A stretch of 35,465 nucleotides of DNA from Planctomycetota bacterium (GTDB lineage Bacteria; Planctomycetota; Phycisphaerae; UBA1845; JANYLN01): positions 1 to 35,465 of the forward strand of contig JANYLN010000006.1 in assembly GCA_025357795.1 (NCBI GenBank), in the 5' to 3' direction. How positions within the stretch are numbered: the stretch's first letter is position 1; the number at the start of each line of letters is the position of its first letter. Made by a program: the position numbers and the translations under genes. Positions 1 through 35,465 of this stretch are shown here, one piece after another. The notes below the pieces were generated by a model that had not been told where the DNA came from, did not search any database, and saw only the letters and a list, made by a program, of their open reading frames with translations.

Positions 1-752
1 GTGCCCGTGTGTTGCACTATCTTGAGCAGTGTGACTCTTGGGGTGCCCACCTCGCGGTCCACCTGATACAGGTCCTCCTTAGGGGTGATGACGGCCTTGA
101 AGTTCACCTTTACCGATTCAGGCCCAGTGGATATCGTTTCCCAATCAAGGTTGTCGAGCGACAGAAACGCGGGCAGGCAGGCGCGCACCGAGTCCTGTAG
201 CATCTGCTTTGGAGGCGCTGGGGTTGTCCTTCCCAGCAAGGCTCGGAGCGGAGATCTGTCTCCAGCTGACAGGTACGCGATCGCTCCTCCGGCAACGACA
301 AGTAACGGAACAAGCCAGAGCGCCAGCCTTACTCCACCTCGTACTCGCGGCGCCTTCTTGATCCGCGACTGGCCCGCTGTAGGGGCTGGTGGCCGCGGCA
401 AAGGACGCGATGTCGAATCGCCCGTCACTTGCCCAGCAGCAGGCGGCACGCGAACGACCGTACCACATTGCTTGCACTTGACGTTGCTCCCGGCGAATTT
501 GCGGGCCATACTGATCTGGTTGCCGCAGGTACAATAGAAATGGATCAGGGCGGGGTCCTGCCTTACGCGGAGCATCGCTGTTGCCAAGGGCTCAGCTTCC
601 ACAAGCTGGACCCACTGGGGCATGCCCTCCCGCCAGCAGCGCGTGTTATCGGGGAGGCTGCCGCTGAGCCAACGGCGCAGAATCTCGTCCTCATCGAGCT
701 GTTCAACGGTCTGGGTTCGGGCGTTCTCTATGTACCAACAAGGCTTGCTCAC
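1..752 (-). CDS. GYF-like domain + zinc-ribbon + TM protein (C-terminus truncated by window edge)
   Basis: Open minus-strand frame from GTG at 752 to the window edge, preceded by GGGAGG. Reads VSKPCWYIENARTQTVEQLDEDEILRRWLSGSLPDNTRCWREGMPQWVQL (GYF_2-like), then FYCTCGNQISMARKFAGSNVKCKQCGTVVRVPP (Cys pairs), then the hydrophobic segment LALWLVPLLVVAGGAIAYL. Absent from the ORF track because it has a GTG start and no stop in the window. Confidence 0.75.
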   Translation of the reverse strand, partial: MSKPCWYIENARTQTVEQLDEDEILRRWLSGSLPDNTRCWREGMPQWVQLVEAEPLATAMLRVRQDPALIHFYCTCGNQISMARKFAGSNVKCKQCGTVVRVPPAAGQVTGDSTSRPLPRPPAPTAGQSRIKKAPRVRGGVRLALWLVPLLVVAGGAIAYLSAGDRSPLRALLGRTTPAPPKQMLQDSVRACLPAFLSLDNLDWETISTGPESVKVNFKAVITPKEDLYQVDREVGTPRVTLLKIVQHTG

Positions 753-1154
753 AGCTCATCCCTCCCAGCGATCCCCCCAAGACGCCAGCCCGCCGCGCCT
801 AAAGTCCCGCCGCCGGCATGGGGCCCATTCTGCCTCCCGAAGCGGAGTGCACACTCAGGCTCGGAGGGGGGGTCGAGTAATCATTATCTTTGTCTCAAGG
901 TCAACGACGGGGCAGGTCCGACGTTTGATCGGGTGCGAATTGCCTCCCCGCGATCAGGATCCGATTTCTGCCGTTGCATCGCCGCACTGTCCGAAACCCT
1001 CAGGACGTTATCTGTGACATGTACGACTCTCAGTAGCTATCAGAACCCGCGATATCTAGCGATGGCTGTTCACTATGAGAGGCTTGGCAGCCAAAGGATT
1101 AAGGTATATTGCCGGGGGGCGCCTGTCAATAGCACCTCTCCTGCGTCCTAAACT

Positions 1155-1213
1155 CCAGACCTCTGGCAAGGGCACGATGCCCACGTTGCTTTATGCAAGC
1201 GCCAGAGGGGTCT
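1155..1213. other. Possible structured RNA / three-way-junction fold in intergenic DNA
   Basis: CCTCTGGC(1160-1167)/GCCAGAGG(1201-1208) form a perfect 8-bp closing stem enclosing GGGCA-CGA-TGCCC (1170-1182) and TTGC-TTTAT-GCAA (1186-1198). Confidence 0.25.
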
Positions 1214-1484
1214 CCGCCGCGCCGGGGTCCAGGACTACGTGAGTCGCGGCCTGCTCTCCCGCGTGTGGCTACGGGCGTAAGGACTAAACTGCTGCCTACG
1301 GCCACGGGGGCGGCCGAGAAAGGCTTAAAAATCTTCCTGACACCTTTGCTGTTCTGAGTCGATTTCCGACAGTATACGAGTTGGGACAATCTCCTGTTGT
1401 CCGATCGGGTTTTGCGCTTGAGCGGGACGCCGTTTGCCGCTATTGTCTTGCGAATTGCAGGGCTGGATCTTGGGCTGGACCCAG

Positions 1485-1541
1485 GAATGTTCATGGCCAG
1501 GATGGCCATGCCACAAGGACATGCGATTGCCCTGTGGCTGG
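1485..1541 (+). repeat. Dispersed palindromic repeat family A, copy 1
   Basis: GAATGTTCATGGCCAGGATGGCCATGCCACAAGGACATGCGATTGCCCTGTGGCTGG. Shared with 1651-1709 and 14962-15011. Internal hairpin CATGGCC-AGGAT-GGCCATG. Confidence 0.8.
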
Positions 1542-1544
1542 ACC

Positions 1545-1582
1545 CAGGGCGATCGCATGTACGTGGCGCGGGCATCGTGCCC
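1545..1582 (-). repeat. Repeat family A, partial inverted copy forming a head-to-head pair with copy 1
   Basis: Reverse complement reads GCACGATGCCCGCGCCACGTACATGCGATCGCCCTGGG, matching the 3' half of family A, especially the 14962 copy (CCACACGTACATGCGATTGCCCTG). Confidence 0.6.
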
Positions 1583-1650
1583 CGTGAGTAACACAACCGT
1601 CAGGATCATGGTTCTGTCGGGCCTTGGGGCCGCTACGGGCGGGACCCTTG

Positions 1651-1709
1651 GAATGTTCATGGCCAGGATGGCCATGCTACAAGTGCATGCGATTGCCCTG
1701 GGGCTGGAC
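1651..1709 (+). repeat. Repeat family A, copy 2
   Basis: GAATGTTCATGGCCAGGATGGCCATGCTACAAGTGCATGCGATTGCCCTGGGGCTGGAC, near-identical to 1485-1541. Confidence 0.8.
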
Positions 1710-1747
1710 GCCGGCCTGAAGAAACTTACAGAAAAAGGAATACGAGA

Positions 1748-2368
1748 ATGACCAAGGTTCAGGCAACGAATATCACCTGGCATCACGGGCACGTTTGCAG
1801 GGAAGATCGCGAGAAGCTGCTCGGCCAGAAGGGCGTGACGGTGTGGCTGACCGGGTTGTCGGCCAGCGGCAAGAGCACTATCGCCTACACGTTGGAGCAC
1901 GCCCTGATGGAGCGGGGGCACCTGGCGTACGTGCTGGACGGCGACAACATCCGGCACGGCCTGAACAAGAACCTGGGCTTCTCGCCGGAGGACCGCGAGG
2001 AGAACATCCGCCGGATCGGCGAGGTCGCCAAGCTCTTCACCGACGCGGGCGCGATCACGATCACCAGTTTCATCAGCCCGTATAAGGGCGACCGCGACAA
2101 GGTTCGCGAGCTGATGGCGCCGGGCGACTTCATCGAGGTATACGTGGAATGCCCGGTGGACGTCTGCTCGGAGCGCGACCCCAAGGGTCTGTACAAGAAG
2201 GCGATGGCGGGCGAGATCAAGAACTTCACCGGCGTGAACGCCCCCTACGAGACCCCGGACAAGCCCGAACTAGTCATCCACTCCGATACGTGCAGCGTCC
2301 AGGAAGCAGCCGTGCAGCTGCTGGAACTACTGGAGAAGGCCGGCAAGATCCCGGCGCCGAAGGAATAA
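1748..2368 (+). CDS. cysC: Adenylyl-sulfate kinase (APS kinase)
   Basis: P-loop [83 protein letters not shown]; full length. Confidence 0.95.
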
Positions 2369-2435
2369 GCCTTCCGATAGAATAAGAACACGGCTCCGCG
2401 TCGGTCAGAATACCGCGCGGAGGTCCGTGACAGAA

Positions 2436-2597
2436 TCCGCGGGGTTGTCGTTGGTTACAAGCCCCCTGCGCAGGGGGCTTGTACGCTTCACCCCCTTCCA
2501 AGCCTATCGTGCGTTCGGGGCCGACCCCCTGCTGCGCCCCTCGTTACACTCGGGGCATCCGCAGGGGGCTTGTAACGGCAACCCGCGGAGCCGTTCT
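2436..2597 (+). repeat. Dispersed intergenic repeat family C, copy 1, with inverted ends
   Basis: The ~119-bp core 2470-2588 is nearly identical to 23393-23511. The left end CCGCGGGGTTGTCGTTGGTTACAAGCCCCCTGCG is an imperfect inverse of the right end CGCAGGGGGCTTGTAACGGCAACCCGCGG. Perfect 28-nt palindrome TACAAGCCCCCTGCGCAGGGGGCTTGTA at 2456-2483. Confidence 0.85.
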
Positions 2598-2672
2598 TTT
2601 TGCCTGCTGGCACGGTATGCATCCCCCGCTTAGACTGCCTGCGGTTGGGCTACGCTCCAGAGGACTCGATCC

Positions 2673-4001
2673 ATGCGCATCACCATTATCGGAACAGGAT
2701 ACGTCGGACTGGTCACGGGCGTCTGCATGGCTGACAACGGCAACGACGTCGTCGCGCATGACATCGATGCGCGGAAGGTCGAGGCCCTGCAGAGCGGTCA
2801 GGTGCCAATTTACGAGCCTGGATTGTCCGACCTTCTCAGGGCCAACCTGCAGGCCGGCCGGATCCGCTTCATTGCTGACAGTGATGAGGCCATCCGCCAT
2901 GGGCAGGTCATCTTTCTGACTATCGGCACGCCGTCCAACCCGGACGGGTCGGCCGATGTCACGACCCTGGAAGCGGTCGTCCGCCAATTGGCCGGGGCTG
3001 TCCAGGAGCCCAAGATCCTGGTCATCAAGTCTACCGTCCCGGTCGGCACGTGCGACCAACTACAGCGACGGGTCAATGAACTGAGCCAGCATCCGGTAAC
3101 GGTCATCAGCAACCCGGAGTTCCTCAAGGAAGGCTCCGCGCTGGATGATTTCCTGCGGCCGGACCGCGTGATCATCGGTAGCGAGGATGCGGCTGCGGGA
3201 GATGCGATCCGTCGGCTGTACCTGCCGTTCGTGCGAAGCGCCAAACCGATCCTGATGATGAGCCGGCGCGCGGCCGAGATGAGCAAGTATGCCGCGAATG
3301 CTTACCTGGCTGCGCGGATCAGCTTTATCAACGAGGTCGCCGGCCTGTGCGAAGTTCTCGACGTCGATATCGACGAGGTGCGATCAGGAATCGGCAGCGA
3401 CAGCCGGATCGGCCACCACTTTCTCTACCCCAGTCCCGGCTACGGCGGCTCGTGCTTTCCCAAGGATGTGCAGGCCCTGGCGGACACAGCGCGGCGTCAC
3501 GGGGCCCCCGCGGACCTGATCGAAGCGGTTCACCGCGTCAACCAGCGCCAGCAGGGTCGGCTGTTCGAGAAGATCGTCGCGAGGTTTGGGACAGACCTGG
3601 CTGGAAGGCGATTTGCGATCTGGGGCGTCACCTTCAAAGCCAAGACCGATGACATCCGCGAGTCCCCTGCCCTGCGGCTGATCGACTCGCTGCTGGCGGC
3701 GGGCGCCCAAGTTGCTGCCCACGATCCGGAAGGGTTGGAGAACCTGCAGAAGCGGTACGGCGAGAGGGTCACGTACCAGGCCGACAGCTACGCCGCGCTG
3801 AGCGGTGCCGACGCCCTGGTCATCGTAACCGAGTGGAACCGCTTCCGTTCGCCGGACTTCGGTCAGATGAAGTCCTTCCTCAAGGCGCCCCTCATTTTCG
3901 ATGGTCGAAACCTCTACGATCTTTCCCAGATGCAGGCGGCAGGGTTCGAGTACCACAGCATCGGGCGGAGGTCTGTAATTCCGGCAGGATCTGTGCCATA
4001 A
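2673..4001 (+). CDS. ugd: UDP-glucose 6-dehydrogenase / nucleotide-sugar dehydrogenase
   Basis: MRITIIGTGYVGLVTGVCMADNGNDVVAHDID (Rossmann), SNPEFLKEGSALDDFLRPDRVIIG, YPSPGYGGSCFPKDVQAL (catalytic Cys motif), VTFKAKTDDIRESPAL. Confidence 0.95.
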   Translation: MRITIIGTGYVGLVTGVCMADNGNDVVAHDIDARKVEALQSGQVPIYEPGLSDLLRANLQAGRIRFIADSDEAIRHGQVIFLTIGTPSNPDGSADVTTLEAVVRQLAGAVQEPKILVIKSTVPVGTCDQLQRRVNELSQHPVTVISNPEFLKEGSALDDFLRPDRVIIGSEDAAAGDAIRRLYLPFVRSAKPILMMSRRAAEMSKYAANAYLAARISFINEVAGLCEVLDVDIDEVRSGIGSDSRIGHHFLYPSPGYGGSCFPKDVQALADTARRHGAPADLIEAVHRVNQRQQGRLFEKIVARFGTDLAGRRFAIWGVTFKAKTDDIRESPALRLIDSLLAAGAQVAAHDPEGLENLQKRYGERVTYQADSYAALSGADALVIVTEWNRFRSPDFGQMKSFLKAPLIFDGRNLYDLSQMQAAGFEYHSIGRRSVIPAGSVP

Positions 4002-4010
4002 TAGGCCGTT

Positions 4011-5003
4011 ATGGACGTGACCGAACTTCGCCAACAGGCCGAGCGGGGGTCTGCACAAGATCCCATGCCCAATAGACTGACCGACATGGTCCGGCTGATC
4101 CGGCCTAACCAGTGGGTCAAGAACGTCTTTGTTTTCCCGGCACTGGTCTTCGCCAGGCGGACCGACCCGCAGGCCCTGCTGGCCGCCGGACTTGCCTTCG
4201 TAGCCTTCTGCCTGCTGTCCAGCGGGACCTACGCGCTCAACGACGTCCTGGACCGCGAGGAGGATCGGCTGCATCCGAAAAAACGGATGCGTCCGGTCGC
4301 GTCGGGCCGAATCTCGGTGGCTGCTGCGCTGCTGGCGGCAATCGGCTTTACCCTGGCGGGTCTGGCCGTGGCGGCGTATGTGCATCGCGCGGTCGCGGTC
4401 ACCGGCCTCGCCTACGTACTGCTGATGCTGGGCTACAACCTCGTGCTCAAGCACAAGGTGATCGTGGACGTCATCACGATCGCGATCGGTTTTCTGCTGC
4501 GGGCGATCGCGGGCGGGCTTGCGGTGCAGGTGGCAATCTCCCCCTGGCTGTTGGTCTGCACGTTCACGCTATGTCTGTTCCTGGGCTTCGGCAAGCGGCA
4601 GTGCGAACTGGCGGCGTTCCAATCCAGCAAGGAGGCCGCTAACCACCGCGCCACGCTGATGCACTACAGCCCGCACCTGCTGTCACATCTGTTGACGACC
4701 TCCGCGGGTATTGCCATCGTGACGTTCCTGGTCTACACGCTCGACCCGCAGACCCAGGCCCGCTTTCACAGCAACCTGCTAGTCTACACGACACCTCTGG
4801 TCTTCTACGGGGTCTTCCGCTACACGATGCTGGTGCAGGCCGGCCGGACCAGCGGCCCCAACGAGGTCCTGCTCAACGACAAGCCGTTCCTGCTGACCGT
4901 GATCCTCTGGGTGGTCGCCGCGGTGGTCATCGTTTACTGCGGTCCCCAGATCGAATCGTACCTGCGTGTGTGGCTGGATCTGCAGCCGAAGGTGTCCGCC
5001 TGA
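4011..5003 (+). CDS. UbiA-family prenyltransferase, decaprenyl-phosphate phosphoribosyltransferase-like
   Basis: RPNQWVKNVFVFPALVF, ALNDVLDREEDRLHPKKRMRPVASG (the NDxxDxxxDR...P.KRxRP signature of the DPPR synthase subfamily), many TM segments. Confidence 0.85.
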   Translation: MDVTELRQQAERGSAQDPMPNRLTDMVRLIRPNQWVKNVFVFPALVFARRTDPQALLAAGLAFVAFCLLSSGTYALNDVLDREEDRLHPKKRMRPVASGRISVAAALLAAIGFTLAGLAVAAYVHRAVAVTGLAYVLLMLGYNLVLKHKVIVDVITIAIGFLLRAIAGGLAVQVAISPWLLVCTFTLCLFLGFGKRQCELAAFQSSKEAANHRATLMHYSPHLLSHLLTTSAGIAIVTFLVYTLDPQTQARFHSNLLVYTTPLVFYGVFRYTMLVQAGRTSGPNEVLLNDKPFLLTVILWVVAAVVIVYCGPQIESYLRVWLDLQPKVSA

Positions 5004-5740
5004 TGTCTTCCAGTGCCGTCCAATCCGTACCGCCTGCTCGCCTGCTGAGCATCATCATCCCAGCCTACAACGAGGCCCGCATGATCGCCGCGGTCCTGGA
5101 CAAGGTCGCGGCTGTCTGCCTGCCGCTGGCGAGGGAACTGGTCATCATCGATGACGGCAGTCAGGACGAAACATGCGAGGCCGTCAACCGGTGGATCGAG
5201 CGGAACAAGCAGGTCCCCGCCCGGTTGATCCGCCACGCCACCAACGCCGGCAAAGGCATGGCTGTGCGCACGGGCATCTCCGCCGCGGCTGGTGACATCC
5301 TGCTCATCCAGGACGCCGACCTGGAGTACGAGCCGAGCGATTACCCCGCCATCCTCGCGCCGATCCTGTCAGGGCAGACGACGGTGGTGTACGGCTCGCG
5401 GCTGGACCCCAACAGCCGGCCGCAGTGGGTGGGCTTGACCCAGCGAATGGCCAACCGGACGCTGACGGGCCTGACCAACTGGCTGTGCTGGTCGAACCTG
5501 ACGGACATGGAGACCTGCTACAAGGCCTTTTGCGCGGCGGCGATCAAGCCGCTGCGCCTGACGGCCTGTCGCTTCGACATCGAACCGGAGATCACGATCA
5601 AGCTGCTCCGCCGTGGGCACAAGATTGTCGAGGTGCCGATCACCTACCGCGGCCGCAGCAAGGCCGAAGGCAAGAAGATCAACTGGCGCGACGGCGTACA
5701 CGGGGTGTGGGCAATTCTGAAGTACCGCTTCTTCTGGTAG
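5003..5740 (+). CDS. Glycosyltransferase family 2 (dolichyl-phosphate mannosyltransferase-like)
   Basis: LLSIIIPAYNEARMIAAVLDKV, ELVIIDDGSQDET, NAGKGMAVRTGISAAAGDILLIQDADLEYEPSDYP. ATG overlaps the UbiA TGA (TGATG). Confidence 0.9.
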   Translation: MSSSAVQSVPPARLLSIIIPAYNEARMIAAVLDKVAAVCLPLARELVIIDDGSQDETCEAVNRWIERNKQVPARLIRHATNAGKGMAVRTGISAAAGDILLIQDADLEYEPSDYPAILAPILSGQTTVVYGSRLDPNSRPQWVGLTQRMANRTLTGLTNWLCWSNLTDMETCYKAFCAAAIKPLRLTACRFDIEPEITIKLLRRGHKIVEVPITYRGRSKAEGKKINWRDGVHGVWAILKYRFFW

Positions 5741-5797
5741 CTATAGGACGAAGCGGGCCACTGCAGACACAGGACGCGGACAAGCGGAACACAGGCT

Positions 5798-6466
5798 ATG
5801 CATGACTACGGCGTGATTTTCGACATGGACGGGGTGTTGATCGATTCGTTCGAACCGCACCGGCGCAGCTGGCAAATGATGGCCCGCGAGCAGGGCGTGG
5901 AGATGACCGACGAGCAGTTCGCCACGACCTTTGGCCGGACCAGCCGAGACATCATTCACCATTTCTGGGGCGAGAGCGTCCTGCCCGAGCAGATCAAGCA
6001 GATGGACGACCGTAAGGAAGCCCTCTTCCGCCACCTGCTGCGGGAGCGAGTGCCGGTTATGCCGGGGGCGATGCAGCTGATCGAGGACCTCTGGGGCCAG
6101 GGGTTCAAGATGGGCATCGGCTCATCCGGCCCGCCGTCCAACGTGCAACTGGTCGTCGAGAGTCTGGGCCTGGGAACTCGTCTGGCAGGGATCGTCACCG
6201 GCATGGATGTCACCCGCGGCAAGCCCGACCCGCAGGTGTTCCTCCTGACGGCCGAACGTATGCAGATCGAGCCGCGCCGCTGCGCTGTCGTCGAGGACGC
6301 CGTGCATGGCATCACCGCTGCCCGAGGGGCCGGGATGAAAGCCGTCGCCCTGACCGGTACGGCTCCGCGTGAGGCGTTCGGCCAGGCCGACCTGGTCGTC
6401 GACAGCCTGAACGAACTAAGCGCCGCCCGGATGGCGAAACTGATCAACGGTGACGCCCAGCACTAG
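5798..6466 (+). CDS. HAD-family hydrolase, beta-phosphoglucomutase-like
   Basis: GVIFDMDGVLIDSFEPHRRSW, KMGIGSSGPPSN, GKPDPQVFLLTAERM, CAVVEDAVHGITAARGAGMKAVALT. Confidence 0.92.
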   Translation: MHDYGVIFDMDGVLIDSFEPHRRSWQMMAREQGVEMTDEQFATTFGRTSRDIIHHFWGESVLPEQIKQMDDRKEALFRHLLRERVPVMPGAMQLIEDLWGQGFKMGIGSSGPPSNVQLVVESLGLGTRLAGIVTGMDVTRGKPDPQVFLLTAERMQIEPRRCAVVEDAVHGITAARGAGMKAVALTGTAPREAFGQADLVVDSLNELSAARMAKLINGDAQH

Positions 6467-6496
6467 CCGTACGGCAACCATGGCCCGAGGCAGCCG

Positions 6497-6610
6497 CTAT
6501 CCCCGGACGCCGAAGATCAGTCCGGTAATCGCGTTGATAATAGCGAAGAGGCCGCCGCTCAACATCAGGTAGCCCAGTCCCAAGCCCAAGCCCAATATGG
6601 CGAAGAGCAT
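6497..6610 (-). CDS. 37-aa Gly-rich hydrophobic small membrane protein
   Basis: ATG at 6610, AGGAG about 8 nt upstream (CAGGAGAATGTACGATG). Reads MLFAILGLGLGLGYLMLSGGLFAIINAITGLIFGVRG*. Below the ORF-track length cut-off. Confidence 0.65.
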   Translation of the reverse strand: MLFAILGLGLGLGYLMLSGGLFAIINAITGLIFGVRG

Positions 6611-6739
6611 CGTACATTCTCCTGCGCAAGAACAACGTCAGTTTGTCCAACCCACGGCGACTTGGCGGCCCGCAGACTACTTGCGGGCATAATGCGTAGG
6701 GCATATATAGTGCATGCCCTGCCGTGGAGCAAGCGGCCT

Positions 6740-6967
6740 CTACCGTGGGAAAAGGTGGTTGTCGATCACACGAACCGTTTCTTGAGGATCGTTGACCTGC
6801 TCGATCACGCGCAGGCTACGTGGGTCGTCGTGGGCGACGCAGTCGGTAACACCGCGCCAACAGTCGCCCGGCAAAACGACGTAGGCATGTCCCAGGTCCA
6901 GCAAGGCTTGCAGCGACCTCCCCGCAAGGGTCTGGGCGTAAGATGGACGCGAGTGTTTGACCAGCAA
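6740..6967 (-). CDS. Possible small hypothetical protein (non-ATG start)
   Basis: LLVKHSRPSYAQTLAGRSLQALLDLGHAYVVLPGDCWRGVTDCVAHDDPRSLRVIEQVNDPQETVRVIDNHLFPR* has protein-like composition and GC-rich third positions. The start codon is uncertain (TTG 6967). Confidence 0.3.
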   Translation of the reverse strand: MLVKHSRPSYAQTLAGRSLQALLDLGHAYVVLPGDCWRGVTDCVAHDDPRSLRVIEQVNDPQETVRVIDNHLFPR

Positions 6968-6973
6968 ACACAA

Positions 6974-7006
6974 GAGGGCGGCGAACCTGACAGGTCCGCC
7001 GCCCTC
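6974..7006. terminator. Strong hairpin, probable terminator of the CBM9-like gene
   Basis: GAGGGCGGCG-(A)-ACCT-GAC-AGGT-(C)-CGCCGCCCTC, 10 bp + 4 bp stem, 32 nt beyond the stop of the minus-strand gene. Confidence 0.6.
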
Positions 7007-7037
7007 ATGGAATGTCCGAGAATATACTGGCTGCGTC

Positions 7038-7838
7038 TTACGGCTCGAGGACGACCGTACCAAACTGGTCGGGCTGGTGCCACTCGGGGCCCATGTTCAC
7101 CCAGGAGCTGTTCTCGCCTGCTCCGGCCTTGCGGTCGCGGGCGAAGTTGACGCCCCAGCGCTGGCCTGCGGCGGGCTTGGTCACGCCGAGGCTCTTGAGG
7201 GGGATGGCCAACTCGACCGTCCAATAATCCTTGCCCTTGCTGGTCTTGATGACACAATCCTTGCAGTCCCAGGCGGTGTCACCGCTGACGTCGGGTGCGC
7301 CGCGCTGGTCAGAGGAGGTGCCCAGGGCATTGACGGCAATCTGGAAGTAATCGGACGGGTCCTTCTTCTTGCCCGGATCGAGGAAGATCTCCAAGTCGTC
7401 GTCATTCCAGACGTTGCCGTCATGCTCCTCGGCGGTCGCCTGGAGTTCGGCCATCTCGGGTTCGAGCATCTTGGCGGCGATGTAGAGTTTGTCGTTGTCG
7501 TGGAGCATCCAGATCTGGGTCTGGACCTTGGCGGGGACGGGCTTGCCGGTTTCCTCGTCGAAGAAGCCGGTCATAAGCGGTTTATCGCCCCAGACTTCCG
7601 GTTCGATCTTGCCATCGATGGCTGGGGCCTTGGGGGTCTTGGCGACGACGGCGAAGGGTTTGCCCTTTTCGTTGGGCAGCGGCTCGAGGACCTTGGCCGA
7701 ACCGGCTGCCGGCTGGGTCGCCGCTGAGACCTGCGGCTGGGTTGCCGGGGCCGCTGCCGACTGGGCATTGACCTGGCTACTCATCATAAGACCTGCGATT
7801 GCCAATACATACAGCACCACCATTACCCGGCTGCTCAT
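7038..7838 (-). CDS. Secreted carbohydrate-binding family 9-like (CBM9/DOMON-like) protein
   Basis: Signal peptide MSSRVMVVLYVLAIAGLMMSSQVNAQS. CBM9 features: PAIDGKIEPEVWGDKPLMTGFFDEE, KLYIAAKMLEPEM, VWNDDDLEIFLDPG, YWTVELAIPLKSLG, WGVNFARDR. AAGGAG precedes ATG 7838. Confidence 0.85.
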   Translation of the reverse strand: MSSRVMVVLYVLAIAGLMMSSQVNAQSAAAPATQPQVSAATQPAAGSAKVLEPLPNEKGKPFAVVAKTPKAPAIDGKIEPEVWGDKPLMTGFFDEETGKPVPAKVQTQIWMLHDNDKLYIAAKMLEPEMAELQATAEEHDGNVWNDDDLEIFLDPGKKKDPSDYFQIAVNALGTSSDQRGAPDVSGDTAWDCKDCVIKTSKGKDYWTVELAIPLKSLGVTKPAAGQRWGVNFARDRKAGAGENSSWVNMGPEWHQPDQFGTVVLEP

Positions 7839-7983
7839 ACCCGCGCTCCTTTTTAATTGCGTGCACACGACGGCACTTGTAGACCTGGATACCGTACTGC
7901 CTCGGCTGTAGATATCGTAAACCTGTAATCGCCCAAAGCCAAGCGAGACAGTCAGTTAATTGGGGATACGGCACCGGTGACAA

Positions 7984-8013
7984 AACAAAGGCGACCGGCT
8001 TTTGGCCGGTCGC
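7984..8013 (-). terminator. Rho-independent terminator for the minus-strand gene 8264-9142
   Basis: Minus strand GCGACCGG-CCAAAAG-CCGGTCGC followed by CTTTGTTTTGTC. Confidence 0.6.
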
Positions 8014-8263
8014 ACCTTGGGTTGCGTTCGTCGGGACCGCCCCTCTCCCAATGTGGTTCGAGGAGCAGCCTATCCAACGGTTTTGCGAGCCGCATCGTCC
8101 CGTTTACCAGCCACGGGTCGGCAAAATGCCATTTCCGGCGCCACTTGACGGCCCGGAGTCGTTGCGGGGCTCACTCAGCACTGAGCAACCACAACAACGG
8201 CAACGACAATTCGGACACGTTTCGGGTGCCACCAACGGCGCCACTAAACGTGTGGCGGGCGAT

Positions 8264-9142
8264 CTACTGGCCGGCGGGCTGGGCAGGCTGGGTGGGCTGG
8301 GCCGAGCCGGGTTGGACGGCACCGGGGGCGGCACCGGGGGCGCCTAGGCCGCCTAGGCCACGGTTGCCGCGGCCTTCGCGCATGGCGGTATTGGTCAAGA
8401 GGACCTTCTGGCTCGGTTTAAGGCTGGAGAGGACTTCGGAGGCGAAGCGGTCGTTAAGGTCGGCCTTGGCGGCTTCGTCGGCGTGGGTGGCCTCGCGGCT
8501 GTAGCGTTCGAAGGCGGCCTCGATGGTGTTCTTCTGGATATCGGAGAGGGTGGTGATCTTGAGGGCGGCGGTCTTGAGGGCTTCCGGCCGATCGATCAGT
8601 TGAGGGGGGAGGCCTGAGGCGCGGAGTTTCTTCCACTGCTCGAATTGCTGGCGCTGCCGGGTATTGAGGACCTGCTCGATCTGGCTGTAGACCCGCTCCT
8701 GCATCTGGGCGCGTTCCTGGGAGGTCGAGAGGGCGTCGATCTCGGTCTGGATCTGCTGGACGCGGGTGTCATCGCCTGCCTGGGCGGCTTCGCTCAACTG
8801 GCGGCGAAGCTGCATGGCCTTCTGCATGTTCTCGTTGTTGGCCTGGCTGGTCGCGCCGGAACGGCGGTCGCGCATTTCACGGAAGGAGTTCTGATAGATC
8901 TCGTTGATCTTGGTCTTCTGTTCCTCGGTGAGTTTGAAGCTCTCGGGCAGCTCCATCATGCCGCCTGGCCTGCCCTGCCCCGGGCGCATTCCCTGCTGCC
9001 GGTTGCCGCGCCGGCCACCGGGGGCGTTCTGCTCGCCGGGGGCGTTCGGGGCGCCTGGCGCGGGCGAAGGGGCTTCCTGCGCAAAGGTGTAAGAGGTCAA
9101 TGTCATGAGACCCACGAGCATCCAAACCGCCTGCCGCTTCAT
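8264..9142 (-). CDS. Secreted Spy/CpxP-like helical protein
   Basis: Signal peptide MKRQAVWMLVGLMTLTSYTFAQ, Pro/Gly-rich linker, then FKLTEEQKTKINEIYQNSFREMRDRR...LRRQLSEAAQAGDDTRVQQIQTEIDAL (LTxxQ-like helical region). AGGAG precedes ATG. Confidence 0.7.
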   Translation of the reverse strand: MKRQAVWMLVGLMTLTSYTFAQEAPSPAPGAPNAPGEQNAPGGRRGNRQQGMRPGQGRPGGMMELPESFKLTEEQKTKINEIYQNSFREMRDRRSGATSQANNENMQKAMQLRRQLSEAAQAGDDTRVQQIQTEIDALSTSQERAQMQERVYSQIEQVLNTRQRQQFEQWKKLRASGLPPQLIDRPEALKTAALKITTLSDIQKNTIEAAFERYSREATHADEAAKADLNDRFASEVLSSLKPSQKVLLTNTAMREGRGNRGLGGLGAPGAAPGAVQPGSAQPTQPAQPAGQ

Positions 9143-9297
9143 GAGGAATCTCCTAAGATCCTACGGTTCCACTTGCCACGCTTCGTGTCCGAATGGCTGA
9201 GACGCGTGCCATCGAGTATAACGATATTCCAGGGAAATCATTGCATCGAGTGGCGAGACACTTGTCCAGGCCACGAGCCATTTTGGGTGTGAGCCAC

Positions 9298-11028
9298 ATG
9301 CAGATAGTTCTGATCGTCATCTTTGCCTCACTGCTGAGCCTGCCGAAGAGCAACCTGTTGGGGCCATTCGGGGGGGCGGTCAACGGCCTGACGGCCACGT
9401 TAGGGGTCGTGCTGGGGGCGACGCTACTGATCCCGGCCGTGACGGGGCTGGTCTGTTGGGTGTGCCTGCGGAGGCTGCGGAAGCCCGGGGGCTTTTCGTA
9501 TGCGGCGATGTTGTTCGGGCGGATCCACCTGGGGGTGCGGATCGCGCTACTGGGGCTGTTTGGCTTGCTGGTGTTCGAGACGGGGTGGGTGAAGCTGGTG
9601 CGGGTGGGCTGGCACCTGGGGCGTTACCCTCTAATCGACGAGCTGGTGCTGGTAGGGCCGGTGCTGCTGGCAGCGGTGCTGTGCTGGCTGGTGATGTACC
9701 CGACGGACCGGGCACTGCGGGTGTCGGCGAGCGGCGGGTTGGGCGAGGCGATCGGCCAGCCTGTCTGGACGCTGGGGCAGTACCTGGACTTCCAGATCCG
9801 CTACCAGGTGCTGACGGTGCTGGTACCGATGTCGCTGTTCATCCTGGCGAGCGACCTGATGAGCCTGTATGGGCGGCCACTGGTCGCGGCTACGGGGGTT
9901 GTGTGGCTGCCGGAGCTTCTGCAGGCGGTTGTAGCGGGGACGGTTTTCGTGTTCTCGCCTGTGATGCTGCGGCACCTGTGGAAGACGCAGAAACTACCGG
10001 CGTCGGCGCTGCGCAGCCGCCTGGAGGCGACGTGTCGGCGGCTGGGCCTGCGGTATCGGGAGATTCTGGTCTGGCAGAGCCATGGGGCGATGGTGAACGC
10101 GGCGGTGATGGGGCTGTTGCCGCAGATCCGGTACATCCTGCTGAGCGATGGACTGCTGGACCATCTGAGCGAGGAGCAGGTGGAGTCGGTATTCGGGCAC
10201 GAGGCGGGGCACGTGAAGGAACGGCACATCACGTATTACATGCTCTTTGCGATCGCGAGCATGATAGCGGTGGGGCTGGCGGGCGAGTGGCTCGAGCGGG
10301 AGCTGGGCCAGTCCGAGGACGTCACGAACGTAGCGGTGATGGGGATGGTGGTGGCGATCTGGGGGATCGGGTTCGGCTGGATCTCGCGACGGTTCGAGCG
10401 GCAGGCGGACCTGCACGGGGTACGGTGCGTGCAGAAGGATCCGCTGGCATGCACGCAGCCTTGCTGGGTGCATAGTCCGGGGGCGGCGGAGACGGCGGGG
10501 GAACGACTCTGCGCGACGGCGGCGGGGGTCTTCGCGTCGGCGCTGGAGGCGGTGGCGATGCTGAACGGGATCAGCAAGTACGCCCGCAGTTGGCGGCACT
10601 CGTCGATCGCATCGCGGCAGGCGTTCGTGCGGCAGGCGGCGTTCTACCCGGAGATCCTGCGGCGGTTCGAGGGGACGGTCAGCAGGATCAAGTTGGGACT
10701 GCTGGCGGTGACGCTGTCGCTGGCGATCGTGTCGGCGTGGTTCTACTGGCCTATGCTGCAGCCTGGCGGGCAGCATCTGCGGTCGCGGGAGGGGCAATAC
10801 CGGCAAGGGCCGGCATACCGGGTGGAGGGGAGACGGATGGGGGGCACAACAACAACAGCAACAGCAGCAACAGCAAGATTAGCCACAAAGGGCACAAAAA
10901 CTGCAACGGCAACAGCAACAACAAACGACCAAGAGCCGTTGGCGGCACGCTGGTTGAATACGCACATAAGAGGAAACGGCTGCACAACGCAAGCGGCTGT
11001 CGGTCGGCACATCAGAGGCAACGGCTGA
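9298..11028 (+). CDS. M48-family membrane zinc metallopeptidase
   Basis: SEEQVESVFGHEAGHVKERHITYYMLF (HExxH-type), ERQADLHG downstream Glu motif, multiple TM helices. The C-terminal ~60 aa run into low-complexity and tandem-repeat DNA. Confidence 0.85.
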   Translation: MQIVLIVIFASLLSLPKSNLLGPFGGAVNGLTATLGVVLGATLLIPAVTGLVCWVCLRRLRKPGGFSYAAMLFGRIHLGVRIALLGLFGLLVFETGWVKLVRVGWHLGRYPLIDELVLVGPVLLAAVLCWLVMYPTDRALRVSASGGLGEAIGQPVWTLGQYLDFQIRYQVLTVLVPMSLFILASDLMSLYGRPLVAATGVVWLPELLQAVVAGTVFVFSPVMLRHLWKTQKLPASALRSRLEATCRRLGLRYREILVWQSHGAMVNAAVMGLLPQIRYILLSDGLLDHLSEEQVESVFGHEAGHVKERHITYYMLFAIASMIAVGLAGEWLERELGQSEDVTNVAVMGMVVAIWGIGFGWISRRFERQADLHGVRCVQKDPLACTQPCWVHSPGAAETAGERLCATAAGVFASALEAVAMLNGISKYARSWRHSSIASRQAFVRQAAFYPEILRRFEGTVSRIKLGLLAVTLSLAIVSAWFYWPMLQPGGQHLRSREGQYRQGPAYRVEGRRMGGTTTTATAATARLATKGTKTATATATTNDQEPLAARWLNTHIRGNGCTTQAAVGRHIRGNG

Positions 11029-11052
11029 ACAACAGAAGAAGCTGTCGGTCGG
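10963..11052 (+). repeat. 45-bp tandem repeat, two units
   Basis: CACATAAGAGGAAACGGCTGCACAACGCAAGCGGCTGTCGGTCGG followed by CACATCAGAGGCAACGGCTGAACAACAGAAGAAGCTGTCGGTCGG. Confidence 0.85.
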
Positions 11053-11103
11053 CAGGGGTTCCGTCGGGTTGGACACATATCCTCAAGTTCCGGGAGGACG
11101 GCC

Positions 11104-11475
11104 ATGGCGAAGGATGTCCTGCAGATGTGCAACCTGATCCGGGAGGCGGGCTATTCGCTGCACAGGCATCTGCGCGGCGGACACTTGGAGAAGGTGTACG
11201 AGAACGGGCTTGCGCACCGCCTGCGCAAGGCGGGCTTGCAGGTCCAATCGCAGTATCCGCTGAAGGTCTATGACGAAGATGGGACGGTCCTGGGGGACTA
11301 TGTTGCGGATCTGCTGGTGGAGAGTTGCCTGCTCGTGGAGATCAAGGCATGCGACGCAATCGCGGGCGAACACGTCGCGCAACTTCCGGGATATCTGCGG
11401 GCGGCACGACTGGAGCATGGAGGGGTTGCGAACTTCGGGCCGGGCTGCTTTCGGATCCGCAAGTTCATCCTGTCG
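11104..11475 (+). CDS. GxxExxY-family protein (homologous portion; frame stays open to 12873)
   Basis: GGHLEKVYENGLAHRLRKAGLQVQSQYPLKVYDEDGTVLGDYVADLLVESCLLVEIKACDAI...HVAQLPGYLRAARLEHGGVANFGPGCFRIRKFIL. No in-frame stop until 12873, which would overprint the minus-strand genes. Confidence 0.7.
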
Positions 11476-11586
11476 GGAGAGGGTTTGCATGAGCATCCGC
11501 AGGCCCATGACTCGCTCCTTTGGATAGATACTATCCTATCTTGCGGCGCGCCCACTAATTGTGGGGAAGATCACTACCAGTCCCTA

Positions 11587-12513
11587 CTACCAATCCTTCC
11601 AATCCGGCACATAGTGCGGATTGTTCGCGGACCCCACGGCACCGAGGTTGTACTGCGGTGCGGCGATGCGGCCCCCCTCGGGGTTGAACGAGTCGACGTG
11701 GCCGTCGCAGCTGGCGACGTTGGTGAGACCGCGATGGCGGAAGGAGGTCGTAGGGTTGTCGTTGGGAATCCAGCGGTATTGGGTGCCCTTGGACGGGCCG
11801 GCCCAGTTCGGCTGTGCGAGGAACGGCGGATCGAGCAGTGCGTCGTTGCAGAGTTCGTCCTTGGCGGCGAAGTAGATCATGGTGTCGGCCAGCAGGAAGA
11901 CCTGTGCGGGCTGGGGGACGGACTCCATGCGTTGCCAAGGGCGTTTGGCGATACCGGGGCCCCAGCCGGGGGTAGCGGCAGGGGTGAGGTAGTAGCCGTT
12001 ATAGCCATAGGTGCTGGTCGGCTTGTCGGGGGCGTTGGTGCCCTGCGGCTTGTAGGTACCCCAGGGCTGATCGGGGCACTCGTAGACGGTTTCCTCGCCC
12101 AGGGGGCTGCGGATGTACTTGAAGAGCGGGGAGACGGTGTAATCGACCTTGCCGTTGTTGATCTCGCCCCACCAGTAGCCGGGGATTTTGCCGCGCTTCC
12201 AGCCGCAGGGGGGAAACAGGCCGCGGTTCTCGCTGGTGTACATCACGATGGCGAGGGTCAGTTGCCGCAGGTTCGAGGCGCAGACGGTACGGCGGCCCTG
12301 TGCCCGGGCGGCGGAGAGCGTCGGCAGGAGGAGACTGACCAACAGGGAGACGATGGCGACCACTACGAGCAGTTCGATCAGCGAGAAGGCGCGGCGAGGA
12401 TGTGGGCATCGCGCGGGGCCGCCTGCCGGGGAAGCGGCCATCGAGACAACGGGACCCTGGCACCCGATTACGGGAGTGGTCCTGCTCGCAGATGTCCGTG
12501 GTCGATGCCCCAT
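11587..12513 (-). CDS. Prepilin-type N-terminal cleavage/methylation domain protein (DUF1559-like, H-X9-DG family)
   Basis: [63 protein letters not shown] ... [19 protein letters not shown]. Start codon uncertain (12513 or 12441). Confidence 0.9.
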
Positions 12514-12546
12514 GTGTCAGCCTGTCCCGTTTGCGTCGGTGCGTGG

Positions 12547-13965
12547 TTACTGGCCCCAGATCTCGGCGAAGGTCAGCAGATCGATAATGTCGATGGCGCC
12601 ATCATGGTTGAAGTCGCAGTCGGGGTTGAAGCCTTCGTCGGTCGAGGTGAGGCTCCAGCTGTCGGCGAAGATCAGCAGGTCCACGACGTCGATGGCGCCA
12701 TCACCATTGAAGTCGCCTGGCATCGACGGTTGGGGTCCGAAGGCGACCAGGCCGTAGGGACCGGTGCCGTAGACGTTGCCATCGGAGACGGCGACGCTGC
12801 AGGCGATCTGGCCGGTCGAGGCGACCTGGAAGCCGGGCTGCGAGGGTGTCTTGGTCAGATCGAAGGCGCGTAGGGCGCCGCTCATGGGACCGGTTTGGCC
12901 CAGCACGGGCACGTAGGCGATGTTGCCGGCCGCGACGGGCTGGCAGGTCCAGCCGCCGGCCAGGGGTGTTTGCCAGAGGAGCTGGCCGGTGGCCTTGTCG
13001 AAGGCCCAGAAGCCGGGATCGTCGGTGTCATCGCCCATTTGGGGGTAGCCGTCCCCGCCGCTGACGAGCACGAGGGTGTCGGTGATGACGGGGATCGTAT
13101 CGGTGCGGGGGGCCGGGGTGGACCAGATCACCGCGCCGGTAGCGGGGTTGACCTTGAATATCCTGGTGGCCTCGCCGCCGCCGAAGGTGAAGTCCACCGT
13201 GTAGGCGGCGGTCTCCTCGGCGGCCACGCCGCCGAAAAAGCCGTTCTGGCTGATGCGTACGCTGACGTCGAGGGCGCCGGTGGTACGGTTGAGGGTGCGG
13301 AACCAGCCGTCGGAAGTGACGATCACCGCGCGGGTAGTAGTGAGGGCGACGGTGTTGGCACCGCTGATGTAACCGACGATGGTCTGCCAGCGGATCTGGC
13401 CGGTGGCGGTGTCGATGGCGTAGAGCATGGCGTTGCCGCCGAACTCACTGATGTAAGCGGTGCCGGCATCAACGGCAGGTGAGGCATTGATGAAGGACTT
13501 GCCGGTACGGGCGGTGATATGCCAGAGTTCGTGGCCGTCGGCGAGGTCGAGGCCGACGACCTGGTTGCGCTGGGCGACGACGACGACGCGGTTGACGAGG
13601 TCGACGGCCGGGGTGGTCCAGCTCTCCCAGAGCAGGTCAGGGGCGGCGCCGGTCCAGAGGACGGTGCCGAGCCGATCATCCACGGCCACGACGCCGGTGT
13701 GATAGCCGACCGTGTCCTCGACGAGCGTCAGGCCGATGACCTTCTTGTCGGCGACGACGACGCTGGACTGGTTGATCCACCAGAGGTCAGGACCGGCCAC
13801 AAGGCGGGGGCTGGACAGATCGGTGGGCCCCCCTCCGGAGGCCACACCCAAATGTCCAGACCCACCGCCCAGTTGGGAATAGGATCCCGAGGCCAGGGCC
13901 TCGAACGGCAGCATGCATGCACAGACGGTCAGCACGAGCACGAATCGCTTCTGCATGGTTTTCAA
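12547..13965 (-). CDS. Secreted PQQ-like beta-propeller protein with C-terminal type I dockerin
   Basis: Signal peptide; repeated blade motifs (GTVLWTGAAPDLLWESW, GHELWHITARTGK, GQIRWQTIVGY, GAVIWSTPAP, GQLLWQTPLAGGW); two Ca-binding dockerin repeats DFNGDGAIDVVDLLIFADSW and DFNHDGAIDIIDLLTFAEIWG. GGAGG precedes TTG 13965. Confidence 0.88.
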   Translation of the reverse strand: MKTMQKRFVLVLTVCACMLPFEALASGSYSQLGGGSGHLGVASGGGPTDLSSPRLVAGPDLWWINQSSVVVADKKVIGLTLVEDTVGYHTGVVAVDDRLGTVLWTGAAPDLLWESWTTPAVDLVNRVVVVAQRNQVVGLDLADGHELWHITARTGKSFINASPAVDAGTAYISEFGGNAMLYAIDTATGQIRWQTIVGYISGANTVALTTTRAVIVTSDGWFRTLNRTTGALDVSVRISQNGFFGGVAAEETAAYTVDFTFGGGEATRIFKVNPATGAVIWSTPAPRTDTIPVITDTLVLVSGGDGYPQMGDDTDDPGFWAFDKATGQLLWQTPLAGGWTCQPVAAGNIAYVPVLGQTGPMSGALRAFDLTKTPSQPGFQVASTGQIACSVAVSDGNVYGTGPYGLVAFGPQPSMPGDFNGDGAIDVVDLLIFADSWSLTSTDEGFNPDCDFNHDGAIDIIDLLTFAEIWGQ

Positions 13966-14022
13966 CGCTTCTTTCCTCCGGAAGCAAAGGGCCGCTCACT
14001 GCGAAACGCTATTGGCCCGCCC

Positions 14023-14859
14023 TTACACCACGCGGCGTCGGGCGAAGGCGCCGAACCCTGCAACGGCCAGCAGCAGGAGCGAAGCGGGCTCGGGTACGGC
14101 GGCGAAGCCATCGACTTCCACGGTGTAATGCGCACCGACGGGGACGGTGACGCGGACGTACTGGATCATGTCCAGCCCGACGGCCCCGATATCGACCGGG
14201 GCGCCGCCGGCGGAACCATCGTAGAGGGCCATGGCCTGGCTGAAGGTGAGGCCATCAAAGGCCGCGAGGGTCAAGGCGGGGTTGACGGGCCTGGTGAAGT
14301 CGGCGGGCACAAGGCCGGGGGAGACGTCGGCTGGGCCGCTGTCGAGGTAGGCCTGGGTCGGGAAGAGCGAGTCGGCCCAGACGCCGGGGATGGTCCGCCA
14401 GTCGAGGCCGTCGGCGCTGACCTCGATCTTGCCCTTCTCTTCCCAGAGCATGGCGGGCGAGTTGATCAGGCCGTTGGGCCAGTCCATGTCGGTGAAGGTG
14501 GCATTGCCGAAGACGAGCAGGTCGACGCCGTAGAGGTGCGACGCATCGTTGCGGATCGGCTGGTCGAACGAGACGACCAGCTGGCCGCCCGAGGCGACGC
14601 TAACGACTTCGCCACCTGTCCACGGGCCATTGAACATACTGACCACCTGATCCCAGCCGGTTCCGACACCGGCCATGCGCGACGGTTCGCCCAGCGCGGC
14701 AGCCGGGTTGCTGTACATCGCATCGTCATTGGCCGGATTGGCGTCGCCGTCGTAGTTGTACTGCACGACGGTCGTTGCCCACGGCACCACACCAAAGCCC
14801 TTCCCCCACAACCCCGCCACGAGGCAGGCCGCCACTACGCACAACTGGAACTTCTTCAT
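14023..14859 (-). CDS. PEP-CTERM sorting-domain surface protein
   Basis: MKKFQLCVVAACLVAGLWGKGFG signal; GGQLVVSFDQPIRNDASHLYGVDLLVFGNATF; C-terminal VPEPASLLLLAVAGFGAFARRRVV. AGGAGG precedes ATG 14859. Confidence 0.9.
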   Translation of the reverse strand: MKKFQLCVVAACLVAGLWGKGFGVVPWATTVVQYNYDGDANPANDDAMYSNPAAALGEPSRMAGVGTGWDQVVSMFNGPWTGGEVVSVASGGQLVVSFDQPIRNDASHLYGVDLLVFGNATFTDMDWPNGLINSPAMLWEEKGKIEVSADGLDWRTIPGVWADSLFPTQAYLDSGPADVSPGLVPADFTRPVNPALTLAAFDGLTFSQAMALYDGSAGGAPVDIGAVGLDMIQYVRVTVPVGAHYTVEVDGFAAVPEPASLLLLAVAGFGAFARRRVV

Positions 14860-14923
14860 TTCTTTCCTCCTGAGGTACTGATTCACTAGAGCGTTTCCGA
14901 TTATCTCCAGCGGGAGCGACAGC

Positions 14924-14955
14924 ATGGTCCTGCAACAGCGCAGGACCATGGCACC
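14924..14955. repeat. Dispersed hairpin repeat family B, copy 1
   Basis: ATGGTCCTGC-AACAGC-GCAGGACCAT, a perfect 10-bp stem, followed by GGCACC. Shared with 19496-19528. Confidence 0.8.
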
Positions 14956-14961
14956 AGCCTG

Positions 14962-15011
14962 GGATGTTCATGGCCAGGATGGCCATGCCACACGTACATG
15001 CGATTGCCCTG
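14962..15011 (+). repeat. Repeat family A, copy 3
   Basis: GGATGTTCATGGCCAGGATGGCCATGCCACACGTACATGCGATTGCCCTG, near-identical to 1485 and 1651 copies. Confidence 0.8.
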
Positions 15012-15228
15012 CGACGGGGGGCGAGGCTGTGCTGCTGTGGGGGGAGCGCATCCGACGTATTGGGTGTGCACTGGCCATCTCGACCCGAAGGACCGAATGC
15101 GGCTGGTCCTTCCGTCGAGGATCCTTGAGACGAGCAATCCGCCGCTTGCCTCACTCATGGGTGCTCCTCCAGCACGACGAGCCTGGTCGGCCGGCAGGAC
15201 ACTTGGCGGGATGGTTCGCGCCGCGGGG

Positions 15229-15318
15229 CTAACCCGGGGGCAGCGCGGACTGGGGGCGCAGCATAGTTACCATGCGGGGATCTGCAGCGAACAGCTGATG
15301 AATTAAGCAAGAATGCAT
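15229..15318 (-). CDS. Possible 29-aa leader-like ORF directly after the cobalamin riboswitch
   Basis: ATG 15318 to TAG 15229: MHSCLIHQLFAADPRMVTMLRPQSALPPG*. Purine-rich GGGAAGGGTGAGG upstream. Very short, so tentative. Confidence 0.25.
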   Translation of the reverse strand: MHSCLIHQLFAADPRMVTMLRPQSALPPG

Positions 15319-15361
15319 GGCAGCCTCACCCTTCCCACGAGGGTCCGTTGGCCGATACATG

Positions 15362-15540
15362 CGCTTTTGGAAGGTCTTCTGACTTCCGGGTTTATAGCCT
15401 ACTAACCGTCCTTCCCGACCCGCAGGGTTGCGGACCAGTGGTATTACGGCGTTCGTGCCCGGTTACAGCGGCGGGGCCATTCCGGATTTGCACCGGATTC
15501 CCTTGTTAAGCCGCCGGCATACGACCGGCGGCCGCCAAAA
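15362..15540 (-). promoter_or_regulatory. Cobalamin (AdoCbl) riboswitch
   Basis: Minus strand reads GCCGCCGGTCGTATGCCGGCGGCTTAACAAGGGAATCCGGTGCAAATCCGGAATGGCCCCGCCGCTGTAACCGGG...AACCCGGAAGTCAGAAGACCTTCC. It has the conserved GGGAA, GGTGcAAATCC, CCCCGCcgCTGTAA and GTCAGaAGACC blocks. Confidence 0.92.
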
Positions 15541-15891
15541 GCGCTAACCTATATCTGTACGACGTTAAAACTCTACACGATTCTATTTTTCTGTCAAGGC
15601 GGGTATTGCTCGAATGTGATCCTGGGCAACAGATTGTGGATTGCCGCGAGGTGGTACCCATCGCGGGGGATGCACGGTCCCCCGGCCCAACGGCACGGGC
15701 CTGGGGCGCAACCGGCGACTATCGCGCAAACCGCGTCAAATTCATCTGTTACACACCTGCCTGAGGTGCAGGCATATTCCCAACAACGGCAGGAAAAGCG
15801 AAATCCTAACCCTGACCTGCTACCAGCCCGCGAACCGGCGAAACAGCCGAGACGGGAAATGCAATCATTTCGTTTTAGCACGGTGTCGCGG

Positions 15892-16629
15892 TTACACAAG
15901 GACCCGGCGGCACGGCAGCGAGATGTTGAGTTTCCGCTCGGCGGCCAAGCGGACCAGGCAAGACATGTCGGGCACGCCGAGGGTGCCGGCATTGAGGATC
16001 AGGTCGTACTTGCGGGGATCGTAGGGATGGGACCCGAAGTGGCTAGCCAGGAAATCCGCGCGGCGGGACTCGATGTCGCGGAGTCGCCGGCGGGCCGTCC
16101 GGTCATCGAGGCCCTCCTGCTGGCGGAGCCGTTGGACCCGGTCCTTCAGCGGCGCGATGATTCGCACGGCCAGGCCGCGGTTGCGGGGCAGGATGAAGTT
16201 GGCGCCGCGGCCTACGAAGATCGCGCTTTGCTGCTGCGCGATGGCGACAATCGCCCGCGTCAGGCGGCCGAAGTACTCCCCCCTGGCCAGGGAGGCGTCG
16301 GTGCCGAGCGGTTCGAGCAGGTCGATCAGTTGCTGGAGCCAATTGCGCTCCCGTTCGTCCAGCAGTTCGTACAGCCGATGGCGGACGTCGGCCTTTTCAG
16401 CCATGTAATCGAGGATTTCGCGGTCGAACTTGGGCCAGCCCAGGCACTGACAGAGGTCCTCGGCGAGGCGGTCGGCCTGGGGGTCAAATTCGCGGCTGAT
16501 TGCGACGTAGGGATGGATGGTCTCGATGACCTGGCTGGGCTGCTGGGTGGCTTCGTGCGCGCGGCCTATCTCCCAGTTCCTCATCTGTTGTTCGACGTAG
16601 CGGGCAATGTGCAGATCATCATGAGGCAC
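15892..16629 (-). CDS. Cytidylate kinase-like family protein
   Basis: ISREFDPQADRLAEDLCQCLGWPKFDREILDYMAEKA, IFVGRGANFILPRNRGLAVRIIAPLKDRVQRLRQQEGLDDRTARRRLRDIESRRADFLASHFG. Confidence 0.85.
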   Translation of the reverse strand: MPHDDLHIARYVEQQMRNWEIGRAHEATQQPSQVIETIHPYVAISREFDPQADRLAEDLCQCLGWPKFDREILDYMAEKADVRHRLYELLDERERNWLQQLIDLLEPLGTDASLARGEYFGRLTRAIVAIAQQQSAIFVGRGANFILPRNRGLAVRIIAPLKDRVQRLRQQEGLDDRTARRRLRDIESRRADFLASHFGSHPYDPRKYDLILNAGTLGVPDMSCLVRLAAERKLNISLPCRRVLV

Positions 16630-16807
16630 GACACGAACCTCCGCTAAAGACCCAAGAGACGACTTCCAGTGTACCTATCTCCAATTCTACCGTCAATCTT
16701 TTGCTCGGATGTGGGCGGGGCGCAGGATGTTGGTGATCTTGGGCTTGGCGGCCCTGCGCATCGCGGGCGGGGTTGGCTATAATCCCGTAATTCATCGTAA
16801 ACCGTGA

Positions 16808-17875
16808 GTGCCAGAGTACTACATGCTTTCGTCGACACAGAAGAAATGGCGTTTGTTCCGGACCTGGTCCAGTCGGTACCCCATCTGGTGCGCCTGGCAG
16901 GTGACGTATCGCTGCAATTTCCGCTGTGGGTTCTGCCACTACTGGAAGGACCCAGCCGGGCTGCTGCCCGAGCAGACGCTCGAGCAGGTGCGGATCGGCA
17001 GCCGGAAGCTGGCGAACATGGGGACTCTGATGGTTTCGATCGCCGGGGGGGAGCCGACGCTGCGGCCGGACCTGCCGGAGGTGGTCGGGGCGATCGCGGA
17101 GTACCACTTCCCGTTCCTGACGACCAACGGGTACAACGTCACGCCGGAGCTTGCTCACAGTTTGTTCGACGCGGGGCTGTGGGGGGCATCGATCTCGCTG
17201 GATCATGCCGAGCCGGCGCTACACGACATGCGACGGGGCACGAAGGAGGCATTCGCCCGGGCGGTGAACGCGCTGGACTGCTTTGCGAAGGCGCGGCGGT
17301 ACGACTGGCAGCGGGTGAACCTCATGTGCGTGCTGATGCACGACAACCTCGATGAGATCGAGAGGTTGATCCAGTTGGCGGCGGCGCACGACGCATACTT
17401 CATGGTGCAGCCCTACTGCACGCGGAAGACGGGGTCGGAGCAGTTCGTCTGCCAGGAGCCGCAGATCGGCCAGCGGCTGATGGCGCTGCGGGAGAAGTAC
17501 CCGAACTTCCTGTCGAACCCGGTGTTTCTGGGGCGTTTCGACGAAGCGATCCACAAGGGGATCCCGGGGTGCAAGGCGGGGCTGGCGTTCTTCAACATCG
17601 ACTCGACGGGGGATGTGGCGATCTGCGTCGAGCAGCGGAGCACGCCGGTGGGCAACCTGTACAAGCTGCCGATCCAGACGATCGTGCAGCGGCTGCACGA
17701 GGGGAGCCGGCAGAACAAGTGCACGGACTGCTGGTACAACTGCCGCGGCGAGGTCGAGGCGCTGTATCACCCGGTGGGGGTGCTGCGGTCGCTGCCGACG
17801 TTCCTGTTCGACCGGGGCCGGCCGCCGAAGATGATGCAGGGCCAGCCCGAGCCTGTAGCCGACGCGGCGGAGTGA
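16808..17875 (+). CDS. Radical SAM protein with C-terminal SPASM-like Cys region
   Basis: CAWQVTYRCNFRCGFCHYW (CxxxCxxC), TLMVSIAGGEPTLRPDLPEVV, DVAICVEQRSTPVGNL, NKCTDCWYNCRGEVEAL. Confidence 0.92.
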   Translation: MPEYYMLSSTQKKWRLFRTWSSRYPIWCAWQVTYRCNFRCGFCHYWKDPAGLLPEQTLEQVRIGSRKLANMGTLMVSIAGGEPTLRPDLPEVVGAIAEYHFPFLTTNGYNVTPELAHSLFDAGLWGASISLDHAEPALHDMRRGTKEAFARAVNALDCFAKARRYDWQRVNLMCVLMHDNLDEIERLIQLAAAHDAYFMVQPYCTRKTGSEQFVCQEPQIGQRLMALREKYPNFLSNPVFLGRFDEAIHKGIPGCKAGLAFFNIDSTGDVAICVEQRSTPVGNLYKLPIQTIVQRLHEGSRQNKCTDCWYNCRGEVEALYHPVGVLRSLPTFLFDRGRPPKMMQGQPEPVADAAE

Positions 17876-17880
17876 ATGCC

Positions 17881-19290
17881 GTGAACGCACTGGACATCAC
17901 CGGGCTGAACGGCTGGCTGGCGGCGCAGGGGTCGGGCGGGCGGATCGCGGTGAAACAGGTCGTGGTTGAGGAGGACCTGTTCGGGCGGCTGCCGGCGCTG
18001 TTGGCGTGGCAGAAGGCGGCGGAACGGCCTGTGGTGGTGGTGATGGACCACACGCCCATGCGGCGGGGCAGGGCGGACGCGAAGGGGGAGTTCCTGCGGA
18101 TCATCGGGGAGGCTGGCCGGGCGCAGGTGGTTCGGGTGGGGACGGCTGGGGAGCCGGCGCACGCGGAGCTGGCCATTGCGGAGGACCTGGCGAGGCAACT
18201 GCCTGCGGGGTGCCAGGTAATCAGCTTCGGGTCGGGGACGGTGACGGACCTGGCGAAGCATGCGCGGTTCCTGGCGGATCAGAATCGGCCCGAATCGGAG
18301 CGGCGGACGTTCGTCTGCATACCGACGGCGTGCACGGTGACGGCGTTCAGCAGTGCCTTGGCGGTGCTGGGCGTGGCTGGTGTGAAGCGGACCATTCCAT
18401 CGCAGAATCCCGACTATACGTGGGTGGACCTGGGCATGCTGGCGGAGGCGCCGTCGCCGCTGACGCGGGCGGGCGTGGGGGATCTGCTAACGCGGGGCGT
18501 TGCGTATGCGGACTGGTACTTGTCGAGTCTGCTGGGGATTGATGAGTCGTACAGCGATGTGCCGCGACGACTGCTGGCGGATCACGAGGCGCGGCTGCCT
18601 GCGATGGCGGTTGCGCTGGGGCGGGGGGAGCGCGGGGCGTTCCGCACGCTAATGGAGGCACTCCTGCTGGCGGGCTATGCGATGAGCGTCGTCGGGCAAA
18701 CCACGCCTATCTCGGGGTGGGAACATGTCATGAGCCACTACCTGGACCTGTGCAACGGGGCGCGGCACAAGCCACTCAACCTGCACGGGCTGCAGGTGGC
18801 GGCGGGGACGTTCGTGGCGACGAGGGCGTACAACGATTTTGTCGGCGGGGCCACGGCGGCGGAACTGGTGGCGGCGGCGGATGTGGACCTGGGGGAGCGG
18901 GCGGGGGCGCAGATTGGGAAGCATTTCGCGGCGGTGGACCCTGGGGGGGAGATCCGGGCGGAACTGCTGCGCGATTATCTGCCCAAGGCGGAGCGGTGGC
19001 GCGACGCGGCGACGCGGTTGCGGCGGCTAGCGGGGGACTGGTCCAGCGGACGGGTGCAGAAGGAACTGGCGGAGCGGTTAATGCCGCTGGAGCGGATGGA
19101 CGCGATCGCCATAGCGATGGATCTGCCCCGGTCGCTGCGCGAGATGGAGTCACTCCCCTGCCCTGCCGGGGCGGCGGAAACGGTGCGGTATTGCCATTTG
19201 GTGCGGCAGCGGTTTACGTTGGGGGACCTGCTGAGCGCGCTGGGGTGGTTGGGGACGCGGCGGGTTGATCGTTGGCTGGGAGCAGATTGA
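17881..19290 (+). CDS. Iron-containing alcohol dehydrogenase / sn-glycerol-1-phosphate dehydrogenase-like protein
   Basis: VISFGSGTVTDLAKHARFLA, FVCIPTACTVTAFSSALAVLGVAGVKRTIPSQNPDYTWVDLGMLAEAPSPLTRAGVGDLLTRGVAYADWYLS, GWEHVMSHYLD, KPLNLHGLQVAAGTF. GTG start 5 nt after the radical SAM stop. Confidence 0.82.
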   Translation: MNALDITGLNGWLAAQGSGGRIAVKQVVVEEDLFGRLPALLAWQKAAERPVVVVMDHTPMRRGRADAKGEFLRIIGEAGRAQVVRVGTAGEPAHAELAIAEDLARQLPAGCQVISFGSGTVTDLAKHARFLADQNRPESERRTFVCIPTACTVTAFSSALAVLGVAGVKRTIPSQNPDYTWVDLGMLAEAPSPLTRAGVGDLLTRGVAYADWYLSSLLGIDESYSDVPRRLLADHEARLPAMAVALGRGERGAFRTLMEALLLAGYAMSVVGQTTPISGWEHVMSHYLDLCNGARHKPLNLHGLQVAAGTFVATRAYNDFVGGATAAELVAAADVDLGERAGAQIGKHFAAVDPGGEIRAELLRDYLPKAERWRDAATRLRRLAGDWSSGRVQKELAERLMPLERMDAIAIAMDLPRSLREMESLPCPAGAAETVRYCHLVRQRFTLGDLLSALGWLGTRRVDRWLGAD

Positions 19291-19390
19291 GCCGCATGCG
19301 GCGTGGCGGGCGGATGAAGTCCTGGGTTACGATCAGGTGTCCGTCCGGGACAGTAGGGGCCAACGGCATTCCGTAACGGCAACAACACGC

Positions 19391-19406
19391 GGCTCGCAAG
19401 CGAGCC
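19391..19406. other. Intergenic tetraloop hairpin
   Basis: GGCTCG-CAAG-CGAGCC at 19391-19406; no T-tract, so not called a terminator. Confidence 0.35.
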
Positions 19407-19495
19407 GGCTAAATGGTCCGTCCACCTTGCTTCCATGGGTCATCGGGATCGGGAGATCTTGCACGCCTGCCAACGGCGCGGGCGTGGCAGCCGGC

Positions 19496-19528
19496 GTGGT
19501 CCTGCAACGGCGCAGGACCATGGCACCC
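19496..19528. repeat. Dispersed hairpin repeat family B, copy 2
   Basis: GGTCCTGC-AACGGC-GCAGGACC followed by ATGGCACCC, matching 14924-14955. Confidence 0.8.
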
Positions 19529-19582
19529 AATCCCTGACGCTACACATAAATGGAATCCCATCTAGAGCGAAGACGGCCACCA

Positions 19583-21301
19583 TCACTCCTGGGTGGCGGC
19601 GACCTCCGAGGGTTGCAGGCGGGCGTTCTGGCGGCGCAGGATTGAGGTCCAGGCGACGAAAACGAGTTCGGCGAGGACGTAGAGGCCGATCCAGATCTGG
19701 CCCCCGGCGGAGAAGCCGTAGGAGTGGAGGCCCTGGCCGAGTACGAAGTTCACGCCGTAGTAGGTCATTACAACCAATTGAAAACAGACGATCGAGGCGA
19801 CGGCGTCGCCGAAGGGGCCGAACCAGTTGATGCGGCGGCCGTGCAGGACGACCATGTAGCCCAGCAGCGTGATGAGAGACCAGGTTTCCTTGGGGTCCCA
19901 GCCCCAGGGGCGGCCCCAGGATTCGCTGGCCCAGATGGCGCCGAAGATGATCCCGGCGGTGAGGAACGCGCAGCCTGTCAGGATGATGGCGTAGAGGAGG
20001 CGGCCCAGTTGGGCGGTGGGTTCGCGATCCTGGGGTTTGAGGGCGAGCCGGACGGCTTGCACGTGTCCGAGGCCCATCGCCAGGGCGTAGGCGCTGTAGG
20101 CCATCATGATCGTCAGGACGTGGATGGTCAGCCAGGCGGTGTTGCGCAGGACCGGCTGGAGCGGTTCGGCGGCGGAATCGAGCGAGGAGACGTCGGCGAC
20201 GATCAGGATGGCGGTGGCAACGCCGGCGACGATCGGAAGGGCGGCCGCGATCCGCTGGCGATTCAGCAGCATGACGATGATGCCGATGATGGTCACGCCC
20301 CAGCCCATGAAGACCAGGGACTCGTACATCGTCGCCAGCGGGGCGTGACCGCTGAACTTCCAGCGCAGGACGATGCCGGTGGTCAGCAAGGCGAAGCCGT
20401 CTAACAGGAGCACCCAGGCGAGGCGGCGGACCCACTTGTTCGGCCAGGCCAGGGCGAGCAGTCCGACGGCCAGAGCCAGGAAGGTAGCGATCCAGCCTGC
20501 GCGGAACGGGCGCATCCAGTTGTAGATGAATTCCAGGGCGGTGGTGTCGCGGTTGGGCCAGCCGACGGCATTCAGGGCTGTCAGGGTCTTGTCGAGACCC
20601 TGGGCCGCGGCGATGAAGGCCTTGCGATCGCCTGCGAGGAAGGCGGCGTGCATGCTGTCCCAGGCGGCGCGGATGGGCTGCTGGGCCGCTTCGGGGAGGC
20701 CGGGCTGCGAGGCGATGTCGGCGACGGTGGACCAGGCTCCGTTTGGTTCCTTCATGGCGGGGACGATCCGCAGGCGAGCGGACTGGCCGAGTTCCTGGAA
20801 GATCGAGAGGCGCTGCCAGACCTGGGCGGCACTGCGCTGCAGGGGCGAGAGGGCGGCCTTGGCCATCGAGGCTTGCTGGGCCTCCATAACCAGTTGGTGC
20901 AGGGGCTGGTTGTTCAGGAGTTCGGCACAACTGAAGTGCTTACGGTCGGCGGAAATCGCCAGGTGTTTCTGCAGGTCGGGGTGGCCTACGAGGATGATCG
21001 GCTCGTTCTGCCAGGCGTCGTTCTGCCAGGTCCAGGCGAGCAGAAGGCCGGCGGGGTCGAGACCTTGCCAGTCGCGCTTGCCTGTGACTTCCCAGACGGT
21101 CTGGCGGGCGAGGGTGTCAACCGGCATGATGCGGCCTGCGTGCTGGACGGGCAGCAGGCGAAAGAGCATGAAGTTCACGGCGGTCCAGGCGGGGGTCGGC
21201 GGAGTCATGGGAGCCCCCCCCTGCCCTGCCGGGAGGGTTTGGGCCAGGGAGGCAGGCATGAACATCATCAGCGTCAGCAATGTAACCAGGTACTTATTCA
21301 T
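19583..21301 (-). CDS. ccsA: Cytochrome c biogenesis protein CcsA/ResC-like
   Basis: WGWDPKETWSLITLLGYMVVLHGRRINWFGPFGDAVASIVCFQLVVMTYYGVNFVLGQGLHSYGF (WWD-type heme-handling motif), TM-rich; long N-terminal periplasmic extension. Confidence 0.92.
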   Translation of the reverse strand: MNKYLVTLLTLMMFMPASLAQTLPAGQGGAPMTPPTPAWTAVNFMLFRLLPVQHAGRIMPVDTLARQTVWEVTGKRDWQGLDPAGLLLAWTWQNDAWQNEPIILVGHPDLQKHLAISADRKHFSCAELLNNQPLHQLVMEAQQASMAKAALSPLQRSAAQVWQRLSIFQELGQSARLRIVPAMKEPNGAWSTVADIASQPGLPEAAQQPIRAAWDSMHAAFLAGDRKAFIAAAQGLDKTLTALNAVGWPNRDTTALEFIYNWMRPFRAGWIATFLALAVGLLALAWPNKWVRRLAWVLLLDGFALLTTGIVLRWKFSGHAPLATMYESLVFMGWGVTIIGIIVMLLNRQRIAAALPIVAGVATAILIVADVSSLDSAAEPLQPVLRNTAWLTIHVLTIMMAYSAYALAMGLGHVQAVRLALKPQDREPTAQLGRLLYAIILTGCAFLTAGIIFGAIWASESWGRPWGWDPKETWSLITLLGYMVVLHGRRINWFGPFGDAVASIVCFQLVVMTYYGVNFVLGQGLHSYGFSAGGQIWIGLYVLAELVFVAWTSILRRQNARLQPSEVAATQE

Positions 21302-21391
21302 GGTCGGTCTCGATAATCGACGTTTGCTTCGCGTTTCCTATCCGGCAATACGATAACAACAACCCGACAACGGCCACGGATACCACCGGCC

Positions 21392-23197
21392 TTACTGGGA
21401 GGTCACCTTGCCTGGCGAGGGCTGGGCGGGCGAACCGTTGGTTGGCGGGGCCGGCCTTTTCGTCCCGGGGCGCTGCGGCACGAGCCGCTGGCACGACAGG
21501 ATGACCGTACCGGCGACCAGGAGCAAGGCCCCGGTGAACAGGATGGGCTTGCCGGGGTCCTTCGAGGCGGCCAGGACCGAGACCCGCTGGCGGTGCTGCG
21601 GGTCGATGGAGTAGCTGTTCTGGAAGAACGACCAGCCGCGGTACTGCAGGGGCCTGTTCATCTCGATCTGGACCTTGTGCTGCTCATGGCGCTGGGTGTC
21701 GATCAGGGTCACGCTGCTGCGGAACATCGCGGGCATCTGCGTGTTGGGGTAGTCCTCGACGTCGAAGCGGTCGAGGCGGATCGCAAAGGGCAGTTCGACC
21801 TCGTTGGCTTGCAGCATCAGGTCCAGTGTATCAGGGCCGAGGGTGAGGCTGGCGGGCTGCGCCCAGAGCAGCCAGGTCCGCTGCGGGGCGGTGTCGCCTG
21901 TGAGTTCCACCTGCACGGCCGGCTGGGGATCGCCCGGCTGGCCGGGCTGGCGGGGCACGATGACCGTGCTGGCCCGGGCGTGGGGGAGGAACTTGCGAGC
22001 GGTGAGGGTCATCGCCATCTTGCGGAGCGTGACGGGCTTGTCCAGGGGCAGGTCGATCTGCTGGGCGATTTCGCCGCCGTCCTGCTCGTAGATTGTAAGG
22101 GAGTTCTGGCGGGGGACGAGGGCGACGAGGGTCGCGGAACGGGGGTGCTCGAGGGCGACCTTGATGGGGCTTGCGGGGGTGTCCTTGTGCATCGCGCTCA
22201 TTTCGCCGATGTCGCCGAACTGGGCGAAGACGATGCGTGTCTGCCTGGTGTCGCCGGAGGCCAGTTCGAGCACGACGGCAGGGTTGGCCGGCTGGGTCGG
22301 GTCCTCGTAGAGTTTGTGTCCCTCGACGCGGGTGTGCTCGTAGTACTCGGTGACGCGCAGGGTGGTATGGCCGTCGCCTATGTCGATGGGGGCGGCCAGT
22401 GCCTGTTCGACGTCGATCTGGCGGGACTGGCCGTCGATGGTGACGACGACCGTGCCCTTGCCGACGGGGGCGGTCTGGGGGGAGAAGTCGCCAAACATTG
22501 CCAAGGTGAAGCCGGGCGTGCGGATCGACCAGCGGCCGGTGTCATCGGCCAGGAGCCATTGCTGCCCGGACTGGCCGGCGGCCTGGATTTCGAGCAGGAC
22601 GGCGGCGGGGTCCTGGGGCGAGCCGTCGATCACCTGGGCGCGCTCTTCGGCATCGGGCAGGTACTGCAGCAGTCGCAGGTGGTACTGGCGGCCGGGGAGA
22701 TCGAGGGCCGCGGGCGCCGCCGCGAGGTGCGGGGGTTGGCCGATGGGGATCTGGGCGGCGCGCTGCTGGCCGGGCGAGCCGGTCATGGCAGTGATGACCC
22801 AGTCGTCCAGGACGATGTGGTTGTCCTGGGTGCCCTGCTGCAGGGCGAGCCGGCCGTTGATACCGAAGCGGTTGGTCCCGAGGCAGCCGCCGAGGATCAC
22901 GAGGATTCCGGCGTGGGTGATCAGGAAGCCGATGTGCCGAGCCCGCCAGGGCCAGCGGGTCAGGGCGGCGGCGGCGACGTTGATCCCGAGCACGAGCAGG
23001 ACCAGGCTGAACCAGGCGGATCCGTAGACAAAGTGGCGGGCGGCGGCGGGGCTGACCTTGGATTCGATGATCGTCGCAATGGCCAGGACGACCGCCAGAG
23101 TGCCTAGGACGATCACCGCCAGCCGGAGCGAGCCGAGCGTTTGCAGCACTGCCTTTGCCTGCTTGGAAGTAGGAGCCATGAACGTCGCACGCCTCAT
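21392..23197 (-). CDS. resB: Cytochrome c biogenesis protein ResB/Ccs1-like
   Basis: LGSLRLAVIVLGTLAVVLAIATIIES...FVYGSAWFSLVLLVLGINVAAAALTRWPWRARHIGFLITHAGILVILGGCLG; MNRPLQYRGWSFFQNSYSIDP. Immediately upstream of ccsA. Confidence 0.9.
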   Translation of the reverse strand: MRRATFMAPTSKQAKAVLQTLGSLRLAVIVLGTLAVVLAIATIIESKVSPAAARHFVYGSAWFSLVLLVLGINVAAAALTRWPWRARHIGFLITHAGILVILGGCLGTNRFGINGRLALQQGTQDNHIVLDDWVITAMTGSPGQQRAAQIPIGQPPHLAAAPAALDLPGRQYHLRLLQYLPDAEERAQVIDGSPQDPAAVLLEIQAAGQSGQQWLLADDTGRWSIRTPGFTLAMFGDFSPQTAPVGKGTVVVTIDGQSRQIDVEQALAAPIDIGDGHTTLRVTEYYEHTRVEGHKLYEDPTQPANPAVVLELASGDTRQTRIVFAQFGDIGEMSAMHKDTPASPIKVALEHPRSATLVALVPRQNSLTIYEQDGGEIAQQIDLPLDKPVTLRKMAMTLTARKFLPHARASTVIVPRQPGQPGDPQPAVQVELTGDTAPQRTWLLWAQPASLTLGPDTLDLMLQANEVELPFAIRLDRFDVEDYPNTQMPAMFRSSVTLIDTQRHEQHKVQIEMNRPLQYRGWSFFQNSYSIDPQHRQRVSVLAASKDPGKPILFTGALLLVAGTVILSCQRLVPQRPGTKRPAPPTNGSPAQPSPGKVTSQ

Positions 23198-23392
23198 TTT
23201 TTACCAGACGGACTCGGTTGCCGGTCAGGACGTAACAAAGATTGTATGACCGTCGTACGAATTGTCGCCTGGGGGGCCATGGGAATCGAAAGCGATGGGG
23301 AAAGCAAGGGTAACGCCACGGCGGGACTCAGAGATGGGAGACGGCAAGTGGCAGGGCAGGACGGAGGGCCTGGTACGCCGCCATAGCCTGCT

Positions 23393-23511
23393 GCGCGGGG
23401 GCTTGTACACTTCACCCCCTTCAAGTCTATCGTGCGTTCGGGGCCGACCCCCTGCTGCGCCCCTCGTTACACTCGGGGCATCCGCAGGGGGCTTGTAACG
23501 GCAACCCGCGG
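23393..23511 (+). repeat. Dispersed intergenic repeat family C, copy 2
   Basis: Near-identical to 2470-2588 (GCTTGTACACTTCACCCCCTTCAAGTCTATCGTGCGTTCGGGGCCGACCCCCTGCTGCGCCCCTCGTTACACTCGGGGCATCCGCAGGGGGCTTGTAACGGCAACCCGCGG). Confidence 0.85.
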
Positions 23512-23590
23512 GTCCTGTCACGGACCCGGACACAGGGTCTGAACGACAGCGTTTGCCCGTGGCGGGCTTGGGTTGTATCGTGTCGGGCAT

Positions 23591-24862
23591 ATGGATAATC
23601 GATTCGACATTCTGATTCACGTACAGCCTTGGCAGGGGCTGTTGTACAACCCGGAACAGCTGCTGGACCTGGCGGTCGGGGAGTTGGGCGCGACGGGCAT
23701 CACCTTTTCGGTCAAGGCGGCGGAGAGCCAGGACGCGATCGCGCTGTCGCCTACCGGGGAGCTGCTGGCGATGCGGCTGGCCCCTGGGGCATTGTGGCAG
23801 CCCGATGCGGAGCAGTACGCCAGCACGCGGCTACGGCCGCAGACCAGCGCGACGCTCAAGAGCCGGCAGCCTGCGGGGCGCCTGGCAGAGGTGTGCCGGG
23901 ACCGCGGCCAGGCGTTTCGGCTACGGCTGAGCGTGTTGCGGGATGCAGGCTTTGCGGCGCGGCATCCGGAGGCGGTCAGCTGCAATGCGCTGTCGCTGCC
24001 GGGGCATTCCCTGTGCCCGTCGAACCCGGATGTGGTCGAACTGGTCCGCTGCCAACTGCTGGATCTGGCCGGGCAGTTCGAGCCGGCGGCGATCGAGATC
24101 GAGAACTTCACGAGGCCGAACCGCTACCGTGCGGCGGCGGGGACGGCGGCGTGCTGGCCGACGGCGCCGGGGGCCATCGAGTCAGGATTGCTGGCGCTGT
24201 GTTTTTGCCCGTCGTGCCAGCAGCAGGCGAACCTGGCGGGGCTGGACGCGGCGGCGGCGCTGCGGAGCGTGCAGGTGCGGCTGGGCCACTGGCTGCACGA
24301 CGAGAGGGTCTACGCCGGGACGATGAACAACCTGCTGGCGGATGATGCGATCCTGGCGGAGTACATCGCCCATCAGCGGCATGCCCTGCTGGCGTCGATC
24401 CAGTTGTGGGTTCGGGCGGTGCCGAAGGTATCGCTGGTGGTGGCGAAGGAGAAGACGGCGGTGCATCGGGGCACGGCGGGGGCATCGGGGACGGGAGGGG
24501 CCGGCTCCGAGCCGGACGCCATTGATCATCTGCCGCGCGGCGGCTCGCCTTGGAACCCGTCGTTCGAGGAACTGGCTGGGGTGGCGCCGCGGTTGACGCT
24601 GCTGATCGCGCCGAACGCCTCGGCGCATGCGTGCGAGTGCCCGCCGGAGGGCGAGGCGGGGTCGCGGGTGCCTTTGGAGGCGGCCATCGACGCGACGAGC
24701 CCGTCGTTTGCCAGCGGGCCGGACATTGTGCGGTGCCTGAGCGACATTGCCCGGAGCGGCGCGGCGGGGATCGAACTGGAGAGCGGCCTGCACGTGAGCC
24801 CGTCTCGCCGGGCGTTCATCCGGCAGGCGATCCGGGCGGCGCGGCGGGAGAGGAGTCCTTGA
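23591..24862 (+). CDS. Uncharacterised protein, possibly TIM-barrel glycoside-hydrolase-like
   Basis: MDNRFDILIHVQPWQGLLYNPEQ...; CPSNPDVVELVRCQLLDLAGQFEPAAIEIENF; LLALCFCPSCQQQANLAGLDAAAALRSVQVRLG. The layout resembles family-10-glycosylhydrolase-like hypotheticals. Alternative start 23573. Confidence 0.6.
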   Translation: MDNRFDILIHVQPWQGLLYNPEQLLDLAVGELGATGITFSVKAAESQDAIALSPTGELLAMRLAPGALWQPDAEQYASTRLRPQTSATLKSRQPAGRLAEVCRDRGQAFRLRLSVLRDAGFAARHPEAVSCNALSLPGHSLCPSNPDVVELVRCQLLDLAGQFEPAAIEIENFTRPNRYRAAAGTAACWPTAPGAIESGLLALCFCPSCQQQANLAGLDAAAALRSVQVRLGHWLHDERVYAGTMNNLLADDAILAEYIAHQRHALLASIQLWVRAVPKVSLVVAKEKTAVHRGTAGASGTGGAGSEPDAIDHLPRGGSPWNPSFEELAGVAPRLTLLIAPNASAHACECPPEGEAGSRVPLEAAIDATSPSFASGPDIVRCLSDIARSGAAGIELESGLHVSPSRRAFIRQAIRAARRERSP

Positions 24863-24885
24863 GGAACCTGCAGAGCGATAGCGGA

Positions 24886-26172
24886 ATGACTCCAACCCAC
24901 GATACAGCGAGTGAGGGCCGGCCGGAGCGGCGGCTTCCCTGCGAGACCTGCCAGAGCGACGTAGCTGGTGCGGCGGGCCAAGCCTGCCCGAACTGCGGGA
25001 CGGCGCTGCGGGGGGTTCGCCGCTGGCGGCGCACGCTGCTGGGGGTAGTGATCGGGCTGGCGTTGATGATCGTCGGAGGCGCGGGGCTGGTGTTGTACGC
25101 GTCATCGAACGGGATCCCCTGGTACGGGTACTACTCCAGTAATGAACTGCTGTCGATCATGAAGGACAAGCACAAGGGCAGCCCGCAGGTCCGCGCGGCA
25201 TGGGAGGAGCTGCGGCGGCGCGACAAGGAGTATCAGCTCAACCCGGCGGTGCGCTCCAGGCTGATCGACGCATGCCTGCAGGCGCAGGCGGCGGGGCCCA
25301 AGAGGCTGATCGGCGGGGAGACGGAATTCCTTGGGGAGAGTTACCTCAAGGAGCGGATGACGGCGGCGCAGAAGGATGCCTTTCTGCGGCACCTGGTGCA
25401 ACTGATGTTTCTCGTGCGGTCGCGGGTGCCGGCGGGCTACGAGGTACCCTTCGAGTTGGTCTACAAGGGCAACCTGCCGAACAAGCTGCAATTCCGCCTG
25501 GCGGATGTGAAGATCCTGGAACAGGACCGGACACTGGCGGAGTGGCCAGAGATGGTCTGCACTACTGACGGGAACCAGACGCTGCTGCGCCGCTTGCCTG
25601 CCCTGGCAGAGGGGGCGCACAAGGTGACGCTGCAGGGGACCGTCCAGGTGCGGATGTGGGGGCTGGGAGGCGACGGCCTGTTTGGCTACCAGGTCCGACA
25701 CGCGTGGCCTGTCAGCTTGCCGGCGGATCTGCAGGTCACGCCGCCGGGGGTGATGGGCGTGAGGGTGATCGGGGATGCCACGCTCAAGAGCCAGTTCACG
25801 CGAGGAATCCGGCCTGCGCACCTGGAATTCAGCAACTATCGTGTGGACTACAAGCCGGGCTACATTGATGGCGACCTGACGGCGCACATCGATCTGGGCA
25901 TCCTGCCGGTGGGGGTGGCGTTCGAGGTCTTCGCGCGCGTGGGCGGCAAGGAGCACCCGCTGGGCCTGCTGTGGCGGCAGCGGCACCAGGATCGTACGGC
26001 GCGCGAGGTGACGGGCCGGTACAGCGGGCCGCTCGTGCAGACGGTCCAGCTGGTGCTTCGGGGCGGTCCGGAGGCGGCCTGCGGTACGGTCGAGATGACG
26101 GAGGCGTGGCAGGGCGAGATCGTCTACGAGGATGTGCCGGTGCGAATGTTGCCGACCAGGATGCCGGACTGA
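24886..26172 (+). CDS. Zinc-ribbon, single-TM hypothetical protein
   Basis: LPCETCQSDVAGAAGQACPNCGTAL (paired Cys), TLLGVVIGLALMIVGGAGLVLYA TM, large extracytoplasmic region. Confidence 0.8.
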   Translation: MTPTHDTASEGRPERRLPCETCQSDVAGAAGQACPNCGTALRGVRRWRRTLLGVVIGLALMIVGGAGLVLYASSNGIPWYGYYSSNELLSIMKDKHKGSPQVRAAWEELRRRDKEYQLNPAVRSRLIDACLQAQAAGPKRLIGGETEFLGESYLKERMTAAQKDAFLRHLVQLMFLVRSRVPAGYEVPFELVYKGNLPNKLQFRLADVKILEQDRTLAEWPEMVCTTDGNQTLLRRLPALAEGAHKVTLQGTVQVRMWGLGGDGLFGYQVRHAWPVSLPADLQVTPPGVMGVRVIGDATLKSQFTRGIRPAHLEFSNYRVDYKPGYIDGDLTAHIDLGILPVGVAFEVFARVGGKEHPLGLLWRQRHQDRTAREVTGRYSGPLVQTVQLVLRGGPEAACGTVEMTEAWQGEIVYEDVPVRMLPTRMPD

Positions 26173-26227
26173 ATCCGGCGACGGGCGTGCGATCAGGGGG
26201 CGTCATGGGTCGGCGGAGATCCGTTGG

Positions 26228-26632
26228 TTATGTATTGCCAGGCGGCTGGTCGTCGCGGAGGGATTCCGGGATCTCCTGCACGCGGCCGTCGCGGCCTACG
26301 CAGCCCAGGACGGTGGCGGCCTCGGCGATGATGCGGCCGTCCTTGTAGACGTGGTACTCGTGCTCGATACGGGCGCGGGTCATGCGGGCGATCCTCACGT
26401 GGATCCGCAGGGAATCGTCGTAGCGGGCCGGGCTCTTGTAGCGGATCTCGGCTTTGACGACGACGAAGAAGACCCCCTGCTTTTCGCAGTCGCGGTAGCG
26501 CATGCCGTTGCGCAGGAGCAGTTCGGTGCGGGCCATCTCCATGAATACGAAGTACTGCGAGTGATGCAGGTACCCCATGGGGTCGGCTTCGCAGTAGCGT
26601 ACGCGGACCTCTATGTCGCATTCCTCAACCAT
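26228..26632 (-). CDS. ybgC: Hot-dog acyl-CoA thioesterase (YbgC/4HBT-like)
   Basis: VRVRYCEADPMGYLHHSQYFVFMEMARTELLLRNGMRYRDCEKQGVFFVVVKAEIRYKSPARYDDSLRIHVRI. Confidence 0.9.
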   Translation of the reverse strand: MVEECDIEVRVRYCEADPMGYLHHSQYFVFMEMARTELLLRNGMRYRDCEKQGVFFVVVKAEIRYKSPARYDDSLRIHVRIARMTRARIEHEYHVYKDGRIIAEAATVLGCVGRDGRVQEIPESLRDDQPPGNT

Positions 26633-26818
26633 CGGTCGCCTCCATCGTCCTCGAACTCGAAAACCTTGGGTGTCATGACCCTGCGCCAGTCCGCCGGCCC
26701 TGTACAGGTCTGGGCGGACCGTCTATTGTGCGCGCCAGGCTCGCCTGCGTGAAGGGCTGGCGAGCATACATATAATGTCTGGCCGCAACACCTTCGAGGT
26801 CACAGGGGTCCAAACGCC

Positions 26819-27220
26819 ATGTTCGAAACACTGACCGTCCGGACCAGCAAGCGGGCCGAGATGATCGATATTACCGATCGTATCCAGGATCTCGTCCACG
26901 GCAGCGACGCGGCCGACGGCTGCGCGATCTGCTATGTGCCGCACACCACGGCGGGGATCACGATCCAGGAGAACGCCGATCCGGATGTCGTGCACGACAT
27001 ACTTTACAAGCTCGAGGCCCTCGTGCCGCACCACGATCCGAACTTCCGGCACGGCGAGGGCAACAGCGATGCGCACATAAAGGCTTCGCTGATGGGCTCT
27101 TCGGTTACGGTGCCCTTCCGGGGCTCGGCGATGGTGCTGGGCACGTGGCAGGCTATCTATTTTTGTGAATTCGATGGGCCGCGTTCGCGGAATCTGCACG
27201 TAAAATTGATCAAGGGGTAG
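26819..27220 (+). CDS. yjbQ: Secondary thiamine-phosphate synthase-type protein YjbQ (UPF0047)
   Basis: DGCAICYVPHTTAGITIQENADPDVVHDILYKLEALVPHHDPNFRHGEGNSDAHIKASLMGSSVTVPFRGSAMVLGTWQAIYFCEFDGPRSR. Confidence 0.95.
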   Translation: MFETLTVRTSKRAEMIDITDRIQDLVHGSDAADGCAICYVPHTTAGITIQENADPDVVHDILYKLEALVPHHDPNFRHGEGNSDAHIKASLMGSSVTVPFRGSAMVLGTWQAIYFCEFDGPRSRNLHVKLIKG

Positions 27221-27334
27221 TTCGTCGCAGCGGTGTACCCGTCACAATACCGACAGTCGTTGGCAGGCTCGTCTTGCCAGTCGTATTCCTGTTCTGCCGC
27301 GAAAACGTCCAGGCGCACATGCGGAGATGAGACC

Positions 27335-28276
27335 ATGGCGAACAATCACTCGGTTCTGATCATCGGCGGTTATGGGCACATCGGCCGATTCCTGGTGCCG
27401 CGGCTGGTGCACAGCGGCTGGCAGGTCAGCGTGGTCAGCCGGGGCAAGCAGCCGGCGCCCGACGCGGAGGCCTGGGGCAACCTGTCGCACCGCCACATCG
27501 ACGCCGACTACCAGGATCTTACGGCAACGCACCAGTGGTCGAGCCTGCTGAAGGACGTCGGTGCCAGCGTGGTCATCGACATTCTGGCCCGCCATGCCCC
27601 GGCGGTGGTGCAGGCGTGTCCAGCGGAGGTCAATCACGTGGTGGTCTGCGGGTCGGTGTGGATGTACGGTGCGCCGCAGCAGATCCCCACGCCCGAACGG
27701 ACGCAGGGACCGTTCCCGTTCGAGTTCTACCGCAGCCGATATCAGCACCTGCAGGAGTTGCTGGCTGGCAAGAACGGTCCAGCGATCACGGGGGTGATGC
27801 CGTCGAACATCGCGGGTCCGGGGAAGGTCCCGATCGATCCTTACGGCACGCGGGAGGTGGCGGTACACAGGGCGATGGCCAGCGGGCGGGAGATCGTGCT
27901 GCCGTACGACGGGCTGATCCTGATCGGGCCGACGGATGCCGAGGACGTCGCGGAGGTGTTCGCCTTGGCGGTGGAGAAACCGGACCAGGCGGCCAGCCGG
28001 ATGTTCAACGCCGCGGCGGCGTATGCGATGACCTACGCGAGCCTGGTGACCACGTACAGCCGGATCTACGGCGTGGAGATCCCGGTGCGAAGCGTGGAGT
28101 GGGACGAGTTCGACCTGGTAGTCCGGCCGACGCCGGACCAGCGGTATCACCACGAGGCGCACATGTGCGCGGACATCACGGCGGCGCGGCGGAGCCTGGG
28201 CTACGAGCCGAAGTACACGCCGGAGACGGCGTTGCAGCGGGCGGTGGAGTGGATGCGGAGCAAAGAGATGGTTTGA
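27335..28276 (+). CDS. NAD(P)-dependent epimerase/dehydratase family protein (SDR)
   Basis: MANNHSVLIIGGYGHIGRFLVPRLVHSGWQVSVVSRG Rossmann start; C-terminal RRSLGYEPKYTPETALQRAVEWM. Confidence 0.85.
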   Translation: MANNHSVLIIGGYGHIGRFLVPRLVHSGWQVSVVSRGKQPAPDAEAWGNLSHRHIDADYQDLTATHQWSSLLKDVGASVVIDILARHAPAVVQACPAEVNHVVVCGSVWMYGAPQQIPTPERTQGPFPFEFYRSRYQHLQELLAGKNGPAITGVMPSNIAGPGKVPIDPYGTREVAVHRAMASGREIVLPYDGLILIGPTDAEDVAEVFALAVEKPDQAASRMFNAAAAYAMTYASLVTTYSRIYGVEIPVRSVEWDEFDLVVRPTPDQRYHHEAHMCADITAARRSLGYEPKYTPETALQRAVEWMRSKEMV

Positions 28277-28391
28277 GGGTGGCGACTGCCAGCAACGGCA
28301 AGCGCCACGACGAGGGCTCTGCCTGAGAGCAGGACTGTGGCACGCGGGGTTCAGCGCTATCGCGGGCTGCCTGACCTTTTGCGAGGTTGGC

Positions 28392-29159
28392 CTACTGCTG
28401 GGCGTTGTCGGGGTCGGCCTGGACCGGCTCGACGTCGACGGGCCAGCCCTTGACCTTGCACAGGGCGGCAACGATCTCGTCGAACTTCTGGATCTGCTCT
28501 TCGTCGAGTACGGCGGTGCGGTCCCGCCCGGCCTGGTCGCGGTACTTCAGCTGGACGATGCCCTTGCTGGCGAACTGGGTGGCGTCGATGCCGGTCATCT
28601 GGTCATAGGTGATCTGGCCGGTAGCCGGCAGGGCCAGGCCCTGGTCATCGAGTTTGAACTTCCTGGGCAACTGGCGGAGCAGCAACGCCAGCGGGAGCAT
28701 CGCGACCGCCAACAGCGCCGTGGCGAGCAGCCTCTGAACCGCGATATCGGAATAGCCCTTCGCCCCGTCATGCCAGTCGATCTTGCTGGCTGTCTCGCCC
28801 TGGAGGGTCGCGCGGATCCAGCCGTACGGGCCTACGAAGAATGCCAACTGTTCGCCGGGCTCGCCCCCTTCGAGCGGGCCCAGGAAGGCGGGTTCGCCGA
28901 AGCGCTGGCGGAGATCGGCCAGGGTATGCGGCTGATCTTCCGTGGCCTGCAGGGCGGCGGCGGCCTCTTTGGTCGCGGCCGGATTGACCGACAGCTGCGC
29001 CGGGGCCTTGGGCATGGCCTGGCGGGCGGCCTCGAGGTTTGCGAGCGGCCATCTGACCCAGCCGTCGTAGGCGAACCAGCCGGCGAAGATCATGAGCAGC
29101 GCACACATGAATCCCAGGCGTACGATCGTTCGTTTGCCCACTCCGCTGACAATCTGCAT
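28392..29159 (-). CDS. Hypothetical two-TM membrane protein
   Basis: MQIVSGVGKRTIVRLGFMCALLMIFAGWFAYDGW...LLATALLAVAMLPLALLLRQLPRKFKLDDQGLALP; codon-like composition. Confidence 0.7.
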   Translation of the reverse strand: MQIVSGVGKRTIVRLGFMCALLMIFAGWFAYDGWVRWPLANLEAARQAMPKAPAQLSVNPAATKEAAAALQATEDQPHTLADLRQRFGEPAFLGPLEGGEPGEQLAFFVGPYGWIRATLQGETASKIDWHDGAKGYSDIAVQRLLATALLAVAMLPLALLLRQLPRKFKLDDQGLALPATGQITYDQMTGIDATQFASKGIVQLKYRDQAGRDRTAVLDEEQIQKFDEIVAALCKVKGWPVDVEPVQADPDNAQQ

Positions 29160-29515
29160 CGCTCGGCTCCGAATGTTCCCAGGAGTCTTCGATCCGCCGG
29201 GGCGGCACGAGGGCCTTCCCGCGCAAGGCAACTGTAACATAACCTTGGCGCGGAACCAACCGGCCGACAGCCGGGTACCTGGATCGGCTGGGCGGGTTAG
29301 CTGCGTCGGCCCGGAGATTTATCGACACATGGGGCGACCGCCTGACGTCAAAGTGCCGAGGGTGCGGGTCTAAACACTTCAGGGCCCTTCGCTTGCGATG
29401 CAGGGGCGGACCAGCCAAAATGGCCGGCACGCCGGGAACCATCTGGCCGGGGCGCCTAGACTCAGTGCAGGCGGCTCAATCTGGTCTACGACACCGTCGG
29501 CGGGGAGGCTCACGC

Positions 29516-30913
29516 ATGTCCACGCAAAAGGCGCTGGCGTATCTGGATGGTCATCGGGAGGATTTTGTCGGCCGCCTCATCGATTTCCTGCGGATCCCGA
29601 GCGTTTCGACGCTGCCGGAACACCAGGCGGACATCGTCCGGGCGGCGGAGTGGTGCGCGCGACTTCTTACAAATGCTGGACTTGAAGCGCGGGTCGTACC
29701 GACCGAGATGCATCCGGCGGTCGTGGGACGGTACAGGGCGGACCCCGCGGCGCCAACTCTCATGCTGTACGGACATTACGACGTGCAGCCTGCGGGCGAC
29801 GAGTCGCTGTGGAACAGCCCGCCATTCGAGCCGAGCGCCCGAAACGGCGCCATTTACGCGCGTGGGGCCAGTGACGACAAAGGGCAGGTGCTGGCGAATC
29901 TGCTGGGGCTGGAGTGCTGGCTGAAATCCGCGGGGCGATTGCCGATCAACATTGTCGTACTCGTAGAGGGCGAGGAGGAGATCGGCTCGCCTAGTTTCGG
30001 GGGGTTTCTGAAGGCCCACGGTGCGGAGCTGGCGTGCGACGACGTGCTGGTGTCGGATTCGTCGCAGTACAAGGAGGGCATGCCGGCGATCACGTATTCG
30101 ACGCGAGGGCTCGTCTATAAAGAGATCGAGCTGACCGGGGCGAGCCGGGACCTGCACAGCGGGGTGTACGGGGGTGTGGCGCCGAACCCTGCGAATATCC
30201 TCTGCCAATTGGTTGCGTCGATGAAGGACCCGTCGGGGCGGGTGGCGATTCCGGGCTTTTACGACGGGGTGCGGCCCTTGGAGGCGTGGGAGCGGCAGAA
30301 CCTCGAGAGCCTGCCCTATGACGAGCGGGCGATGCAGGAGATGCTCGGCGTGCTGCGTCTGGAGGGCGAGCTGGGGTACGGGCCGCTGGAACGGGTCTGG
30401 GCGCGGCCCACGCTGGACGTCAACGGCATTGTCGGCGGTTTTACCGGACCGGGCAGCGCGACGATCATTCCGTCGCGGGCGATGGCGAAGGTGTCGATGC
30501 GGCTGGTGCCGGACCAGGATCCGACAGCGGTCAGCGCGGCCTTCGACCAGTTCGTGGCGAGTTTCCTGGAGGGGCACTGCCGGTACACGATCCGCGATAA
30601 GGCGAGCTGCGCGGCGTACTTGGCGCCGGTCGAGGGGGCGGGCATCCAGGCGGCCAAGGGGGCAGTGAAGGCGGCCTGGGGGGTCGAGCCGGTACTGGTC
30701 CGCGAGGGCGGGACGTTGCCGATCCTGCCGACGCTCAAACAGGGGTTGGGGGCGGACAGCATCCTGATCGGCTACGGGTTGCCGGACTGCCCGGTACACG
30801 GGCCGAACGAATTCTTCCATATCGAGCACTTCCTGGCGGGGATCGGCACGGCTGTGCAGTTCTTCGAACAGTACGGGCGCCTGGCCGGGGACGAGACGCG
30901 GTCCGCCCGATAA
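29516..30913 (+). CDS. M20-family peptidase/dipeptidase
   Basis: LMLYGHYDVQPAGDESLWNSPPFEPSARNGAIYARGASDDKGQ, LVEGEEEIGSPSFGGFL, DLHSGVYGGVAPNPANIL, GGTLPILPTLKQGLGADSILIGYGLPDCPVHGPNEFFHIEHF. Confidence 0.95.
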   Translation: MSTQKALAYLDGHREDFVGRLIDFLRIPSVSTLPEHQADIVRAAEWCARLLTNAGLEARVVPTEMHPAVVGRYRADPAAPTLMLYGHYDVQPAGDESLWNSPPFEPSARNGAIYARGASDDKGQVLANLLGLECWLKSAGRLPINIVVLVEGEEEIGSPSFGGFLKAHGAELACDDVLVSDSSQYKEGMPAITYSTRGLVYKEIELTGASRDLHSGVYGGVAPNPANILCQLVASMKDPSGRVAIPGFYDGVRPLEAWERQNLESLPYDERAMQEMLGVLRLEGELGYGPLERVWARPTLDVNGIVGGFTGPGSATIIPSRAMAKVSMRLVPDQDPTAVSAAFDQFVASFLEGHCRYTIRDKASCAAYLAPVEGAGIQAAKGAVKAAWGVEPVLVREGGTLPILPTLKQGLGADSILIGYGLPDCPVHGPNEFFHIEHFLAGIGTAVQFFEQYGRLAGDETRSAR

Positions 30914-31074
30914 CAGTTTTGCAGGAAATGGCTACAAGGGCGGTGTTTATGGATGGGCCCGGTTTGCCGATAACAACCATGCAGCCATGGGGCGCCCCGA
31001 GCAGTTGATTTGGTTGTCCCAGGCGAGTAAAGTGACTTGCGAGACATGAATCGAGCCCTTTGGGAGGCTTTAAG

Positions 31075-31923
31075 ATGCAAACGAAGCGTTACCTCTGTGC
31101 GTCTGTCGCCATTGCCTGTACGCTGCTGACAGCGGGGAGCGCCCGCGCGCAGTTCAGCGAGATCAGCCGGGGCTTGTACCTGGCGGGCTTCCAGATCGAC
31201 GCGACCAAGAACCCGATCACCAAAGGGGTGGACTTCCGCTCCAGCCGCAGTTTCTTCCCGGGCAGCAACACGCTGAACTTCGGCGTGGGCACGTTGACGC
31301 TTAACGGGCAGCTGGGCTTTGACGGCAGTTTCACCCGCCGGCCGATCCCGGGCGTTTCGTTCGGCGTCCACAGCACGACGACGCCGGGGGGCACGGCGCA
31401 GCCGCTGGCGTACACGCTGACGATCCCGCGGGCGGTGGAGTCGCTCACGGTCACCGGGCAGGTGACGATCGACACGAACATCACGGTGGACGAGACAGGC
31501 TTCTACCACCGGGTGATCCGGATCGACAACCGCGGCACGGTCGTCACCGACGGCGCGGTCGATACGACAAACAACATTGACTTCACGCTGGGGCCGATCG
31601 ACCAGAAGGGCAACATTTTCCTGGAAGGCCTGAGCAGCCTGACGGGCGGCGGCAAGGGCGGGCTGTTCGGCAACCTGACCAACGCCAGCGCGAGCAAGGC
31701 GATCGACCTGTCGGACGTCGAGTCGCTGGACCTGAACGACCCGGAGCAGCTCAAGGCGTATGTGAATGCCGCGCTGGTCGAGGGCATCACCGAGGCGGCG
31801 ATGGATCCGAGCTTGGGGTCCACCAGTCCGATGATGGTGCCGGAGCCGGCGACGCTGACACTGCTGGCGCTGGCTGGGGCGATGTGCATGGTCGGCGTGC
31901 GGCGGCACCGGACCGCGGCGTGA
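31075..31923 (+). CDS. PEP-CTERM sorting-domain protein
   Basis: Signal MQTKRYLCASVAIACTLLTAGSARAQ; C-terminal VPEPATLTLLALAGAMCMVGVRRHR. GGGAGG precedes ATG 31075. Confidence 0.88.
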   Translation: MQTKRYLCASVAIACTLLTAGSARAQFSEISRGLYLAGFQIDATKNPITKGVDFRSSRSFFPGSNTLNFGVGTLTLNGQLGFDGSFTRRPIPGVSFGVHSTTTPGGTAQPLAYTLTIPRAVESLTVTGQVTIDTNITVDETGFYHRVIRIDNRGTVVTDGAVDTTNNIDFTLGPIDQKGNIFLEGLSSLTGGGKGGLFGNLTNASASKAIDLSDVESLDLNDPEQLKAYVNAALVEGITEAAMDPSLGSTSPMMVPEPATLTLLALAGAMCMVGVRRHRTAA

Positions 31924-31961
31924 GCAGGCCGCGATCGAGCCAATACGCAAGACATTATGAG

Positions 31962-31995
31962 CCGCCACCTGTCGGAAGGACAGGTGGCGGTTTTT
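31962..31995 (+). terminator. Rho-independent terminator
   Basis: CCGCCACCTGTC-GGAAG-GACAGGTGGCGG-TTTTT, 12-bp perfect stem plus T-tract, 39 nt after the PEP-CTERM stop. Confidence 0.95.
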
Positions 31996-32150
31996 GTTTG
32001 GGCGAAGGGCGAGGGCGACTGTCAGCCAGGCTTTTTCGCAACAACGGGAACAGGCTGGACGCGGTCCGGGGGCGGGGCAACTGGCTGGCGCGGGGCTCGA
32101 GCCGCTATAATGGCTGACGGTCGCAATCTGACGACGGAAAGGCGGGACGC

Positions 32151-32543
32151 GTGCTGCAAGGGTGGTCTGACAAGCTGACGAGTCTGAAGCCGTGGGAGAT
32201 GTTCTGGCTGGGCTTCGGATTCGCGGCCCAGAGTTTCTTCGCCGCTCGCTTCGTCTGGCAGTGGCTGGTCTCGGAGAAGAAGGGGCGCAGCACGGTGCCG
32301 CTGGGCTTCTGGATCCTGAGCCTGCTGGGCGGGGGGATGCTGCTGGTCTACGCGTGCCACCTGAAGGACCCGGTCTTCATCGCGGGGCAGGGACTGGGCA
32401 TGTTCATCTATGTCCGCAACCTCATGCTGATCAGCCAGCGACGGGCGATCGTGCGGCAGCGCCACGCGGCGCTACTGGTCGGGGGAAACGGCAAGACGCA
32501 TGCGGATGATTCCGCCGCACCGCGACGGATCGACGTTTCCTGA
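32151..32543 (+). CDS. Stand-alone lipid-A-disaccharide synthase N-terminal-like (LAB_N) membrane protein
   Basis: EMFWLGFGFAAQSFFAARFVWQWLVSEKKGRSTVPLGFWILSLLGGGMLLVYACHLKDPVFIAGQGLGMFIYVRNLMLI. Confidence 0.9.
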   Translation: MLQGWSDKLTSLKPWEMFWLGFGFAAQSFFAARFVWQWLVSEKKGRSTVPLGFWILSLLGGGMLLVYACHLKDPVFIAGQGLGMFIYVRNLMLISQRRAIVRQRHAALLVGGNGKTHADDSAAPRRIDVS

Positions 32544-32565
32544 GGGGCGTCTTGAACGGCCACTA

Positions 32566-33141
32566 TCAGGTCCGGAGCACGAGCAGGTATACCCACAGCG
32601 CGGCGGCCATCAGGGCGGTGCCGACCGCGACATAGCCCAGCAGTTGCCGGACGATCCCCGGCAACCAGCGCGACGGCAGATCCAACACCCTTATCACCAG
32701 GGCCAGCGGCAGGAAGAGCAAGTCCACGATCCGCATGAGTTGGCGCAAGAGGCCCGGGCGCGGCGGACGGGCGGCGGCACTGACGGGGTTGCCGCCCTGG
32801 AGCTGCTGGATCGCCTGGTTGAGTTCCTGTTCGACCTCGACCTCGGGTGAGAGCGGGGCGTCGGGCGGTTTTGCGGCGGCGGGTTCGGTTGTTTGTTCCG
32901 GCTGGACATCCGGTGCGGCGGACTGTGCCGGTTGCTCGGCTGCAGGGGCGACGGGTTCGCCCGCGGCGGGGGGCGCAGCCGATTCGGGCGACGCGGCGCC
33001 GGACGGCGGCTTGCCGATCTCCTGCACGAGGGTCGAAGTCATGGTCTCGAGTTTCTCGAGGGTCTTCTCGACATCGGCCTCGCTGATCGTCTCGTCCGGA
33101 CCACCCTGCGACTGCGGTTTGCTCGCACCTGGCTGTTCCAC
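32566..33141 (-). CDS. Hypothetical membrane protein with acidic/Pro-Ala-rich N-terminal half
   Basis: MEQPGASKPQSQGGPDETISEADVEKTLEKLETMTSTLVQEIGKPP...LLRQLMRIVDLLFLPLALVIRVLDLPSRWLPGIVRQLLGYVAVGTALMAAALWVYLLVL. Confidence 0.75.
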   Translation of the reverse strand: MEQPGASKPQSQGGPDETISEADVEKTLEKLETMTSTLVQEIGKPPSGAASPESAAPPAAGEPVAPAAEQPAQSAAPDVQPEQTTEPAAAKPPDAPLSPEVEVEQELNQAIQQLQGGNPVSAAARPPRPGLLRQLMRIVDLLFLPLALVIRVLDLPSRWLPGIVRQLLGYVAVGTALMAAALWVYLLVLRT

Positions 33142-33294
33142 GGGATCTGCCTGCCTCCTCCACGCGACAACGTCCGCTAACCATTTCAGTCAAACGTCAC
33201 ATGTTCATCGGCCCGGAGCCGCTGGATGTGAAGCAAGATCGGGCCGGCAGGTCGGCTGCGACAAAGTCGCCCCATTACCGTAACATACGGGGCC

Positions 33295-34047
33295 ATGAGT
33301 GACCATTGGCTTTATTCGCAGGCATTGCCGGCAGGGCCGGCGGACTGGACGCTACAGGGCGACGAGGCCCAGCACGCGCGGGCCAAGCGGCTCGAGGCGG
33401 GCGAGGCCGTACACCTATTCGACGGGCGCGGCCGGGTGGCGGCGGGACGGGTCGTCGCGTGCGAAAAGCGAGCCCTGTCGGTGCGGATCGAGCGGATCGA
33501 GACGGTCGGGCCACGGCGGCCTGGGGTGACGGTGGCGGTCAGCCCGCCCAAGGGCGAGCGGCTGGACTGGATGCTGGAGAAGCTGACGGAGCTGGGGGTT
33601 GCGGCGATCTGCCCGCTGCAGTGCGAGCGGTCGGTGGCGCAGGCAAAGGACGAACGCCTGGACCGCTGGCAGCGGCGGCTGGTCGAGGCCGCCAAGCAGG
33701 CGCACGTCGCGTGGCTGCCGACAATCGAACCATCCCATAAACTGGCACAGATATTGGCGCGGGCGGGCGAGTTCACGGACCTTCTGGTGGCGGACACGAT
33801 GGGACCGACGGCACCGATCCTGGCGCCGGCCTTGCCGGGGGAGGCCCGGCCTGTGGTGCTGATCGGGCCGGAGGGGGGCTTTAGCGAGGGCGAGCGGGAA
33901 CAGATGAGCCGCGCGGGGGTGCGGCGGGTGAGTCTTGGGCCTACGGTGCTGCGGACGGAGACGGCGGCGATCGTCGCGGCGGCGTGTTTGCTGGCCGGGG
34001 CGGACCTGGCCAACTGGAAGGGCACGAGCCAGGAGTCGCGGCCTTGA
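33295..34047 (+). CDS. rsmE: 16S rRNA (uracil(1498)-N(3))-methyltransferase
   Basis: WTLQGDEAQHARAKRLEAGEAVHLFDGRG, SPPKGERLDWMLEKLTELGVAAICPLQCERSV, VVLIGPEGGFSEGEREQMSRAGVRRVSLGPTVLRTETAAIVAAACL. Confidence 0.95.
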   Translation: MSDHWLYSQALPAGPADWTLQGDEAQHARAKRLEAGEAVHLFDGRGRVAAGRVVACEKRALSVRIERIETVGPRRPGVTVAVSPPKGERLDWMLEKLTELGVAAICPLQCERSVAQAKDERLDRWQRRLVEAAKQAHVAWLPTIEPSHKLAQILARAGEFTDLLVADTMGPTAPILAPALPGEARPVVLIGPEGGFSEGEREQMSRAGVRRVSLGPTVLRTETAAIVAAACLLAGADLANWKGTSQESRP

Positions 34048-34856
34048 TCTTCGAACCGACGCTCAAGCAGGAGGAACTGGCGGGGGCCCTGCGAACACGG
34101 CGGATCGGCCGGACACTGCGCAGCCTGGCGGAGACGCCGAGCACGAACGACTTCTGCTGGCAGCAACTGGCTGCGCGCGGTGAGAAGGCGGACGGGTTCG
34201 TCGTGCTGGCGGACTATCAGACCGCGGGGCGGGGGCGATTCAGCCGGGCCTGGCTGGCGCCGCGGGCGTCGAGCGTTCTGCTCAGCGTGCTGATCCTGCA
34301 GGCGGAGGAGCCGCTGCTGTTCGAACGAATGAGCCTGATCGCGGGCATTGCGGGGTGTGTAGCGGCACGGCAGGTCAGCGATGCGGAGATCCAGTTGCGC
34401 TGGCCCAACGACCTGGTCTATCATCGCAAGAAGGTGGGCGGGGTGCTGGTCGAGAGCCGGCAGGTGTCGCCCGGGCGGATCGCGGCGGTGATCGGCACGG
34501 GCATCAATTGTTTGCAGCATCTGGCGCACTTTCCGGCGGAACTGCGTAGCCGGGCAACGTCGCTGGACATGGTCAGTTCCAACCCGATCTCACGGCTGAA
34601 CCTGGCGGTGGGCCTTGTCCAGCAGTTAGACCGGTGGCTGGGCCAACCTGCCCTGCCGGACGGACCGGCCGTGCGGGCCGCCTGGCAGGAGTTGATGGAG
34701 CCGCCTGGCCAACGGGTCTGCCTGATCCACGGGGGCCAGCGGCTGTACGGGACGACCATCGAACTCGATCCGACGGGTGGGCTGCTGGTGCAACTGGAGT
34801 CGGGCGGGCGACAGATATTCCATCCGTCGACGACGACGATGGAAGTGCCGGACTAA
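34044..34856 (+). CDS. birA: Biotin--[acetyl-CoA-carboxylase] ligase, TTG start overlapping rsmE
   Basis: SLAETPSTNDFCWQQL, VVLADYQTAGRGRFSRAWLAPRASSVLLSVL, LRWPNDLVYHRKKVGGVLVES, AAVIGTGINC. AGGAG lies 8 nt before TTG 34044. Confidence 0.92.
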   Translation: MIFEPTLKQEELAGALRTRRIGRTLRSLAETPSTNDFCWQQLAARGEKADGFVVLADYQTAGRGRFSRAWLAPRASSVLLSVLILQAEEPLLFERMSLIAGIAGCVAARQVSDAEIQLRWPNDLVYHRKKVGGVLVESRQVSPGRIAAVIGTGINCLQHLAHFPAELRSRATSLDMVSSNPISRLNLAVGLVQQLDRWLGQPALPDGPAVRAAWQELMEPPGQRVCLIHGGQRLYGTTIELDPTGGLLVQLESGGRQIFHPSTTTMEVPD

Positions 34857-35313
34857 GAGACTGCTTGCAAGAACAACCGCACTGGCGAGCAAGCCGCCAG
34901 TGACACCCAGGCAAAAACCTTTTTGGAAACAGCCCCTAAGCCGACCGCCCGGGGGTCGGGGCCGTTGCGGTCCCGGGAAACTCCAGGCCATCCGCCCTGC
35001 CGTTCTTGCCCGAACCACCTTCGTATTCGATATCTAATAATGTGCAACAATCGGCAATCCAGGCCGGGCGGTGAGTACCGCCCTGGCTGGGAATCCCGGG
35101 CATGAGTCGCCTGGCCGGCACGCCCGCCTTGCATTGACAGTCACTTGCAACACCACATGGCTTACGACGTCCAGATAAAAAGCGGCTTACTATGGCTGAG
35201 AAGACCGGGGTTGCAGTCGCGGCTGGACCGGCAAGGCCGGGGGGTCGATACCAGCAATGGACTAGGTGGACCGCAACTTTCGGGAAGTTGGATCGGAAAG
35301 GGGATGTGAGCCC

Positions 35314-35465
35314 ATGCAGTCGGAAGCAAGTAGACAACCTCGTGTGACCTGGATCGAAGTAGCGATCGTCGCCGTGGTGCTGGCGGTGCTGGCGGCGCTG
35401 GTCGTGCCGCAGTTCAGCCAAGCGGGCCTGAACCCGCGGGAGCAGGAACTGCGCGCGGCGGTGCA
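35314..35465 (+). CDS. Pseudopilin-like protein, truncated by window edge
   Basis: MQSEASRQPRVTWIEVAIVAVVLAVLAALVVPQFSQAGLNPREQELRAAV..., with a GspG/PilA-like N-terminal helix (IEVAIV...LAALVVPQF). No stop in window, so missing from the ORF track. Confidence 0.75.
   Translation, partial: MQSEASRQPRVTWIEVAIVAVVLAVLAALVVPQFSQAGLNPREQELRAAV

What the first reader, a model, noticed from the sequence alone, without database searches (positions are those of the whole stretch)
2436..2597. Near-identical ~119-bp intergenic element (family C), copy 1, with imperfect inverted ends
The core 2470-2588 recurs at 23393-23511 with only a few changes over 21 kb. The ends are inverted (CCGCGGGGTTG..GTTACAAGCCCCCTGCG / CGCAGGGGGCTTGTAAC..CAACCCGCGG). 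A perfect 28-nt palindrome lies at 2456-2483 and a nested hairpin CCCCCTGC[GCCCC...GGGGC]GCAGGGGG at 2525-2568. No ORF is convincing inside. Could be a MITE-like element or a structured RNA family.
Basis: seen in the sequence. Interest (0 to 1): 0.6.

Follow-up and report, generated by a model that had tools for sequence, protein, structure and literature searches.

The report
Promoter-targeting miniature transposon (ISKra4-type MITE)
The repeated DNA block is the shortened remains of a small parasitic transposon that borrows the cutting enzyme of a larger one, and across this bacterial order such elements sit at nearly the same distance (about 27 bases) in front of gene promoters.

Summary
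The 119-bp core is the right part of a ~270-bp non-coding element with at least 13 copies in the window's own genome. Window copy 1 (2421-2588) has an internal deletion and a lost right tip. Copy 2 (23368-23527) lacks its left end. The 28-nt palindrome is a deletion scar in copy 1 and is absent from fuller copies.

The ends (GGGTSCGTGACAGNNTCCGCGGG) match those of decayed ISKra4-family insertion sequences in the same genome. Most two-ended copies carry 9-bp target-site duplications. So it is a MITE of the ISKra4 (Mutator-like) type, not a structured RNA.

A further result: the ends lie at a fixed distance from promoters. Own copies suggested a -35 box about 26-27 nt outside the terminal repeat. 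In 86 independent ends from 12 other genomes of the order, 22 had a strong promoter-like pair at offset 27, against 0-2 at any other offset. Of 47 two-ended miniature elements, 31 had one at 27±1.

Promoter targeting is published for some ISKra4 and TnGBS/ISLre2 elements, at 13-17 nt. In the open-access papers searched I found no report of it for MITEs, or at this spacing. Likely mechanism: the transposase recognises promoter-bound RNA polymerase (inferred).

The parts
2421..2588 (+). MITE copy 1 (168 bp): intact left terminal repeat, ~100-bp internal deletion, right tip truncated at CCCGCGG
   Evidence: Alignment with 12 other copies; terminal-repeat pattern hit 2421-2443 with 1 mismatch
2421..2443 (+). 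left terminal inverted repeat AGGTCCGTGACAGAATCCGCGGG
   Evidence: 23 sites in the genome at up to 3 mismatches, reversed-pattern control 0
2456..2483 (.). perfect 28-nt palindrome, read as the scar of an internal deletion between CTGCGCAG/TGCGCAG repeats
   Evidence: present only in copy 1; full copies have ~100 bp between the two repeats
2560..2588 (-). right subterminal arm (CCGCGGGTTGCCGTTACAAGCCCCCTGCG read inward); outermost 16 bp of the right repeat missing
   Evidence: alignment
2412..2420 (+). presumed left copy of the 9-bp target duplication (ACCGCGCGG); the right copy appears lost together with the right tip, probably via the shared CGCGG
   Evidence: Position flush with the repeat; inferred, because the right end is truncated
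2390..2400 (+). 5' arm (ACGGCTCCGCG) of the presumed intrinsic terminator downstream of the APS kinase gene, split by the insertion
   Evidence: Rejoining 2385-2420 to 2589-2612 gives a perfect ACGGCTCCGCG/CGCGGAGCCGT stem followed by T5, -34.7 kcal/mol
2589..2601 (+). remaining 3' part of that terminator (AGCCGTTC + TTTTT)
2607..2636 (+). putative promoter of the UDP-glucose dehydrogenase gene (CTGGCA 2607-2612, 18 nt, TAGACT 2631-2636): offset 27 from the element if the lost 9-bp duplication is counted
   Evidence: consensus match only
23368..23527 (+). MITE copy 2 (160 bp): left ~115 bp missing, right terminal repeat intact
23505..23527 (-). right terminal inverted repeat GGGTCCGTGACAGGACCCGCGGG
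23553..23581 (+). putative promoter (TTGCCC 23553-23558, 17 nt, TATCGT 23576-23581), -35 at offset 25, just before ATG 23591
   Evidence: consensus match only
23359..23367 (+). possible decayed target duplication GGACGGAGG, compare GGACACAGG at 23528-23536 (7 of 9)
   Evidence: weak, since the left end of this copy is missing

Best explanation
The feature is a deleted copy of a ~270-bp non-autonomous miniature element (MITE) mobilised by a transposase of the ISKra4 family (prokaryotic Mutator-like DDE enzymes). The transposase binds the 23-bp ends, moves the element, and leaves a 9-bp target duplication (ends and duplications shown; the transposition step is inferred from the family). Insertion is aimed: one end, usually the right one in this family, comes to lie about 27 nt upstream of the first base of a -35 box, that is 18 nt beyond the 9-bp duplication (shown statistically). 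The likely reason is that the transposase recognises the upstream edge of promoter-bound RNA polymerase (inferred). This leaves the core promoter intact and so is tolerated. The GC-rich repeats inside the element later led to deletions, one of which produced the 28-nt palindrome of copy 1. Copy 1 also split the presumed terminator of the upstream APS kinase gene. No intact ISKra4 transposase was found in this draft genome, so the family now looks stranded here.
For: Thirteen dispersed copies. End pattern found 23 times against 0 for the reversed control, including the ends of ISKra4 remnants. ISKra4 transposase C-terminus inside one remnant, NF033572 E=7.5e-31. Nine-bp duplications flush with the ends in C84 (8/9), C67 (8/9) and C192 (9/9), and in a full-length ISKra4 IS of a same-order genome, L104 (9/9). 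Two-ended relatives in other genomes: 26 of 47 match at 8-9 of 9. Promoter placement: own copies peak at offset 26-27. Independent ends peak at 27: mean 4.10 against a circular-shift maximum of 3.17, and 22 sites at score >=6.5 against 0-2 at other offsets. Per element, 31 of 47 at 27+-1 against 0-4 at offsets away from the peak. Transposase-bearing ISKra4 elements show the same placement (L098, L104, L113, L115). Literature: p-MULT elements have 18-39-bp repeats, 8- or 9-bp duplications, and some ISKra4 members insert upstream of sigmaA promoters (PMC3942029).
Against: C272 and C55 have intact ends but no duplication. No true empty site could be compared, because no genome of the same genus or family was returned. 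The ISKra4 copies in this genome are all fragments. About a third of miniature elements show no promoter at the preferred distance. Promoters are consensus matches with an ad hoc score, not mapped starts.
Confidence: 0.9

Rival explanations
1. A structured RNA family (riboswitch, sRNA or RNA thermometer) conserved in intergenic regions and acting through the nested hairpin.
For: Copy 1 folds very stably (z -4.3). Copies lie between genes and mostly point the same way as the downstream gene.
Against: No compensatory changes; inner hairpin missing in C84; terminal repeats and 9-bp duplications; copies truncated at varied points; no Rfam match; not found in 40 same-order genomes or 392 genomes of the phylum.
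Confidence: 0.03
2. A REP/BIME-type palindromic repeat moved by a RAYT (IS200-like tyrosine transposase).
For: Short, palindromic, intergenic, many copies.
Against: Ends match a DDE IS (ISKra4) and leave 9-bp duplications, which Y1 transposases are not known to make (own knowledge); unit is ~270 bp; the promoter rule is that of Mutator-like transposases.
Confidence: 0.02
3. It is an ISKra4-type MITE, but the promoter spacing is only survivor bias: insertions elsewhere in intergenic regions were lost because they harm promoters.
For: Selection does shape where insertions persist, and no transposition was observed.
Against: Selection alone would allow any distance upstream of a promoter; the observed peak is 1-3 nt wide. 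Transposase-bearing ISs share it, and published p-MULT elements show fixed-distance insertion (PMC3942029).
Confidence: 0.06
4. The element supplies the promoter itself, so the -35 and -10 boxes are part of the mobile unit.
For: Correia elements and other MITEs carry outward promoters (PMC10969869).
Against: The hexamers lie outside the terminal repeat and beyond the 9-bp duplication, in flanks that differ from site to site.
Confidence: 0.02

Closest known systems
ISKra4 family insertion sequences (p-MULT 4, ISKra4 group; PMC3942029)
   Same: Terminal repeats shared with ISKra4 remnants in the same genome; 9-bp duplications; insertion upstream of sigma70/sigmaA-type promoters; other members of the order carry an ISKra4 transposase between similar ends with the same promoter spacing.
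   Different: No transposase, ~270 bp instead of the ~1.5 kb of same-order ISKra4 elements; -35 box at 27 nt from the repeat instead of the published 13-17 nt (it is unclear whether the published figure counts the duplication).
TnGBS ICEs and ISLre2 (p-MULT 3)
   Different: Different transposase clade, far larger or coding elements, 15-17 nt spacing.
Prokaryotic MITEs in general (Correia, MITEAba12, BrickBuilt; review PMC10969869)
   Same: Small, non-coding, inverted ends, target duplication, mostly intergenic, thought to be mobilised by an IS transposase in trans.
   Different: The review does not mention ISKra4, Mutator or Planctomycetes. Promoters reported for those MITEs lie inside the element; here they lie outside it.
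REP/BIME palindromic repeats
   Same: Palindromic, intergenic, multicopy.
   Different: Has DDE-type target duplications and ISKra4-type ends, and a much longer unit.

Membership tests
MITE | short, no transposase gene | tested here: met
   Full copies 268-281 bp
MITE | terminal inverted repeats | tested here: met
   31-bp to ~65-bp repeats in C84, C272, C55; 23-bp pattern 23 hits, control 0
MITE | target-site duplication of constant length | tested here: met
   9 bp in 3 of 5 two-ended copies (8/9, 8/9, 9/9); chance of 8 or more matches about 1.5e-4 each; two copies show none
MITE | dispersed copies with different flanks | tested here: met
   13 loci on 12 contigs
MITE | ends shared with an autonomous element | tested here: met
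   ISKra4 remnants at C1, C31, C40, C111, C156; the copies in this genome are no longer autonomous
MITE | empty site in a relative | not testable with these tools
   No genome of the same genus or family was returned; only the inferred terminator repair at copy 1
ISKra4 family element (as its non-autonomous derivative) | 18-39-bp inverted repeats and 8- or 9-bp duplication | tested here: met
   values from PMC3942029; similar GGGT ends seen in same-order ISKra4 copies
ISKra4 family element (as its non-autonomous derivative) | encodes an ISKra4 transposase | tested here: not met
   Not encoded; it would have to act in trans. Only transposase fragments remain in this draft genome. Hence filed as a MITE with ISKra4-type ends, not as an ISKra4 IS
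ISKra4 family element (as its non-autonomous derivative) | insertion at a fixed distance upstream of promoters (some members) | tested here: met
   spacing differs from the published figure
structured RNA family | compensatory base changes | tested here: not met
   0 pairs with both sides changed; only 9 similar copies, so power is limited
REP/BIME with RAYT | association with a RAYT gene | not tested
   No RAYT search was made; the DDE-type duplication argues against it

The most novel reading that the evidence does not exclude
In this bacterial order, a large and diverse set of species-specific MITEs, unrelated in their interiors but sharing ISKra4-type ends, is aimed by ISKra4 transposases at one precise spot: first base of the -35 box 27+-1 nt outside the element, about one helical turn further upstream than published for TnGBS and ISKra4 elements. 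Such MITEs then serve as natural markers of promoters in uncultured bacteria and imply a transposase that docks on promoter-bound RNA polymerase.
Probability: 0.6. Interest if true: 0.68.

Novelty: new variant of a known kind. Interest (0 to 1): 0.55.

Why it matters
Few prokaryotic transposons are known to choose a target by position relative to a promoter. Here the rule holds at 1-3 nt precision over a dozen genomes and several unrelated MITE families. That could make these elements a tool for mapping promoters in uncultured bacteria. It also gives a testable case for how a DDE transposase reads promoter or RNA polymerase position, comparable to Ty3 in yeast. For annotation, it explains a class of 'conserved intergenic palindromes' as insertion debris.

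Tried and rejected
Structured RNA (Rfam, pair counting, RNAalifold): rejected. Matches of the element's middle to G019 and G034: lie inside open reading frames with no element ends, taken as chance. Looking for the element outside this genome: no exact core match in genome contigs or viral contigs, no plasmid match, none in 392 genomes drawn from the phylum. Naming the host by its UDP-glucose dehydrogenase: best hits 48-56% in mixed phyla, not decisive. A left-end promoter rule like that of the right end: weaker in own copies (offset 28-29, 3.98 against a 95% null of 3.79), seen in C37 and C253 only. A local duplication of the two window copies: rejected because of the other 11 loci.

Full report
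WHAT IS THERE. The two window copies are real, but the unit is larger than described. A search of the window's own draft genome (3.54 Mb, 338 contigs, 88% complete) found 13 loci. Aligned, they define a ~270-bp element: left end GGGTCCGTGACAGAATCCGCGGGTTGTCGTTGGTTACAAGCCCCCTGCGCAG, an interior of roughly 160-170 bp, and right end ...GCAGGGGGCTTGTAACGGCAACCCGCGGGTCCTGTCACGGACCC. C84, C272 and C55 are two-ended and nearly full. Window copy 1 is the left end joined to the right part with the right tip missing; window copy 2 has only the right part. Several short contigs begin inside the element, as expected when assembly breaks at repeats.

THE PALINDROME. In full copies the left CCCCCTGCGCAG and the inner TGCGCAGGGGCTTGTACGC are about 100 bp apart. 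In copy 1 they are fused, which creates the perfect 28-nt palindrome. I read it as a deletion product between short repeats, not a conserved feature. Other copies show other deletions, for example C67 between two CCCCCTGC stretches.

WHICH TRANSPOSASE. The 23-nt end pattern GGGTSCGTGACAGNNTCCGCGGG occurs 23 times at up to 3 mismatches in this genome; the reversed pattern occurs 0 times. Some hits are ends of a different, coding element: at C1:13125-13810 the ends enclose a 168-codon open frame, the C-terminal part of an ISKra4 transposase (NF033572, E 7.5e-31), and C31, C40, C111 and C156 are further decayed copies. No copy passes the family cut-off in this genome. Full-length ISKra4 elements do occur in other genomes of the order, some with ends GGGTGCRTGACA.

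TARGET DUPLICATIONS. Of five own copies with both ends, three have 9-bp duplications flush with the ends (C84 8/9, C67 8/9, C192 9/9; random pairs reach 8 or more about 1.5 times in 10,000). The full-length ISKra4 IS L104 has a perfect 9-bp duplication. PMC3942029 reports 18-39-bp repeats and 8- or 9-bp duplications for this transposase superfamily. Copy 1 has lost its right duplication, but joining its flanks restores a perfect terminator-like stem (ACGGCTCCGCG/CGCGGAGCCGT followed by TTTTT) downstream of the APS kinase gene (gene identity). This is an inferred empty site.

A POSITIONAL RULE. While looking for the promoter preference published for some ISKra4 members, I scored -35/-10-like pairs outward of each end. 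Right ends of own copies peaked at offset 26-27 (mean 4.72 against a shuffled 95% level of 3.80). I then tested this on material not used to find it. The end pattern occurs in 44 of 114 genomes of the order, while the reversed control gave two hits among the listed genomes. I fetched 80 stretches from 12 other genomes. In 86 distinct ends the mean score peaked at offset 27 (4.10; the largest of 300 circular-shift controls was 3.17). At score >=6.5, 22 ends had a pair at exactly 27, and no other offset had more than 2. Among 47 two-ended elements of 58-336 bp, 31 had a pair (score >=6.0) at 27+-1 at one end, compared with 0-4 at offsets away from the peak; only 2 had it at both ends; 26 of 47 had a 9-bp duplication at 8-9 of 9. 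These miniature elements fall into many families without detectable similarity inside (clusters are genome-specific). Transposase-bearing ISKra4 copies show the same spacing (L098 TTGACT-16-TACAGT at 27; L104 TTGCCC-16-TATGAT at 28; L115 TTGACA-17-TACATT at 26). In the own genome 10 of 13 copies fit at 25-28, counting copy 1 with its duplication restored.

MECHANISM. Shown: ends, duplications, dispersal, deletions, positional rule. Inferred: mobilisation in trans by an ISKra4 transposase, and docking on promoter-bound RNA polymerase, which PMC3942029 proposed for TnGBS. The -35 box is 18 nt beyond the duplication, so the core promoter stays intact. The consequence for the host is probably separation of the promoter from upstream sequence and, at copy 1, damage to the upstream terminator; no expression data exist.

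KNOWN OR NEW. MITEs are a known kind, and promoter-directed insertion is known for ISKra4, ISLre2 and TnGBS elements (13-17 nt, PMC3942029). I found no report of ISKra4-type MITEs with this rule in the open-access library, and the 2024 MITE review does not mention ISKra4 or Mutator. Subscription papers and ISfinder could not be searched. Whether 27 nt differs from the published distance depends on whether that one counts the duplication.

LIMITS. The promoter score is ad hoc and promoters are not mapped. The spacer range was narrowed from 15-19 to 16-19 between the two scans. The independent ends are from one order and were chosen from the listed hits, not at random. No sister genome was available for empty sites.

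Noticed in passing
window 1484-1548, 1650-1714, 14961-15025: A second palindromic family whose inverted ends CAGGGCAATYGCATGTNN occur 50 times in the genome (control 0), many pairs about 126-160 bp apart; an intact ISAs1 transposase on contig C31 is bracketed by the same ends (3403 and 4699), so this looks like an ISAs1-type MITE.
   Followed up: partly
window 14922-14955 and 19494-19527: A third short palindromic repeat GCATGGTCCTGCAACAGCGCAGGACCATGGCACC, 94% identical between its two copies.
   Followed up: no
window 15352-15554 (-): Cobalamin riboswitch, 104.9 bits.
   Followed up: no
L067 1501-1512 (G000:C265:5040-5062): A lone ISKra4-type terminal repeat lies in what may be the 3' end of an open frame; possible excision footprint or decayed insertion that altered a protein end.
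   Followed up: no
L245 (G448:C95:3268-3529): A 262-bp miniature element with promoter-like pairs at offset 27 at both ends and no target duplication; might be a recombinant of two insertions.
   Followed up: no
L011 around 1447-1470; L060 near 1530: ISKra4-type insertions immediately next to ISAs1-type palindrome ends (TGCGATTGCCCTGG); nested or neighbouring insertions.
   Followed up: no
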